From Flavobacteriaceae bacterium (GTDB lineage: Bacteria; Bacteroidota; Bacteroidia; Flavobacteriales; Flavobacteriaceae), in NCBI GenBank assembly GCA_023257625.1, contig JALRBW010000058.1, positions 1 to 64,000 on the forward strand: a stretch of DNA of 64,000 nt, given 5' to 3'. Position numbers and translations under genes: made by a program. Below the pieces are notes generated by a model. The model saw only the letters and a list, made by a program, of their open reading frames with translations. It was not told the origin of the DNA and ran no database searches. The first letter of the stretch is position 1, and each line of letters opens with the position of its first letter. Below, in pieces: positions 1 to 64,000 of the stretch.

Positions 1-792
1 CTAAAGAAGGAATTAGAGGCATTTGATTTGCCCTTTAGGGAATTTTCAACCCTAGATATTAATGGAGAGTCATTAAATATGTGGATGATTAAACCCAAAG
101 ATTTTGATCCTTCAAAAAAATACCCAATTTTACTTTTTCAGTATTCAGGGCCAGGATCTCAACAGGTTTCAAATCGATGGGGTGATGAAAGACTTCTATG
201 GCATAAAGGATTAACACAAAGTGGTTACATTATCGCTTGTATTGATGGAAGAGGAACAGGATTTAAAGGAGCTAACTTTAAAAAATTAACCTATCTAAAT
301 TTGGTAAAATATGAAAGTATTGACCAAATTGATGCCGCAAAAAGCCTTGGAGAGCTTCCCTACATTGATTCTTCTCGAATAGGAATTTGGGGGTGGAGTT
401 TTGGTGGACATATGGCTGCACATTGTTTATTGACTGGGAATAATATCTTTTCAATGGCAATTGCTGTTGCACCCGTTACCAATTGGAGGTTTTACGATAC
501 GATTTACACAGAACGATTTATGCGAACACCGCAAGAAAATCCTCAAGGGTATGATCTGAATTCTCCACTAAACTATGCAGACCAACTTAAAGGTAAATTT
601 TTAATCATACACGGATCAGCTGATGATAATGTTCATGTCCAAAACACTATGCGTATGGTAGAAGCCTTGATTCAAGAAAACAAACAATTTGAATGGATGA
701 TATATCCAGATAAAAATCATGGGATTTATGGCGGAAATACCAGAAAACATCTGTATACTAAAATGACTACCTTTATCAAAGAAAACTTATAA
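1..792 (+). CDS. Prolyl oligopeptidase / DPP4-family serine peptidase, C-terminal part
   Basis: C-terminal catalytic part of an S9-family alpha/beta-hydrolase peptidase, presumably exported, that removes dipeptides from peptides. The reading frame is open to the left window edge, so the N-terminal propeller domain lies outside; an in-frame TTG at 28 is not a credible start. The nucleophile elbow GWSFGG, an Asp in HGSADDNVH and a His in DKNHGI form the Ser-Asp-His triad in the usual order. The stop lies 2 bp before the next ATG, so it is co-transcribed with the peptide transporter behind it, which suggests joint peptide scavenging. The family is clear; the DPP4-like (S9B) subgroup is inferred from the spacing and from GWSFGG. 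Confidence 0.9.
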   Translation, partial: LKKELEAFDLPFREFSTLDINGESLNMWMIKPKDFDPSKKYPILLFQYSGPGSQQVSNRWGDERLLWHKGLTQSGYIIACIDGRGTGFKGANFKKLTYLNLVKYESIDQIDAAKSLGELPYIDSSRIGIWGWSFGGHMAAHCLLTGNNIFSMAIAVAPVTNWRFYDTIYTERFMRTPQENPQGYDLNSPLNYADQLKGKFLIIHGSADDNVHVQNTMRMVEALIQENKQFEWMIYPDKNHGIYGGNTRKHLYTKMTTFIKENL

Positions 793-794
793 TT

Positions 795-2327
795 ATGGCT
801 CAAACCATTAGTTCACCTGTTTCTCAAACTTTATTTGGTCACCCAAAGGGATTGTTTTATCTGTTTTTTGCTGAATTATGGGAGCGGTTCAGTTTTTATG
901 GAATGCGTGCTTTGCTTACACTTTATATGGTGAATGTTATTTTTGAAGCATTAACTGAACGTGATTTTGCAGCAGCAGCAGTTTATGCCTCTTATGGATC
1001 ATTAGTGTACGCATCTACAGTTGTTGGAGGGAGAATTTCAGACACTTTATTTGGCTATAGAAAATCAATTTTTTTAGGAGGAATTTTAATGGCAATTGGT
1101 CATTTTGTATTAGCCATACCTAATGATTATACATTTTTTCTTGCTTTGGCCTTTATAGTAGTAGGTAATGGATTTTTTAAACCTAATATTTCAACTTTTG
1201 TTGGCTCATTATATAAAGATCAAGACCCACTAAAAGATTCTGGTTTTACTATATTCTATATGGGGATCAATATTGGAGGATGGATTGCTCCATTGCTTTG
1301 CGGATGGTTAGGAAGTGCCTATGGATGGCATTATGGTTTTGGTTTAGCAGGCATTGGTATGGTCACAGGATTACTCTTTTTTTGGAGTGGAATTCGAGCA
1401 GGTGTTTTTGGTGATCAAGGATTACCCCCCAATCAAGTTCACTTGGAAGAAAAAGTATTGGGTCTTAAACGGCAAACTTGGATTTCGGTATTTGCTTTTA
1501 TAGCTGCGCCTATCATAGCTATTTTATTGGCTAGTTACAAAGCCGTTGGAAGTGGAGAAGGTTTTTTTGGAGACCAAAACATAGTAAATCTTATTTTTAA
1601 AATTGTAGGGGTTTTCATTATTGGATACCTTGGGTATATAATAAGTAATGTAAGTTCGGAAGAAAGAAAAAAGCTAATAGTAGCGATTTCTATAACTATT
1701 TTTATGACTTTATTTTGGGGGTTTCATGAACTTTCTGGAAGTGTAATTACCTTATTTGCATCAAGAAATGTAAGTTTAACTTTATTGGATGCTGCTCAAA
1801 CTAATTCTTTGAATTCAATGTTTATCATTTTGTTGGCTCTTCCTATTTCTTGGATGTGGACAGCATTAGATAAACGTAAAATCAATCCACGAACACCCTA
1901 TAAATTTGGTTTTGGAATGTTATTAGCAGGACTTAGCTTTTTTGTACTTGCAATGAGTGGAAAAGCAGCTAACACTGAAGGAATGGTACCTTTTACGTAC
2001 TTGTTAATCATGTATTTTTTACTTTCAGTAGGGGAGTTGTTTATGTCGCCAGTAGGTCTTTCAAAAATTACAGATTTATCACCCCAACGAATTGTTGCTT
2101 TTATGATGGGGGTTTGGTTTTTATCCTCGGCTTATGCATTTCAATTAGTTGGGTTTATAGGAAAACAACTTGCTATTGAAAGTGAATCAGCTACAGTTGG
2201 AGGTTTAGACTCTTTAAATACATATATTGATGGATTTGATTTAATTTCGAAATACGCAATTGGAGCAGGATTATTAATTTTGTTAATCGCACCAATATTA
2301 AAAAAACTAATGGGTAGTGTCCATTAA
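795..2327 (+). CDS. POT/PTR-family proton-dependent peptide transporter
   Basis: Inner-membrane proton-coupled di/tripeptide symporter of the major facilitator superfamily. The first helix carries the POT signature ELWERFSFYGMR (residues about 27-38), matching ExxERFxYYG. About 14 hydrophobic segments follow over 510 residues, a normal length for bacterial POT proteins. The ATG is 2 bp after the peptidase stop, indicating an operon in which a peptidase feeds short peptides to the transporter. The end overlaps the open frame of the following thioredoxin-like gene only if that gene uses an unlikely early GTG. The exact substrate cannot be read from the sequence. Confidence 0.92.
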   Translation: MAQTISSPVSQTLFGHPKGLFYLFFAELWERFSFYGMRALLTLYMVNVIFEALTERDFAAAAVYASYGSLVYASTVVGGRISDTLFGYRKSIFLGGILMAIGHFVLAIPNDYTFFLALAFIVVGNGFFKPNISTFVGSLYKDQDPLKDSGFTIFYMGINIGGWIAPLLCGWLGSAYGWHYGFGLAGIGMVTGLLFFWSGIRAGVFGDQGLPPNQVHLEEKVLGLKRQTWISVFAFIAAPIIAILLASYKAVGSGEGFFGDQNIVNLIFKIVGVFIIGYLGYIISNVSSEERKKLIVAISITIFMTLFWGFHELSGSVITLFASRNVSLTLLDAAQTNSLNSMFIILLALPISWMWTALDKRKINPRTPYKFGFGMLLAGLSFFVLAMSGKAANTEGMVPFTYLLIMYFLLSVGELFMSPVGLSKITDLSPQRIVAFMMGVWFLSSAYAFQLVGFIGKQLAIESESATVGGLDSLNTYIDGFDLISKYAIGAGLLILLIAPILKKLMGSVH

Positions 2328-2352
2328 TAAAAACAAAATAAATTGGAAAAAA

Positions 2353-2895
2353 ATGAATATGAAATTAACCCTGATCTTCTTTGTATTTTCGTTATTGACA
2401 CTTCAAGCTCAACAAATAAAATGGATGAGCATGGAAGAGGCATTAATTGCTCAAAAGAAAGAACCTAAAAAAATCTTTATGGATGTATATACTGATTGGT
2501 GTGGACCTTGTAAACTTTTAGATAAAAATACTTTTCAAAATCCAGATGTTTCAAAATACATTAGTGAACATTTTTATGCAGTTAAATTTAATGCTGAAGG
2601 GCAAGAAGTTATTAAATTTTTTGATCAAACATTTCAAAATCCAAATTACGATCCCAATAGAAGTGGAAGAAACGCAACTCATCAATTTACACAGTTTTTA
2701 GGGGTAAAAGGATATCCTACTATGGTCTTTTTTAGTGAAAATGGTGATCCGATAATGCCTGTAGTGGGTTATCATAAACCTCAACAATTAGAGTTATATT
2801 TAAAAATGATAAAACAAGGTGATTACCAAGTATTTTCAAAACCTGAAGATTTTGAGAATTATAGTAAAAACTTTATTCCTCGTTTTCGAGGTTAA
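2353..2895 (+). CDS. Secreted thioredoxin-fold protein
   Basis: Periplasmic thioredoxin-like oxidoreductase. The frame is open from a GTG at 2317 inside the transporter gene, but the ATG at 2353 (or 2359) directly precedes a clean signal peptide (MKLTLIFFVF, cleavage near LQAQQ), so 2353 is chosen. The active site DWCGPCK lies about 45 residues into the protein; a cis-Pro segment (KGYPTMVFF) follows near residue 130. Length and layout fit the DUF255/thioredoxin_7-like proteins common in Bacteroidota, which reduce or isomerise periplasmic disulfides. It is the third gene of the peptidase-transporter operon. The partner protein is unknown. Confidence 0.85.
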   Translation: MNMKLTLIFFVFSLLTLQAQQIKWMSMEEALIAQKKEPKKIFMDVYTDWCGPCKLLDKNTFQNPDVSKYISEHFYAVKFNAEGQEVIKFFDQTFQNPNYDPNRSGRNATHQFTQFLGVKGYPTMVFFSENGDPIMPVVGYHKPQQLELYLKMIKQGDYQVFSKPEDFENYSKNFIPRFRG

Positions 2896-3120
2896 TTTTA
2901 AATGCTCCTCGTAACCTATTAAATAAAAGCCTAAATACACAAGTCCACTAAATAATAGTTTTTTACTCTTGAAGTAAAGATGTAAAGGGAATACCAAAAG
3001 AAAATAACAAGTAAAATAAGGCAGTAAAGAAGGAAGGAGGTCAGCTAAAAAGGAGAAAGAAATTCCGCCTAGAGTAAAAAGAGTTACAAGGATATATAAT
3101 TTAGATTGGGGCCAGGGCAT
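2836..3120 (-). pseudogene. Small hydrophobic ORF, possible comEC N-terminal remnant
   Basis: Ninety-four codons, mostly hydrophobic (three or four potential membrane segments) followed by a basic tail. The 3' 60 bp overlap the end of the convergent thioredoxin-like gene. The pattern of two long hydrophobic stretches, a KSKK loop, another hydrophobic stretch ending in LIGYEEH, then a polar segment resembles the N-terminal DUF4131 region of ComEC, a DNA-uptake channel often placed beside lpxB in flavobacteria. ComEC is several hundred residues longer, so this would be a truncated remnant. It could equally be an unrelated small membrane protein. It lies 30 bp downstream of lpxB on the same strand. 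Confidence 0.35.
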
Positions 3121-3150
3121 CCCCTAATTTACGAATGAATTTTATTTTAA

Positions 3151-4266
3151 CTATCGAGATGTAAGTTGATTATAAATTAAATCAGCAGTTTTTTGACTTG
3201 CCCCTCCTTCTCCCAAAAGCAACTTTAATTTCATGTAGTGTTTTTGTATTTCTTGTCTTTTTTCGGGAAGCATTAATTCCTCTAATGCCTTACGGATTTT
3301 TTTAACATCACAATTATTTTGAATTAATTCTGTTACGGCAGGTTGATCAAGAATTAAATTTACCAAAGAAATAAAACGTAATCGGACAAATATTTTTCCA
3401 ATCCAATAACTAATCCAACTACTACGGTAACACACGATTTGAGGCACATTGAATAAGGCTGTTTCAAGTGTCGCTGTACCGCTTGTTACTAATGCCGCAT
3501 AACTGTGTTTCAGTAAATCATAAGTGGCATTAAATACTAGTTTAATGGGGGTATTTTTTAAATAGGGTAAGTATACTTGTTCATCTAAATTAGGTGCTTT
3601 AGCAATTGCAAATTGAAATTCTGGATACGCTAAAGAAACTCGAACAAATAGAGGTAACATTTTTTTTAGTTCTTGAATTCGACTCCCTGGTAAAAGTGCA
3701 ATCAAGGGTTTAGTTTTTGAAAATAGATTTTTAGTTAGAAAGTTAGATGAAGAAGTGGTTTGCTTAACATAGTCTAAAAGAGGATGACCAACATAATGAA
3801 CAGGGAAATCATGTTTGTTTTCAAAAAATGTTTTTTCAAAAGGGAGGATTACATACAATGCATCTAAATCTCTTTTCATTTGTAGTATCCTCTTTTCTTT
3901 CCAAGCCCAGACTTGAGGGCTAATGTAATAGTGATTAGTATAGCCTTTTGTTTTAGCCCAGCGGGAAATGCGTAAATTGAAACCAGGATAATCAATATAC
4001 ACTATTACATCAGGGGCATATTCAAGAATATCTTTTTTACACAGTTTTATATTCTGTAAGATTTTTGGTAGGTGCTTTAATACTTCCCAAAACCCCATAA
4101 AAGCAAGCGTGTTTATGTGTTTTACAATAGTAGCTCCTTCAGCAAGCATTAAATCACCTCCCCAAACTCTAAATTCTGCCTTAGAATCTTTTTGTTTTAT
4201 TGCTTTAATGAGATGAGCTCCATGCAAGTCTCCTGAGGCTTCTCCAGATATGAGGTAGTATTTCAC
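3151..4266 (-). CDS. lpxB: Lipid-A-disaccharide synthase
   Basis: GT19 glycosyltransferase that joins UDP-2,3-diacylglucosamine and lipid X to make the lipid A disaccharide at the cytoplasmic face of the inner membrane. The N-terminus has the family motif SGEASGDLHGA (residues 7-17). The C-terminal nucleotide-sugar half contains LLPGSRIQE (about 194-202) and TSGTATLETALF, both typical of LpxB. At 371 residues it has the normal length. It follows a small membrane gene and surE on the same strand with a 12 bp gap, a conserved flavobacterial order, so it is probably in an operon starting at surE. Confidence 0.96.
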   Translation of the reverse strand: MKYYLISGEASGDLHGAHLIKAIKQKDSKAEFRVWGGDLMLAEGATIVKHINTLAFMGFWEVLKHLPKILQNIKLCKKDILEYAPDVIVYIDYPGFNLRISRWAKTKGYTNHYYISPQVWAWKEKRILQMKRDLDALYVILPFEKTFFENKHDFPVHYVGHPLLDYVKQTTSSSNFLTKNLFSKTKPLIALLPGSRIQELKKMLPLFVRVSLAYPEFQFAIAKAPNLDEQVYLPYLKNTPIKLVFNATYDLLKHSYAALVTSGTATLETALFNVPQIVCYRSSWISYWIGKIFVRLRFISLVNLILDQPAVTELIQNNCDVKKIRKALEELMLPEKRQEIQKHYMKLKLLLGEGGASQKTADLIYNQLTSR

Positions 4267-4278
4267 CTATTAAAATAG

Positions 4279-4572
4279 TTAAGAATAAACTTTCAAGAAT
4301 ACTATAAGTAAAACAGTTGCTAATGAAATAGCAACTATGCCTGCAGCAAAAGGGTAATTTTGTTTACGAATAGATAAAAAGAATACCGGTAAATTAATAA
4401 GTGCAGCTAGTGAGATTAAGCCGCCAAGCTGTTTTTTTTGGTATAAATAGATTAAACTTTCTTCTAATGGGGCTTCAGAGAGAATAAAAACCAAAACGAG
4501 CACCCCAAAAGCAATCCATAAACTTCCTGCAATTAATCCCCAATAAAAAAACTTTTCTTTTATAAATTCCAT
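4279..4572 (-). CDS. Small three-helix membrane protein of the surE-lpxB operon
   Basis: Unrecognised 97-residue integral membrane protein with hydrophobic spans near residues 10-31, 50-66 and 74-95 and a short basic loop (SIRKQN) between the last two. Its start overlaps the 3' end of surE by 13 bp and its stop lies 12 bp before lpxB, indicating translational coupling and a real gene. Similar small membrane proteins occupy this slot in other flavobacteria. A role in envelope biogenesis is only inferred from the neighbours. Confidence 0.75.
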   Translation of the reverse strand: MEFIKEKFFYWGLIAGSLWIAFGVLVLVFILSEAPLEESLIYLYQKKQLGGLISLAALINLPVFFLSIRKQNYPFAAGIVAISLATVLLIVFLKVYS

Positions 4573-5330
4573 GTATTTAAATATTGAATACTGTGGTGAG
4601 CTGTTAAGTCAAACTGGGTGGGAACAATTGAAACATATCCCTGAGATAATGCCCATTCATCAGTATCCTCACCTTTATCTTCGTTTATAAAATTACCAGT
4701 AAGCCAATAGTAATCACGCCCCATTGGGTTTTTTCGTTTGTCAAATTCTTCTACCCAATTTGCCTTAGCTTGTCGGCAAATTTTAATTCCTTTTATCTCG
4801 TTTTCTTTAAGTTTAGGGAAATTTACATTTAGAACTACATCTTTAGGAATTCCGTTGATTAGGGCCTGTTCTACAATTTTCTTTACATATTTTTTAATTG
4901 GATTAAAATCTGCATTCCAACTGAAGTCTAAAAGTGAAAATCCAATGGAGGGAACTCCTTCAATAGCAGCTTCCATAGCGGCACTCATAGTGCCAGAATA
5001 AATAACATTAATTGATGAATTTGATCCGTGATTAATTCCCGAAACACATAAATCGGGTTTCCGATCCAAAAGTTCATTCACTGCTAATTTTACGCAATCA
5101 GCAGGAGTACCAGAACAGCTAAATTCTTTTTGAGGACCTTCTGTAACAACAATAGGGTCACAATATAATGTTGAATTTATAGTAATGGCATGTCCCATGG
5201 CAGATTGTGGACTGTCAGGGGCTACTACTACGACTGTCCCAATTTCATTCATTATTTCAATTAATGTTCGAATACCGGGTGCAGTGATTCCATCATCATT
5301 AGTAACTAAAATCAACGGTTTATGTTTCAT
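4560..5330 (-). CDS. surE: 5'/3'-nucleotidase SurE
   Basis: Metal-dependent nucleoside monophosphate phosphatase. The N-terminal VTNDDGITAPG supplies the paired aspartates (residues 12-13), PDSPQSAMGH the conserved serine, and SGINHGSN the asparagine that complete the metal site. The length of 256 residues is normal. It is the first gene of the surE - small membrane protein - lpxB operon. A promoter-like pair (TTTG and TACTTTAG with 23 bp between) lies directly upstream on this strand. Confidence 0.96.
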   Translation of the reverse strand: MKHKPLILVTNDDGITAPGIRTLIEIMNEIGTVVVVAPDSPQSAMGHAITINSTLYCDPIVVTEGPQKEFSCSGTPADCVKLAVNELLDRKPDLCVSGINHGSNSSINVIYSGTMSAAMEAAIEGVPSIGFSLLDFSWNADFNPIKKYVKKIVEQALINGIPKDVVLNVNFPKLKENEIKGIKICRQAKANWVEEFDKRKNPMGRDYYWLTGNFINEDKGEDTDEWALSQGYVSIVPTQFDLTAHHSIQYLNTWNL

Positions 5331-5346
5331 GTATTTACTTTCCTTG

Positions 5347-5381
5347 CTAAAGTAGCAATCTTTATGCGCTTTCTTTACAAA
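5347..5381 (-). promoter_or_regulatory. Candidate surE promoter
   Basis: On the minus strand a TTTG (5378-5381) is followed after 23 bp by TACTTTAG (5347-5354), which matches the Bacteroidota -7 consensus TAnnTTTG at seven of eight positions and the known TTG-N17-23 spacing. It would start transcription about 12-15 bases before the surE ATG. Inference from sequence only. Confidence 0.4.
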
Positions 5382-5425
5382 AATATTAACAAAACTATTT
5401 TGGAATATATGTATCTTTAACCGCT

Positions 5426-7576
5426 ATGACACTCATATTAAAACACAAGAAAATGCGTATTTACGTTTGGATTTTATCCTGTATATTGGTCAGTGGGTTA
5501 GTTTTTGGATTTTCTCTCAAAAATGAAGATCCCAATAAGGATAAACTATTATTAGAAATTATTGCCTACGTGTTAGATCGCGGGCACTATAACCCAAAAG
5601 AAATAAACGATCAATTTTCTGAAAATGTTTATATGAACTATTTGGAAAATTTAGACGGACAACATCGTTTTTTTCTAAATTCAGATATTCAATCTTTTGA
5701 ATTTTATAAAAATCGAATTGATGATGAAATAAAAAATACTTCACTTACCTTTTTTGATCTCACCTATAATTTATTAATGCAACGTATGGATCAAGTAGAA
5801 GGTTTTTATCAAAGTATTCTAGAGACGCCTTTTGATTTTTCAAAAAAAGAAGAGATTAATCTAAACTTTGAATCAGCACCTTATGCAGATAATCTTTCAG
5901 ATCTTAAAAAATATTGGCGTAAACGTTTTAAGTTAGATGCCCTTGAAAATTTTGCTTCATTGAAAGAAGATGAGTTTCAAAAGGCAAAAAATGACAGTAC
6001 ATACAGAGTTCTTTCTGACATAGAAATCGAGGTAAAAGTAAGAGAAGGGATTAAAGAAAACATAGATTATTTTTTTGAACGCTACAATGATTTAGACCGA
6101 AAAGACTGGTTTTCAATCTATGTAAATTCAATAGTAACTCAATTTGATCCTCATACTTTTTATCTAGCCCCTGAAGAAAAAGACCGTTTTGACGTTAGTA
6201 TGTCAGGGCAGTTTGAAGGCATAGGTGCCAGATTAAGTAAGAGAAATCAACAAGTTAAAATTGTGGAAATAATTTCTGGTGGGCCTGTGTGGCGTGATGA
6301 ATTATTAGAAATTGGGGACGCTATACTCAAAGTTGCTCAAGAAGGCGAAGATCCGGTTGATATTTCAGGAATGGTATTAGACGATGCCGTAAAACTAATT
6401 AAAGGACCCAAAGGAACTTCTGTTTATTTAACTGTGAAAAGAGTAGATGGGACCATAGAAGAAATAGCAGTAACTCGTGATGTGGTAGAACTTGAAGAAA
6501 CATATGCAAAATCTTCCTTAATTAAGGACGATTCTGGAGTTTATGGATTAATTGAACTTCCTAAATTTTATATCAATTTTAAAGATTATGATGAGCGGAA
6601 TGCAGCTACTGATGTTAAGAAAGAATTAGAGCAACTAAAACAAAAAAATGTAAAAGGCATAATTCTCGACCTCCGAAACAATGGGGGCGGGTCTTTAAAA
6701 ACCGTAGTCGATATGACTGGGTACTTTATTGAAAAAGGGCCTATTGTTCAGGTAAAAAGTACTGGAGGAAGAAAAGAAGTATTAAAAGACGAGGATCCAG
6801 CTATAGTATGGGATGGTCCGCTGGTAATTTTAGTTAATGAATTTTCTGCCTCTGCATCGGAGATTTTAGCAGCTGCTCTGCAAGATTATAAACGCGCAAT
6901 TATTGTAGGAAGCAAACAAACTTTTGGAAAAGGTACAGTACAAAATGTTGTAGATTTAAACAGAATGATAACGGGTGGAACCTATGGTGATTTAGGGGCA
7001 TTAAAAATAACAACGGATAAATTTTATAGAATAAATGGAGGTTCTACTCAACTAGAAGGCGTCAAGAGTGATATCGTTATCCCAGATCGATATGCATATG
7101 TGGATATGGGTGAGAAAGATCAAGACAATCCCCTAGCATGGGACAAGATAACCCCAGCAAATTATTCAGTTTTGCAGCCTTTGACAAATTTTGAATTTGC
7201 TTTAAGTAGAAGTAAAGAACGTCTTCAATCAAATTCTTATGTAAAATTAGTAGATGAACAAGCGCAATGGGTAAAGCAACAACAAAATGATTATAGTTAT
7301 CCATTAGGATATCAAGAATATAAACAAGAGTTAGAATCTAATAAGGATTATGCTGAGAGGTTTAAAAAATTAAGTGAGTTTGAATCAAGTTACGAATTTC
7401 AATGGTTACCAGAAGCCTCATCATCTGAAGTTCCTAACAAAGTGGTAATTGAAAAAAGAGAACGTTGGCAAAAGTCACTTAAAAAGGATTTTTATATTGC
7501 CGAAGCAGTATCCATTTTGAAAGACCTTACTTACACGCTTCAGCCAGAAAGGAAAATTACACAGAACAAAAATTAA
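5426..7576 (+). CDS. Tail-specific protease, Prc/CtpA-like (S41)
   Basis: Periplasmic processing peptidase with an N-terminal membrane anchor or signal (residues 11-30), a helical TSP N-domain, a PDZ domain (about 260-350, with GIGARL and GDAILKV) and the S41 catalytic core. The nucleophile is the middle serine of FSASASE (Ser476) and the general base is Lys502 in FGKG; spacing fits the Ser-Lys dyad of E. coli Prc. The C-terminal 200 residues resemble the DUF3340 tail. Two starts are possible: the ATG at 5426 and an ATG at 5453 giving MRIYVWILSC, which looks a tighter signal. The following permease begins 10 bp downstream. Confidence 0.93.
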   Translation: MTLILKHKKMRIYVWILSCILVSGLVFGFSLKNEDPNKDKLLLEIIAYVLDRGHYNPKEINDQFSENVYMNYLENLDGQHRFFLNSDIQSFEFYKNRIDDEIKNTSLTFFDLTYNLLMQRMDQVEGFYQSILETPFDFSKKEEINLNFESAPYADNLSDLKKYWRKRFKLDALENFASLKEDEFQKAKNDSTYRVLSDIEIEVKVREGIKENIDYFFERYNDLDRKDWFSIYVNSIVTQFDPHTFYLAPEEKDRFDVSMSGQFEGIGARLSKRNQQVKIVEIISGGPVWRDELLEIGDAILKVAQEGEDPVDISGMVLDDAVKLIKGPKGTSVYLTVKRVDGTIEEIAVTRDVVELEETYAKSSLIKDDSGVYGLIELPKFYINFKDYDERNAATDVKKELEQLKQKNVKGIILDLRNNGGGSLKTVVDMTGYFIEKGPIVQVKSTGGRKEVLKDEDPAIVWDGPLVILVNEFSASASEILAAALQDYKRAIIVGSKQTFGKGTVQNVVDLNRMITGGTYGDLGALKITTDKFYRINGGSTQLEGVKSDIVIPDRYAYVDMGEKDQDNPLAWDKITPANYSVLQPLTNFEFALSRSKERLQSNSYVKLVDEQAQWVKQQQNDYSYPLGYQEYKQELESNKDYAERFKKLSEFESSYEFQWLPEASSSEVPNKVVIEKRERWQKSLKKDFYIAEAVSILKDLTYTLQPERKITQNKN

Positions 7577-7585
7577 TTTTTTCAA

Positions 7586-8662
7586 TTGGAATTTCAGCGT
7601 GCCTTCCAAAGAATTAAAAAGGACCGTTGGGCCCTAGTATGTTTTTTTTACATACTTCTTTTACTAGGGATCTCCATTTTTGCCTATCAATTAGCACCTG
7701 ATAAAACCCGGTATGCAAATCAAATGCATTTGTCAATACATTCTCAACCTCCAGGATTTGAAACTAAGATGTTATTAGTTCCTCAGAAAAATGGTTCACG
7801 AAAACAATATTTTTTCTCTGGTAATCTAAATCCAGATGAAGAAATTCCAATTGAAGAAATTCGCTGGTTAGAAAATGGATTGGAATTTAAAAGAGTAGGA
7901 AATGCAACAGATTATTTTGAAACCCTAAGATTAGATCAATTTCCCGAGGGCACCACACAAAGTTCTATAGAAAAAAATTACATTAAGATTAAAAAGTTTT
8001 ATTTAGGAACAGATAAATATGGACGCGATTTACTAAGTCGATTATTAATTGGCTCACGTATATCCATATCCATTGGTTTTGTAGCAGTTATTATTTCACT
8101 TATTATTGGTATTCTTTTAGGAGCTTTAGCAGGATATTTTGGAGGATGGATTGATGCAACAATAATGTGGTTAATTAATGTATCGTGGTCTATTCCAACA
8201 TTGCTAATGGTAATCGCTATTAACTTAGCTTTAGGAAAAGGCTTTTGGCAAGTTTTTGTTGCAGTAGGGTTAACAATGTGGGTTGAAGTAGCTCGTTTAG
8301 TGCGTGGGCAAGTAAAAGTCACAAAAGAACAGGATTTTATACAAGCCGCCAAAGTACTTGGATTCTCTTCTATTCGAATTTTGGTAAAACACGTATTACC
8401 TTTGCTTATAGCACCTTTAATTGTAATTTCAGCGGCAAATTTTGCAAGTGCGATTTTAATGGAAAGTGGATTAAGTTTTTTAGGAATAGGAGCTCAGCCC
8501 CCGATGCCTAGCTGGGGAGGTATGGTTAAAGATCACTTCCGCTATCTTCTTCTTGGCAAACCCTATTTAGCACTTTTGCCAGGCCTGGCCATTATGAGCC
8601 TTGTATTAGCATTTATGCTTTTAGGGAATAGTTTAAGAGATGCCTTAGATGTTAGACATTAA
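7586..8662 (+). CDS. ABC transporter permease, OppC/DppC type
   Basis: Inner-membrane permease of the binding-protein-dependent transport superfamily. After one N-terminal helix (about 17-34) comes a soluble periplasmic region to residue 145, then LGTDKYGRDLLSRLLIGSR, the typical OppC entry motif, and five helices. The EAA-like coupling loop (EQDFIQAAKVLGFSS) contacts an ATPase. It starts at TTG, 10 bp after the protease stop, in frame with no better ATG. No ATPase, OppB-type partner or binding protein is nearby, so the rest of the transporter must be encoded elsewhere. Its last four bases overlap the end of rodA on the other strand. Confidence 0.88.
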   Translation: MEFQRAFQRIKKDRWALVCFFYILLLLGISIFAYQLAPDKTRYANQMHLSIHSQPPGFETKMLLVPQKNGSRKQYFFSGNLNPDEEIPIEEIRWLENGLEFKRVGNATDYFETLRLDQFPEGTTQSSIEKNYIKIKKFYLGTDKYGRDLLSRLLIGSRISISIGFVAVIISLIIGILLGALAGYFGGWIDATIMWLINVSWSIPTLLMVIAINLALGKGFWQVFVAVGLTMWVEVARLVRGQVKVTKEQDFIQAAKVLGFSSIRILVKHVLPLLIAPLIVISAANFASAILMESGLSFLGIGAQPPMPSWGGMVKDHFRYLLLGKPYLALLPGLAIMSLVLAFMLLGNSLRDALDVRH

Positions 8663-9912
8663 CTCAATCTATTGGCATCAAAATTTAAATAAATAAAAAA
8701 CATCAAGCTAAAAGCCAAAAGGCTGGATCCTCCATAACTGATAAATGGTAAAGGGATACCTACGGTTGGAACTAAGCCGAGGGTCATACCAACATTGACA
8801 AAAAAATGAACGAAAAGCATACTTGCAAATCCATAAGAATAAGCTCTTGGAAAAGTTGTATTATGTCTTTCGGCTCTCAACAAAATTCTACAAATCAAAG
8901 TTGTAAAAAGTATAATTACAACACTACTTCCTAAAAAACCCCACTCTTCACCAATTGTGGTAAAAATATAATCGGTATGTTGTTCAGGCACAAAACCTCC
9001 TTTAGTTTGGGTTCCATTTAAAAAACCTTTTCCCGAAAACCCCCCAGATCCAATAGCAATTTTAGATTGATTAATATTATAGCCTATACCCTTAGTGTCT
9101 GTTTCTAAACCTAGGATAATATTGAATCGATCACGATGGCGTTGTTCAAAAACAGAATGAAAAATAAAATTTGCGGAATAGGAAAACAATACACAAAGAC
9201 CAATAAGCACAATAAATGGATTTCTAGGTGTCCTTTGCTGGTTATTTTTTATAATTAAATATCCAATTAAGATTAAAATAAGACAACTAATACTAACCCA
9301 TAGGGGATCAAATAACAGTGTAAAAATAAAAATGGAAATCATTCCCAAGCCTAAATAAAAAATTCTTAAATCCAATCCCTCGCGGATCAAAACAAAAAAT
9401 AAGCCTAAAAAGACCAAGGCTGACCCCGCATCGGGTTGTAGAATTATCAATAGAATTGGTATGGAAATAAATAATATAAGTTTTAACAATGTTTGCCTAC
9501 TTTTTATATCAGATTGAATGTTACTTAAAGTTAATGCTACAACTAATATTGTTGTAATTTTTGCAAATTCAGAGGGCTGTAGACTAAATCCACCCAGTAT
9601 ATACCAAGAAGTAGCCCCTGATATAGTTTGACCCAAAACAAATAATCCAACAAGACTTAAAATCGAAATACCATAGAAAAGATAGGAGAGATGATCAAAA
9701 AAATTTGGCTTAATAAAAAGCACTATTGGCATTAAGCAAAGGCTAATAACAAAAAACCAGAATTGTTTTCCTATTGGACTTCCTAAATTCCATAGGGGAA
9801 GTACTTCTTCTGAATAACTGGTTGAATAAATATTGATAAGTCCAAAACAAACTAAAGCCAAATAAATAATTAAGCTAACACCATCTAATCTAAAAATGAG
9901 GTTGTTATTCAT
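8659..9912 (-). CDS. rodA: Rod-shape SEDS glycosyltransferase RodA
   Basis: Polytopic SEDS-family peptidoglycan polymerase that works with PBP2 in the elongasome. Ten or so membrane helices; FSLQPSEFAKI, DAGSALV (the essential Asp of SEDS polymerases), and the late motif PLPFISYGGSS are all present. It overlaps the 3' end of the PBP2 gene by 8 bp, so the two subunits are translationally coupled. It is the last gene of the purH - mreBCD - mrdA - rodA run. Confidence 0.96.
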   Translation of the reverse strand: MNNNLIFRLDGVSLIIYLALVCFGLINIYSTSYSEEVLPLWNLGSPIGKQFWFFVISLCLMPIVLFIKPNFFDHLSYLFYGISILSLVGLFVLGQTISGATSWYILGGFSLQPSEFAKITTILVVALTLSNIQSDIKSRQTLLKLILFISIPILLIILQPDAGSALVFLGLFFVLIREGLDLRIFYLGLGMISIFIFTLLFDPLWVSISCLILILIGYLIIKNNQQRTPRNPFIVLIGLCVLFSYSANFIFHSVFEQRHRDRFNIILGLETDTKGIGYNINQSKIAIGSGGFSGKGFLNGTQTKGGFVPEQHTDYIFTTIGEEWGFLGSSVVIILFTTLICRILLRAERHNTTFPRAYSYGFASMLFVHFFVNVGMTLGLVPTVGIPLPFISYGGSSLLAFSLMFFIYLNFDANRLS

Positions 9913-11767
9913 TTATTTCAAAAGGTTTTCCAGAAAGCGGTTTGTTGTATTCTTCTTGTAAACTACCCATCAGCATTTGGCCTTCAAGCCATTTACGTTG
10001 AACGTCACCATTAATATATTTTTCAATCATTAAACTTGCTATGGGAGCAGCCCATCGGGCACCCCAATATCCATTTTCTACAAAAACAGCAAGAGCTATT
10101 TTAGGATTTTCCTTGGGGGCAAAAGCAATAAAAATAGAATGGTCGGTTAATTGTGTTTTTTGACCGTCAAGGCGAATAAAGTTCTCAACAGTCCCTGTTT
10201 TTCCACAAACTTCAATTCCTTTTATTTTCGCAATTCTGGCAGTTCCTATTTCTACGACTTGATGCATTCCATCAATAACGGTTTCAAAATGTTTTGAATC
10301 AATTCCGGTTTCGTTTTTAGGGTATAAAGAGTCACCAAGCATTTCGTTGTTAAGTCGAGTAAAATGCGGTTTAATGTAATATCCACGATTCGCAATTGCA
10401 GCAGTGAAGTTGGCCATTTGGATTGGGGTTGTTAACACCTCTCCTTGCCCAATTGCATTTGAAATTACCGTGGGAGTGCTCCAGGCTCCTTTTCGATAGA
10501 CACGATCATAATAAGTGCTTCCCGGTATAAACCCTTTTTTTCCAATAGGTAAATCATAGCCAAGATAATTTCCTAACCCAAAACGATTTAAATACGATTT
10601 CCAACGGTCCATACCTTCAGCTGAATTTTCAGCTCCGTCTAGAATACGAGAATATGTTTTAGAAAAATAGCTATTGCAGGATTTATAAATGCCTTCAAAT
10701 AAGTTGTTTTGAGTTCCCATTGCGCAATGACATTTCATAAAGGCCCCTCTTGCATAATAGTGCCCTTGATTACATGAGAAAACAGTATTTTCAGTGATGG
10801 CATTCTCTTGAAGTCCGATTAATGCATTTAGGACTTTAAAAGGTGATCCAGGGGAATATTCTGCTTGTAAACCTCTATCGAATAGGGGTTTAGCTAAAGT
10901 GTCTTGAACAAGTATACTAAAATTTTTAGTTCTCGTTCTTCCCACTAAAATATTGGGGTTGTAATTTGGCGCAGTCACTAAGGCTAAAACCTCGCCCGAA
11001 CTGGGTTCAATTGCCACTATACCTCCTCTTTTATTTTGCATTAAAGCTTCTCCATAAAGTTGAAGTGTTGCGTCAAGAGTAAGTGTTAGATCAGTAGAAG
11101 ATTTGGGCTTTTGATCAAAATCACCATTTTCATAAGATCCAATTATTCGATTAAAACGGTCTTTTTGATAATACGCATACCCTTTCTCTCCTCGTAATTG
11201 ATTATCGTAGGTTTTTTCAATTCCTTGTCGACCAACCATTTCACCTAAATCATACGAATCATTAAACCGAATTTCATTTAAATTAACTTCACTTATATAA
11301 CCTAAAACATTAGCAGCAGTCGGAATTACATAATCCCTGACTGTTTTCTTTTGAAAGTAAAATCCTGGATATTTCCATAATTTTTCTTGAAGTACTGCTC
11401 GCTCCTCTTTTGAGACATGTCGAACAACCACAGAGGGTAATTTTCGAGAATACTGCTTCGCTTTTTTTAATTGAATTTCAAGCTCATCTTTTGATAACGA
11501 AAGTAATTTAGTGAGTTCTAACGTATCAAAAGCAGCACTATTTTCTGGAATTACCATCAAATCATACACAGGCTGATTGGCAACTATAAGAGTGCCATTT
11601 CGATCGTAAATTAACCCTCGGGTAGGATATATTGGTCTTTTTTCAATCGCATTATTAAGTGATATTTCGGAATAATCCGTATCCAATAATTGTAAGGTAG
11701 TTAAACGCACTAAAAATAGAAGAGCGCTTCCTAAAGTTATACTCAGTAAGACAATCTTTCTAATCAT
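9905..11767 (-). CDS. mrdA: Penicillin-binding protein 2
   Basis: Class B transpeptidase that crosslinks lateral-wall peptidoglycan. One N-terminal membrane helix (about 4-24), a pedestal (PTRGLIYDRNG at 48-58) and the transpeptidase domain. The active-site motifs are SPFK (Ser308-Lys311), SCN (363-365) and KTGT (523-526). A Cys/His cluster (Cys332, His336, Cys346, His347, Cys348) sits where E. coli PBP2 binds zinc and may do likewise; that is inference. At 620 residues it is normal. It lies 3 bp from mreD and overlaps rodA. Confidence 0.96.
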   Translation of the reverse strand: MIRKIVLLSITLGSALLFLVRLTTLQLLDTDYSEISLNNAIEKRPIYPTRGLIYDRNGTLIVANQPVYDLMVIPENSAAFDTLELTKLLSLSKDELEIQLKKAKQYSRKLPSVVVRHVSKEERAVLQEKLWKYPGFYFQKKTVRDYVIPTAANVLGYISEVNLNEIRFNDSYDLGEMVGRQGIEKTYDNQLRGEKGYAYYQKDRFNRIIGSYENGDFDQKPKSSTDLTLTLDATLQLYGEALMQNKRGGIVAIEPSSGEVLALVTAPNYNPNILVGRTRTKNFSILVQDTLAKPLFDRGLQAEYSPGSPFKVLNALIGLQENAITENTVFSCNQGHYYARGAFMKCHCAMGTQNNLFEGIYKSCNSYFSKTYSRILDGAENSAEGMDRWKSYLNRFGLGNYLGYDLPIGKKGFIPGSTYYDRVYRKGAWSTPTVISNAIGQGEVLTTPIQMANFTAAIANRGYYIKPHFTRLNNEMLGDSLYPKNETGIDSKHFETVIDGMHQVVEIGTARIAKIKGIEVCGKTGTVENFIRLDGQKTQLTDHSIFIAFAPKENPKIALAVFVENGYWGARWAAPIASLMIEKYINGDVQRKWLEGQMLMGSLQEEYNKPLSGKPFEINE

Positions 11768-11770
11768 GAT

Positions 11771-12268
11771 TTATTTACGGTAAAAACGAGAAATAAGGCT
11801 GATTAAAAGTAGCGAAAATAAAGAAGTGAAAAAAGTATTCTTTGCAATTAACCCTAGCGCATCCCAACTAAAATAAACCATTATGAAATAAAGAAAATGG
11901 TGAAACGTGATGAGAAATACTAAAAACAAGAAATTATTAAACGTTCGAGAGTCATCAATGTAACGCGCAGGAATTTCAGCGGTTGAACCATAGGCATAGC
12001 GGATCAGTTGTGGCCTAACAAAGGCTGTTGTTAATGAAGCCACTGTGTGTGCACCTGCGGTTTGCCCTAAAAAGTCGATGCCCAGTCCTAAACAAAATCC
12101 CAAAACAATAAATAACGCTTGTTCTTGATCGAAGGGGTAAAGCACTAAAAACAAAAGGTAGACCAAAGGATTAATCGAACCAAATAATTGAAATTGATTA
12201 AACACAAAAGGCTGGAAAAACAGTAATGCCAAAAAAGTAGCCCATAAAACAATGTTTTCTCTTGTCAT
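11771..12268 (-). CDS. mreD: Rod-shape-determining protein MreD
   Basis: Small inner-membrane elongasome protein, 165 residues with five or six helices. Identification rests on size, hydrophobic profile, features such as FCLGLGIDFLGQTAG (typical MreD middle region) and its place between mreC and mrdA. The start overlaps the mreC stop by 4 bp (ATGA-type), giving translational coupling. Confidence 0.9.
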   Translation of the reverse strand: MTRENIVLWATFLALLFFQPFVFNQFQLFGSINPLVYLLFLVLYPFDQEQALFIVLGFCLGLGIDFLGQTAGAHTVASLTTAFVRPQLIRYAYGSTAEIPARYIDDSRTFNNFLFLVFLITFHHFLYFIMVYFSWDALGLIAKNTFFTSLFSLLLISLISRFYRK

Positions 12269-13086
12269 GGATTTTTCTTTTGGTTGATATCTGTGATTTC
12301 CTCCCGGTCTTGGTTTTCAACCAGGTATACGTACTGAACTTGTGAAGGGTCTTCAAATAATTTCACATCTATGGTGTAATAGCCATCCAGTTGACTAGAA
12401 TCCAACTGAATAACTTTTCCTAATGGGATTCCTACGGGAAAATAGGATGACATCCCTCCAGTAATTAGGGTGTCGCCAACCCTTATTTGGGAACTAGTCA
12501 CAATATCTTCTATTTGAAAATCTTGAGGGTGCTTACCTTTCCATGCTAATGATCCAAAAGCGCGGTTATTTTTTAACCTTACGTTTATTTTCATGTCTTG
12601 ATGAAGTATGGAAATTACATTGGAATAGTTTTCACTCACATCTTGAACCAGTCCAACTACGCCATTTTTTGAAATGACGGCCATTTCGGGTTGAATGCCC
12701 CCTGCTTTTCCTCGGCCAAGGATAACATAATTACGTTGACTTAAAAATCCATTTTTAATCACATTTGCGCCAACAACTTTAAATGGAAAACGTACTTTTT
12801 GGGTTAAGGCATCAGGATATAATGCAATGCTATTGTTTTGCAATTCCAATGCTTTTAACGCGGTGTTTTCTTCTAACAGTTTTTTATTGACCTCTGAAAG
12901 AGAAAAAAAATGACTTATTTGGTATTTCATTGATTGAAATCGTTGAGACACATAAAAGCCATAACGACTAAAAATGGTTTTGTGAAATTCGCTATTGCCA
13001 TTGATAAAAATCAAAGCAAAAAAAAGCAAGAGAAGATATAATACTACATTTCTAAATTGTATGAGCGCATTAAGAATTCGCTGCAT
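12265..13086 (-). CDS. mreC: Rod-shape-determining protein MreC
   Basis: Periplasmic scaffold of the elongasome anchored by one N-terminal helix (about 12-28), followed by a coiled coil (residues about 55-80, LLEENTALKALELQ) and a beta-rich domain with the MreC features GAGKAGGI-like loop (GRGKAGGIQPEMAV), SKNGVVGLV and TGGMSSYFPVGIPLGKV. Length 273 is normal. It sits 6 bp downstream of mreB and overlaps mreD. Confidence 0.95.
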   Translation of the reverse strand: MQRILNALIQFRNVVLYLLLLFFALIFINGNSEFHKTIFSRYGFYVSQRFQSMKYQISHFFSLSEVNKKLLEENTALKALELQNNSIALYPDALTQKVRFPFKVVGANVIKNGFLSQRNYVILGRGKAGGIQPEMAVISKNGVVGLVQDVSENYSNVISILHQDMKINVRLKNNRAFGSLAWKGKHPQDFQIEDIVTSSQIRVGDTLITGGMSSYFPVGIPLGKVIQLDSSQLDGYYTIDVKLFEDPSQVQYVYLVENQDREEITDINQKKNP

Positions 13087-13092
13087 TAGAAT

Positions 13093-14112
13093 TTATTTTA
13101 TCAATACTGTCTTAAAGCGCTCAATATTTTTCAAAGCAATTCCTGTTCCTCTTACAACAGCTTGAAGTGGATCTTCAGCCACAAAAATAGGAAGGTCTGT
13201 TTTTAGTGAAAGTCTTTTATCTAAACCTCTAAGTAAAGCCCCACCACCAGCTAAATAAATTCCGGTATTATAAATATCAGCTGCGAGTTCAGGAGGTGTT
13301 TGTGAAAGAGCTTCCATTATAGCATCTTCGATTCTAATAATGGACTTGTCTAATGCCTTTGAAATTTCAGCATGGTTAACAACTATTTGTTTTGGTTTTC
13401 CAGAAAGTAAATCCCTACCTTGGACAGACATTTCATCAGGCGGATTATCTAGATCTTCCATAACGCTTCCTACTATAATTTTAATTTTTTCTGCTGTTCT
13501 TTCACCTATGTATAGATTGTGTTTACTACGCATAAAATTAATTATGTCGTTTGTAAATACATCACCAGCAATTTTTATTGATTTATCACAAACAATTCCT
13601 GAGAGAGCGATTACAGCAATTTCAGTTGTACCTCCTCCAATATCTACAATCATATTTCCTTTGGGTTGCATAATGTCAATCCCAATTCCTATAGCGGCAG
13701 CCATAGGTTCATGAATTAAGTATACCTCTTTTCCATTTACACGTTCTGCTGATTCCTTAACCGCACGCATTTCAACTTCTGTTATCCCAGAAGGAATGCA
13801 AATTACCATTCGTAGGGAGGGTGAAAAAAAGCGTCGATTTAAGTTAGGAACACTTTTAATCAACCTATTAATCATTTGTTCAGACGCATTAAAATCTGCA
13901 ATTACTCCATCCTTCAAAGGGCGAACCGTTCGAATATTTTCATGGGTTTTACCTTGCATCATAGCAGCTTCTTGACCAATGGCAATTACTTTGTTAGTAG
14001 TCCGGTCAATAGCAACAATTGAAGGGCTATTTACAACCACTTTATCATTGTGAATAATAAGGGTGTTTGCAGTTCCTAGGTCAATCGCAATTTCTTCTGT
14101 AAAGAATCCCAT
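13093..14112 (-). CDS. mreB: Rod-shape-determining actin homologue MreB
   Basis: Cytoplasmic actin-like ATPase that directs lateral wall synthesis. N-terminal IDLGTANTLI is the phosphate-1 motif, VDIGGGTTEIAVI phosphate-2, and YLAGGGALLRGL the adenosine motif, all as in MreB. Length 339 is standard. It is preceded by purH with a 31 bp gap and followed by mreC, so cell shape genes may be transcribed with purine synthesis. Confidence 0.98.
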   Translation of the reverse strand: MGFFTEEIAIDLGTANTLIIHNDKVVVNSPSIVAIDRTTNKVIAIGQEAAMMQGKTHENIRTVRPLKDGVIADFNASEQMINRLIKSVPNLNRRFFSPSLRMVICIPSGITEVEMRAVKESAERVNGKEVYLIHEPMAAAIGIGIDIMQPKGNMIVDIGGGTTEIAVIALSGIVCDKSIKIAGDVFTNDIINFMRSKHNLYIGERTAEKIKIIVGSVMEDLDNPPDEMSVQGRDLLSGKPKQIVVNHAEISKALDKSIIRIEDAIMEALSQTPPELAADIYNTGIYLAGGGALLRGLDKRLSLKTDLPIFVAEDPLQAVVRGTGIALKNIERFKTVLIK

Positions 14113-14143
14113 AGCTTATGATAATAAAAATTAAAGGTATGAA

Positions 14144-15670
14144 TTAATGTTTAAAATGTCGCGTTCCGGTAAATACCATTGCGATATTATTTGAATTACA
14201 AAAATCAATTGAAAGTTGATCTTTGATTGACCCTCCGGGTTGAATAACAGCATTTATACCTGCTTTATGAGCAATTTCCACACAATCTGGAAAGGGGAAA
14301 AAGGCATCACTTGCCATTACAGCGCCTTGAAGATCAAAACCAAAAGATTTCGCTTTTACTATAGCTTGTTGTAAGGCATCCACCCGAGAAGTCTGACCAG
14401 TTCCTGAGGCAATTAATTGATTATTCTTAGCTAACACTATTGTATTTGATTTGGTATGTTTACATAGCTTAGAGGCAAATATCAAATCTTCAATTTCAGA
14501 GGTTTCAGGGGCTCTTTTTGTCATTAACTTTAGATCCTTTTTTTGATCAACACGCAAGTCTTTATCTTGAACTAAATATCCATTCAAACAACTTCGTATT
14601 GATGTTGCTGGCAGGACTGTACTTTTTTGAAGTAATAACACACGATTTTTCTTTTCTTTGAGTATAGTAAGGGCTTTTTCATCATATCCTGGAGCGATCA
14701 CAACTTCACAAAAAAGGGTATTAATTTTACTAGCCGATTCTATATCAATAGACCGATTACTTATTAAAACCCCTCCAAAGGCAGATACGGGATCACTCGC
14801 TAAAGCATCTTCATATGCCATTGCTAATGTTTCTCGTACCGAAAATCCACAAGCGTTATTGTGTTTTAAAATACCAAATGCAGGTGGGCCATCATAAAAA
14901 TCTAACATTAGCTGAACCGCTGCATCAATATCTAACAAATTGTTATAAGAGATTTCTTTTCCGTGAAGTTGTTCAAGTAAGTTATCTAAAGGGCCAAAAT
15001 ATTTTCCTTCTTGATGAGGATTTTCACCATAACGGAGTGTTTTAGCAGTTCCAGAACTCACTTTAAGAACATTTTCTTGAGTGTTAAAATGAGTAAAAAT
15101 AGCTGTATCGTAATGTGATGATGTATGAAAAGCTTTAACTGCGTAAATTTTTCTCTCTTCAAGGCTTGGAGCACCTTTAGAGTTTTGATAGAGTTCTAAA
15201 AAAGAAGCATAATCATTCTTATTAGAGAGACAAAAAACATCACTGAAATTTTTTGCAGCAGCTCGTATTAAAGCAATCCCCCCGATATCAATTTTTTCTA
15301 TTATTTCTGATTCAGAAGCGTTCCCCTCTACTGTTTTTTCAAAAGGGTACAAATCAACAATAACCAAATCAAAAGGGGGAATTTCAAATTTTTGAAGGTC
15401 TTCTTGATCTGAAGAAATTTCACTTCTTTGTAAAATACCTCCGAAAACTTTTGGGTGTAAAGTTTTTACTCTCCCTCCCAATATAGAGGGATAACTTGTT
15501 AAGTCTTCAACCGGATTGACGTCATATCCAAGCGATTTTATGAAATCTTCTGTTCCCCCAGTAGAATAAAATTGAACTCCGTTTGAAGCTAAAGATGTAA
15601 TGATTGGTGCTAAACCTGTTTTGTCAAATACAGAAATTAAAGCGTTTTTTATTTTTTTGGAGTGAGACAT
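14144..15670 (-). CDS. purH: Bifunctional AICAR transformylase / IMP cyclohydrolase
   Basis: Catalyses the last two steps of IMP synthesis. N-terminal MGS-like cyclohydrolase domain (SVFDKTGL near residue 15, STGGTEDFI near 36, GGRVKTLHP near 66) and C-terminal transformylase (YGENPHQ near 205, KHNNACGF near 267, and a late DAFFPFPD). At 508 residues it is normal. It lies 3 bp after the GAF-domain gene and precedes mreB, a conserved flavobacterial order. Confidence 0.98.
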   Translation of the reverse strand: MSHSKKIKNALISVFDKTGLAPIITSLASNGVQFYSTGGTEDFIKSLGYDVNPVEDLTSYPSILGGRVKTLHPKVFGGILQRSEISSDQEDLQKFEIPPFDLVIVDLYPFEKTVEGNASESEIIEKIDIGGIALIRAAAKNFSDVFCLSNKNDYASFLELYQNSKGAPSLEERKIYAVKAFHTSSHYDTAIFTHFNTQENVLKVSSGTAKTLRYGENPHQEGKYFGPLDNLLEQLHGKEISYNNLLDIDAAVQLMLDFYDGPPAFGILKHNNACGFSVRETLAMAYEDALASDPVSAFGGVLISNRSIDIESASKINTLFCEVVIAPGYDEKALTILKEKKNRVLLLQKSTVLPATSIRSCLNGYLVQDKDLRVDQKKDLKLMTKRAPETSEIEDLIFASKLCKHTKSNTIVLAKNNQLIASGTGQTSRVDALQQAIVKAKSFGFDLQGAVMASDAFFPFPDCVEIAHKAGINAVIQPGGSIKDQLSIDFCNSNNIAMVFTGTRHFKH

Positions 15671-15673
15671 AAT

Positions 15674-16159
15674 TTATATTTCAAGTAAGGTGTTACCATA
15701 GGTATCAGCAATTAGCTTGCAAATTGCTTCTAAGAATTCGGTATCCTCATTGCTAAAAGGATCGGAGTAATGAGAATCGATATCTATTTGACCAATATTT
15801 TTCCCATTCAAGAAAAGGGGGACAACAATTTCCGAACGAACGTCAACGCTGCAGGCTATATAATTGTCTTGTAAAGTTACATCTGGAACAAGAAAAGGAA
15901 CATTTGAAAGCGCAACCTGTCCACAAATTCCCTTTCCAAAGGGAATTGTTGTGTGATCCGTGGGGGCTCCTGCATAGGCTTTTAAATGTAAAGTTTGAGA
16001 ACTAGGCTCTGCAAAATAAAACCCTACCCATTGATAAGCCGAAAAACTAATTTTTAGGGTATCACATATCCATTGTAATCCTTCTTGAACCGAATTTTTG
16101 GTTTGTGAAAGGTGCGTAGAAATGTCCTGTAAAATAGAATTAAAAGACTGATTTTTCAT
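15674..16159 (-). CDS. GAF-domain protein, free methionine-R-sulfoxide reductase-like
   Basis: Single GAF domain of about 160 residues. GKGICGQVA and NYIACS carry two cysteines that align with catalytic/resolving cysteines of fRMsr (E. coli MsrC, GVCG and IACD), followed by SEIVVPL and IGQIDIDS, also typical. It would reduce free methionine-R-sulfoxide. An in-frame TTG nine bases upstream is possible, but the ATG is preferred because a perfect -7 box (TACTTTTG) lies only six bases before it. The next gene, purH, starts 3 bp downstream. Confidence 0.85.
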   Translation of the reverse strand: MKNQSFNSILQDISTHLSQTKNSVQEGLQWICDTLKISFSAYQWVGFYFAEPSSQTLHLKAYAGAPTDHTTIPFGKGICGQVALSNVPFLVPDVTLQDNYIACSVDVRSEIVVPLFLNGKNIGQIDIDSHYSDPFSNEDTEFLEAICKLIADTYGNTLLEI

Positions 16160-16165
16160 AGTATG

Positions 16166-16173
16166 CAAAAGTA
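16166..16173 (-). promoter_or_regulatory. -7 promoter box before the GAF-purH-mre operon
   Basis: Minus-strand TACTTTTG is an exact TAnnTTTG match six bases before the GAF ATG. No TTG was found 17-23 bp upstream. The predicted transcription start falls at or just before the ATG, so the message could be nearly leaderless. Confidence 0.4.
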
Positions 16174-16333
16174 CATATTCTTCTTCGTATTATTGCCCCC
16201 TTTTGTTTCTCGTTTTAGGATACATGGCTCAAAGAATATTTTTTAAAGTAAGAATGATTAATTAAAAATTATTAATGCCTCTATTTTTTATTAATTGATA
16301 AAAAGCATCATTTTTGTAATGTAAAATTGGAAT

Positions 16334-17047
16334 GTGCGAATTGACTTAAATATTTCTGGAATGACCTGCGAAAACTGTAAAAAGTACGTAACAGATCATC
16401 TTAATGCACTGCCAGAGGTAAATTCTGCTATCGTAGATTTAGTTAAAGGCCAAGCTAACTTAGAAGTCTCAACTTCAATTCAAATTGAAAAAATCCAAAA
16501 AACGCTAGGTTTAAAATATTCAGTTTCAATAAGATCAGAAAAAGTAGAAGGTTCTAAGATTCAATCCCCTACTAAACTTAAGTCCTTATTTCCTCTATTT
16601 CTCGTTTTTGTTTATTTGATCTTGGGCACTCTCATGTTGCATCTTATTGCTCCATCTACTTTTAATACCACCATGCATCGTTTTATGGGGCTATTTTTTA
16701 TCACTTTCAGTTTTTTTAAATTTTTAGATTTTAACGGTTTTGCTCCTTCTTTTGCACGCTACGATCCTTTGGCTAGTAAGAGTTTGCTTTATGCAAATGC
16801 ATATCCTTTTTTAGAAACTGCTTTAGGTGTTGCCTTTCTTTTAGAATGGCAATTAATTCCTGTTTTAGTAGTCACTATTTTTGTCTTATCAATCACCACT
16901 TTTGGTGTTCTTAATGCTTTACTAAAGAAAAATCAAATCCAATGTGCCTGTCTTGGTACAGCATTAAAATTACCCATGACTGAAGCAACATTAATTGAAA
17001 ACGGAATTATGATTATAATGAGCTGTATTTCACTGGTAGCATTTTAA
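16334..17047 (+). CDS. HMA metal-binding domain fused to MauE/DoxX-like membrane domain
   Basis: N-terminal heavy-metal-associated domain (residues 1-70) with the canonical MTCENC motif (Cys12, Cys15), joined to four membrane helices (about 87-235) of the MauE/DoxX type. A CxC pair (Cys204, Cys206; CACLG) lies just before the last helix. The start is GTG, the only in-frame option that keeps the HMA domain whole; the overlapping ATG at 16332 is out of frame and stops at once. It opens a four-gene cassette with an HYC_CC_PP protein, a TonB-dependent receptor and a periplasmic HMA protein. Probably passes a soft metal, such as copper, at the inner membrane; the metal is inferred. Confidence 0.85.
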   Translation: MRIDLNISGMTCENCKKYVTDHLNALPEVNSAIVDLVKGQANLEVSTSIQIEKIQKTLGLKYSVSIRSEKVEGSKIQSPTKLKSLFPLFLVFVYLILGTLMLHLIAPSTFNTTMHRFMGLFFITFSFFKFLDFNGFAPSFARYDPLASKSLLYANAYPFLETALGVAFLLEWQLIPVLVVTIFVLSITTFGVLNALLKKNQIQCACLGTALKLPMTEATLIENGIMIIMSCISLVAF

Positions 17048-17059
17048 GTTTAAAAAACG

Positions 17060-17067
17060 TATATTTG
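17060..17067 (+). promoter_or_regulatory. -7 promoter box before the HYC_CC_PP gene
   Basis: TATATTTG is an exact match to TAnnTTTG and ends four bases before the ATG. A matching -33 TTG was not seen at 17-23 bp. Transcription would begin at about the A of the start codon, suggesting a leaderless message for the second to fourth genes of the metal cassette. Confidence 0.4.
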
Positions 17068-17071
17068 CGCC

Positions 17072-17485
17072 ATGAAAAGTAAACGATTTTTTAGCCTTAT
17101 TCTCGCTCTCCTCGTCTTTGGGACCCGAGTAGGCTTTGCGTTGAATATTCATTACTGTGATCAAGAAATTGCATCTATTTCATTAGCAAACAATCCCATT
17201 GATTGTGGCATGCAAGGCGAAACTAGAAACCAGGGTGAGGGTATAAAAGTTTCTAAATCTTTATGCTGTAAAGATCAAGTTACGCTGTTTCAAAATCATG
17301 AACCGCAAAAAATCGATACGGTTACCAAAATTCAATGCGTAACAGAAAAATTGTTTGCAGTCTCAATTGCTTCAGTTGAACTGGAAGCTTTTTTAATGCC
17401 CTCAATCAAAACAAATTGGAGCCCTCCTCCAAGGTCTAAAAAAAATCTTTTTACCCTTTATCACAGTTTTATTTTTTATGGTTAA
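17072..17485 (+). CDS. Secreted HYC_CC_PP-type cysteine-rich protein
   Basis: Exported 137-residue protein: hydrophobic signal (residues 5-24), then the three family marks, HYC (27-29), CC (65-66) and PPP (about 117-119), plus Cys45 and a later single Cys. This pattern defines the HYC_CC_PP family, small Bacteroidota proteins of unproven function that occur beside TonB receptors and HMA proteins. The paired cysteines and histidine suggest soft-metal binding in the periplasm. It stands 24 bp after the HMA-MauE gene, with its own -7 box, and 47 bp before the receptor. Confidence 0.8.
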   Translation: MKSKRFFSLILALLVFGTRVGFALNIHYCDQEIASISLANNPIDCGMQGETRNQGEGIKVSKSLCCKDQVTLFQNHEPQKIDTVTKIQCVTEKLFAVSIASVELEAFLMPSIKTNWSPPPRSKKNLFTLYHSFIFYG

Positions 17486-17532
17486 TAAGTGGATAAACTA
17501 GTATCCTATTTTTAACCTAAACAAATAAAATA

Positions 17533-19767
17533 ATGAAAATATTAAAAACATTTTATACCCTAGTATTCGGTTTTTTTACTCTTATCCTTTATAGCCAAGA
17601 AGCTTTAGAGGGTGAAATTTTAACAAAACAAGGAACTTCTACTATCCCTCTAGAAGGAGCTAGTATTTTTTGGATCAATACCCAACAGGGAACAGTTTCT
17701 GATAATAAGGGTAAATTTAAGATTCCATTTTCATCTGAAACCAATCGATTAGTGATTAGCTATATTGGTTTTAAGACAGACACACTTACAATAATACAAA
17801 GTTATATTTCTCATTTAATGGTTTCCTCAGAAGCAGAATCATTAGATGAAGTTACCCTAACACAACGTCGTAAGGCCATTCAAAAATCATACTTTGAAGC
17901 TCAAAATATAATGACAGTCAATAGTGCAGAATTACTTAAAGCCGCATGTTGTAATTTGTCTGAAAGTTTTGAAACAAATCCCTCTATCGATGTAAACTTT
18001 TCTGATGCTCTTACAGGAACTAAGCAAATTAAAATGCTTGGTCTAACAAGCCCTTACCTCTTAATTAGTGAAGAAAATATACCTATGGTTAGAGGGGCCT
18101 CACAAGCGTATGGTTTAACTTTTACCCCTGGTACATGGATTGAAAGTATTCAAATTACAAAGGGTACAGGAAGTGTAGTCAATGGATTTGAAAGTATTGC
18201 AGGTCAAATCAATACGGAAATAAAAAAACCTTTTACCGATGTTCCTTTTTTTGTTAATTTATTTACTTCTGCTAATGGGCGACAAGAAGCCAATGTGCAG
18301 GGAAACAAAAAGTGGAATGATCGCTGGAGTTCAGGACTATTTATTCATGCCAATCAAAGAACTCAAGAAATGGATCAGAATTCGGATGGATTTTTAGATC
18401 TTCCATTGTCTAAACAAGTCAATTTCCAAAACAGATGGCAGTATCTAAATGCTGAAAAAGGATGGGTAGGATTTGCAACGGTTCGCTGGCTCGATGACCA
18501 AAAGCAAATTGGATCAAAGGGATTCAATCCTAAATCAACTTCGAATAGTTCACCTTTATGGGGAAGTGAAATACAAACGCAAAGATGGGATGGATCTTTA
18601 AAAATAGGATATGTATTTCCTGAAACACCTTACAAAAGTTTTGGATTTCAATCTGCTTATAGCGACCATAATCAAGAGGCCTTTTATGGAAATCGAAGGT
18701 ATAATATTGATCATGAAAGTGCTTATGCCAATATGTTGTATAATTCAATTATAGGTAATACAAAAAATAAATTCAAAGCGGGTATAAATTTTTCCTATGA
18801 TCGGTATTTTGAAAAGGTAGATCAATTTCAGTTTGATCGTATAGATCGTTCAATGGGAAGTTTTTTTGAATACAGTTATGATAACTTAGAAAACTTTAAT
18901 TTAGTTGCTGGGGGTCGATTAGATATTCATAATCAATTAGGAACTTTTTTCACCCCAAGACTACATCTTCGTTATACACCATTAGAAAAAACAATTCTTA
19001 GGGCTTCAGTGGGAAGTGGTAGAAAAGCGGCAAATATATTTGCAGAGAATCAGATATTGTTTGGTACAAATAGAATTATTAGTATAATTGATAATGGAGG
19101 ATCGATTTATGGTTTAGACCCTGAAAAAGCCTGGAATTATGGATTAAGTCTACGTCAAATCTTTACTATAGGAAAAGGTTCGGGTGATGTGACATTAGAC
19201 TATTACAGTACTCGATTTGATAATCAAGTCGTGGTAGATTGGGAACAACGAGGTAAAATTTTGTTTTATAATTTAGAAGGTGAAAGTGTAGCAAATAGTT
19301 TTCAATTAGGGGTTGATTATGCTCCAACTGAACGAACAAGCTTTCGGTTTGCCTACAAAAATTATGATGTTAAAACCCAATACAATTCGGGGTACTTACA
19401 ACGTCCTCTTCAAGCACAACACATATTCTTTGGAAATTTTGGTTGGGAAACGGAACGAAACTCAAAAGGAGCCCAATGGCGTTGGGATTTAACCTACCAT
19501 GCCCTAGGGAAACAGCGTTTAGTGACTACAATACGTGATGCACAGGGGAGCTATGCTCCTAGTTATGGGTTGTGGAATAGTCAAATTACAAAAGCTTTTA
19601 CAAATTCCTTAGAACTTTACGCTGGTATTGAAAATGCTGCAGACTACAGACAAGAAAACCCCATCATTGGATCTAATGATCCTTTTGGGATAGATTTTGA
19701 TACAGCACAAGTATATGCTCCCATTTTTGGAAGAATGCTTTATGCAGGATTTAGATGGAATTTATAA
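17533..19767 (+). CDS. TonB-dependent outer-membrane receptor of the metal cassette
   Basis: Outer-membrane receptor of 744 residues: signal peptide (1-22), carboxypeptidase-regulatory-like beta domain (24-105), plug (about 115-230) and a 22-strand-type barrel ending in an aromatic strand (AGFRWNL). A vicinal cysteine pair (Cys139-Cys140, in KAACCNLSESFE) sits at the entry of the plug, unusual for siderophore or glycan receptors but seen in receptors adjoining HMA proteins. Neighbours on both sides are HMA or cysteine-pair proteins, so a metal or metallophore substrate is likely. No SusD partner is present, which argues against glycan uptake. Confidence 0.9.
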   Translation: MKILKTFYTLVFGFFTLILYSQEALEGEILTKQGTSTIPLEGASIFWINTQQGTVSDNKGKFKIPFSSETNRLVISYIGFKTDTLTIIQSYISHLMVSSEAESLDEVTLTQRRKAIQKSYFEAQNIMTVNSAELLKAACCNLSESFETNPSIDVNFSDALTGTKQIKMLGLTSPYLLISEENIPMVRGASQAYGLTFTPGTWIESIQITKGTGSVVNGFESIAGQINTEIKKPFTDVPFFVNLFTSANGRQEANVQGNKKWNDRWSSGLFIHANQRTQEMDQNSDGFLDLPLSKQVNFQNRWQYLNAEKGWVGFATVRWLDDQKQIGSKGFNPKSTSNSSPLWGSEIQTQRWDGSLKIGYVFPETPYKSFGFQSAYSDHNQEAFYGNRRYNIDHESAYANMLYNSIIGNTKNKFKAGINFSYDRYFEKVDQFQFDRIDRSMGSFFEYSYDNLENFNLVAGGRLDIHNQLGTFFTPRLHLRYTPLEKTILRASVGSGRKAANIFAENQILFGTNRIISIIDNGGSIYGLDPEKAWNYGLSLRQIFTIGKGSGDVTLDYYSTRFDNQVVVDWEQRGKILFYNLEGESVANSFQLGVDYAPTERTSFRFAYKNYDVKTQYNSGYLQRPLQAQHIFFGNFGWETERNSKGAQWRWDLTYHALGKQRLVTTIRDAQGSYAPSYGLWNSQITKAFTNSLELYAGIENAADYRQENPIIGSNDPFGIDFDTAQVYAPIFGRMLYAGFRWNL

Positions 19768-19783
19768 CTTTAAAAAAAAAAAA

Positions 19784-20128
19784 ATGAAAAAAATAATTGT
19801 ACTTATTTTAATGATTTTACCATTATTGGTAGGAGCTCAAGAGTCTAAAGATAAAAACACTAAAGCTAATTTTTTAGTCAAAGGGAATTGTGAAATGTGT
19901 AAAAAGCGAATTGAAAAAGCAGCACTCTCAGTAAAAGGCATTAAAATGGCAACTTGGGACATACCTTCTAATGTAATTTCAATTATTTATGATCCAAATA
20001 AAACACCATTAGAAGAAATTCATAATACTATTGCAAGTGTGGGACATGATACAGCATTAAGTAAAGCAGATGATGATGTATACAACGCACTTCCAATGTG
20101 TTGTCTTTACGATAGAGAACAAGAATAA
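19784..20128 (+). CDS. Periplasmic heavy-metal-associated (HMA) protein
   Basis: Exported 114-residue protein with a signal peptide (1-18) and one HMA fold. The metal loop is GNCEMC (Cys36, Cys39), and a second vicinal pair, MCC (Cys106-Cys107), closes the protein. The frame is open upstream into the receptor gene, but the ATG chosen follows an A-rich ribosome-binding region and gives the signal peptide. It lies 16 bp after the receptor and is followed by a rho-independent terminator, so it ends the operon. Likely accepts metal imported by the receptor. Confidence 0.88.
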   Translation: MKKIIVLILMILPLLVGAQESKDKNTKANFLVKGNCEMCKKRIEKAALSVKGIKMATWDIPSNVISIIYDPNKTPLEEIHNTIASVGHDTALSKADDDVYNALPMCCLYDREQE

Positions 20129-20135
20129 AATGTGA

Positions 20136-20162
20136 AGCGATCTCAAGGGGTCGCTTTTTTAT
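20136..20162 (+). terminator. Rho-independent terminator of the metal cassette
   Basis: Seven-base stem AGCGATC / GGTCGCT (one G-T pair) with a six-base loop, then a run of T. It starts eight bases after the HMA stop codon. Confidence 0.75.
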
Positions 20163-20363
20163 TTTAGTTTTCCTGAAGCTAGGCTATAAACAGGTCATAA
20201 AAGAAATAATCATAGTGTCTATTTTCTCCTTTTTACCAAAATGTCTAGGTTAAATCCTACATCAAAAGCAAGAAAAAATCTGAACAAATAGATATTACAC
20301 TAAGGTTCTTACTTTACTAAAGAGAATTTATTTTAATAATAAGATTTGATTATATCATATGAA

Positions 20364-20399
20364 TAAAAAAGGCCACTTTATTAAGCAGCCTTTTTTTTT
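20364..20399 (-). terminator. groESL terminator
   Basis: Hairpin AAGGCTGC / GTGGCCTT with two G-T pairs and an eight-base loop, flanked by A-run and T-run on both strands, so it may work in both directions. It lies 18 bp beyond the groEL stop. Confidence 0.65.
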
Positions 20400-20416
20400 A
20401 AATTTTAGAGATGAAA

Positions 20417-22048
<1,632 letters not shown>

Positions 22049-22068
22049 TTTTTTATTTTTTAATGAGG

Positions 22069-22347
22069 TTAAACAATTGCGAGGATATCACTTTCCTTCA
22101 TGATGAGATAATCTTTCCCTTCATGTTGTAATTCAGTTCCTGCATATTTACCGTATAAAACCGTATCGCCTATAGCCACAGTCATTTTGTGATCTTTGGT
22201 ACCTGCTCCTATTGCGACAACAGTTCCTTTTTGTGGTTTTTCTTTAGCAGTATCTGGAATAATAATTCCAGAAGAAGTTTTTGTTTCGGCAGCAGCGGGC
22301 TCAACAAGCACTCTATCTGCTAGTGGTTTAATACTTATTTTACTCAT
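22069..22347 (-). CDS. groS: Co-chaperonin GroES
   Basis: Ninety-two-residue lid of the GroEL chamber, with [10 protein letters not shown] at the N-terminus and [15 protein letters not shown], the mobile loop region. The first gene of the groES-groEL pair. The 110 bp upstream hold an imperfect inverted repeat that may be a terminator for secG or an operator. Confidence 0.98.
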
Positions 22348-22407
22348 GGTATTTATAATTAATATTTGGAAGCAATATTTTCATAAATCGTGCCAATACA
22401 ATAAATA

Positions 22408-22434
22408 CTGACAATTTCAATTGAAGAATGTCAG
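22408..22434. repeat. Inverted repeat between secG and groES
   Basis: CTGACA and TGTCAG form perfect six-base arms separated by 15 bases that add three further pairs. There is no strong T-run on the minus strand, so a terminator for secG is possible but weak; a regulatory operator for groES is the alternative. Confidence 0.4.
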
Positions 22435-22457
22435 GCTGTCAGCTTTTATTATATTAA

Positions 22458-22832
22458 TTAATTTGTTCCGTCAGACGAAGAGGCAGGAATTTCTGGAATT
22501 TCCTCTATCGGAGTTGGTTGATTACTTTCAGGAATGGCTTCAGGAATACTTTCTTGAATTGTATTTTCTTGTAATAATTTTGATTCTGAAAGACTATCTG
22601 ATGGAGAAAGTGTAGCGTTTGAGATTAATATAAAAACCAATAAAAGTGTAGCCAATACCCACGTACTTCGGTCTAAAAAATCAGATGTTTTTTGAACCCC
22701 ACCAACTTGTTGTGAGCCTCCTCCAAAAGAAGAAGACAATCCGCCTCCTTTAGGATTTTGAACCATCACCACTAAGATGAGTAAAAAACAAACAACAATA
22801 ATTAGGGCTATAAAAATGGAAAATGTGCTCAT
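22458..22832 (-). CDS. secG: Preprotein translocase subunit SecG
   Basis: Inner-membrane accessory subunit of the SecYEG channel. Two hydrophobic helices (about 3-24 and 55-74) flank the loop with QNPKGGGLSSSFGG, the SecG hallmark. The 124-residue protein has a long acidic, proline- and serine-rich tail, usual in Bacteroidota. It follows the TPR-like gene by 4 bp and leads towards groES. Confidence 0.93.
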   Translation of the reverse strand: MSTFSIFIALIIVVCFLLILVVMVQNPKGGGLSSSFGGGSQQVGGVQKTSDFLDRSTWVLATLLLVFILISNATLSPSDSLSESKLLQENTIQESIPEAIPESNQPTPIEEIPEIPASSSDGTN

Positions 22833-22836
22833 TGGG

Positions 22837-23529
22837 TTAGTCTTTCTTTTTTTCTAAACGTTTTATCGTTTTTATTTGGTCTGCAAAGAAACTATTTTTT
22901 TCTGGATATTTCAAACGTAAAATTTGGTAGGCTTGAAGTGCCTTGTCATATTTTTTTTGCTTTACAAAAACCTTAGCTAAGGTTTCTGTCATAAGTTCAT
23001 CTGAAGATGCCCAACTAAGCTCACTCAAATCTTCTTTATTTTTTTCATCTATGTCAGGCAAAAAACGGCTAGGCTCTTTGGCAAGAAAAGCATCAATTAG
23101 CTGAAACTTTTCGTCCATTTTTTTATTTTTATCTTCTTGCTTTTGAGTTTGTAAAAAATGTGCCCATTCTGAGAAACGCATGGTTGTTGGTAAAATAACT
23201 TCTTTTATTTCGGACTCCTTTATTTCAAATGAAATATCCTCTTGAATTGGAATAACAGTTTTTTCTGATTTTTTATTAAATGATGATTCATCATTTTCTA
23301 GAAATGAATAAATGAGAGAACGATCAAAGGTTGAAATAGCAACTTGTGAAAGCATTTTGTCAAATTCTTCATGCTTTTGTTGCTGAATAGCCTTAAGTAA
23401 ATAGGGTTGAACAAGATGAAAATATGGATAATCGCGCACCAAACTTTCAAGAGCATTTAATTGTAACGGATTAATAGGATCAAATTGATCTAATACTTCA
23501 AAAAGATTTGTGGTGGTTTTAATTACCAT
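22837..23529 (-). CDS. Tetratricopeptide-like protein of the lptE-secG operon
   Basis: A 230-residue cytoplasmic protein with no signal peptide. The last 60 residues contain one clear TPR-like helix pair (LAKVFVKQKKYDKALQAY); the middle is polar and low in complexity. The first 90 residues also have alternating helices (e.g. LVQPYLLKAIQQQ). Its start overlaps the lptE stop by 7 bp. Proteins of this kind sit between lptE and secG in flavobacteria; the function is unknown. Confidence 0.8.
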   Translation of the reverse strand: MVIKTTTNLFEVLDQFDPINPLQLNALESLVRDYPYFHLVQPYLLKAIQQQKHEEFDKMLSQVAISTFDRSLIYSFLENDESSFNKKSEKTVIPIQEDISFEIKESEIKEVILPTTMRFSEWAHFLQTQKQEDKNKKMDEKFQLIDAFLAKEPSRFLPDIDEKNKEDLSELSWASSDELMTETLAKVFVKQKKYDKALQAYQILRLKYPEKNSFFADQIKTIKRLEKKKD

Positions 23530-24056
23530 TTTGCAAGAGTATCGTTAAAAATGTCTTGAGTGATTCGTTCAAATATTTCTTGATGAGCAGCATCTTTCAC
23601 ATCGTATACCTGAAGAGCTGCTGGGAAGTCGTAAAAAAAAGAATAGGTTTTATTAAAATCATCATCTTCTCTTTTGGTGTTAAAAAAACGAAGCGCAACC
23701 GACATTTTTAATCGGTTTTGAGCAGCGGTTATTTGAGCGGTAGCGGACATCGGCGTTACGCTGTATTCAGTAATTTCACCCTCGTAGATCAAATGACCGT
23801 CAGAAGTGACCAAATCCAAATTGGTTTGGTTCATTATTAAATCTTGGAGCGCATTGGTAAATTCATTGTCCAGTCCAGGTTCAACGGTTGATCCGGGTCG
23901 GTTTCCGGCTTGATTTTCAAAGAAATTTACTTGAAATGTGGTGACTCCGGGGGGGATTGATGCCCCAGTGAAGGAATAAAATTTGCATCCTACAAAAAGA
24001 GCAAAGAGAACAAAAAAGCTTAGTAAAGTTAAAAATTTAGTCCTCATCGATATCAT
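23523..24056 (-). CDS. lptE: LPS-assembly lipoprotein LptE
   Basis: Outer-membrane lipoprotein plug of the LptD translocon. A lipobox (FALFVGC, Cys near residue 24) follows the signal sequence. The mature part has the flavobacterial LptE beginning FYSFTGASIPPGVTTF and the segment YEGEITEYSVTP. Length 177 is usual. Starts ATG at 24056 or 24047; either overlaps the end of the sigma54 activator gene (20 or 11 bp), so it is coupled to it. Confidence 0.88.
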   Translation of the reverse strand: MISMRTKFLTLLSFFVLFALFVGCKFYSFTGASIPPGVTTFQVNFFENQAGNRPGSTVEPGLDNEFTNALQDLIMNQTNLDLVTSDGHLIYEGEITEYSVTPMSATAQITAAQNRLKMSVALRFFNTKREDDDFNKTYSFFYDFPAALQVYDVKDAAHQEIFERITQDIFNDTLAKW

Positions 24057-25305
24057 TAAGATCGTATTGTTTGATTTTTCTATAGAGTGTTCTTTCAGAA
24101 ATCCCTAATTCTTTTGAAGCCAATTTACGTTTTCCATTACTTCTTTTCAAGGCTTGTTTAATCATTTCCAATTCTTTTTCTTGTAATGATAGAGGTTCCT
24201 CTTCTTCTATGGTTTCAGCATAAGCGTATTTATCTATAGATTCAGTGGGTTTATAAGTTACAGTTTCATGAACGGGCAACGCTTCAAAAGAAGGGTCAGC
24301 CTCTTCTTTAACAGATTCTTTGCCATAGATTTTTTCAATCAACCCTTGATTTTTTTTATTGGCCTCTTCCAAATTTTCAGAATTGATTAATTCTAAGGTG
24401 AGTTTTTTTAGATCATTTAAGTCACTTTTCATATCAAAAAGTACTTTATATAAAATTTCTCTTTCAGAACTGAAATCACTATCACGCTCTTTTTTATTTA
24501 AAACAGCAGGAAGTTGAGCGCCAGGATCAGGAAGATAGGATCGCAATAACGCGGCATTAATATTGCGTTCTTTTTCTAAAACAGAGATTTGTTCTGCAAT
24601 ATTTCTTAACTGTCTAATATTCCCACTCCATCGGTATTCAGTTAATAAAGCCTGAGCATGTTCATCGAGTTGAAGTTGAGGCATGTGATATTTTTGTGCA
24701 AAATCTGAAGCAAATTTTCGAAACAAAAGGGCAATATCCTCTTTTCTATCTCGCAAGGGGGGTAGCTTTATTTCAACCGTACTCAAACGGTAATATAGGT
24801 CTTCCCTAAATTTACCCCTATCGATAGCGTCCATCATATTGACATTTGTGGCAGCTACAATTCGAGTATTTGATTTTTGGACTTTTGAAGAACCTACTTT
24901 AATAAATTCTCCAGTTTCAAGCACACGTAGTAATCTAACTTGAGTAGGCAAGGGAAGCTCACCAACTTCATCTAAAAAAATGGTACCTCCATCGGCTTCT
25001 TCAAAATATCCTGAGCGGGTTTGTGTTGCCCCAGTAAAGGCTCCTTTTTCATGACCAAATAATTCACTATCTATAGTTCCTTCAGGAATGGCACCACAGT
25101 TTACGGCAATATATTTTGCGTGTTTGCGATGTGAATTTTGATGAATAATTTTGGGAATATTTTCTTTTCCAACACCACTTTCTCCAATAACCAATACTGA
25201 AATATCAGTAGCAGAAACACGCAGTGCTTTTTCTAGAGCACGGTTCAGTCCAATATTATTTCCAATTATACCAAAACGTTGTTTAATTCCTTGTAATGAT
25301 TCCAT
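24037..25305 (-). CDS. Sigma54-dependent transcriptional activator without receiver domain
   Basis: AAA+ enhancer-binding protein. The ATPase domain begins near residue 12: Walker A GESGVGKE (about 39-46), the sigma54 contact loop GAFTGA (about 91), Walker B GTIFLDEVGE, arginine-finger region RLSTVEIKLPPLRDR. After an acidic linker rich in Glu comes a Fis-type helix-turn-helix (residues about 385-415, KLASKELGISERTLYRKI). There is no N-terminal receiver or sensor domain, as usual for this conserved flavobacterial gene between miaB and lptE. What controls its activity is not visible. Confidence 0.93.
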   Translation of the reverse strand: MESLQGIKQRFGIIGNNIGLNRALEKALRVSATDISVLVIGESGVGKENIPKIIHQNSHRKHAKYIAVNCGAIPEGTIDSELFGHEKGAFTGATQTRSGYFEEADGGTIFLDEVGELPLPTQVRLLRVLETGEFIKVGSSKVQKSNTRIVAATNVNMMDAIDRGKFREDLYYRLSTVEIKLPPLRDRKEDIALLFRKFASDFAQKYHMPQLQLDEHAQALLTEYRWSGNIRQLRNIAEQISVLEKERNINAALLRSYLPDPGAQLPAVLNKKERDSDFSSEREILYKVLFDMKSDLNDLKKLTLELINSENLEEANKKNQGLIEKIYGKESVKEEADPSFEALPVHETVTYKPTESIDKYAYAETIEEEEPLSLQEKELEMIKQALKRSNGKRKLASKELGISERTLYRKIKQYDLNDIDED

Positions 25306-25307
25306 AA

Positions 25308-26717
25308 TTAGATCCCTTTTGAATAGCCTATAGCTTCACCTTTTAAAGTGGCTGCAGTACAAGCTTCAATTTTTACATCAACAAAGTCACCCGGTGTATA
25401 TTGTTCTTTTGGAAACACAACAACTGTATTTTGTGTTGTTCTTCCACTCCATGCTTTATCTGAACGTTTCGATTCCTTTTCAATTAATACACAGACTGTT
25501 TTTCCTATAAATTGTTGGTTTCGTATTAAGCTGTGAGCCTGTTGTTTATCGATAATTTGTTGTAATCGTTTCTTTTTAATTTCTTCCGGCACATCATCTT
25601 TCATTTTTCGTGCTGCAAGTGTTCCAGGACGCTCAGAATATGCAAACATAAATCCAAAATCATATTGAACATAGTCCATTAAGTCAAGAGTGTCTTGATG
25701 GTCTTGCTCTGTTTCTGTAGGAAATCCTGCAATCATATCATGAGAAATTCCACAATCAGGAATCAATTCGCGGATGGCATCAATTAACTTTAGGTATTCA
25801 TCACGAGTATGCTGTCGATTCATTTTCTTCAAAATGGCATCACTACCAGATTGAACAGGTAAATGTATATAGTTACAAATATTAGGATATTTTGCCATCA
25901 CTTTAAGAACTCCAATCGACATGTCTTGTGGGTTTGAAGTAGAAAAGCGAATTCGAATTTGCGGATAAGCTTCAGCAACTAAAGCGAGGAGATGTTCAAA
26001 ATATATGGCTGTCTTTTTTTGAAGGGGACTCGCTTTATCAAAGTCTTTTTTTAATCCTCCTCCATACCAAAGGTAACTGTCTACATTTTGTCCTAATAAG
26101 GTTACTTCTTTAAACCCTTTTTCTGATAGAGTATCTATTTCTTTTAAAATACTTTTTGGATCTCTACTTCGCTCTCTTCCTCTTGTGAAAGGCACCACGC
26201 AAAATGTACACATATTGTCACATCCTCGAGTTATTGAAACAAAAGCGGAAACACCATTAGATTGCAATCGTATTGGAGTAATATCTGCATAAGTTTCTTC
26301 TTTAGAAAGAATTACATTTATGGCTTCTCTATTATTTTCTACTTCTTCAAGTAAATGAGGTAAGTCTTTGTAAGCATCAGGCCCAACAACAAGGTCAACT
26401 ATTTTTTCTTCTTCTAAAAATTGGTGCTTTAAACGCTCAGCCATACAACCCATAACGCCCACTTTCATAGTTGGATTTTCTTTTTTGTAGGCATTAAAAT
26501 GCTCTAATCTGTTTCGTACCGTTTGCTCAGCTTTTTCTCGGATTGAACAGGTATTTATTAAGACTAATGATGCTTCAGTAATTTGTGTAGTAATTGTGAA
26601 TCCTTCTTGATTCAATATAGAGGCTACTACTTCGCTATCAGCAAAATTCATTTGACATCCATAACTCTCGATATAGGCTTTTTTTTGTGAAAAACTATTG
26701 TGGATTGAAATAGGCAT
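25308..26717 (-). CDS. miaB: tRNA-2-methylthio-N6-dimethylallyladenosine synthase
   Basis: Radical-SAM methylthiotransferase modifying A37 of tRNAs. N-terminal MTTase domain with YIESYGCQMN and NTCSIREKAEQTVR (auxiliary cluster cysteines), radical-SAM motif CDNMCTFC, and a C-terminal TRAM domain (about 400-465). The start is uncertain. The ATG used gives 469 residues; the frame stays open upstream for 47 more codons to a TTG at 26858, directly below a -7 box, and family members often have some 15 extra residues, so a non-ATG start (for example the TTG at 26807) is possible. It lies 2 bp from the sigma54 activator. Confidence 0.95.
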   Translation of the reverse strand: MPISIHNSFSQKKAYIESYGCQMNFADSEVVASILNQEGFTITTQITEASLVLINTCSIREKAEQTVRNRLEHFNAYKKENPTMKVGVMGCMAERLKHQFLEEEKIVDLVVGPDAYKDLPHLLEEVENNREAINVILSKEETYADITPIRLQSNGVSAFVSITRGCDNMCTFCVVPFTRGRERSRDPKSILKEIDTLSEKGFKEVTLLGQNVDSYLWYGGGLKKDFDKASPLQKKTAIYFEHLLALVAEAYPQIRIRFSTSNPQDMSIGVLKVMAKYPNICNYIHLPVQSGSDAILKKMNRQHTRDEYLKLIDAIRELIPDCGISHDMIAGFPTETEQDHQDTLDLMDYVQYDFGFMFAYSERPGTLAARKMKDDVPEEIKKKRLQQIIDKQQAHSLIRNQQFIGKTVCVLIEKESKRSDKAWSGRTTQNTVVVFPKEQYTPGDFVDVKIEACTAATLKGEAIGYSKGI

Positions 26718-27056
26718 TTCAAGCGTTTCACCATTGAAATCATTAGGATTTCGATTTGGGTTAAGATCTAATAATAAATTATTATTTTGTTTTTCTTTTG
26801 TCTTCAATATTGTGATGTTACGAACTATTGAACTAACTTTTAGTCTCAAAAAAACCAATGCAAAATTACAAAAAAATAAAGAAATACCGACATTTTGTCA
26901 GCAGTTTAAAAGCATATAACGATTAAAATCTAAATGGAGTATTTTATTTTAAAAAAAAAATTACCCCCCTCCTTTTCATATAAGAATTTTGATTTTTAAA
27001 GTATAAAAGTGTAGTGGTATAAGTTTTTTTGTACATTTTCAAAAAAATTAACGTAA
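26718..27056. other. Divergent intergenic region miaB / Asp-box protein
   Basis: Contains the open upstream extension of miaB (to 26858), a -7 box for it at 26861-26868, and about 190 bp of very AT-rich leader for the plus-strand gene, including an A-run followed by a C-run near 26950-26970. No other gene was seen. Confidence 0.5.
26861..26868 (-). promoter_or_regulatory. Candidate miaB -7 box
   Basis: Minus-strand TAATTTTG fits TAnnTTTG exactly. No TTG at the expected -33 distance. Transcription would start near 26857, giving a leader of about 140 bases if miaB begins at the ATG at 26717. Confidence 0.35.
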
Positions 27057-30000
27057 ATGAAAAAATTATTTCTATTCTTTTTATTGTTCGCATCCCCATT
27101 GGTATTAGCACAAGAATTAACTCCTGAATGGATGCTTGGAATAGCGCCAAGAAATATTGGTCCAGGGGGCATGAGCGGCAGAGTAACTGCTATTGATGTT
27201 GTCAATAATCAGAGTGATATTATGTATGTAGGCACAGCCTCTGGGGGATTATGGAAATCAACCAGCGGAGGGGTTAATTGGACTCCCTTATTTCAAGATC
27301 AAGTTACAGCATCTATAGGAGCAATTGCCATTCAGCAATCGAATCCAGAAGTAATTTGGATTGGAACAGGAGAAGGAAATCCTCGAAATAGCTTAAATGG
27401 AGGTTACGGTGTGTACCGTTCCTTAGACGCAGGTAAAACTTGGCAAAATATGGGACTTGAAAAAACACGTCACATACATCGAATTATAGTAGACCCAACA
27501 AATCCTAATGTGGTATATGTTGCTGCTATTGGATCACCATGGGGTGAACATCCTGAACGTGGAATATTTAAAACATCTGACGGAGGAAAAACTTGGGAAA
27601 AAATAGTATATGTTAATTCAAAAACTGGTGCAGCCGACTTAATCATGGACCCATCTAATCCAAATAAATTAATTGCTGCGTTGTGGGAACATAAAAGGGA
27701 CCCTTGGTTTTTTAAATCAGGAGGGGAAGGAAGTGGACTTTACATCACCCAAGATGGAGGTAAGAATTGGGTAAAAAAAACAAGTAAAGAAGGTTTGCCT
27801 GAGGGTGAGTTAGGCCGAATAGGATTGGCTATGGCGCATAATAAAACCAATATTGTATATGCATTAATTGAATCCAAAAAAAATGCATTATACAAATCAA
27901 TAAACGGAGGAGAAACTTGGTTTAAAGTAAATGATAAACCAGAAATCGGTAATCGTCCATTTTATTACTCTGACCTTTTTGTTGACCCTCAAAATGAAAA
28001 TAGACTTTATTCTGTATTCACCTATGTAAATGTCTCTGAAGATGGAGGTAAAAGTTTTACGGAGTTAATGCCTTCTTATAATGCTAATAATGGTATACAC
28101 CCAGATCATCATGCTTGGTGGATTCATCCTGAAGATGGTACATTTATGATAGACGGAAATGATGGAGGGTTAAATATTACTCGAGATGGGGGTGCGAGTT
28201 GGCAGTTTGTGGGGAATATACCCGTAGGGCAATTTTATCATGTAAATGTTGATTTAGAATATCCATACAATGTTTATGGAGGAATGCAAGATAACGGTTC
28301 TTGGAGAGGCCCTGCCTATGTTTGGAAGGCACAAGGAATTCGAAATTCCTATTGGCAAGAAATTGCCTTTGGAGATGGTTTTGATGTTGTTCCAGACCGA
28401 GATGACTCCCGTTTTGGATATGCAATGAGCCAACAAGGAAATGTATCTCGATACGATTGGCAAACAGGAAATAATTATGGCGTTCGGCCAACACATCCAG
28501 ATCCAAATATGCTTCTACGTTTTAATTGGAATGCTGCTATTGGACAAGATCCTTTTGATAATAGCACTGTATATTTTGGCAGCCAATTTGTTCATAAAAG
28601 TACTGATAAGGGGCTTACTTGGGAGGTAATTTCACCAGATTTAACCACAAATGACCCTGAAAAACAAAAACAATCAGAAAGTGGCGGATTAACTCTTGAT
28701 GCAACAGGTGCCGAAAACCATTGCACCTTATTAGTAATTGAGCCTTCTCCAATCCAAAAAGGTCTACTATGGACTGGGTCAGATGATGGTAGAGTTCATA
28801 TTACTCTTGATGGAGGAAAAAACTGGACCGAGGTAAGCCAAAACCTAAAATCCTTACCTAAGGGGAGCTGGATCGCCCAAATAAAAGCTTCAAACAAAGA
28901 GGCAGGCACGGCCTTTTTAGTTGCAAATGATTATCGCAGATTTAACTATTCACCTTATGTATTTAAAACAAATAATTTTGGGAAATCTTGGGAACGAATT
29001 GTTGATGAAAACGATGTATTTGGTTATGCCTTAAGTGTTGTAGAAGATATTGAAGCGCAAAACTTATTATTTTTAGGCACAGACGATGGATTATATTATT
29101 CCTTAAATGCAGGAAAAAAATGGAACAAATTTGACTCTACCGTATTTCCCACCGTTCCTGTAAAAGACTTAGTAATTCACCCAAGAGAACACGATTTGGT
29201 AATAGGAACATTTGGAAGAGCGATTTGGATTATGGATGACATCAGACCTTTACGTGCCGTTGCAAAAAATCCCGAATTGATATCAAAAGAATCCCATCTT
29301 TTTGAACCACCAACGGCCTACATGGCAGCTTACCAGCAACCTTCAGGCTATCGTTTTGGAGGCGATGCTTTATATAATGCAGAAAACCGAAAGTATGGAA
29401 GTATGATGACCTATTTTTATAAAGTCTCTGATCAGAAAGGCAAAGACTCACTTACCTTAAAAATTTATGACGGAGAAAGATTAATTCGTACCCTAACAAC
29501 TAAAGCACCAAATACCACTGGCTTTCATAGATGGTATTGGAATATGGATGAAAAAGGAGTTAATCGTCCAACTAGAACTGACAGAAGAAGGCAATCGGAA
29601 CCCAGTGGTGTAAACATAAAACCAGGTACTTACAAAATTGTGCTAGAAAGTAATTCTTCTACATCAGAATCTACGGTAACGGTTCTTACTGATCCTCGCT
29701 TATCGATATCTCAGCAGGCGATAGAAGATCGGTATAATTACGGAAAAAAAATTGAGGTTTTAACAGAAAAAGCATCTGAAGCGGTAGATCAACTCAAGGC
29801 AAGTAAAAAAATATTGGTTTCGTACAAAAAGAGAATTGAGAACAAGGATAAAGAAGCTAATTCAGAATTACTTACTACAATAGACACTCATGTTAAAACT
29901 ATAGATGAATTTCTAGACACCTTCTTAGGAAAGGAAGACAACCGCCAAGGAATCGTTCGAAATCCAGATAATAGCGTGATTAGAAGAATAAGTCAAGCAA

Positions 30001-30206
30001 ACAGTTATGGCCGATCAAGGCCTTCAGGGATAACTTCAACTGAAGAAAAACTATTAGCTCATGCAACTCAAGAGTTAAAAAACGCCCTTGAACAAACCAA
30101 TGCCTTTTATTTAGAACATTGGGATATTCTTAAATCTAAAATTGAGGCTGTTGAACTCTCAGAATTTGAAGAGATCAAGAAATTTGATACTGAATTACAG
30201 CCCTAA
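27057..30206 (+). CDS. Secreted Asp-box (BNR/sortilin-like) propeller protein
   Basis: Exported protein of 1049 residues with a signal peptide (1-18). About eleven Asp-box repeats of the form S-x-D-x-G-x-T-W (for example TSDGGKTWE, TQDGGKNWV, TLDGGKNWT, STDKGLTWE) are spread through residues 60-690 and would form one or two ten- or seven-bladed propellers of the VPS10/sortilin type. The last 250 residues are a separate polar domain. Proteins of this family are often labelled glycosyl hydrolases, but no catalytic residues can be pointed out. There is no type IX secretion C-terminal domain. Its stop is 8 bp from the end of the convergent YeeE gene. Confidence 0.85.
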   Translation: MKKLFLFFLLFASPLVLAQELTPEWMLGIAPRNIGPGGMSGRVTAIDVVNNQSDIMYVGTASGGLWKSTSGGVNWTPLFQDQVTASIGAIAIQQSNPEVIWIGTGEGNPRNSLNGGYGVYRSLDAGKTWQNMGLEKTRHIHRIIVDPTNPNVVYVAAIGSPWGEHPERGIFKTSDGGKTWEKIVYVNSKTGAADLIMDPSNPNKLIAALWEHKRDPWFFKSGGEGSGLYITQDGGKNWVKKTSKEGLPEGELGRIGLAMAHNKTNIVYALIESKKNALYKSINGGETWFKVNDKPEIGNRPFYYSDLFVDPQNENRLYSVFTYVNVSEDGGKSFTELMPSYNANNGIHPDHHAWWIHPEDGTFMIDGNDGGLNITRDGGASWQFVGNIPVGQFYHVNVDLEYPYNVYGGMQDNGSWRGPAYVWKAQGIRNSYWQEIAFGDGFDVVPDRDDSRFGYAMSQQGNVSRYDWQTGNNYGVRPTHPDPNMLLRFNWNAAIGQDPFDNSTVYFGSQFVHKSTDKGLTWEVISPDLTTNDPEKQKQSESGGLTLDATGAENHCTLLVIEPSPIQKGLLWTGSDDGRVHITLDGGKNWTEVSQNLKSLPKGSWIAQIKASNKEAGTAFLVANDYRRFNYSPYVFKTNNFGKSWERIVDENDVFGYALSVVEDIEAQNLLFLGTDDGLYYSLNAGKKWNKFDSTVFPTVPVKDLVIHPREHDLVIGTFGRAIWIMDDIRPLRAVAKNPELISKESHLFEPPTAYMAAYQQPSGYRFGGDALYNAENRKYGSMMTYFYKVSDQKGKDSLTLKIYDGERLIRTLTTKAPNTTGFHRWYWNMDEKGVNRPTRTDRRRQSEPSGVNIKPGTYKIVLESNSSTSESTVTVLTDPRLSISQQAIEDRYNYGKKIEVLTEKASEAVDQLKASKKILVSYKKRIENKDKEANSELLTTIDTHVKTIDEFLDTFLGKEDNRQGIVRNPDNSVIRRISQANSYGRSRPSGITSTEEKLLAHATQELKNALEQTNAFYLEHWDILKSKIEAVELSEFEEIKKFDTELQP

Positions 30207-30214
30207 TATTTGTT

Positions 30215-30631
30215 TTAGTGAGGTAGTTTATGTCTTATTTTACCGTAAACATACGTACCAAAAACAGCGGTAATTATAACCACTATTATGGGCAAAAAAC
30301 CAGCTCCTAAAAGTGTAAACATAGGACCAGGGCAAGCACCAGATAAACCCCAGCCGAGTCCAAAAATAATACCTCCTATGCTGTAACGATAGAAGCTTTT
30401 GTCTTTGTCTTTTATTTCAATTGATTCACCGTAAAATGACTTTAACTTTAATCGTTTTATAAGTTGAATCATAAGTATTCCAAGGACTAATGCAGAACCA
30501 ATAATTCCGTACATATGGAACGATTTAAATTGAAACATTTCATAAATGCGAAACCATGAAGCAGCCTCAGATTTAAACATGGTAATACCAAATAGAATTC
30601 CGATTAATAAAAAAGAGAATGATCGTGCCAT
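30215..30631 (-). CDS. YeeE/YedE-type transporter half, C-terminal type (DUF6691)
   Basis: A 138-residue membrane protein with four helices carrying GWGLSGACPGP (Cys near 101), the conserved cysteine motif of the second half of YeeE/YedE (TsuA) thiosulfate transporters. It begins 1 bp after the preceding half-transporter, so the two probably assemble into one channel. With the CstB-like enzyme upstream this suggests movement of thiosulfate or a related sulfur anion; direction cannot be told. Confidence 0.88.
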   Translation of the reverse strand: MARSFSFLLIGILFGITMFKSEAASWFRIYEMFQFKSFHMYGIIGSALVLGILMIQLIKRLKLKSFYGESIEIKDKDKSFYRYSIGGIIFGLGWGLSGACPGPMFTLLGAGFLPIIVVIITAVFGTYVYGKIRHKLPH

Positions 30632-30632
30632 A

Positions 30633-31190
30633 TTACAACAGATAAGGTAGTAAGAAATGATTCATCAATAATCCGCCAATAAAAAACCCAATAACAGCAT
30701 AAAGCGATACTAGTTCAAGATTACTAAGTCCAGAAATGGCATGACCAGAAGTACAACCCCCAGCATAACGAGCACCAAAACCAACTAAAAAACCTCCTAC
30801 TGCTAAACTTGCCAATACTTTAGGTTGAATTAAGGCATTTACGCTAAATAACTCTTCAGGCAGATAGGCAGAACCTGCACTTGCAATTTTAAAGTCATTT
30901 AGTTTAGCTATTGTTTCAGGATGAATATGTACAGTTGCATCAATGGTTAGCCAATGGATTGCAATCCAACCTCCTATTATAGCTCCCACAACAATAAATA
31001 AATTCCAACGTTGGGTTTTCCAATCAAAATCAAAAAAATCATTGTTTTTTCCTGCGCCACAAAGTGTACATAGTGTTCTTAAGTTTGAAGAAACACCAAA
31101 ACTTTTTCCTGAAAAAAGTAATAATATCATGACTAGGGCAATCATGGGCCCGCCAATATACCAAGGCCATGGTTCAAAAATCCAATTCAT
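30633..31190 (-). CDS. YeeE/YedE-type transporter half, N-terminal type
   Basis: A 185-residue membrane protein with about five helices. ARYAGGCTSGHAISG (Cys near 144) is the first cysteine motif of the YeeE/YedE family; another CTLCGAG segment near residue 40 lies between the first helices. It partners the shorter half encoded right behind. It follows the persulfide dioxygenase-rhodanese by 10 bp in the same operon. Confidence 0.9.
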   Translation of the reverse strand: MNWIFEPWPWYIGGPMIALVMILLLFSGKSFGVSSNLRTLCTLCGAGKNNDFFDFDWKTQRWNLFIVVGAIIGGWIAIHWLTIDATVHIHPETIAKLNDFKIASAGSAYLPEELFSVNALIQPKVLASLAVGGFLVGFGARYAGGCTSGHAISGLSNLELVSLYAVIGFFIGGLLMNHFLLPYLL

Positions 31191-31200
31191 ATTCTATAGT

Positions 31201-32610
31201 TTATAAGGTGGAAGGACAAACGTAATCCGAAACTTTTACACCACTATTCTTAAGTGCTGCATATCCACCTCGAATATCTTTAAAATTGTGAATTCCTCTA
31301 CTTTTTAGGATTGATGCAGCAATTAAACTTCGATAACCACCCGCACAATGAATATAAAATTCTTTTTTAGAAGGAAATTCACTCATATGTTCGTTAAAAT
31401 AATCTAGAGGTGTATTTTGAGCCTCAAGGACATGCTCAGAAAGGTATTCACCTGGCTTTCTTACATCAAAGGTTTCAATCTCCTTTTCTTCTTTAACTAG
31501 TTTAAAATCGTCTGCATCAATTCTATTAACACAATCAATTTCTTTACCTGATGCAATCCAATTTTCAATACCTCCCTCTAGATAACCTAATGTGTTATCA
31601 AATCCAACTCGAGCTAATCGAGTAACTGTTTCTTCTTCTCTCCCCTCAGGAGTAACTAAAAGAATGGCTTGTTTTACATCTCCAATCATGGCACCTACCC
31701 AAGGAGCAAAACTTCCATCTATTCCAATAAAAATAGACTGAGGAATATGACTCTTAACAAATGATTCCTGATCTCTAACATCTAAAATAATCGCACCCGT
31801 TTCATTGGCTGCCACTTCGAATGCTTCTGGGCTTAAAGGGCGAGTACCTGATTCTAATACAGTATCAATATCTTCATACCCTTCTTTATTCATTTTCACG
31901 TTTAAAGGAAAGTATTGAGGAGGCGGTAAAAGTCCATCTGTTACTTCTTTGATAAATTCATTTTTTGTCATGTCTGCTCGAAGTGCATAATTGCTATTCT
32001 TTTGTTCTCCAAGGGTACCTACTGTTTCCTTGCTTAGGTTTTTTCCACAAGCAGAACCTGCCCCATGAGCAGGGTATACTAAAACATTATCTGATAGAGG
32101 CATTATTTTTGAACGTAAACTTTCATATAAAATTCCAGCCAAATCTTCTTGTGTTAAATCTGCAGCTTTTTGCGCAAGATCTGGGCGTCCTACATCGCCT
32201 AAAAACAGAGTATCGCCGCTGAAAATAGCATAATCATTACCATTTTGATCTTTAAGTAAATAGGTTGTACTTTCCATTGTATGTCCAGGAGTATGTAAAA
32301 CATGCAGGGTTAAATTTCCAATTTTAAATTCCTGTCCATCTTTTGCAATAATTGACTCAAAACCTGTTTTTGCACCGGGGCCATATACTATCGAAGCACC
32401 TGTCTCCTTGGCAAGGGTTACATGTCCACTGACAAAATCTGCATGGAAATGAGTTTCAAAAATATATTTGATTATTGCTTTGTTTTTTTTGGCTTTCTCA
32501 ATGTAAGGGGCGACTTCTCTAAGGGGATCAATTATTGCAGCCTCTCCATTGCTTTCTATGTAATAGGCTCCTTGCGAAAGACATCCCGTGTATATTTGCT
32601 CAACAATCAT
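31201..32610 (-). CDS. CstB-like persulfide dioxygenase with tandem rhodanese domains
   Basis: Cytoplasmic sulfur-detoxifying enzyme, 469 residues. Residues 1-250 form an ETHE1-type metallo-beta-lactamase domain: THFHADFVSGH (54-63 region), His110 and Asp133 give the 2-His-1-Asp iron site of persulfide dioxygenases. A first rhodanese domain follows (270-360) whose active loop reads VTPEGRE, with no cysteine, so it is a pseudo-rhodanese. The second rhodanese (375-465) keeps its cysteine (Cys422, HCAGGYRS). This order equals that of CstB from Staphylococcus aureus, which turns persulfides into thiosulfate. First gene of the operon with the split YeeE/YedE transporter. Confidence 0.93.
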   Translation of the reverse strand: MIVEQIYTGCLSQGAYYIESNGEAAIIDPLREVAPYIEKAKKNKAIIKYIFETHFHADFVSGHVTLAKETGASIVYGPGAKTGFESIIAKDGQEFKIGNLTLHVLHTPGHTMESTTYLLKDQNGNDYAIFSGDTLFLGDVGRPDLAQKAADLTQEDLAGILYESLRSKIMPLSDNVLVYPAHGAGSACGKNLSKETVGTLGEQKNSNYALRADMTKNEFIKEVTDGLLPPPQYFPLNVKMNKEGYEDIDTVLESGTRPLSPEAFEVAANETGAIILDVRDQESFVKSHIPQSIFIGIDGSFAPWVGAMIGDVKQAILLVTPEGREEETVTRLARVGFDNTLGYLEGGIENWIASGKEIDCVNRIDADDFKLVKEEKEIETFDVRKPGEYLSEHVLEAQNTPLDYFNEHMSEFPSKKEFYIHCAGGYRSLIAASILKSRGIHNFKDIRGGYAALKNSGVKVSDYVCPSTL

Positions 32611-32666
32611 AGTTTAAATTTTAGCTAAATTAAGATATGTTTTTTTTGGTTTAATTTTTTTTGATT

Positions 32667-34370
32667 TTACTTGTTGTTTTGACGGCTCAGTTTTTTTTGT
32701 AAAGGACTTTTTTTAGGGACAATTCCATCAAAACTGTCCATGGCATCGCCAGAGGTTATGAAGAGATTATTTTTCCTAATTACTTTAATAAGTTTACTCT
32801 TAAAAATTAAATCTCTAGCTGGGCCAATTGCTCCAACTACCATAACCCGAATATTACTTTGTTGTAATGTTTTAATTAAATCAATTAATTGTTCTGAAGC
32901 TGTACTATCTATGTAATTTATAGAACGAGCATTTATAATAAATCCGCGAACCTTTTCGGGACTTTTTTCTATTGAACTTAGCACAAGTTGTTTAAAATGA
33001 TCGATGTTTCCAAAAAATAATTGAGCATCATACCGCAATATGATTAAATCTCCTCGGTGCACAACTTCGTCAGGAAAACGAGCTATATTCTTAAAATATT
33101 GGGTATTTCCAATACGACCTAAAAAAGCATAATGAGGCTTAGAGGCTCTATATACTAATAAAAGTAATGAAATTAATATGCCTAATAATATACCTTCAGT
33201 AATTCCTAAAAATAAGGTAAATAAAAAAGTCAGGACTAATATTATAAATTCATCTTTCCGAGTTTTAAATAAACGAATAGCAAACCTAAAATCGATCAAA
33301 TTAGCTACAGCTACCATTATTATTGCTGCCAAAACTGCCTTTGGTAAAAAATAAAACCAATGTGTGAAAAAAGTTAAAATAACAGCAATAAGTAATGCAG
33401 TTACTAATGAAGCTATTCCTGTTTTTGCTCCCGCTTGATCATTAACGGCAGTCCGTGAAAATCCACCAGTTGTTGGATAGGATTGAAATACCGATCCAAT
33501 AATATTTGAAGTTCCAAGCGCAATAAGTTCTTGATTTGGATTCACTACATAATCTTTATGTTTTTCTTCAATTGCTTTGGCAACAGATATAGCCTCCATG
33601 AAGGCTACTAGAGCTAATGTGAGTGCAGTAGGGAATAAACTCTTTACATAAGTAAAGTCCCATAGCGGCAATTGAAATGAAGGAAGCCCTTGAGGAATTT
33701 CTCCCACAACAGCTACTCCACTTTCATGAAGATTACCTATATAAACCCAAACAATACTTAAAGAAACAACAACTAAAGATGCAGGAATTTTTTTATTCCA
33801 TTTTCTTATTAACACCAATAGCAAAATACTAACTATGCCAATCAGCAATGTATTAAAATGTATAGGTGAGGTGGTTAGAAAAAGTGATTTTATTACTTTT
33901 TGAAGTTGATTACTTTGAGTCAATGAAATTCCAATAATATGTTTTAATTGACTAATACCAATTATAATAGCTGCAGCAGAGGTAAACCCATTTATTACAG
34001 GTTTCGATAAAAAAGAGACGATGAATCCCATCCTTAAAACACCTAACAATATTTGAATTAAACCCATTAATAAAGCCAATAGTATGGCCATTTGTATGTA
34101 TTGTGTGGGTTCTACAATTTTAAGGGCTCCTAGGCCTGCAGCAACTAATAAAGAATCCATTGCTACGGGACCAACTGCAAGTTGTCTGGAGGTTCCCAAA
34201 AGCGCATAAACAATTTGAGGGGTAAGTGCAGCGTATAGTCCGTAAATAGGAGGTAAACCTGCAATAAGTGCATATGCCATTCCTTGCGGAATTAGTAAAA
34301 TAGCCACAGTTAGTCCTGCTACCAAATCACTTTTAAAGTGAATGGCATTGTAGCTAGGAAGCCAACTCAT
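32667..34370 (-). CDS. SulP-family anion transporter (sulfur locus)
   Basis: Inner-membrane SLC26/SulP carrier of 567 residues with about 12-14 membrane segments: IPQGMAYALIAGLPPIYGLY near residue 28 (first helix signature) and a C-terminal STAS domain (about 430-550, INYIDSTASEQL). It stands between a Crp/Fnr-type regulator and the CstB-like gene, which favours sulfate, thiosulfate or sulfite over bicarbonate as substrate. It has its own promoter region with an exact -7 box and a palindromic operator candidate. Confidence 0.93.
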   Translation of the reverse strand: MSWLPSYNAIHFKSDLVAGLTVAILLIPQGMAYALIAGLPPIYGLYAALTPQIVYALLGTSRQLAVGPVAMDSLLVAAGLGALKIVEPTQYIQMAILLALLMGLIQILLGVLRMGFIVSFLSKPVINGFTSAAAIIIGISQLKHIIGISLTQSNQLQKVIKSLFLTTSPIHFNTLLIGIVSILLLVLIRKWNKKIPASLVVVSLSIVWVYIGNLHESGVAVVGEIPQGLPSFQLPLWDFTYVKSLFPTALTLALVAFMEAISVAKAIEEKHKDYVVNPNQELIALGTSNIIGSVFQSYPTTGGFSRTAVNDQAGAKTGIASLVTALLIAVILTFFTHWFYFLPKAVLAAIIMVAVANLIDFRFAIRLFKTRKDEFIILVLTFLFTLFLGITEGILLGILISLLLLVYRASKPHYAFLGRIGNTQYFKNIARFPDEVVHRGDLIILRYDAQLFFGNIDHFKQLVLSSIEKSPEKVRGFIINARSINYIDSTASEQLIDLIKTLQQSNIRVMVVGAIGPARDLIFKSKLIKVIRKNNLFITSGDAMDSFDGIVPKKSPLQKKLSRQNNK

Positions 34371-34409
34371 TATAGGTATATATTTTTTCAGTGTGTTTAC
34401 TATTTTTTA

Positions 34410-34417
34410 CAAAATTA
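34410..34417 (-). promoter_or_regulatory. -7 box of the SulP gene
   Basis: Minus-strand TAATTTTG is an exact TAnnTTTG match about 40 bases before the SulP ATG. A TTG is lacking at the -33 position; a palindrome occupies that space instead. Confidence 0.5.
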
Positions 34418-34436
34418 AGGTAGATGAATTTATTGA

Positions 34437-34454
34437 ATGTAACTTGAGTAACAT
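34437..34454. promoter_or_regulatory. Candidate Crp/Fnr operator before SulP
   Basis: ATGTAACTTGAGTAACAT is an 18-base palindrome with only one mismatched pair and a central T-G. It lies 19 bp upstream of the SulP -7 box, so its centre is about 40-42 bases before the predicted transcription start, the class II activator position. The adjacent gene upstream encodes a Crp/Fnr-family regulator. Confidence 0.5.
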
Positions 34455-34464
34455 CACATTGTAT

Positions 34465-35091
34465 TTATAAAAGTATTATAGTATTTCTACCCAATTGAAC
34501 TGTTCCCTCATTTTCCAATTGTTTAAGAAGACGTGAAATTACAACTCGAGAGGAATTTAGATCCGTTGCAATTTCATAATGTGTTATTTGAAGTTCTTTA
34601 TTTTTAGAAACATTTGCTTTTTCATGTAAATATTGTTCTAGACGTTGATCTAATTTCTTAAAAGTTAAAGAATCAATAGCTTTTAAAAGTTCAATCATTC
34701 TGTTTTGATAATTGTTGAAAATAAAGGTCCGCCAAGATTTATATTTAGTAAGCCATTGGTCCATATACATCACAGGAATCATGATGAGCCTAGTGTCAGA
34801 CTCACAAATCGCACGTATTTCACTTGATACATTTCCAATACAACAATTTAAGGTCATAGTGCATGTATTTCCAAATTCTACAAAATAAAGTAGTAATTCA
34901 TCCCCATTTTCATCCTCTCTTACAATTTTAATTGCACCTTCAAGTATAATTGGAATGAATTTGATTTCTTCTCCTAAATCAATCATTATATCTCCTCGTT
35001 TATGGGTATAAACTTGTCCAACTGCACTAATTTCTGAAATTAAATCAGGTTCAAAATGAGATTTTATAGCATTTAAATTCTCAACAATCAT
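34465..35091 (-). CDS. Crp/Fnr-family regulator with clustered cysteines
   Basis: Transcription factor with a cyclic-nucleotide-binding-type beta roll (residues 15-115), a long dimer helix (about 115-140) and a winged helix-turn-helix (about 160-205; ITHYEIATDLNSSRVVISRLL). The frame opens 25 codons earlier at 35166, but the ATG used (MIVENLNAIK) matches the usual family start. All four cysteines of the protein lie within 20 residues (Cys77, Cys83, Cys84, Cys96), in and after the segment that in Crp contacts the ligand. Placed beside SulP and CstB-like genes, it is probably their regulator and perhaps senses persulfide; that is inference. Confidence 0.9.
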   Translation of the reverse strand: MIVENLNAIKSHFEPDLISEISAVGQVYTHKRGDIMIDLGEEIKFIPIILEGAIKIVREDENGDELLLYFVEFGNTCTMTLNCCIGNVSSEIRAICESDTRLIMIPVMYMDQWLTKYKSWRTFIFNNYQNRMIELLKAIDSLTFKKLDQRLEQYLHEKANVSKNKELQITHYEIATDLNSSRVVISRLLKQLENEGTVQLGRNTIILL

Positions 35092-35121
35092 GTATATAAT
35101 AAAAAGGGTTTTAAAAGTTTT

Positions 35122-35137
35122 TACATGGTGAAATGTA
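35122..35137. promoter_or_regulatory. Inverted repeat in the crp-topA divergent region
   Basis: TACAT and ATGTA arms with six bases between, followed at once by a second small palindrome ATGTACAT (35133-35140). It lies 30-45 bp before the regulator start and could be an autoregulatory site; AT-rich palindromes are common, so the call is weak. Confidence 0.25.
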
Positions 35138-35178
35138 CATAATATTGACTTTTTAATTCTATTCAATTGAAAGTTAAA

Positions 35179-35211
35179 TTTGAAAGTTCCAAAAAAACTT
35201 ACCTACTTTTG
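35179..35211 (+). promoter_or_regulatory. topA promoter
   Basis: TTTG (35179-35182), 21 bp, then TACTTTTG (35204-35211), both fitting the Bacteroidota consensus and spacing. Transcription should start about 35216, some 15 bases before the GTG start of topA. This excludes the in-frame TTG at 35180 as start. Confidence 0.6.
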
Positions 35212-35230
35212 CTTCCAAAATTTAAAAACT

Positions 35231-37696
35231 GTGGCAAAAAATTTAGTAATTGTAGAATCCCCAGCGAAAGCAAAAACCATTGAAAAGTTTTTGGGGAAAG
35301 ACTTTACAGTAGCCTCAAGTTTTGGTCATATTGTTGACCTTCCTTCAAAGGAGTTAGGAGTAGATGTAGCTGGGGATTTTTCAGTAAAATATATTGTTTC
35401 TAGCGATAAAAAAAAGGTAGTAAGTCAATTAAAACAATTAGCAAAAAAGTCAGAAATGGTATGGCTTGCTAGTGATGAAGATCGAGAAGGCGAAGCCATT
35501 GCTTGGCATTTAGCAAATACACTAAACCTAGATCCAAATAATTCAAAGCGTATTGTTTTTTCAGAGATAACTAAAAACGCCATTTTAAAAGCTATAGAAA
35601 ATCCTCGAGGAATAGATTATAACTTAGTAAATGCACAGCAAGCTCGAAGAGTTTTAGATCGATTGGTAGGCTATGAATTATCTCCAGTATTGTGGCGAAA
35701 AGTTAAAGGGGGTCTTTCTGCAGGCCGAGTTCAGTCAGTTGCCGTCCGACTTTTGGTGGAGCGGGAACGTGAAATTAGAGAGTTTTCTCCACAAGCTTCC
35801 TACAAAACACAAGCCATTTTTTTGAATACTGAACAAAAAGCCATTCCTACTCAATTATCAAATTCTTTTAACACCTCTTCTGAAGTAGAATCCTTTTTGG
35901 ATTTAAACAAAGAGGCTCAATTTGAAGTTGAAAACGTTCAAACAAAACCCGCAAAAAAAAGTCCCGCCCCACCATTTACAACATCAACATTACAACAAGA
36001 AGCATCACGTAAATTGTATTTTTCGGTCAGTAAAACCATGACTCTTGCTCAGCGTCTTTATGAAGCAGGACACATCACTTACATGCGTACGGATAGTGTT
36101 AATTTATCTAAAGAAGCAAAAACCAATATTGAAATCCAAATTCAAAACCAATTTGGAAAAAAATATTTTGAGCCACGAGATTTTAAAACTAAAAATAAAA
36201 GTGCGCAGGAGGCGCATGAGGCAATACGGCCAACAGACTTTAGTAAAACACATTTAACTATTGATAGAGATCAAGCTCGTTTGTATGAATTAATATGGAA
36301 ACGAACTGTTGCTTCTCAAATGAGTGATGCGAATTTGGAGAGAACTCAGATTTCACTTAGTGCTTCTACACATAATTATCGGTTTATTGGAAATGGAGAA
36401 GTGGTCACATTCGATGGATTTCTAAAACTTTATTTAGAAGGTATTGATGATGACGATGAGGAAGTTAATGGGCATTTACCAAAAGTAAAAATTGGGGAAA
36501 AAGTACAACTTAAAAACATTAAGGTAACTGAACGTTACAGTCGTCCACCATATAGATATTCAGAAGCTTCATTGGTTAAAAAATTAGAAGAATTAGGTAT
36601 TGGAAGACCCTCAACATATGCCCCTACAATTTCAACAATTCAAAACCGGAGTTATGTTGAAAAAGGAAGTTCAGAGGGTGCAGAAAGAGCTTTTGAGCAA
36701 TGGATTCTTGAGAAAGGAATGATTTCAAAAAAAGTATTGAAAGAAATGGTAGGAGCGGATAAAGGAAAACTTGTTCCTACTGACATAGGAATGATTGTGA
36801 ATGACTTTTTGGTAGAAAATTTTCAATCAATATTAGACTATAATTTTACTGCACAAGTTGAAAACAGTTTTGATGATATTGCTAGAGGAGGAAAAGATTG
36901 GGCAACAATGCTTAAGGATTTTTATGGTCAATTTCATGCTACGGTAAAAGATGTACAAGCCAATGCACAACGTGAGTCAGGTGAACGTGTATTAGGAGAA
37001 GATCCTAAAAGCGGACGAATTGTAAAAGTTCGTTTAGGGAAATATGGACCCATAGCTCAAATTGGAGATTCTGATGATGACGAAAAACCTGTTTTTGCAA
37101 GCTTAAGTCCCCAACAACAATTAGAAAATATTACCCTCGAAGAAGCATTAATTCTATTTGAATTACCCAAAACTATAGGCACCTATTTAAACCAAGAAAT
37201 TATTATAAATAATGGCAGATTTGGGCCTTATGTAAAATTTGATAATACTTTTATCTCCCTTCCCAAAGGAATTTCTCCTAATGAGGTTACTCTTGAATTT
37301 GCAGTTCAAATAATTAAAGAAAAACAAAAAGCTGAGGCTCCAATTTACTCTTATAAAGACGAATCTGTTACTAAAGGAGTAGGTAAATTTGGACCATTTA
37401 TTAAATGGAATGGACTTTTTATAAATGTCAATAAAAAATATAATTTCGATCATTTATCTGAGTCAGACATTGAGGCATTAATAGAAGAAAAACTCCAAAA
37501 AGATTTAGACAAAGTTATTCACGATTGGAAAGAGGACGGAATTCGAGTAGAAAAAGCCCGATGGGGGCGTCATCATATTATCCAGGGAAAGAAAAAAGTT
37601 GAAATTGGAAAAGAAGTTGATGCATTAACATTAACCCTTGAACAGGCAAAAAATTATTTAGGGACTACAACTCAAAACAAAAAGAAAAAGGGTTAA
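35231..37696 (+). CDS. topA: DNA topoisomerase I
   Basis: Type IA topoisomerase relaxing negative supercoils. Toprim domain begins right at the start (NLVIVESPAKAKTIEKFLG) with the acidic DEDREGE motif near residue 95; the catalytic tyrosine is in YMRTDS (near residue 290). GIGRPSTYAPTISTI follows. C-terminal part has repeated lysine-rich FGPF/YVK-like modules rather than zinc fingers, usual in Bacteroidota. The start is set at GTG because the frame upstream (to TTG 35180) covers the promoter and the protein family begins with M-A-K-N-LVIVESPAKAK. The arginase-like gene follows after 3 bp. Confidence 0.96.
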   Translation: MAKNLVIVESPAKAKTIEKFLGKDFTVASSFGHIVDLPSKELGVDVAGDFSVKYIVSSDKKKVVSQLKQLAKKSEMVWLASDEDREGEAIAWHLANTLNLDPNNSKRIVFSEITKNAILKAIENPRGIDYNLVNAQQARRVLDRLVGYELSPVLWRKVKGGLSAGRVQSVAVRLLVEREREIREFSPQASYKTQAIFLNTEQKAIPTQLSNSFNTSSEVESFLDLNKEAQFEVENVQTKPAKKSPAPPFTTSTLQQEASRKLYFSVSKTMTLAQRLYEAGHITYMRTDSVNLSKEAKTNIEIQIQNQFGKKYFEPRDFKTKNKSAQEAHEAIRPTDFSKTHLTIDRDQARLYELIWKRTVASQMSDANLERTQISLSASTHNYRFIGNGEVVTFDGFLKLYLEGIDDDDEEVNGHLPKVKIGEKVQLKNIKVTERYSRPPYRYSEASLVKKLEELGIGRPSTYAPTISTIQNRSYVEKGSSEGAERAFEQWILEKGMISKKVLKEMVGADKGKLVPTDIGMIVNDFLVENFQSILDYNFTAQVENSFDDIARGGKDWATMLKDFYGQFHATVKDVQANAQRESGERVLGEDPKSGRIVKVRLGKYGPIAQIGDSDDDEKPVFASLSPQQQLENITLEEALILFELPKTIGTYLNQEIIINNGRFGPYVKFDNTFISLPKGISPNEVTLEFAVQIIKEKQKAEAPIYSYKDESVTKGVGKFGPFIKWNGLFINVNKKYNFDHLSESDIEALIEEKLQKDLDKVIHDWKEDGIRVEKARWGRHHIIQGKKKVEIGKEVDALTLTLEQAKNYLGTTTQNKKKKG

Positions 37697-37699
37697 TTA

Positions 37700-38854
37700 A
37701 TGAGTCTTGAATTACTAACACCTGTAGGAAATGATATTTTATTGGGGCTCACTTTGTTGCCCCAACAAATAATTGGTAAAAAAATTGTTGTGCATACGGA
37801 ATCTTTGGGTATGCCTGATTTACAAGGAATAAAAATTGCAATTGTTGGAGTAAATGAGTATCGAAATAGTTTTTTTCCACAAGCAACTTATGACGTAAAT
37901 CAATTTCGAAAAGCCTTTTATGAATTATTTCCAGGCAATTGGAATATTAAAATTGCAGATCTTGGGAACCTACCCAATGGGGATAATGTGCAAGATACTT
38001 ATTATGCAATTAGAGAAATTGCATATCATTTAAAACAAATGAATATTATTCCTGTTTTTGTAGGAGGGAGCCATGATTTAGTATATCCACAGTATCAAGT
38101 TTTTCAACAGTTGGGTCAATTAGCTAATGTAGTATCCGTTGATCGTTCTTTTGATTTTTCACAAGAAGAAGAATTAATTTCAGGACGCTCATACATGAGT
38201 AGTATCATAATGGACAAACCCAATGTGTTACAAAATTTCACCAATTTAGGTTATCAGAGTTTTTATTGTGCAGAAGAAGAAAAAGACTTGGTTGAAAAAT
38301 TGTATTTTGATCGTGTTAGATTGGGACAACTACTTTCCGACATTACTCTTGCTGAACCGCCAATGCGAGAAGCCGATATCATAGGTTTTGATATGAAATG
38401 CTTATCATGGCAAGCTGCAGCTGATCCTCTTAATGGACAACCTAATGGGATTGATGCTAGAACCATTTGTGCACTTGCCCGGTATGCTGGAATTAGTGAT
38501 AAAGTGAGTATTGTAGGTTTTTATGAATTACCTTCTACTCCTATGATGGATCAACTTTTAGCTCAAATGGTATGGTATTTTATAGAAGGATTTCACTACC
38601 GGTTTGATGAATATCCTGTTTATCTAAAAGAAGGTTTTACAAAATATTCAGTTGCATTATCTGATCAAACATTAGTATTTTACAAAAGCATTACAAGCGA
38701 TCGTTGGTGGATGGAAATAACAAATGAGTCACATTTAAATACTAAATCTAAATCAAACACGTTATTAGCCTGTACACAAAAAGATTATGAATCTGCAGTT
38801 AGAGATGTATTACCAGAAAGATGGTACAACGCCATTAAACGAATTCATTTGTAA
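37700..38854 (+). CDS. Arginase/formimidoylglutamase-family protein with altered metal ligands
   Basis: Ureohydrolase-fold protein of 384 residues. FVGGSHDL (His125) is the first manganese motif. The second, normally D-x-H-x-D, reads DRSFD (Asp148, Ser150, Asp152), and the third, normally D-x-D, reads DMK (Asp231, Lys233), so two of six manganese ligands are replaced. It is likely not a normal binuclear ureohydrolase. It lies between topA (3 bp) and gldK in the order kept across gliding flavobacteria, where it is usually labelled formimidoylglutamase. No other histidine-degradation gene is near. A structural or regulatory role is possible. Confidence 0.8.
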   Translation: MSLELLTPVGNDILLGLTLLPQQIIGKKIVVHTESLGMPDLQGIKIAIVGVNEYRNSFFPQATYDVNQFRKAFYELFPGNWNIKIADLGNLPNGDNVQDTYYAIREIAYHLKQMNIIPVFVGGSHDLVYPQYQVFQQLGQLANVVSVDRSFDFSQEEELISGRSYMSSIIMDKPNVLQNFTNLGYQSFYCAEEEKDLVEKLYFDRVRLGQLLSDITLAEPPMREADIIGFDMKCLSWQAAADPLNGQPNGIDARTICALARYAGISDKVSIVGFYELPSTPMMDQLLAQMVWYFIEGFHYRFDEYPVYLKEGFTKYSVALSDQTLVFYKSITSDRWWMEITNESHLNTKSKSNTLLACTQKDYESAVRDVLPERWYNAIKRIHL

Positions 38855-38977
38855 TTATTAGGATATCCTTATTTTTGTGAAAATTGAAATTGGAAATTAG
38901 AATAGTATTTAATTATAGTAAAAAAATGACTAGTTTTACTTTTATTTAGCAAAAATTAGTCTTAATAGACATATTTA

Positions 38978-40354
38978 ATGAAAAGACTTTTAGTTCTATT
39001 GACCCTCTCAGCAGTCATTATATCTTGCGGTAGCAAGAACAGAGGAGAGCTTATAGGGGTAAAGCAAAAGAAATGGTTTGGTGAAAAACCTTTCGGTATG
39101 ACTTTAATTGAAGGTGGTTCCTATATCATGGGAAAACAAGATGAAGATTTAGCTCAACTTCAAAATGCTCCTGCTCGCACAGTTACTGTGCCCTCTTTTT
39201 ACATGGATGAAACAGAAATTACAAATAGTGAATACCGACAATTTGTTCATTGGGTAAAAGACTCTATTGCACTTGCTATGTTAGCTAGAAAAGCAGATGA
39301 ATTAGAATTAGGTGAAGACAATAGAGATGGTATTGGAGAGTTTGCATTTAAAGATGCTGACACTTCTAAGCTAAATGAATTCCAAAAATACATGCGTGCA
39401 AATTATTATGATTTAAATGAAGATTTGTACGCTGGTCGAGCGCTCAATTGGGATGCTGATTTAACATGGAATACAGATGATTACATAGATCAAAACTATG
39501 CTGAAATAATGGATTCACTTTATTTACCACCTGAGTTGTGGTACAATGGTGAAATAAAATTAGACGTTAGTAAACTAATATACTCTTACACATGGTTTGA
39601 TGCAGAAGGAGCAGCTGCAGAATCAAAAAGGTCAAAATTGCAATTTATTGATCGAAAGCCTTTTATAAAAAAGGAAGAGATAGAAATTTATCCAGATACT
39701 ACTGTATGGATTAAAGACTTTGTTTATTCATACAACGAGCCCATGCATAATGATTACTTTTCGCATCCTGCTTATCAAGATTATCCGGTGGTAGGAGTAT
39801 CATGGAAACAAGCTGTTGCATTTTGTAATTGGAGAACAAATTTTAAAAACAAATATCAGCGGGATAAAGGAAAACCTAATGTTAGTCGTTTTCGTTTGCC
39901 AAATGAAGCCGAATGGGAATACGCTGCTCGCGGTGGAATTCCTGCAGGCACTTATCCATGGGGTTCACCTTATTTATTAAATGACAGAGCTTGTTTCTTA
40001 GCAAATTTTAAGCCTCTTAGAGGAGATTATGCAGTTGACCAAGCGGTATATACTGTTGAAGCCAAATCATATGAGCCTAATGATTATAATCTTTATAACA
40101 TGGCTGGTAATGTGGCTGAATGGACTAATTCTTCATATGATCCTGGGGCTTACGATTATGTGTCCTCTTTAAATCCAAATATGTCTTTTGAAAATGAATC
40201 TCGTAAAGTTGTTAGAGGCGGGTCATGGAAAGATGTTGCTTATTTTTTACGTGTAAGTTCACGAGATTATGAATATTCTGACACCTCAAGAAGTTATATT
40301 GGTTTTCGAACAGTGCAGGATTACCTAGGATCGCAAAAAGTTAAAATGAGATAA
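38978..40354 (+). CDS. gldK: Gliding motility / type IX secretion lipoprotein GldK
   Basis: Outer-membrane lipoprotein that forms a ring with GldN on the periplasmic side of the type IX secretion system. Lipobox at VIISC (Cys17) and a formylglycine-generating-enzyme-like (FGE-sulfatase) fold from residue 40 to the end, with GGSYIMG, MDETEITNSEYRQFV, RLPNEAEWEYAARGG and GFRTV; FGE catalytic cysteines are not apparent, as expected for a structural member. First gene of the gldK-gldL-gldM-gldN operon, which follows after 38 bp. Confidence 0.95.
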   Translation: MKRLLVLLTLSAVIISCGSKNRGELIGVKQKKWFGEKPFGMTLIEGGSYIMGKQDEDLAQLQNAPARTVTVPSFYMDETEITNSEYRQFVHWVKDSIALAMLARKADELELGEDNRDGIGEFAFKDADTSKLNEFQKYMRANYYDLNEDLYAGRALNWDADLTWNTDDYIDQNYAEIMDSLYLPPELWYNGEIKLDVSKLIYSYTWFDAEGAAAESKRSKLQFIDRKPFIKKEEIEIYPDTTVWIKDFVYSYNEPMHNDYFSHPAYQDYPVVGVSWKQAVAFCNWRTNFKNKYQRDKGKPNVSRFRLPNEAEWEYAARGGIPAGTYPWGSPYLLNDRACFLANFKPLRGDYAVDQAVYTVEAKSYEPNDYNLYNMAGNVAEWTNSSYDPGAYDYVSSLNPNMSFENESRKVVRGGSWKDVAYFLRVSSRDYEYSDTSRSYIGFRTVQDYLGSQKVKMR

Positions 40355-40392
40355 TAAAATAAATCAATTAAGTAAAATAAATTTAAATAATA

Positions 40393-41037
40393 ATGACAGA
40401 TCAAGCGTTAAACAAAAGATTAAGAAGTAAAATTGCAATGCACATGCTCTTTGGTTTAGGAGGTGCTGTAGTAATTATAGGAGCATTATTTAAAATTTTG
40501 CATTTAGAAATAGGCCCAATAACTGGAGGATTAGTTCTAGGTCTAGGATTAGGAACAGAAGCTTTAATTTTTACAGTTTCTGCTCTAAATACTGGAGAGA
40601 TTAAAGAGGAACATGATGAATTTGTCAAAAAATCTAAAGGTGGAGCTAAATCTTCTCATGGAGGAGGTGAACAAGGGCTGTCTTCAAAAATTGATGCATT
40701 AATGCAAGAGGCAAAACTTGATGTAAGCTTGATGAATTCTCTAGCTAAAAGCATTAAAGATCTAGAAAATTCTGCAAAAGCCTTATCACCGGCATCGGAA
40801 GCGATATCAGCTTCTCACGGATATACACAAGAGCTCTCAAAAGCTGCAACACAATTAGAACAATTGAATACTAGTTACCAACAACAGCTTCAAAACGCTA
40901 AAGGAAATGCTGATTTTAATAACAAATTAAATCAAAATGCTGAACAATTGCGCGCTCAAATGGAATCACTTTCAGCTAACCTTGCAGCATTAAACAGTGT
41001 TTATGGTGGAATGCTAAATGCAATGTCTAAAAAGTAA
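40393..41037 (+). CDS. gldL: Type IX secretion motor subunit GldL
   Basis: Inner-membrane protein that with GldM forms the proton-driven motor of the type IX system. Two membrane helices (about 16-36 and 41-62). The second holds the glutamate in LGTEALIF (Glu56), which matches the Glu49 of Flavobacterium johnsoniae GldL needed for proton use; Lys34 and Glu39 are also in place. A long coiled-coil tail fills residues 95-214. Length 214 is normal. Confidence 0.96.
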   Translation: MTDQALNKRLRSKIAMHMLFGLGGAVVIIGALFKILHLEIGPITGGLVLGLGLGTEALIFTVSALNTGEIKEEHDEFVKKSKGGAKSSHGGGEQGLSSKIDALMQEAKLDVSLMNSLAKSIKDLENSAKALSPASEAISASHGYTQELSKAATQLEQLNTSYQQQLQNAKGNADFNNKLNQNAEQLRAQMESLSANLAALNSVYGGMLNAMSKK

Positions 41038-41043
41038 TATCCC

Positions 41044-42624
41044 ATGGCAGGAGCAAAAGAAACCCCTAGACAAAAACTAATAAGTTTGATGTACCTAGTG
41101 TTCATCACAATGCTTGCATTAAATGTAAGCAAAGAAGTTCTTGATGGTTTTGGTCAGATGTTTGTAAAAATAAAAGAAGCCAATAGTCGTGTCGCAGAGA
41201 GTAATGAAATTTTTTATCAAAAAATTGAAACTAATTCGGATGAGAAAGGTGGAAAATGGATTGGTCATTTACGAACTTCTAAGGATATTAAAATAAAGTC
41301 CGATCAGTTTTATGAGAAAATAAATGAAATAAAACAAACCATTACTGAAGCCCAACGTGAAAAAGATCCAGATCTTGTAGAATATGCCCAAATGGATAAG
41401 GGAGAAACCCTTGATGTCATATTTTTTAATGCAAATGGAATTTCGCAAGACGGTCAAGCATTTATAGATATGATTAATGACTATAAAATGACTGTCATTC
41501 AAGTTTTTGGAAGTCAATTTCCAAATTACATCGAATTAGTTGAAGGCAGATTTTATACAGGAGATCAAAATGGAAATGTTAAAAACAAAGACAATCAAGA
41601 CCAATCTTGGTTATCATATAATTATGAAGGATTTCCATTAATATCATCTTTAGCTAAGTTGACGATGATGCAAAATGATATTCGTCAAACCGAGGCTGAC
41701 GTTCTTACTACTTTGATGGGTAAAGAGTTGGAAATGGAAACGGGAGTAAACCAAAGTAATTATATTACCTTATTGAAGACAGAAAAAGGTGCCTACTACC
41801 AAGGAGAAGTTTTTGATGGCAGTGTTATTTTAGGTCGAAAAGGGGGTGCACAAAATCCCAATAGTGTTGAATTAACCCTAGATGGAATAAAGCTTGAGGA
41901 AGATCAGTATGATTTAATTCCAGGAGGTGTAAAACTAAATGTTAGAGCCAACAATCCTGGCGATCATGAAATTAAAGGAAACCTTGTTTTCTTAAATGAT
42001 GGTGAAGAATCAAAAATACCTGTAGAACAAACCTTTGCAGTAATAAATAAGCCAAATGCAGCAGTAATTTCTGCTGATAAAATGAATGTTGTTTATAGAG
42101 GAGTAGAAAATCCAATAACGATTTCAATACCTGGAATTGCAGACAGTAATATTAATGCTTCAGCTCCAGGTTTAAAGAAAACTAAAGGAAGTAAATATTC
42201 CCTTTTTCCTGGCGCTGGAAGAGAAGTTAATATCAACGTTTCTGGAACTTTACCTGATGGAAATCAAATTTCTTCAGTTTCTACATTCAGAATTAAGGAT
42301 ATTCCAAAACCTTCAGGTTATTTCAGAGGACAATCAGGATCTTTCACAATTCCCAAAACAAGTTTTGAAAGAGGAGAAGTCGAGGCTCGTTTAGAAGATT
42401 TTGATTTTGATCTGCCTTTACAAGTAAAAAGTTTTCGATTTAGAGCACCTGGGCAACCCAGTATCGTAATTAACGGAAATAAACTTGATAGTAGAGCAAT
42501 TTCATCTTTATCTCGAATTAAAAATGGTCAAACTATAATTATTTCCGATATTGAAGTTGAAATTCCTACTAATCCAACTTACAAATTAAAACAGACCTCT
42601 CCCATTTCTATAACGGTCAATTAA
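41044..42624 (+). CDS. gldM: Type IX secretion motor subunit GldM
   Basis: Single-pass inner-membrane protein whose periplasmic rod crosses towards GldK/GldN. Starts with MAGAKETPRQKLISLMYLVF, the very conserved GldM beginning, with one helix (about 13-32); helical D1 domain to about residue 220, then three beta domains. 526 residues is normal. It follows gldL by 6 bp and abuts gldN. Confidence 0.97.
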   Translation: MAGAKETPRQKLISLMYLVFITMLALNVSKEVLDGFGQMFVKIKEANSRVAESNEIFYQKIETNSDEKGGKWIGHLRTSKDIKIKSDQFYEKINEIKQTITEAQREKDPDLVEYAQMDKGETLDVIFFNANGISQDGQAFIDMINDYKMTVIQVFGSQFPNYIELVEGRFYTGDQNGNVKNKDNQDQSWLSYNYEGFPLISSLAKLTMMQNDIRQTEADVLTTLMGKELEMETGVNQSNYITLLKTEKGAYYQGEVFDGSVILGRKGGAQNPNSVELTLDGIKLEEDQYDLIPGGVKLNVRANNPGDHEIKGNLVFLNDGEESKIPVEQTFAVINKPNAAVISADKMNVVYRGVENPITISIPGIADSNINASAPGLKKTKGSKYSLFPGAGREVNINVSGTLPDGNQISSVSTFRIKDIPKPSGYFRGQSGSFTIPKTSFERGEVEARLEDFDFDLPLQVKSFRFRAPGQPSIVINGNKLDSRAISSLSRIKNGQTIIISDIEVEIPTNPTYKLKQTSPISITVN

Positions 42625-42633
42625 TTGTATCAC

Positions 42634-43536
42634 ATGAAAAAAACGTCATCCATAGTCATATTAGTTGTTTTTCTTTCAACATTGAAAGCACATTCGCAGT
42701 CTAATTTACTTAATGCTAAGATACCCCAAGAAGTAGGAGTTCAAAATGATGCACAATTAGCTGAAAATTCTAATCCAATTGCATATGGTTATGTTGATGA
42801 TCGTGATGTTTTATGGTCAAAAACAGTTTGGGAAATTATAGATCTTGATGAAAGAATTAATTTCCCATATTATTATCCCACAGTAAATAATGGGATGCTT
42901 TCATCTGACAGAAAATCCTTGTTTCGAATTCTTATGGATGAAATAGAAGCAGGAAATATTACAGAAATATATTCAACGTCCTATTTCAATGAAAAATTAA
43001 CTAAAGAAGATTTAAAAGAAAGACTAGAACTGCGAAGTTTATCTCCTGAAGGAATTACTAAATCAAACGCAGGAGAAGAAGTTAGTGAAAATGATTATGA
43101 TATTTATAAAATTGAATCAGATAAAGTAGTTCAGTACCGTATCAAAGGGACATGGTATTTTAATAAAAGGTTAGGTGAATTAAAATACCGACTATTAGGA
43201 ATTGCACCAGTAGCTCCAGATGTTTCTACCTTAAGCCAAGGACCTGAAGCTATGCAAGATGCTTTAGTTCCGCTCTTTTGGGTTTGGTTTCCTGATGCAA
43301 GAAAAGCACTTAATATGAATAAGGTTTTTAATACTAAAAATTCATCTCAACCGGTTACTTATGATCATATGCTTAATTCAAGACGCTTTAATGCGGTAAT
43401 TTATAAAGAAGAAAATGTATATGAAGACCGTGAAGTTAAAGATTACATTTATGAAGATGCACTTCGTCAATTACTAGAATCTGAGAGAATAAAATCTCTT
43501 ATTCGTGACTTCGAACAAGATATGTGGAATAATTAA
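42634..43536 (+). CDS. gldN: Gliding motility / type IX secretion protein GldN
   Basis: Periplasmic ring protein that pairs with GldK. Signal peptide (about 1-22, cleaved after AHSQ). DVLWSKTVWEIIDLDERINFP near residue 50 and PLFWVWFPDARKALN near 207 are typical of the family. The frame opens 9 bp earlier at a TTG, but the ATG gives the proper signal peptide. A strong terminator follows 16 bp after the stop and ends the operon. Confidence 0.95.
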   Translation: MKKTSSIVILVVFLSTLKAHSQSNLLNAKIPQEVGVQNDAQLAENSNPIAYGYVDDRDVLWSKTVWEIIDLDERINFPYYYPTVNNGMLSSDRKSLFRILMDEIEAGNITEIYSTSYFNEKLTKEDLKERLELRSLSPEGITKSNAGEEVSENDYDIYKIESDKVVQYRIKGTWYFNKRLGELKYRLLGIAPVAPDVSTLSQGPEAMQDALVPLFWVWFPDARKALNMNKVFNTKNSSQPVTYDHMLNSRRFNAVIYKEENVYEDREVKDYIYEDALRQLLESERIKSLIRDFEQDMWNN

Positions 43537-43552
43537 TAGTTTATATAATAGA

Positions 43553-43587
43553 TAAAAAAACGCTATTGGAAACAATAGCGTTTTTTT
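43553..43587 (+). terminator. gldKLMN operon terminator
   Basis: Perfect nine-base stem ACGCTATTG / CAATAGCGT with a GAAA tetraloop, flanked by a run of A before and T after that extend the pairing. It ends a few bases before the FAD oxidoreductase frame and would work in both directions. Confidence 0.9.
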
Positions 43588-43609
43588 ATTGAAATTAATA
43601 AGTCAATTA

Positions 43610-44683
43610 ATGCAAACTAAAAAAATACATACTCTTATTGTTGGAATGGGACTAGCTGGAGTTAATTATGCGTTACAACTTCACAGAAATAAAAGAGAAT
43701 TTTTACTTTTTCAAAATAAAAAAAAAGTAAACGCAAGTCAAAATGCAGCTGGCATATTAAATCCTACAATTTTAAAAAGGTATACTATAGCCTGGCAAGG
43801 CACTTCCTTTTTACAATTTGCAATAGATTGGTATAAAAAATTAGAATTAGATTGGAATATTCAGCTTTACTTTCCTTTTCCAATTTTTCGTTTTTTTGCA
43901 AATGATGCAGAACATAATCATTGGAGTGTTTCTGCACAAAGTGATATATTGAAACCTTATTTGAACGCCGATATTTTTTGGGATATACCAAAAGGAATTC
44001 AAAGAAATTCAGGTTATGGGCGAGTTCATAAAGTAGGAAAGCTTGATATTCAATTATTTTTAAACACGTTTGAAGAAAAGTTTTCCAAGGCCTCAATTCG
44101 AAATGAAGAATTTGATTATTCAGCATTAAACATAACAGAAAATGGAGTTGTCTACAATGGAATTAGTGCAGATCATATTGTTTTTTGTGAAGGGCACAGA
44201 TTCAATGAAAACCCATGGTTTAAGGTTTTACCTTTGATAGGTTCCAAAGGGGAATATTTAGAAGTAAAGATTCCAGGTCTAAATCCACAGATTATTTATA
44301 AAGGAGGACATTTTATTGCACCATTATACGAAGATGTTTTTTGGGTTGGCGCGACATTCAATCCAAAGGATAAAAAGAACGAGCCTACAAAAAAAGGGAA
44401 AGATGAGCTTGTAAAAAAGTTGGAAAATCTAATTAAATTACCATATCAAATTTTAAATCATAAAATAGGAATTCGCCCTACTGTTATAGATCGACGCCCA
44501 ATTTTAGGCACACATCCAGAATTTAAACGGCTACATATATTTAATGGATTAGGCACCAGAGGAGGGATGATGGCTCCTCTACTAGCTACCCAACTTTACG
44601 ATTGGATAAATAAAGGAAAAGAATTATCAAAAGAAATAGATATCCATCGTTTTGAATCCTATTTTTGCAATCCAATAGTTTAA
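43610..44683 (+). CDS. FAD-dependent oxidoreductase (DAO family)
   Basis: Cytoplasmic flavoenzyme of about 357 residues. N-terminal Rossmann motif VGMGLAGVNYA and a C-terminal FAD-contact segment (NGLGTRGGMMAPLLA), with RPTVIDRRPILG before it, as in glycine-oxidase or thiO-like amine oxidases. The frame begins at a TTG at 43589 inside the terminator, but the ATG is the better start. Substrate unknown. It sits between gldN and an ABC-F ATPase (4 bp gap), a conserved flavobacterial order. Confidence 0.85.
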   Translation: MQTKKIHTLIVGMGLAGVNYALQLHRNKREFLLFQNKKKVNASQNAAGILNPTILKRYTIAWQGTSFLQFAIDWYKKLELDWNIQLYFPFPIFRFFANDAEHNHWSVSAQSDILKPYLNADIFWDIPKGIQRNSGYGRVHKVGKLDIQLFLNTFEEKFSKASIRNEEFDYSALNITENGVVYNGISADHIVFCEGHRFNENPWFKVLPLIGSKGEYLEVKIPGLNPQIIYKGGHFIAPLYEDVFWVGATFNPKDKKNEPTKKGKDELVKKLENLIKLPYQILNHKIGIRPTVIDRRPILGTHPEFKRLHIFNGLGTRGGMMAPLLATQLYDWINKGKELSKEIDIHRFESYFCNPIV

Positions 44684-44687
44684 AAGA

Positions 44688-46583
44688 ATGCTTAACGCTC
44701 ATGATATTACGGTTAGCTTTGGAGGAGAAACGCTTTTTGATTCAATTTCATTTCGTTTAGCTAAAGGAGATCGTGTTGGGTTAATTGGAAAAAATGGGGC
44801 GGGAAAATCTACATTATTAAAACTTTTAGCCAAAGTAAATGCTCCCACCTCAGGTATTTTTGCTCTAGAAAAAAACACAAAAACAGGGTATCTCCCACAG
44901 GACTTAGATTTTGAAAATGGAAGAACAGTTTTGGAAGAAGCTTACTTGGCATTTGAAGAAATTAAAGCTGTTGAAAAAAGACAAGAAGAGATTCATAAAA
45001 TCATGGAAACGACCACTGATTTTGAAAGTGATTTCTATTTAGGCATTTTAGATGAACTTAATGATCTCAACATAAGATATGAGATGATTGGAGGATATCA
45101 ATACCAAGCCGAAACTGAAAAGGTGCTTTTAGGGTTAGGGTTTTCAATTAGAGACCTAAACGCACCTACCGACACTTTCTCAGGGGGATGGCGTATGCGA
45201 ATAGAGTTAGCAAAATTGCTACTTCAGCAGACGGATATTTTGCTTCTTGATGAGCCTACCAATCACTTAGATATTGAATCGATTATTTGGCTTGAGCAGT
45301 TTCTTAAAAAATATAAAGGGGCTTTAATGATGGTTTCTCATGATAAAATGTTTTTAGATCAAGTTACTAACCGAACTATTGAAATCGTTCAAAAACGAAT
45401 ATTTGACTTTAAAAAATCGTATTCAAAATACTTAGAGTTACGTTATGAACTTAGAGCTCAACAAGAAGCTGCCCAAAAAAATCAAGAAAAACAAATCCAA
45501 CAAACAGAAAAATTAATCGAACGATTTAGAGCTAAGGCCTCTAAGGCAAGTATGGCTCAATCTTTAATTAAAAAGCTTGATAAAATTGAGCGTATTGAGA
45601 TAGATCCAGAAGAAAATCGAAAGATTAAATTTGAATTTACGCTTTCACAACAACCAGGAAAAATAATACTTCAAACAGAAAATATTGAAAAGTCATTTGG
45701 TTCTAAAAAAGTGTTTGAAGGGGTTAATTTAGAGATTGTAAGAGGAGATAAAATTGCATTCGTAGGTCAAAATGGACAGGGAAAATCAACATTAGCAAAA
45801 ATTTTAGTGGGTGAATTAGATTATGCAGGTAAATTTAAACTAGGGCATAATGTACAGATTGGTTATTTTGCTCAAAATCAATCAACTTATTTAGTAGCCG
45901 ACAAAACAGTATTAGAGGAGGCAATGGATGCGGCAACTGCAGAAAATAGAACCAGAGTAAGAGATTTATTGGGGGCTTTTTTATTTCCTGGAGATTCTGT
46001 AGATAAAAAAGTAAATGTTTTATCTGGAGGAGAACGCAATCGATTAGCATTATGCAAATTATTACTTCAGCCTTTTAATGTACTGATTATGGATGAGCCT
46101 ACAAATCACTTAGACATTCAATCAAAAAATGTGCTTAAAGAAGCCCTATTACGCTTTCAAGGAACACTCATTTTAGTTTCTCATGATCGTGATTTTGTAC
46201 AAGGTTTATGTCAAAAAGTAGTTGCCTTTAGAGAAGGCGGAGTTCAACTTTTTTTAGGAGACATCAATGCCTATTTAGAAAATCAAAAATTAAATTCTCT
46301 TAAAGAATTAGAACTACAAAAAAAGAATGTTAAAACTGATAAAAAAGTATCAAATGGCGAATACGTTCAGCATAAAATCGTTCGCCAAGAAAACCAAAAA
46401 ATTGAAAAAATTGAGCGCCAAATTGCACAACTTGAAAAAGAAATTAAAGAAATTGATTTTGAATTGGAAATCAATTATGAGCAAACCATTTCACAGCTTG
46501 ATTTTTTTGATCATTACAATTCTAAAAAAAAGAAGTTGGATGAATTAATGCAAGAATGGGAAGCTCTACAGATGGAATCCTGA
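44688..46583 (+). CDS. ABC-F family ATPase
   Basis: Soluble protein with two ATP-binding cassettes, of the ribosome-associated ABC-F class. Cassette 1: Walker A GKNGAGKST (about 37), signature FSGGWRMR, Walker B LLLDEPTNHLD. Linker rich in Lys/Gln/Glu (about 235-310, the P-site tRNA interaction motif). Cassette 2: GQNGQGKST (about 358), LSGGERNR, LIMDEPTNHLD. A coiled-coil C-terminal domain (about 560-631) is present as in Uup-type proteins. No membrane part. The stop is 4 bp from the convergent trxB stop. Confidence 0.95.
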   Translation: MLNAHDITVSFGGETLFDSISFRLAKGDRVGLIGKNGAGKSTLLKLLAKVNAPTSGIFALEKNTKTGYLPQDLDFENGRTVLEEAYLAFEEIKAVEKRQEEIHKIMETTTDFESDFYLGILDELNDLNIRYEMIGGYQYQAETEKVLLGLGFSIRDLNAPTDTFSGGWRMRIELAKLLLQQTDILLLDEPTNHLDIESIIWLEQFLKKYKGALMMVSHDKMFLDQVTNRTIEIVQKRIFDFKKSYSKYLELRYELRAQQEAAQKNQEKQIQQTEKLIERFRAKASKASMAQSLIKKLDKIERIEIDPEENRKIKFEFTLSQQPGKIILQTENIEKSFGSKKVFEGVNLEIVRGDKIAFVGQNGQGKSTLAKILVGELDYAGKFKLGHNVQIGYFAQNQSTYLVADKTVLEEAMDAATAENRTRVRDLLGAFLFPGDSVDKKVNVLSGGERNRLALCKLLLQPFNVLIMDEPTNHLDIQSKNVLKEALLRFQGTLILVSHDRDFVQGLCQKVVAFREGGVQLFLGDINAYLENQKLNSLKELELQKKNVKTDKKVSNGEYVQHKIVRQENQKIEKIERQIAQLEKEIKEIDFELEINYEQTISQLDFFDHYNSKKKKLDELMQEWEALQMES

Positions 46584-46587
46584 CAAA

Positions 46588-47529
46588 TTATACTTCACCT
46601 ACTTCCTGTAAATATCGTTCAGCATCCAAGGCAGCCATACAGCCTGTTCCAGCTGCTGTTACTGCTTGCCTATATTCTTTATCTTGAACGTCACCAGCTG
46701 CAAAAACACCTGGACAATTAGTTTTTGTTGTTTTACCCTTAGTAATTAAATAGCCCGCATCATCCATATCCAATTGACCTTTAAAAATTGATGTATTCGG
46801 TTGATGTCCTATAGCTATAAAAAGACCCGAAATTTGAATTTCTTCAACCTCACTGGTAATATTATTTCGCATTCTAAGTCCCTCAACTACTTGATTTCCT
46901 AATACCTCATCAATTTCTGTATTATAACGCAATTCAATATTAGGTGTATTGACAACACGATGTTGCATTGCTTTGGAAGCACGCATTTGGTCCTTACGAA
47001 CCAACATGGTTACTTTTGAACATATTTTTGCAAGGTAGGTAGCTTCTTCAGCTGCAGTATCACCACCACCTACAATGGCAACCTCTTGACCTTTGTAAAA
47101 AAATCCATCACAAACAGCACATGCAGAAACCCCTCCACCTCGAAGACGTTGTTCACTAGGTATTCCTAAATATTTAGCTGTAGCGCCAGTGCTTATTATA
47201 ATAGTTTGTGCTAACAATTCAGTACCCTCGTGTGTGTAAGCTTTATGAATTTCTCCTTGTTTAGTGTTCAACTCAACTTTTGTAATAAAACCGATTTTTA
47301 CCTTGGTTCCGAATCGTTCTGCCTGTTGTTGTAATTGAACCATCATTGTAGGTCCGTCTACTCCCTCGGGATAGCCAGGAAAATTATCAACTTCGGTAGT
47401 AGTAGTTAGCTGTCCCCCAGGTTCCATTCCAGTATATAAAACTGGATTTAAATCCGCTCTTGCAGCATAAATAGCTGCAGTATAACCTGCCGGACCACTT
47501 CCGATAATTAATGTTTTCAACACCTCCAT
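46588..47529 (-). CDS. trxB: Thioredoxin reductase
   Basis: NADPH-dependent flavoenzyme that reduces thioredoxin. FAD motif IIGSGPAGYTAAIYAARA at the N-terminus, redox pair CAVC (in SACAVCDGF, about residue 136), NADP motif VGGGDTAAEEA and the late FAD segment FAAGDVQDKEYRQAVTAAG. The open frame goes 45 codons further upstream but the ATG used gives the standard 313-residue protein. A -7 box (TATTTTTG) lies 15 bases upstream, below the extended frame. Confidence 0.96.
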   Translation of the reverse strand: MEVLKTLIIGSGPAGYTAAIYAARADLNPVLYTGMEPGGQLTTTTEVDNFPGYPEGVDGPTMMVQLQQQAERFGTKVKIGFITKVELNTKQGEIHKAYTHEGTELLAQTIIISTGATAKYLGIPSEQRLRGGGVSACAVCDGFFYKGQEVAIVGGGDTAAEEATYLAKICSKVTMLVRKDQMRASKAMQHRVVNTPNIELRYNTEIDEVLGNQVVEGLRMRNNITSEVEEIQISGLFIAIGHQPNTSIFKGQLDMDDAGYLITKGKTTKTNCPGVFAAGDVQDKEYRQAVTAAGTGCMAALDAERYLQEVGEV

Positions 47530-47544
47530 TTTTATTATTTTTTT

Positions 47545-47552
47545 CAAAAATA
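47545..47552 (-). promoter_or_regulatory. Candidate trxB -7 box
   Basis: Minus-strand TATTTTTG matches TAnnTTTG exactly, 15 bases before the trxB ATG. No TTG at the standard distance. Supports the shorter trxB start. Confidence 0.35.
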
Positions 47553-47608
47553 AGCCATATAAATTAGTCGTATCTTCGTTTCCAAAGGGTTTTATTAATA
47601 ATTTTTTC

Positions 47609-48361
47609 ATGAAATTGTTCAGAACATTTTTTCTCTTCACATTTGTAGTATTAACTAGCTGCAATTCAAATGAAACGCCAACATCTAATGAGCTGATAAA
47701 AAGAGCTATTGAAGTTTCTGGGTGGGAAAATCCAAATTTTGAAATCGAATTTGATTTTAGAGACTATCATTATTATTTAAAACGTCAGCCAAATGGGTAT
47801 GTTTATCGTAGAATGATACAAAAAGAAGGGGAACTTCAAGTTGATGAAATGAGTAATTTATCTTCTCTTCAACGAATTCTTTCTGGCACACCTATTATAT
47901 TATCTGATAGTCTTCAACAGCTGTACACAAATTCCTTAAATTCCGTTTTATATTTCTTTCAGCTACCCTTACCCCTTTCAGATAACGCTGTAATTTCAGA
48001 AAATTTAGGTGAAGAATTAATAATGGGCGCACCTTATTGGAATATAAAAGTTACCTTTCGAGAAGAAGGTGGGGGGGGAGATTTTCAAGATGAATACCGG
48101 TATTGGATTCACAAAGAAAATTATACAATTGATTATTTAGCCTATAATTATCAAACTTCTGGCGGTGGTACTCGATTCCGAAAAGCAATTCATCCTGTGA
48201 GTATTGAAGGGGTTCGTTGTCAGGATTATATAAATTTTAAATCAGAAATAAAATTTCCCCCACTTGACTCACTACCTAGTTGGTTTGCTGCGGGTAAATT
48301 AATTGAAGTTTCACGGATTGAAAATCAAAACATTAATGTAAATAAAACCCTCTCCCATTAA
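47609..48361 (+). CDS. DUF6503-like lipoprotein
   Basis: Exported lipoprotein of 250 residues: signal sequence with lipobox VLTSC (Cys18). The body is beta-rich, with ELIKRAIEVSGWE near the start and a long repeat of strands such as DEYRYWIHKENYTIDYLAY, as in the DUF6503 family of Bacteroidota (resembling LolA/LolB-type folds; function unproven). It is divergent from trxB and its stop codon lies inside a bidirectional hairpin. A second, distantly similar lipoprotein is encoded on the minus strand at 52587-53324. Confidence 0.75.
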   Translation: MKLFRTFFLFTFVVLTSCNSNETPTSNELIKRAIEVSGWENPNFEIEFDFRDYHYYLKRQPNGYVYRRMIQKEGELQVDEMSNLSSLQRILSGTPIILSDSLQQLYTNSLNSVLYFFQLPLPLSDNAVISENLGEELIMGAPYWNIKVTFREEGGGGDFQDEYRYWIHKENYTIDYLAYNYQTSGGGTRFRKAIHPVSIEGVRCQDYINFKSEIKFPPLDSLPSWFAAGKLIEVSRIENQNINVNKTLSH

Positions 48362-48375
48362 ATGGGAAGGGGTTT
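48345..48375. terminator. Bidirectional hairpin between DUF6503 lipoprotein and SulP
   Basis: AAACCCTCTCCCAT and ATGGGAAGGGGTTT pair over 14 bases with a two-base internal mismatch and a three-base loop. It overlaps the stop codon of the plus-strand gene and lies just beyond the convergent SulP stop. The T-run is short on both sides. Confidence 0.6.
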
Positions 48376-48380
48376 GATAA

Positions 48381-50219
48381 TTAAGCAATAACCTCAGAAT
48401 TTTTTTCGACAATATATTTTCTGCATTCTTCAAAACTTTCAAAAATTTGATCTTCTGGAATGAGCTTACCAATAATTCCAATAGTTTTCATCAAGTATTT
48501 GGGTTGTGATTGAACTCCTACAATCAACGTTTTTATGTTTTGTTGATTTAAATCTAACAGCACATCTTCCAAGGCAAATAAACCTGACTGATCTACATAA
48601 GGGACCTTATCCATTCGGATAATGGCAACATGTGCAGAGGCAGGAATCTGTTTAGATATATTAACAAAGTCTGAAGTAAACCCAAAAAATAGTGGGCCAT
48701 TAATGTGTTTAATGAATACATTTTCTTTAAAAGAAGCGCTTAATTTGGTTTCATCTTTCCATGCCTTTTCTTCACTAACAGCAGCTACTCTTGAATCTTT
48801 TGTAGCCAAATCACCCATTTTCTTCATAAAGAAAAGCGATGCTAAAATTAATCCAACACCTACTGCATATACCAAATTCCAAAACACTGAAAGTAAAAGT
48901 ACCACAACCATAACCGCAACTTCTGTTTTAGGAATTTTTTTAAGAGCCTTGAGTCCTTTATAATCCATAACACCAATTCCTACAGTAACTAAAATACCAG
49001 CTAAAACAGCAGCAGGTATTTGTGAAGCTAATGGACTCAAGATTAACAATATAACCAAAAGTACTACGGCAGCAACCATTCCTGAGAGCTTTGTTTTTCC
49101 TCCAGATTGAATATTGACTACAGTTCGTATAGTAGCTCCCGCTCCAGGAATTCCTCCAAAGAGTGCAGCTACAGAATTGCCTATGCCCTGGCCTATAAGT
49201 TCTTTATTTGGAAGGTGTCTTGTTTTTGTCAAGTTATCAGCAACTACTGATGTAAGTAATGAATCAATTGCACCTAGAAGTGCTAAAGTGAGAGCCGTAA
49301 AAACATAGGGTAACAATCCTAAAAAGCTAAAATCAGAAAATAGCGACCATTGTAAAACAGGGAAACCTTCGGGAATTTGTTGAATTGAACGGTATTCTAT
49401 TCCAAAACCAATAGCCGCAATACTAACTACTAATAGAGCTACTAGTGTACTAGGTATAGCAGTTGTAATCCGTTTAAAACCATAAATAATTGCTATTGTA
49501 GAAAGTGCTAAAATCAATTCAATCCAATTGATACCTCCGGCTGCTCTGGGAAGTGTTTGAAGAGTTCCAACAACTCCAGAAGCACTGTTTTTTGCTAAAT
49601 TTAGTGCTTCTTCATATATACTTGCTTCATTAACTTCACCAGCTCTTCTAATTGTCTCCTCAAAATCTTCTAAAACTAAAAGTCCTTCCTTCGATTCTTC
49701 TATTAGAATTTTTTCTAACAAATGCTCTTCAGCGAGTGGTTTAAATTGTTCTACATATTCTGAGTCTTTCTTAACATCATACCCAATGACAGGCAGAATT
49801 TGGGTTATTAAGATAATAACCCCTATAGCGGTCATAAATCCTGAAACAACGGGATAAGGAATGTATTTTATATATTTTCCAATGCCTACTAATCCTAGTA
49901 AGATTTGAAGTAGACCGCTGAGTAAAAAGACAGCTAGTATGTAGGGCAAAGCCTTTTCTACAGAACCATTGTGAACACTTATAATCGCTGCAATTACTAC
50001 CATACTCACAGCTGTCATAGGAGCAGTTGGCCCTGATATTTGAGTAGGAGTTCCACCAAAAAGGGCTGCAAAAAAGCTTAAAAATATGGCGCCATAAAGA
50101 CCTGCACTCGGTCCCAATCCAGAACTCACTCCAAAAGCTAACGCTAAGGGTAAAGCAACAATTCCTGCGGTAAGTCCACCTAACAGGTCTCCCCGTAAGT
50201 TTGTAAATAAATTTTTCAA
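48381..50219 (-). CDS. SulP-family transporter with hydrophilic insertion
   Basis: Inner-membrane SLC26/SulP carrier, 612 residues, nearer to the BicA-like branch (GLTAGIVALPLALAFGVSSGLGP at the start) than the sulfur-locus paralogue. STAS domain at the C-terminus (about 490-605, VPYVDQSGLFALED). Between helices, residues about 148-212 form a charged, helical insertion not present in typical BicA-type proteins. The start is TTG; no in-frame ATG lies upstream. No carbonic anhydrase is near, so bicarbonate versus sulfate cannot be settled. Confidence 0.9.
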   Translation of the reverse strand: MKNLFTNLRGDLLGGLTAGIVALPLALAFGVSSGLGPSAGLYGAIFLSFFAALFGGTPTQISGPTAPMTAVSMVVIAAIISVHNGSVEKALPYILAVFLLSGLLQILLGLVGIGKYIKYIPYPVVSGFMTAIGVIILITQILPVIGYDVKKDSEYVEQFKPLAEEHLLEKILIEESKEGLLVLEDFEETIRRAGEVNEASIYEEALNLAKNSASGVVGTLQTLPRAAGGINWIELILALSTIAIIYGFKRITTAIPSTLVALLVVSIAAIGFGIEYRSIQQIPEGFPVLQWSLFSDFSFLGLLPYVFTALTLALLGAIDSLLTSVVADNLTKTRHLPNKELIGQGIGNSVAALFGGIPGAGATIRTVVNIQSGGKTKLSGMVAAVVLLVILLILSPLASQIPAAVLAGILVTVGIGVMDYKGLKALKKIPKTEVAVMVVVLLLSVFWNLVYAVGVGLILASLFFMKKMGDLATKDSRVAAVSEEKAWKDETKLSASFKENVFIKHINGPLFFGFTSDFVNISKQIPASAHVAIIRMDKVPYVDQSGLFALEDVLLDLNQQNIKTLIVGVQSQPKYLMKTIGIIGKLIPEDQIFESFEECRKYIVEKNSEVIA

Positions 50220-50273
50220 AGTAATGTGTTTTTTATGATGATTAAATTTTGAAGAATATGTCTATAAGACTGA

Positions 50274-50570
50274 CTAAACTTCAGGAGGAGGGCAAAAACA
50301 CTTTAGTTGAATTGAAGGATAGAATGTATCTGTACGATTTACAGAAGGTTTTTTATAATAAACAGAAAACTTAAAATTATCTTTTTTGTTTTCAATTGTG
50401 TTAGTATACCATTGTAATTCCTCTACTTCATTTTCAATTTCAACTTCTATCACTTTAAAACTTTCAATATGAAAAACATCATAAGCTTGAATAAAGGTTG
50501 GCATGAGTATATTCAAGGTTAAAATCAACAAAAAAGTTTTAGAAATTTGGCTCAAGGAATTAATTATCAT
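50274..50570 (-). CDS. Small secreted protein with CxC-PPP C-terminus
   Basis: Unrecognised 98-residue protein with a signal sequence (about 8-29), a polar middle with acidic and aromatic strands, and the end KCFCPPPEV. The terminal Cys-x-Cys plus triple proline recalls the PP ending of HYC_CC_PP proteins, but the HYC and CC marks are absent. It lies 54 bp upstream of the TTG-started SulP gene on the same strand. Likely real because of the signal peptide and clean start; function unknown. Confidence 0.6.
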   Translation of the reverse strand: MIINSLSQISKTFLLILTLNILMPTFIQAYDVFHIESFKVIEVEIENEVEELQWYTNTIENKKDNFKFSVYYKKPSVNRTDTFYPSIQLKCFCPPPEV

Positions 50571-50658
50571 TCAGGTAAAGGTAATAAGCTTTTAATACAA
50601 ATCAAAAGTGGACTTATAAAAAGAAGTATTACATTTACAATTCGCTAACTTTTTTTGT

Positions 50659-52590
50659 ATGATTGACAATGACAATCACCTTTTGTTAAATTACAAAGCT
50701 CCTGGAAGCTTTGAAGAAACTCGATATGAAAAACTTCACAATGTTGTTTTTAATTCTCCTTCAGAAGGATCAAATGCAATTGCTCAGGCGATTGCTGCTT
50801 TAATTCGAAAAAAACAAGAAAAAAACAAATCTTGTATTTTAGGACTTGCAACGGGGTCTAGTCCTTTAAGCGTTTATAGAGAGCTTGTTCGAATGCATAA
50901 AGAAGAAGGGTTAAGTTTTAAAAATGTAATCACTTTTAATCTTGATGAATACTATCCCATTGCAAATGAGGATATTCAAAGTTATCATTACTTTATGCAT
51001 ACACATCTTTTTAATCACATTGATATTCCCAAAGAAAATATCAATATTCCCAATGGAGAGGTATCTCAAGAAGAGGTAAGAGCTTCAAGTATTGCCTATG
51101 ATAAAAAGATTAAAGAACTAGGAGGAATTGATCTTCAAATTTTAGGAATTGGTAGAACTGGACATATAGGATTTAACGAACCAGGATCTCATTTAAATTC
51201 TCAAACACGAACAATCACTTTAGATCATCTTACACGGTTTGATGCATCAGCTTCTTTTCAAGGGCTTGAAAATGTGCCACGAAAAGCGATTACTATGGGA
51301 ATTCAAACCATATTAAGTGCTAAGCGAATACTTTTAATGGCTTGGGGAACTAATAAGGCAAAAATAATTCAAAAAGCAATAGAAGGAGAAATTTCTCCCA
51401 TAATACCTACAACTTACTTACAATATCATGAAAACACTACTATTGTATTGGATACAGAGGCTGCCTCTGAACTAACACGAATAAAAACACCTTGGATAGT
51501 AAGTAATTGTGAATGGAATGAACATCTTCGTGCAAAAGCAATTACTTGGTTATGTGAAACCACTGGTAAATCAATATTAAAACTCACTGATGAAGATTAT
51601 AATCAACACGGTATGTCAGACTTACTGACTCACTATGGTTCCGCTTATGATTTAAATATAGAAGTTTTTAATCGTCTACAACATACCATTACAGGGTGGC
51701 CTGGAGGAAAGCCTAATGCAGATGATACCTATCGTCCTGAAAGAGCCAAACCTGATCGCAAAAGGGTAATTATTTTTAGCCCACACCCAGATGATGATGT
51801 GATTTCAATGGGAGGAACTTTTGACCGTTTAGTAACTCAAGGTCATGAAGTGCATATTGCTTATCAAACCTCGGGAAATATAGCAGTATCAGATCATGAA
51901 GCACTAAAATTTATAGAGGTTACAAAGGATATTTTAAATGCAGAGAATAATTCAGAATTACTAGCTCTTAAAAAAACTTTTTTACATCAAAATCCACAAA
52001 AACCAGCTCCAAAAGAAATATGCAATTTAAAAGGAAGTATTCGACGAAGTGAATCTCTAGCGGCTACCCGTTATTTTGGAATTCCTGATAATCAAGTTCA
52101 TTTTATGAATCTTCCCTTTTATGAAACAGGGTTAATAGCAAAAAATCCAGTTGGACAGGAAGATATTGATAGAACAGTTGCATTGATAGAACAAATTAAG
52201 CCACATCAAATATTTGCAGCAGGTGATTTAGCTGATCCTCATGGAACACATCGTGTTTGTTTGGATGTAATTTTTACAGCACTTTCAATTTTAAAACCAA
52301 AAGCCTTTATGAAAGACTGTTGGGTATGGCTTTATCGAGGCGCATGGCACGAATGGGAAATTCATGAAATTGAAATGGCTGTTCCAATGAGTCCTGATCA
52401 AGTTTTACGAAAGCGAAAGGCTATTTTTTATCATCAATCACAAAAAGATGGTGTCATGTTTCAAGGAAATGATAACCGAGAGTTTTGGGTTCGTGCAGAA
52501 GAAAGAAATGCTGCTACAGCTAAAAAATACCACACTATGGGATTGGCTCAATATGCAGCAATGGAAGCCTTTAAGCGTTATTTTTTTTAA
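50659..52590 (+). CDS. NagB-like glucosamine-6-phosphate deaminase fused to PIG-L/LmbE deacetylase domain
   Basis: Two-domain cytoplasmic enzyme of 643 residues. Residues 25-280 form a NagB isomerase/deaminase: LGLATGSSPL (phosphate loop), FNLDEYYP (catalytic Asp), GRTGHIGFNEPGS (His and Glu of the active site). Residues 365-600 form an N-acetylglucosaminyl deacetylase-like PIG-L domain: SPHPDDDVISMGGT (metal Asp/His) and DPHGTHR. The same fusion exists in Bacteroides (BT_0258 type). It could deacetylate and deaminate amino-sugar derivatives. Its last four bases overlap the convergent DUF6503-like gene. Confidence 0.92.
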   Translation: MIDNDNHLLLNYKAPGSFEETRYEKLHNVVFNSPSEGSNAIAQAIAALIRKKQEKNKSCILGLATGSSPLSVYRELVRMHKEEGLSFKNVITFNLDEYYPIANEDIQSYHYFMHTHLFNHIDIPKENINIPNGEVSQEEVRASSIAYDKKIKELGGIDLQILGIGRTGHIGFNEPGSHLNSQTRTITLDHLTRFDASASFQGLENVPRKAITMGIQTILSAKRILLMAWGTNKAKIIQKAIEGEISPIIPTTYLQYHENTTIVLDTEAASELTRIKTPWIVSNCEWNEHLRAKAITWLCETTGKSILKLTDEDYNQHGMSDLLTHYGSAYDLNIEVFNRLQHTITGWPGGKPNADDTYRPERAKPDRKRVIIFSPHPDDDVISMGGTFDRLVTQGHEVHIAYQTSGNIAVSDHEALKFIEVTKDILNAENNSELLALKKTFLHQNPQKPAPKEICNLKGSIRRSESLAATRYFGIPDNQVHFMNLPFYETGLIAKNPVGQEDIDRTVALIEQIKPHQIFAAGDLADPHGTHRVCLDVIFTALSILKPKAFMKDCWVWLYRGAWHEWEIHEIEMAVPMSPDQVLRKRKAIFYHQSQKDGVMFQGNDNREFWVRAEERNAATAKKYHTMGLAQYAAMEAFKRYFF

Positions 52591-53324
52591 TGGTATTCTA
52601 CTTCTAAAATAGAATAACGATACGAAGCCCTTAGGAATTTTATTTTTCCTGTAACATCTAGCATGTAACTTTTCCGTGTTTCATTTAAATGCAAACCTGT
52701 TTGAGTTTCTGTGGTTTCGTTGATTATAAAACTTGTATTTCCATTATGAAGAACCTGCGTAGCAAGAAGTCTAAATGAATTTTGATCAAAAAAGTAATGC
52801 CAAATATCACTATTTTTTACTTGAGGATAAGTGACCCTTACACTCAAAGTAGGCAATTTTAATAGTGGTGGAGAAAGAGAATCTAATTCTATTTTTGCAT
52901 TTTGATTCAAAAGATTAAAAGGCTGCCAGAAAACATAAAGTGCTGCCGATAAACTAGAAATTGTAGATTGCAAGACAACAGAATCGTTAACAACACTTCC
53001 ATTTATAGAATAGGTAAAATGATCAGCGTTTAGAAAGGCTCTATGATAGTTATTCTTAATTTCCCATTCCATTAGGGTATAATCAGGTTGCCAGTGATGT
53101 TCTATAAACTGACGACTTTCAGTTTCTATTTCACCAGAAGGAGTATAAAATGTAGTTTCTTTCAAATAACGTATAGAGGAAACCTTTTCCCATAAGGCTC
53201 TCCCACCATGAGAGGTTACGCTTTTTTCAAGAATTTGTTCTGCATTTAATTCTTCAGAACATGAGCTAAAAGCCACGATTAGAAAGGATATAATACTAAA
53301 ACGAAATATATTATAGGGTATCAA
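52587..53324 (-). CDS. DUF6503-like lipoprotein, second copy
   Basis: Exported lipoprotein of 245 residues with lipobox VAFSSC (Cys22). After ILEKSVTSHGGRALWEKVSSI comes a beta-rich body with WHYFFDQNSFRLLATQVL, similar in layout to the lipoprotein at 47609 though sequence identity looks low. Tentatively DUF6503/outer-membrane-sorting-like. It is divergent from the amidohydrolase operon and its stop overlaps the NagB fusion by 4 bp. Confidence 0.7.
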   Translation of the reverse strand: MIPYNIFRFSIISFLIVAFSSCSEELNAEQILEKSVTSHGGRALWEKVSSIRYLKETTFYTPSGEIETESRQFIEHHWQPDYTLMEWEIKNNYHRAFLNADHFTYSINGSVVNDSVVLQSTISSLSAALYVFWQPFNLLNQNAKIELDSLSPPLLKLPTLSVRVTYPQVKNSDIWHYFFDQNSFRLLATQVLHNGNTSFIINETTETQTGLHLNETRKSYMLDVTGKIKFLRASYRYSILEVEYH

Positions 53325-53365
53325 TTAATTTGTATTTTAGGTAAAATTATAAAAGTATTACAGTT

Positions 53366-54967
53366 ATGAATTTTAAAAATATCTTTTATATAGGAATAAT
53401 ACTATTTCTATCTCTCATCTCAACGGCAAATGGACAAACTCAACAGAAATTTTCCAAGCGACAAATAGATAAATTAAAATCTACAATTGAAGCTCAAGTT
53501 GAAAATGATCATAAAAAGACCCAAGTTATGATAGATAAAGTCTTCAGTTTTGCTGAATTAGGGTTTCAAGAATATGAAACATCTAAATATTTAACAGGTA
53601 TTTTAGAAAATGCTGGGTTTACTATTGAACGTGGAATTTCAGCAATACCTACAGCTTGGATGGCTCGATGGTCTCAAGGGGAAGGTCCTGTTATTGCATT
53701 AGGGAGTGATGTTGATTGTATTCCCAAAGCGTCACAATATCCAGGGGTTTCTTATCACAAACCCATGGTAGAAGGAGCGCCGGGTCATGGCGAAGGGCAC
53801 AATTCGGGATTACCAGTAATAATAACTGCAGCTTTAAATGTTCAAGATCAAATGCTTAAAAATAGCATTGGTGGTACTTTAATTGTTTGGCCGGGTATTG
53901 CTGAAGAATTAGTAGCCTCTAAAGCATGGTATGTACGAGACGGCTATTTTGATAAAATTGACCTATGTATTTTTACTCATGTAAGTAGTGATTTGTCTGT
54001 TTCTTATGGACAGGCAGATGGAACGGGACTTATTTCAGTAGAATATACCTTTGAAGGAGAAGCAGCTCACTCTGCAGGATCACCATGGAGAGGAAGAAGT
54101 GCCTTAGATGCTGCGGAATTAATGAATGTCGGATGGAACTATAAAAGAGAACATTTACATCCTTTAAAACGCTCTCATTCCATTTTTACTGATGCTGGAG
54201 ATCAACCCAATGTAGTGCCCTCAAAAGCTTCAATTTGGTATTATTTTCGAGATGTAACTTATGAAGGCATAATGAAAATGTATAATGATGCAAACAACAT
54301 TGCCCAAGGTGCTGCTTTGATGACAGATACCAAAGTTTCCTCAAGAGTATTAGGAACAGCTTGGCCTAGACACTTCAATAAGGTAATCGCTGAAACAATG
54401 TATGAAAACATAAAGAAAGTAGGACTTCCCACCTGGTCTGAAGCTGACCAGCAGCTAGCAATTGCTGTTCAAAAAGAAGTAAACTCGAACAATACTAGCG
54501 GATTAAATACTGAATTAGGTCCTTTAGGTATCCCTGAAAAAGAGATTAAAAGTGGAGGTTCTGATGATATTGGTGACATTTCGTGGACAATACCCACGGT
54601 CACTTTACGTTTTCCGTCTAACATCCCTGGATTACAGGGTCATCATTGGTCTAATGCCATTGCTATGGCCACTCCTATAGCACATAAAGGAGGAACTGCT
54701 GGGGCAAAAGTTGTAGCTATCACATTGATTGATTTTCTTACCCAACCGGAGTTGGTAGACCAAGCGAAACACTACTTTCAAAATGTACAAAGTAAAGAAA
54801 CCAAATACCAGCCAATGATTACTGAAAAAGATCCTCCACCTACCTATTTAAATGAAGGAGTTATGCGCCAGTTTAGACCTCAATTAGAAAAATTCTATTT
54901 TGACGAAACTAAATACGATACTTATCTAGAACAATTAAATATTCAATACCCTACAATTAAACAATGA
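53366..54967 (+). CDS. Exported M20-family amidohydrolase (AbgB-like)
   Basis: Zinc-dependent amidase of 533 residues with a signal peptide (about 1-24, cut after ANGQ). Metal residues can be seen in SDVDCIP, GHGEGHNSG, IAEELVASK (the Glu-Glu pair), FTHVSS and GHHWSNAIA; the dimerisation lid lies at about 210-330. The nearest type is AbgB (aminobenzoyl-glutamate hydrolase), but here exported to the periplasm. Its stop overlaps the next ATG (ATGA) and a DASS transporter follows, so it may release a carboxylate that the transporter takes up. Confidence 0.88.
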   Translation: MNFKNIFYIGIILFLSLISTANGQTQQKFSKRQIDKLKSTIEAQVENDHKKTQVMIDKVFSFAELGFQEYETSKYLTGILENAGFTIERGISAIPTAWMARWSQGEGPVIALGSDVDCIPKASQYPGVSYHKPMVEGAPGHGEGHNSGLPVIITAALNVQDQMLKNSIGGTLIVWPGIAEELVASKAWYVRDGYFDKIDLCIFTHVSSDLSVSYGQADGTGLISVEYTFEGEAAHSAGSPWRGRSALDAAELMNVGWNYKREHLHPLKRSHSIFTDAGDQPNVVPSKASIWYYFRDVTYEGIMKMYNDANNIAQGAALMTDTKVSSRVLGTAWPRHFNKVIAETMYENIKKVGLPTWSEADQQLAIAVQKEVNSNNTSGLNTELGPLGIPEKEIKSGGSDDIGDISWTIPTVTLRFPSNIPGLQGHHWSNAIAMATPIAHKGGTAGAKVVAITLIDFLTQPELVDQAKHYFQNVQSKETKYQPMITEKDPPPTYLNEGVMRQFRPQLEKFYFDETKYDTYLEQLNIQYPTIKQ

Positions 54968-55413
54968 AAGTAAAAATTTTATTTGTTTGGTGTTTTCTTC
55001 TTTTTATTACTATATCTTTTGCCCAAAAGGCTGTCAGCATAACCGATTCTATTGCAATTACGAAAGTATTATTTCAGCAACAAAAGGATTGGAATAATGC
55101 AGATATTGATTCCTTTATGGAAGGCTATTTAAAAACGGAAGCGCTTGTTTTTTCTGGAGCAGGAGGCCCAATTTATGGTTGGGAAAATACGCTTGCCCGT
55201 TATAAAAAGAGTTATAGTGATCCCATAAAGATGGGAAAACTTCAATTTGACGTTTTGAATTTACTTTCCATCTCTGATGCAATTGTCCAAATGCAAGGCA
55301 AATATTACCTTACCAGAGAAATTGGAGACAGTTTTGGGTATTTTACCTTACTATGGATAAAAAAAGAAGGGCAATGGAAAATTCTTTCTGATCACACCTC
55401 TGCTTCTAAGTAA
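54964..55413 (+). CDS. Secreted NTF2-like (DUF4440) protein
   Basis: A 149-residue exported protein: signal peptide (1-20, after SFAQ) and an NTF2/SnoaL-like cone fold with the DUF4440 pattern QQKDWNNADIDSFMEGY and GDSFGYFTLLWIKKEGQWKILSDHTS at the end. Translationally coupled to the M20 enzyme (4 bp overlap) and 5 bp before the transporter. Proteins of this type bind small ligands; no catalytic role can be named. Confidence 0.85.
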   Translation: MKVKILFVWCFLLFITISFAQKAVSITDSIAITKVLFQQQKDWNNADIDSFMEGYLKTEALVFSGAGGPIYGWENTLARYKKSYSDPIKMGKLQFDVLNLLSISDAIVQMQGKYYLTREIGDSFGYFTLLWIKKEGQWKILSDHTSASK

Positions 55414-55418
55414 AATAT

Positions 55419-56885
55419 ATGCAAAAGAAAATCGCATTATTATTAGGTCCAATTCTATTCTTTTTATTTTTATGGGCAAAACCCTTTGTATCACTTTCAG
55501 ATGAAGGACACGCTGTTTTAGCTACTACAATTTGGATTGCCCTATGGTGGATTACAGAAGCTATACCCATAGCAGCTACTGCACTTCTTCCGATTGTTCT
55601 TTTTCCTTTAAGTGGAGGAATGGATTTACCAACAACTACTGCCTCTTTTGGTCATAAGTATGTTTTTTTATATCTCGGTGGATTCTTAATTGCTATTGGA
55701 ATAGAAAAATGGAATTTACATCGAAGAATTGCACTTAATATCATTTCGTTAATTGGTTCTGATGTTAGAAAAATAATTTTAGGTTTTATGTTAGCCACTG
55801 CATTTTTGTCTATGTGGATTTCTAATACCGCAACATCAGTAATGATGTTACCCATCGGTATGGCAATAATCAAACAACTCAAAGACAATCCCAACACAAT
55901 TGAAGATGAAAATTTAATTTTTGGCAAAGCTTTAATGTTGGGCATTGCTTACAGTGCTTCTATTGGAGGAATAGCAACATTAATTGGCACTCCTCCAAAC
56001 CTTGTTCTGGCTGGAGTGATTCAGTCCTTGTATGGTTATGAAATTACCTTTACTCAATGGTTTTTATTTGGTTTTCCTATTTCGGTAATCTTGTTGTTTT
56101 TTTGTTGGATATATCTTACGCGTATTGCTTATACATTTAAAAACAAAGAATTTCCAGGTGGTCATCAAGAAATTCAAAGATTAAAGAAAGATTTGGGACC
56201 AATTACCTATGAAGAACGTCAAATTTCAATTGTTTTTGCTTTAGCTGCTTTTTGTTGGATTTCAAGGTCTTTTTTATTGCAACCGTTATTACCCGCATTA
56301 GATGATACAATTATTGCTATTTTATTTGGATTAGTTCTTTTCATTTTACCCTCTAATACTAAGGGGGAGTCCCTTATAGACTGGAAAGATACCTTACAGC
56401 TTCCATGGGGTATCATACTCCTTTTTGGAGGAGGGATGGCATTGGCAAAGGCATTTGAAACAAGCGGTTTAGCAGTTTGGTTAGGGGGATTAATGACAAA
56501 TTTTGGAAATCTGCCATTATTTCTACTGATTTTATTATTAATTACAGCAGTTAATTTTTTAACAGAAATTACTTCAAATCTTGCTACAACAGCAATGTTA
56601 CTTCCTGTTTTGGCGCCCTTAGCACTCCAAATAGGAGTTCATCCCTATGGACTAATGGTAGGAGCAGCAGTGGCTGCCTCTTGCGCATATATGCTACCTG
56701 TGGCTACACCTCCTAATGCAGTTGTTTTTGGGTCTGGATATTTACGAATACCAGATATGGTATCTAAAGGATTCATTTTGAATTTATTTTCAATTCTTTT
56801 AATTACTCTTATGGTATATTTTGCTCTCCCACTTTTATGGAATATAAATCTTGAAGTATTTCCAACTGCTTTTTTAAAACCTTAA
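55419..56885 (+). CDS. DASS/SLC13-family sodium-coupled carboxylate transporter
   Basis: Inner-membrane symporter of 488 residues with about 11 helices. The two substrate/sodium motifs are SNTATSVMMLP (near residue 135) and SNLATTAMLLP (near 387), paired with GTPPN (near 193) and TPPNA (near 430), as in the citrate/dicarboxylate transporters; the second SNT has Leu for Thr. Third gene of the M20 - NTF2-like operon, so its substrate may be a product of the amidohydrolase. Its stop lies 19 bp from the convergent VanX-like gene. Confidence 0.93.
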   Translation: MQKKIALLLGPILFFLFLWAKPFVSLSDEGHAVLATTIWIALWWITEAIPIAATALLPIVLFPLSGGMDLPTTTASFGHKYVFLYLGGFLIAIGIEKWNLHRRIALNIISLIGSDVRKIILGFMLATAFLSMWISNTATSVMMLPIGMAIIKQLKDNPNTIEDENLIFGKALMLGIAYSASIGGIATLIGTPPNLVLAGVIQSLYGYEITFTQWFLFGFPISVILLFFCWIYLTRIAYTFKNKEFPGGHQEIQRLKKDLGPITYEERQISIVFALAAFCWISRSFLLQPLLPALDDTIIAILFGLVLFILPSNTKGESLIDWKDTLQLPWGIILLFGGGMALAKAFETSGLAVWLGGLMTNFGNLPLFLLILLLITAVNFLTEITSNLATTAMLLPVLAPLALQIGVHPYGLMVGAAVAASCAYMLPVATPPNAVVFGSGYLRIPDMVSKGFILNLFSILLITLMVYFALPLLWNINLEVFPTAFLKP

Positions 56886-56904
56886 ATGAAAAAGCGAGTA
56901 CTGT

Positions 56905-57582
56905 TTATTCTGGAATAAAATCAAAATAAGTGTTAGGGTAAGGTTCATTTTTTAAAGTAAAATGCCACCATTCTTTTTCATATGATGAAAACCCTGCGGA
57001 AACCATAACAGAACGTAGTAATTTTCTATTGGCTTTTTGTTTATCTGAAATATTAGAATAATTGAAATGCGAACGCTCACCAAAGAAATCCCAAGTTCCT
57101 CCCATGTCAAGTTCCTCATTTTTTTGTGGACCTTCTATTTTTATTAATGTAAGATCAACAGTACTCCCTCTACTATGACCACTTCTTTTAGCTATGTAAC
57201 CTGTAATAAAAAGGTTTTTTTTATCAATATGAGGATAGTATTTTTCTTTTTGTAATGTATCTTCTTTTTGCTCAGCCCAAGAAATAAAATCGTCAACAGC
57301 ACGTTGCGGGCGATAAGCATCATATATTTTAAGACCCAAACCTTGTTGTGCTAATTTGCTTTGCACTTTTTGTAAAGCCTTCGCAAGCCCTTCTGTACCG
57401 TAAGCTCTTTGAAAAGAATACCCTTTTACCTTTCTGCCCATAAAGTTTTTTGAACTAGCATATCGTAATTCAACCTGTAAAGTAGGATTTACTTTTTGAA
57501 GATCAATAAACCCACAGTTAATTTGACTATAACCCATTAGCAGGCCTAAAAAGAAAATGTAAATACTACTCTTCCAATACAT
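56905..57582 (-). CDS. M15 D-alanyl-D-alanine dipeptidase (VanX-like)
   Basis: Exported zinc dipeptidase of 225 residues with a signal sequence (about 1-20). The VanX motifs are GHSRGSTVDLTL (His136, Asp143) and EWWHF (Glu204, His207), with the supporting Arg91 in DAYRPQRA. It would cleave D-Ala-D-Ala in the periplasm, as in wall recycling or scavenging. No vancomycin-resistance ligase or dehydrogenase is adjacent, so resistance is unlikely. Its start lies inside the end of the serine hydrolase gene (17 bp overlap), showing joint translation. Confidence 0.9.
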   Translation of the reverse strand: MYWKSSIYIFFLGLLMGYSQINCGFIDLQKVNPTLQVELRYASSKNFMGRKVKGYSFQRAYGTEGLAKALQKVQSKLAQQGLGLKIYDAYRPQRAVDDFISWAEQKEDTLQKEKYYPHIDKKNLFITGYIAKRSGHSRGSTVDLTLIKIEGPQKNEELDMGGTWDFFGERSHFNYSNISDKQKANRKLLRSVMVSAGFSSYEKEWWHFTLKNEPYPNTYFDFIPE

Positions 57583-58867
57583 AATCCAATAATTGTCCTC
57601 TAATATTTAAGTCGTATAACCCTGTTTGAGACCGAAACGGATACACTCGGTTACTTAAAAAAATAACAAATGCTTCTTGTTGTGGATCAACCCAAATAAA
57701 AGTACCTGTAAATCCGGTATGCCCATAGCTTTCAGGGCTTGCTAATTGGGAAGGATATCTAGATTCTTCTTTATTTACAGAGGGTTTGTCAAATCCTAAT
57801 CCTCTTCTGTTTTCTGAAATGGGGTATGCCCTTTGTGTAAATAATGTAACAGTTTCAGGCTTTAAAAACTGCGTTTCATTGTAAAATCCTCTTTGTAATA
57901 ACATAACCAACAAAGGATACAAAGAGTTTGCGTTTGAAAATAAACCTGCATTTCCTGAAACTCCTCCCATCATTGCCGCGGCTTCATCATGAACCCAACC
58001 CTTTACAAGTTGTTTTCTAAATAATGTATCTTTTTCAGTAGGAACTATTTCATCCATCGGGAATTTTTTACTTGGAAGAAAAGTGATACGCTTTAACTCC
58101 ATAGGGTGATAGAAATGTACATTCAAAAATTCATCAAAAGACAACCCACTAAGTTGTTGGGTTAACTGAGGCAATAAAAAAAACCATAATCCTGAATATG
58201 TATAAGTTCCTAAAGATTCTATGGGTGTTTTTGTAATTCGGCGAATGATTTTATGAGTATAATTTTTATGAATCCACCAGTTTTCACTGATTTGTGTTGG
58301 AAAACGTGAAGACGATTTCAAAGCGAGTGTATTTCTTTTTAAAGTTCCCTTTTTACGAAATACAGTAGTTTGATGGGTTAAGTAGGGTATCCACCCCGCA
58401 CTATGGCTTAGGACTTCTCTAAAGGTGGTATTTTTTTTATTACTGTGTCTAAGTTGAGGAATATATACTGATACTTTTTGATCAAGATCTATGTCATACA
58501 ATTCATAAAGTTTCATAAAGACCAGCGTGCTAGCCATTACTTTGGTAACCGAAGCCAAATCGTATAAATCAGTCGGTTTTACTTCTCTAAGTGAATCATA
58601 TGTGTGAAAACCGTAAGATCGGTCTATTAAGACTTTACCCTTTTTATACAAAAAAACTTGAGCCCCCGGAAAGGCTTTTTGTTGGATTCCCGTAGAAATC
58701 AATTGATCTATTTTATTTTCAAAATTTTGTCCAATTGAGTCTTCCCTTTGCGCTTTCAAATGGGTGCTAATCAAAAAAAATAAAAGGAAGATTATGCTTC
58801 TTTTGAAATATAGTCCTTTTTGTAAAAAGACTGATTGTAAAATCTTAAGTAGTAGTTTTTTTGGCAT
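57566..58867 (-). CDS. Beta-lactamase-fold serine hydrolase (class C/EstB type)
   Basis: Exported serine hydrolase of about 433 residues; a hydrophobic signal lies after a short basic stretch (residues about 21-38). Active-site pieces: ASVTKVMA (Ser-x-x-Lys), YSG in place of Tyr-x-Asn, and GHTGFTGT for the KTG box. Such proteins act as D-Ala carboxypeptidases, esterases or beta-lactamases; with the overlapping D-Ala-D-Ala dipeptidase, peptidoglycan turnover is favoured. A start further inside the frame cannot be excluded. Confidence 0.87.
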   Translation of the reverse strand: MPKKLLLKILQSVFLQKGLYFKRSIIFLLFFLISTHLKAQREDSIGQNFENKIDQLISTGIQQKAFPGAQVFLYKKGKVLIDRSYGFHTYDSLREVKPTDLYDLASVTKVMASTLVFMKLYELYDIDLDQKVSVYIPQLRHSNKKNTTFREVLSHSAGWIPYLTHQTTVFRKKGTLKRNTLALKSSSRFPTQISENWWIHKNYTHKIIRRITKTPIESLGTYTYSGLWFFLLPQLTQQLSGLSFDEFLNVHFYHPMELKRITFLPSKKFPMDEIVPTEKDTLFRKQLVKGWVHDEAAAMMGGVSGNAGLFSNANSLYPLLVMLLQRGFYNETQFLKPETVTLFTQRAYPISENRRGLGFDKPSVNKEESRYPSQLASPESYGHTGFTGTFIWVDPQQEAFVIFLSNRVYPFRSQTGLYDLNIRGQLLDYVLEE

Positions 58868-58943
58868 ACTATTGTTTTTTATAAATTTAACAGAATTAAG
58901 TATAATTTATATTAACCATTGACTTTAAAAAATTCCAGTCATA

Positions 58944-59867
58944 ATGGCTTTAAAAAAAACTATTTTTTTTATAGGAATATTTCATTTAATCATACTTCAA
59001 TCTTTTTCTCAAGAAATTGATGAGGACCTTCCTTTTGATGCCGTAATTGAATCTGAGATGGGTGGAAAGCGAATGAAGTTTTACGGTAATACACGCTTTA
59101 ATTTTAATCAGGCCCATTTTTCAAATTGGATTTCAGGAGGAGAAAGTTCTTTAACCTTTTTATACGGTTTAGACTATAATTTTAATTATTCTGATCGTAA
59201 TGGGTTAGTTTGGGATAATAATTTATTATTGTCTTTAGGAATGACTTCTATATCTGGAAGTAAATTTTTAAAAAAAGCTGATGATAGAATTGAAATTGGA
59301 TCTCTTTTGGGGAAACAAATTAACCAATTTTGGAACTACTCTGGGCTGTTAAATTTTAAAACGCAACTATTACCTGGTTATCGTTTTTATAAACAGGAGG
59401 GAATAGAAGTTCGCGATAAAATTTCGCAAATATTCTCACCCGCCATACTTCAAGCAGGTTTAGGTTGGTATTTTAAAAGGAGTGATGATTTTTGGCTGAA
59501 TTTATCGCCTCTTTCGGCACGATTAATTATTGTCTCTAAGAAATATACGCGACCGCTTGAAATTGGGAAAAAATATTTTGGAGTAGATCCTAATAAAAGG
59601 AGTAAATTCTTTTTTGGTGCCTCTTTTAATGGGTTTTACAAAAATGAAATTATGAAAAATATTATTTGGGAAAATAAGTACAGTATTTATGTGAATTATT
59701 TGGAAAAAACTAAAAATATTGACTTTGATTGGAATACAAATTTGCGATTTAAAGTCAACAGTAAAATATCAGGAAATTTAGTATTGCACCTATTATATGA
59801 TGATGACTTATTAGGAAAACTTCAAGTAAGAGAGTTGATGGGTTTAGGAATAAATGTTGACTTATAG
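58944..59867 (+). CDS. DUF3078 outer-membrane beta-barrel-like protein
   Basis: Exported 307-residue protein with signal peptide (1-22, after SFSQ). The motif FNQAHFSNWISGGESS at about 54-69 and the repeated aromatic beta strands, with YDDDLLGKLQVRELMGLGINVDL at the end, are typical of DUF3078 proteins of Bacteroidota, thought to be outer-membrane barrels. It has its own start region divergent from the serine hydrolase; its stop abuts the convergent gene with no gap. Function unknown. Confidence 0.85.
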   Translation: MALKKTIFFIGIFHLIILQSFSQEIDEDLPFDAVIESEMGGKRMKFYGNTRFNFNQAHFSNWISGGESSLTFLYGLDYNFNYSDRNGLVWDNNLLLSLGMTSISGSKFLKKADDRIEIGSLLGKQINQFWNYSGLLNFKTQLLPGYRFYKQEGIEVRDKISQIFSPAILQAGLGWYFKRSDDFWLNLSPLSARLIIVSKKYTRPLEIGKKYFGVDPNKRSKFFFGASFNGFYKNEIMKNIIWENKYSIYVNYLEKTKNIDFDWNTNLRFKVNSKISGNLVLHLLYDDDLLGKLQVRELMGLGINVDL

Positions 59868-60398
59868 CTATTCAATCCCTCTTGCTTTGCGCAAAAACCA
59901 TTCATAATTATAGAAGGTTACAAAAATATTATAAATTCCTCCTTGACCTCTGGGATCTATTTCTACAACTACAGTATTATCTTTATCAACAAAACGAATA
60001 CAAGGTAGATTTTTCTTAACAAGAAGAGGTTTTGACCAGTTTTCTTGAGCATAAACCATTTTGAAATTTTCTGACTCAAAGTGATCTTTACTCTTAATAA
60101 GATAAGATTCAGCTTCTTTTAAACTTAAATTTTTTTTGCTCCAAATATTAATACTAATCAATTCGTTGTCACGATCAACCAACGATTTTTTTCTAAAAGC
60201 GTATAAAGTTCCTTTTCCAAATGCAATATTTTTAAGGGACTTAGATTTTAATTCTAAAACTTCTCTTGCAGTTTCAATAGGCATTTTAAAATTAAAGTCT
60301 TGATATAAAGATTGAGAATTACCCGTTGTTATGGTTATAAAAACTACCAAAAAAAGAAATATGATTTGTTTATATGTATATATAAGTTTTGACATCAT
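59868..60398 (-). CDS. Secreted protein of unknown function
   Basis: Not recognised. A 176-residue protein with a clear signal sequence (about 10-28, cut near GNSQ) and an alpha/beta mature part rich in Lys and Asp, with one cysteine (LPCIRF). A repeat-free body; the segment NTVVVEIDPRGQGGIYNIFVTF looks like the core beta hairpin. Its stop touches the end of the DUF3078 gene. It is flanked by 80 bp upstream of the SDR gene. Confidence 0.7.
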   Translation of the reverse strand: MMSKLIYTYKQIIFLFLVVFITITTGNSQSLYQDFNFKMPIETAREVLELKSKSLKNIAFGKGTLYAFRKKSLVDRDNELISINIWSKKNLSLKEAESYLIKSKDHFESENFKMVYAQENWSKPLLVKKNLPCIRFVDKDNTVVVEIDPRGQGGIYNIFVTFYNYEWFLRKARGIE

Positions 60399-60478
60399 TT
60401 ATAAACTTTTTAAAAGTGAATTTACTATTTTTTGATATCCATTGGGATAGAAAATTCTATTTTTACTAAAATAGGATT

Positions 60479-61288
60479 ATGGAAAAGCACCATCAAATGC
60501 AATGGGCACTAATTACTGGAGGGTCATCGGGGATAGGCCTTTCAATGGCTCGGTGTTTAGCTAAAAAAGGATATAATATTATACTAACCGCCCGTAGAGA
60601 AAAACGTCTTGTTGAAGCTGTTATTTCCATAAAAAAGGAATTTAGTGTTGAGACTAGCTATTGTGTGGCAGATTTAGCCTCTCCTGAAGCTCCAAATCTA
60701 ATTTATTTGCATTGTCAAAAGTTACAAGGCAAGGTCACTATTTTAATTAATAATGCTGGTTATGCACTACCAACTCCTTTTCATAAAACACCTATGGAGG
60801 ATGAAGAAAAATTTTTACGCGTTTTAGGTATTTCTGTAATTGCTTTAACAAAACTCTTTCTAACGGATATGATGACACAAGGGGGCGGAAAAATTGCTAT
60901 TGTGTCTTCTGTTGCCGCTTTTGCTCCACCATCATCAATTCAGCCCCTTTATGGCCCAATTAAAACCTTTGTAAACCGTTTTAGCGAAGGAATTAACATA
61001 AATTACAATGCAAAAGGGATTACTTCTACTGCTATCTGTCCAGGATATACTATAACCAATTTTCATTCTGCTAGTGGAGTACAAGAACAAATGGATCGGG
61101 TGCCCTCATTTATGAAAAAAAATGCAGATCGAATTGCATCAGAAGGAGTCGAGGCTCTCTTGAATGGTAAAAAAATATGTGTCCCTACATTAACTTTTAA
61201 AATAATAGTGTTTTTATTACTAATATTACCTCACTCATTATTTTCCTTATTTAGTCGATTATTAGCTCCAGGGCGATATGAAAATTAA
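60479..61288 (+). CDS. Short-chain dehydrogenase/reductase
   Basis: NAD(P)-dependent classical SDR of 269 residues. Cofactor loop TGGSSGIG (residues 14-21), NNAG (about 91), catalytic Ser in IVSSVA and Tyr-x-x-x-Lys in YGPIK (about 158-162). The C-terminal 40 residues are hydrophobic and may form a membrane helix (VFLLLILPHSLFSLF), as in SDRs of the DltE/17-beta-HSD type. Substrate unknown; monocistronic by the look of its flanks. Confidence 0.92.
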   Translation: MEKHHQMQWALITGGSSGIGLSMARCLAKKGYNIILTARREKRLVEAVISIKKEFSVETSYCVADLASPEAPNLIYLHCQKLQGKVTILINNAGYALPTPFHKTPMEDEEKFLRVLGISVIALTKLFLTDMMTQGGGKIAIVSSVAAFAPPSSIQPLYGPIKTFVNRFSEGININYNAKGITSTAICPGYTITNFHSASGVQEQMDRVPSFMKKNADRIASEGVEALLNGKKICVPTLTFKIIVFLLLILPHSLFSLFSRLLAPGRYEN

Positions 61289-61400
61289 ATATTCAAAAAT
61301 CAAATAGAATACATATCCTTTTTGTAAATGGATTTTTGTGCATATGGTTAAAAGTTGAGCATTCCAATTTTTAATACCTTAGTGATGAACTTGACAAACG

Positions 61401-62297
61401 ATGAAAAGTATTTCAATAATTTTTTTGGTGATAGGATTTATATCTTGTAATTCAGATCCTATTGACTCTAATACTGAAGAATGGATGCCTTTATTTAATG
61501 GTAAGGATTTAACAGATTGGAAAATAAAAATGGCACGTAGAGAAGTTGGGGTCAACTATAAAAACACATTTAGAGTAGAAGATGATATGATTCGTATTGT
61601 ATATGAAGATTATGATGTATTTGAAAATGATTACGGTCATATGTACTATAAAACTCCTTTTTCACATTACAAATTACGTTTTGAATATCGCTTTTTAGGG
61701 GATCAAACTCCAGGTGGAGAAAATTGGAACGTTAGAAACAGCGGCATTATGCTTCATAGTCAATCTGCAGAAAGTAATGCTTTTGAACAATATTTCCCAG
61801 TTTCTATTGAGTTACAACTTTTAGGTGGATTAGGAACAGTTGACCGAACCACTGGAAACCTTTGTACTCCTGGCACTGCTGTAGTGTTTCAGAATGAATT
61901 AGATTTTACACATTGTATATCAGCATCATCAAAAACCTACCATGGTGATCAATGGGTAAAAGCGGAAGCCATTGTTTTGGGAAGTGAATCCATTATTCAT
62001 ATAATTGAAAATGATACTGTGCTGAGCTATAGTCAGCCTCAAATAGATCAATACTTTATTTCAAAAGACTATCAAGGCTCAGATTGGGAAATGATGGGTG
62101 TTACAAATTATGAGTATTGGAAACCTAAGGCAGGAACCCTCATAGATCAAGGGTATATTGCACTTCAGGCAGAAAGTCATTCTATAGATTTTAAAAATAT
62201 TGAATTGCTTAATTTATGCGGATGTATGGACAAAACAGCAAAAAATTTTAAGAGTTATTATATCAAAGCTGATAATTCAAGCTGCGTTTACAATTAA
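61401..62297 (+). CDS. DUF1080 (3-keto-disaccharide hydrolase-like) lipoprotein with GC-D-SC tail
   Basis: Exported lipoprotein of 298 residues, lipobox GFISC (Cys16). The DUF1080 concanavalin-like domain spans residues 27-270: WMPLFNGKDLTDWKIK at the start, RNSGIMLHSQ (central motif), GYIALQAESHSIDFKNIELL at the end. The last 25 residues, CGCMDKTAKNF to SSCVYN, are a degenerate copy of the GC-D-x-x-A-x-NY...D-x-SC repeat found on surface proteins of marine Bacteroidota. Family members act on 3-keto sugars or glycans. The small membrane ORF follows without a gap. Confidence 0.88.
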   Translation: MKSISIIFLVIGFISCNSDPIDSNTEEWMPLFNGKDLTDWKIKMARREVGVNYKNTFRVEDDMIRIVYEDYDVFENDYGHMYYKTPFSHYKLRFEYRFLGDQTPGGENWNVRNSGIMLHSQSAESNAFEQYFPVSIELQLLGGLGTVDRTTGNLCTPGTAVVFQNELDFTHCISASSKTYHGDQWVKAEAIVLGSESIIHIIENDTVLSYSQPQIDQYFISKDYQGSDWEMMGVTNYEYWKPKAGTLIDQGYIALQAESHSIDFKNIELLNLCGCMDKTAKNFKSYYIKADNSSCVYN

Positions 62298-62513
62298 ATG
62301 GGACCCGAAATATTTCTTGCTTTTTTTGCTTTTTTAGGAATAGTATTTTGGGGAATAGTTAGAGTAATTTGGTGGGTGATTAAAAAATTTTTAGACTTAG
62401 TTTTCATCCCTTGGATGTGGATAACCAATTATATTCGTGTTCATGCGTGGGGAATTAAATCTGATAAATCAAAAGGGGGCACTACACAAATTGAAGTCCC
62501 CAATAAGTTATAA
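62298..62513 (+). CDS. Small membrane protein
   Basis: Unrecognised 71-residue protein with one long or two short hydrophobic, tryptophan-rich helices (about 4-45) and a basic-polar tail. The ATG follows the DUF1080 stop directly, which supports co-translation. Its last 32 bp overlap the convergent VTT-domain gene. Confidence 0.55.
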   Translation: MGPEIFLAFFAFLGIVFWGIVRVIWWVIKKFLDLVFIPWMWITNYIRVHAWGIKSDKSKGGTTQIEVPNKL

Positions 62514-62931
62514 ACGCCCAAACAAGATAACGAAATAATTTTCCTACAAACATCCAAATACTAACTGGTATTAAAGGAATCTTAAAAAACCCAAGGGCTA
62601 CAGCAATTAGATCACCAATTCCAGGGGTCCAACAAAAAAAAGCAAGTAAACTTTTCCATTGATTCAATCGGTTTTGCCAGGGGATGAGTTGTTCCCTTTG
62701 GATTCCAAAAAAACGATTTAAAAGTGACCAATTTCCAATTCTACCCAAACCATAACTGGTCATTCCTCCAAGCCAGTTACCAAGGGTAGCCACGCCTAAT
62801 AAAGTGGCTAATGAATACTCATTAGCGATTAAAAGACTGAGTACGATCTCAGAACTAAGTGGAATTATTGTAGCCGCAATAAAGCTGGCTAAAAACAAAC
62901 CAACATACCCCCATTCTATTAAATTTTCCAT
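62482..62931 (-). CDS. YqaA/DedA-type (VTT domain) membrane protein
   Basis: A 149-residue membrane protein with about five helices. IIPLSSEIVLSLLI, GNWLGGMTSYGLGRIG and TPGIGDLIAVALGFFKIPL are the hallmarks of YqaA-like SNARE-associated/VTT proteins, which are linked to lipid scrambling or undecaprenyl-phosphate recycling. Length fits the short YqaA branch. Overlaps the end of the small ORF on the other strand. Confidence 0.88.
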   Translation of the reverse strand: MENLIEWGYVGLFLASFIAATIIPLSSEIVLSLLIANEYSLATLLGVATLGNWLGGMTSYGLGRIGNWSLLNRFFGIQREQLIPWQNRLNQWKSLLAFFCWTPGIGDLIAVALGFFKIPLIPVSIWMFVGKLFRYLVWAFITYWGLQFV

Positions 62932-62967
62932 GTGGGGTGGTGAGTGTTGATTTTAAAAGTTAAATTT

Positions 62968-64000
62968 TTAGTTTTCAGTGGGTGAAACTGTAGCAAGTGC
63001 TTCAATAGTTTTTATGCTTCCGTCGGGTAAGTGCTCAAGAGGGGTAACTTTTACATTTCGCAAATGAGTTTTACCTCCTGATAGTTCACTGTCATGAAAA
63101 AATAAATACCACTGTCCATCAAATTCAACTATAGAATGGTGATTTGTCCAACCCAAAACCGGTTTTAAAATAATCCCCTGATAGGTAAATGGACCCATTG
63201 GTGAAGTTCCAGTTGCATAAGCAATGTTATGTGTATCGCCTGTAGAATAGGAAAAATAATAGGTGTCATTAAATTTATGAACCCAAGCCGCTTCAAAAAA
63301 GCGACGTTCGTTATCACCTGCTGTTAAAGGATTTCCGTCTTGATCAAGTAATAAAACATTTTGTGGGGTGCCTTCAAATGTTAACATATCTTCACTCATT
63401 GTGGCAATTTTTGGCATAATTGCTATTTGATTACCGGTGGGATAAATATCTTCAGGAATATATGAACCTGTTTCCCAACGCTGTAATTGTCCACCCCAAA
63501 TACCTCCAAAATACATAAAGGCTTTACCATCATCATCAACAAAAACACAAGGGTCTATACTTACTGCACCTTGAATTGGAGTAGGCTCAGCTGTAAAGGG
63601 TCCTTTTGGAGTGGGAGCAGTAGCTACACCAATTCTAAAAATACCCTCACGATCTTTTGCGGGAAAATAAAAAAAGTAAGTACCGTTTTTAGTTGCCGCA
63701 TCAGGTGCCCAAAGTTGTTTTTCAGCCCATGGGATTTGATTTACATTTAAAATTTCACCTAAATCTAATGCCTCTAAGGATTCATTTACCTGATAAACAT
63801 GATAATCTCTCATATCAAAATGACTCCCTAAATCATCTTCAGGTACTCCCGCATCAAGATCATGAGAAGGATATACATAAAGATTACCATCAAAAACATG
63901 CGCCGAAGGATCAGCACTGTATAAATTTTCAATAAGTGGATAAATTCGATCATTTGAAGACTCTTGAATATCATTTTGACAGCTCCAAATGGAAAAAACA
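62968..64000 (-). CDS. GH43-family glycoside hydrolase lipoprotein, N-terminus cut by window edge
   Basis: Five-bladed-propeller glycoside hydrolase, probably acting on arabinose- or xylose-containing glycans. The frame runs to the right edge, well beyond the internal ATG at 63813. Just before the edge lies IWSC, a lipobox, so only the first few residues of the signal peptide are missing. Catalytic residues: Asp in YSADPSAHVFD (base), Asp in SIDPCVF (pKa modulator), Glu in RRFFEAAWVH (acid). A surface or periplasmic lipoprotein. No SusC/D pair is visible in the window. Confidence 0.9.
   Translation of the reverse strand, partial: VFSIWSCQNDIQESSNDRIYPLIENLYSADPSAHVFDGNLYVYPSHDLDAGVPEDDLGSHFDMRDYHVYQVNESLEALDLGEILNVNQIPWAEKQLWAPDAATKNGTYFFYFPAKDREGIFRIGVATAPTPKGPFTAEPTPIQGAVSIDPCVFVDDDGKAFMYFGGIWGGQLQRWETGSYIPEDIYPTGNQIAIMPKIATMSEDMLTFEGTPQNVLLLDQDGNPLTAGDNERRFFEAAWVHKFNDTYYFSYSTGDTHNIAYATGTSPMGPFTYQGIILKPVLGWTNHHSIVEFDGQWYLFFHDSELSGGKTHLRNVKVTPLEHLPDGSIKTIEALATVSPTEN

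Follow-up and report, generated by a model that had tools for sequence, protein, structure and literature searches.

A candidate copper-acquisition operon of Bacteroidota with an HYC_CC_PP gene as its putative metal-sensing leader

The window analyzed here, a stretch of 64,000 nucleotides from a Flavobacteriaceae bacterium (assembly GCA_023257625.1, contig JALRBW010000058.1, positions 1 to 64,000 of the forward strand), carries a row of four genes, A to D, whose products all contain cysteine motifs. The row is real: an open reading frame check found the four frames on the forward strand where the original prediction had placed them, and its motifs (CENC, CAC, HYC, CC, PPP, and CEMC) were all located; all features described below lie on the same strand. 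Gene A (16334..17047, GTG start) encodes a protein of 237 amino acids in which an HMA domain is fused to a MauE-type membrane domain (Pfam scores of 46.1 and 57.5 bits, both over the cut-off), with CENC at residues 12/15 and CAC at residues 204/206. It is followed by gene B (17072..17485) for a small HYC_CC_PP protein of 137 amino acids and by gene C (17533..19767) for a TonB-dependent receptor of 744 amino acids, composed of a CarbopepD_reg_2 domain, a plug, and a barrel according to Pfam. Gene D (19784..20128, ATG start) encodes a small exported HMA protein of 114 amino acids (Pfam HMA, 32.2 bits, over the cut-off) with a CxxC motif, CEMC, at residues 36/39 and a C-terminal CC at residues 106-107 (codons 20099..20104). 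As predicted, a terminator-like hairpin (20134..20157), identified by consensus scan only, closes the cassette. The host of the locus is a marine flavobacterium.

B is a clear member of NCBIfam family NF047658 (63.4 bits, with a curated cut-off of 28), whose name states no function and for which no paper naming the family was found in the literature searched. Its N-terminus is hydrophobic, and export of this small cysteine-motif protein is predicted. HYC (residues 27-29, codons 17150..17158), CC (residues 65-66, codons 17264..17269), and PPP (residues 118-120, codons 17423..17431) are accompanied by two further cysteines, C45 and C89. Among 88 relatives, C29, C45, C65, C66, and P120 are invariant, and H27 and P119 are each kept in at least 90%. 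The distance from CC to PP is near-constant (mostly 52 to 54 residues), as is that from PP to the stop codon (mostly 14 to 15 residues), whereas the distance from HxC to CC varies from 28 to 40 residues. PP itself is not universal: two relatives (loci L072 and L104) have a single proline, and distant leaders, such as those at L183, L191, L197, and L198, have no PP. The AlphaFold2 model of B (pLDDT of 66) is too weak to judge and gave no significant fold match. B is not the leading gene of the row in the window, where A comes first, but in 19 of 20 other loci B opens the operon and stands directly before CusA. The RND pumps that follow it have all three CusA methionines in 16 of 19 cases by pattern, and they were also aligned to CusA. 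The gap after B is long, with medians of 85 to 107 nt compared to 13 to 18 nt elsewhere.

This gap is structured. In the window, a hairpin (17461..17536) joins the end of B and its stop codon (TAA, 17483-17485) to the ATG of the receptor gene at 17533, with a minimum free energy of −20.4 kcal/mol (z = −3.91); none of 200 dinucleotide shuffles was as stable. Equivalent hairpins between the stop of B and the next start exist in relatives: a bridging hairpin with at least 5 expected pairs was found in 84% of 86 loci versus 32% of 110 controls and, in a second set, in 93% of 54 further loci versus 38% of 100 controls, the controls in one hairpin comparison among relatives being first-order Markov resamples and not exact shuffles. 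Since the 3′ arms align poorly, pairing of matched and mismatched arms was compared in place of a covariation count. Matched arms paired better than mismatched ones (P = 3e-12) and better than their own shuffles (P = 4e-12), a test that speaks for the relatives and not for the window, whose own gap of 47 nt cuts the arms short. Furthermore, the leaders end in a conserved ATTTGAT box with a preference for TGA, which is the stop codon in 75 of 86 B leaders versus 164 of 1,182 other genes. No Rfam family matched the hairpin in a search that covered the loci of four relatives. We also considered whether it is an intrinsic terminator, which is not favored: the 3′ arm directly adjoins the start codon, with A-rich sequence after it.

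Position at the head of operons, the CC-PP-stop spacing, the long gaps, and the hairpin favor the reading of HYC_CC_PP as a leader. The original prediction had allowed for sensing as well as for transport of a metal; the former is now favored for HYC_CC_PP, and a role as a carrier is disfavored. HYC_CC_PP may instead be a stable, CusF-like periplasmic metallochaperone for import and export, the hairpin merely adjusting how stable the mRNA is or how strongly neighboring cistrons are translated relative to each other. Such a protein would fit the four invariant cysteines and the near-invariant histidine behind an export signal, the constant C-terminal region may reflect protein constraint, and some homologues do without PP. 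Nevertheless, we regard this as unlikely: the strict first place before CusA, the long gap, the stop-to-start hairpin, and the preference for TGA inside the conserved box speak against it, and no confident fold is predicted for B.

The receptor has only two cysteines, C139 and C140, a vicinal pair at the start of the plug (codons 17947..17952). Both are invariant in all 81 family orthologues from other genera, so that none of the receptors in this gene context lacks the pair, and they are kept in 20 of 20 orthologues sampled phylum-wide. By contrast, CC was found in none of 20 receptor-like control open reading frames from the same family, 17 of which show the plug region of a paralogue with 25 to 28% identity and a CxxC elsewhere in the plug. 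The orthologues form one group that is sharply set apart from the paralogues. With the CxxC and C-terminal CC of D invariant in 80 of 80 receptor-linked copies and the CxxC and CAC of A invariant in 29 of 29 relatives from other genera, the cysteine motifs are conserved beyond chance. The AlphaFold2 model of the receptor (pLDDT of 84) has the fold of TonB-dependent transporters and a good barrel; the plug around CC is modeled with a pLDDT below 50, and no metal site is seen in the model. By sequence, the nearest solved structures cover only the N-terminal CarbopepD domain, as found in SusC-type proteins, or match the barrel weakly. Co-occurrence of the receptor with haem-copper oxidases was uninformative, COX1 being present in 283 of 296 genomes of the phylum.

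C and D are adjacent in 80 of the 81 receptor loci, and in several families D-type HMA-CC domains are fused to the N-terminus of the receptor, with two HMA domains in loci L179-L182 and one in L183-L185. From this near-constant adjacency and the fusion genes, a transfer of metal from the receptor to the HMA protein D is well supported at the level of sequence. The original prediction went further and proposed a complete thiol relay from the receptor CC over HYC_CC_PP and D in the periplasm to the HMA-MauE protein in the inner membrane. The invariance of all cysteine pairs, the C-D fusions, and the fact that a third of the loci have A in the operon are in line with such a relay, but its parts do not travel together. 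A is an optional component: of 81 receptor loci, 29 have it upstream of the receptor and 52 do not, and in 8 of these 52 a CopA-type ATPase (with the copper ATPase 3rfu as its best match among solved structures) occupies its place in the B-C slot. B is upstream in 73 loci; in the other 8, 6 of which extend at least 1.9 kb upstream, the receptor retains its CC, and the cysteine pairs that remain in loci without A or B are still invariant. The expectation that the cysteine pairs are confined to genomes with linked HYC_CC_PP and HMA-MauE genes thus failed, and the C-terminal CC of D is also kept in 11 of 11 homologues from Cus operons without a receptor. D-like HMA and HMA-MauE proteins likewise occur in the context of Cus efflux, and B itself heads CusA efflux operons; moreover, the terminal codons of B and the gap behind them are constrained as RNA, which a carrier protein leaves unexplained. 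Hence, of the original proposal, the soft-metal system and the thiol pairs in receptor and D stand, whereas the complete four-part relay is improbable.

The soft metal, supported by the invariant thiol pairs and the receptor-D fusions, is most likely copper. A role of the operon in detoxifying or sensing a different soft metal (silver, mercury, zinc, or cadmium), and not in acquiring copper, is just as improbable as the relay, since one would hardly expect a TonB-dependent receptor for a metal that is only toxic and since the methionine triad of CusA together with CopA indicates monovalent copper or silver, even if the HMA domains of A and D weakly match MerP and MerTP models, a Zn/Cd-type ATPase adjoins some HYC-CusA clusters, and CusA-type pumps also accept silver. 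In addition, cysteine leaders of the CutF/CruR type mostly sit before copper genes (PMC9973294).

In sum, our data point toward a copper-acquisition operon of Bacteroidota in which B probably acts as a metal-sensing leader and not as a carrier. Gene content, invariant residues, fusion genes, the position of the leader in import and export operons, its spacing, and the hairpin form the observed basis of this model; copper as the metal, inward transport, thiol transfer, and regulation of the operon are the parts that we infer from it. The receptor would import copper or a copper chelate across the outer membrane, and the vicinal cysteines at the plug entry would pass the metal on to periplasmic D, probably in the form of Cu(I). 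D, which in other families is part of the receptor polypeptide, would accept it via CxxC and the C-terminal CC. A would serve as an optional partner in the inner membrane, replaced by the CopA-type ATPase in some genera. Translation of this leader, whose small and presumably exported product has invariant cysteines and a conserved C-terminal proline site, may report the metal and, in the manner of CutF and CruR, control the next gene, here the receptor, via the hairpin. The PPP codons are the candidate slow or arrest site, at which ribosomes may be slowed; that the switching depends on metal, and its sign, are presumed. It is also quite possible, although we hold this more tentatively, that HYC_CC_PP proteins are nascent-chain copper sensors throughout the Bacteroidota, acting via the stop-to-start hairpin and serving both uptake (vicinal-CC plug with docked or fused HMA) and CusCBA efflux.

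To our knowledge, copper uptake across the Gram-negative outer membrane is poorly understood, and the copper receptors known so far come from proteobacteria. OprC of Pseudomonas aeruginosa shares the fold of TonB-dependent receptors with C and is one of many Foldseek matches to its model, but the CxxxM-HxM site of OprC is not found here: the CxxxM motif is absent from C, in which CC precedes N-L-S-E, and its profile matches do not include the OprC model TIGR01778. CusCBA-CusF is related through the Cus operons, the second home of HYC_CC_PP; it differs in that it exports metal, in contrast to uptake by a receptor, and the small cysteine protein here would be a leader gene and not CusF.

The closest counterparts are leaders. 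CruR of Bordetella pertussis is the leader of the operon for the TonB-dependent copper receptor bfrG/CrtA (PMC9426467, PMC12914433). Like B, it is a small exported cysteine protein with a C-terminal PP, conserved Cys-Pro spacing, and a long gap, upstream of a TonB-dependent receptor. However, HYC_CC_PP does not match DUF2946 (PF11162): no match was found to B of the window (E up to 0.1), in three of its relatives (E up to 1), or anywhere in the whole genome. The tail of B after PP is longer (about 15 to 17 residues from PP to the stop versus 3 in CruR), a stop-to-start hairpin is found where CruR employs Rho termination, the downstream partner is the HMA protein D and not PepSY_TM, and the receptor has a vicinal CC and a CarbopepD domain in front. 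CutF-cutO of Rhodobacter capsulatus resembles the locus in its exported small cysteine-motif protein, C-terminal prolines, and stop-to-start stem-loop (PMC9973294). The CutF protein itself is reported to be undetectable in cells. Many CutF-like leaders of Bacteroidota were already included in the CutF survey, and this kind of leader is therefore known; HYC_CC_PP is another sequence family, which heads a receptor operon as well as Cus operons and whose PP lies mostly outside the last 15 residues, the filter used in that survey (PMC9973294). Apart from the DUF2946 profile, B has the features of CutF and CruR, namely, the cysteine motif, PP spacing, position, gap, and stem-loop. Compared to these systems, the locus is a widespread candidate for a copper receptor of Bacteroidota in which the plug CC may hand metal to an HMA domain, sometimes within one polypeptide, and a family without a known function gains a hypothesis: HYC_CC_PP as a cotranslational metal sensor and RNA switch in uptake and efflux.

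The original prediction described four adjacent genes encoding an HMA-MauE fusion (A), a HYC_CC_PP protein (B, read here as a leader), a TonB-dependent receptor with a cysteine pair in its plug (C; C139-C140) and a small periplasmic HMA protein with a CxxC and a C-terminal CC (D). This observation is confirmed: all four genes lie at the stated coordinates and encode the cysteine motifs described, and Pfam and NCBIfam agree with the family assignments. The start of D is likely to be ATG 19784 rather than the listed TTG 19697, which would overlap the receptor gene. The genome is a draft (1.93 Mb, 75 contigs), whose nearest named relatives by receptor are marine Flavobacteriaceae MAGs.

Gene orders built on leader, receptor and D prevailed (BCD 39, BACD 25, ABCD 3 and BCDA 2, in a first count made before profile rescue of leaders that the pattern had missed), and the window is one of the three ABCD loci. 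A profile search puts B upstream of the receptor in 73 of 81 loci. That side of the receptor holds A in 29 loci and CopA in 8, and no locus has both A and CopA there. In many loci the cluster is flanked by purH and GAF/exosortase genes at one end and by groL/groES at the other, and so it looks vertically inherited. In some genera, HYC-headed CusABC-type genes stand in place of the receptor operon between purH/GAF/exosortase and groL: L144, L145, L148, L152 and L153 (one CusA-cluster member was not recognised in L153). Some receptor loci (L080, L081, L088, L091, L098, L099 and L107) have as a neighbour a small gene whose lipoprotein-like product conserves the region YKQYCPMAF...GDKMLKCG.

The receptor orthologues form a single group (44-72% identity), with paralogues sharply apart at ~25-28%. 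In the 81-locus set, the plug CC is kept in 81/81 loci, the CxxC and C-terminal CC of D in 80/80, and the CxxC and CAC of A in 29/29. Across the phylum, a receptor match was found in 89 of 296 genomes under the threshold used, a count whose weaker matches may include paralogues, and a KAACC or QSACC signature was kept in all 20 loci sampled. The paralogues (L114-L131, L133), a second Flavobacteriaceae receptor family, lack the CC and carry another conserved plug motif, NCNVCNTGDIHINGLEG or a variant, whose CxxC is a candidate separate thiol site.

The cassette had been read as a plausible thiol relay carrying soft metal from the outer to the inner membrane; the step from receptor to D gained support from receptor-fused D-type domains, the relay as a whole being only partly supported. 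Two such domains, each with a ...CCxYxR or similar end, form the receptor N-terminus in L179-L182, and one does so in L183-L185; Pfam finds HMA in them. Fusion of two usually adjacent genes is good evidence that D acts at the periplasmic side of the receptor, the site of plug entry and CC, and we infer metal transfer from receptor to D. In the AF2 receptor model the barrel is confident (pLDDT 84) and residues 138-171 are of low confidence, so the model is uninformative on the CC site; the Foldseek matches, which include OprC, point to a general TonB-dependent-transporter fold. AhpC/TSA-like thioredoxin-fold genes near the receptor in L184 (7076-7561) and L195 (10928-11503) could keep thiols reduced.

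The other home of HYC_CC_PP is a CusABC-like operon. The RND pump of the HYC_CC_PP-headed operon matches E. coli CusA at 645 bits versus 397 bits for ZneA and conserves the functional methionine positions of CusA (M573/M623/M672). The ATPase in the B-C slot has copper ATPases as best matches. Together, pump and ATPase make copper, or copper and silver, the likely metal, judged from sequence. In L134, L135 (Zn/Cd type), L136, L140, L141 and L150, the HYC-CusA operon is immediately preceded by a P-type ATPase gene.

Of the new elements, the reading of B as a leader is the stronger. Residues C29, C45, C65, C66 and P120 of B are invariant in 88 sequences; the distances from CC to PP (mostly 52-54 residues) and from PP to the stop (mostly 14-15) are kept, unlike the variable distance from HxC to CC. 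Most leaders stop at TGA, which sets them apart from other genes. The gap 3' of the leader is long (medians 85 and 107 nt versus 13 and 18 nt) and folds (mean z -1.88 versus -0.57 in other gaps), the pairing joining the leader stop-codon region to the region ahead of the next start (median 17.3 versus 1.5 expected pairs). At least five stop-to-start pairs occur in 84% of leader loci versus 32% of controls, and in a repeat on 54 new loci the hairpin was found in 93% versus 38% of controls. Arms of the same locus pair better than arms swapped between loci and better than their own resampled sequence. The hairpin of the window lies at 17461-17536 (z -3.91), and close relatives have comparable ones; an Rfam search in four relatives' loci matched no family. 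A ribosome pausing at the prolines, ~45-51 nt ahead of the stop, would let the hairpin form and mask the next start, whereas ribosomes reaching the stop would open its 5' arm; metal on the emerging cysteine motifs of B may shift the balance between pause and run-on.

HYC_CC_PP is CutF/CruR-like in layout, outside DUF2946: the DUF2946 profile gave no match to HYC_CC_PP, which is thus not classed as a member. As at CutF (PMC9973294), a stem-loop separates the leader's stop from the start of the gene that follows, and leader features are common to HYC_CC_PP and CruR, which heads a TonB-dependent transporter operon repressed by copper (PMC9426467). In L179-L182, where the receptor has two fused HMA-CC domains, the gene ahead of it (by ~11-106 nt) is another kind of small, Cys-rich exported ORF. 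It ends in ...IWQPPKI[GA] and a stop codon, so that, like CruR, it has PP three residues from the stop. The CutF survey already reported many CutF-like leaders in Bacteroidota, with TonB-like and CusABC genes frequent beside such leaders overall (PMC9973294), but its filter (PP within the last 15 residues) would drop most HYC_CC_PP proteins. Another study found that RAPP/RGPP leaders ahead of copper genes are absent from Bacteroidota (PMC12992588); HYC_CC_PP has no RAPP. Since the copper response of CutF is opposite in sign to that of CruR, and HYC_CC_PP stands ahead of both uptake and efflux genes, the sign of its metal response may likewise differ among operons.
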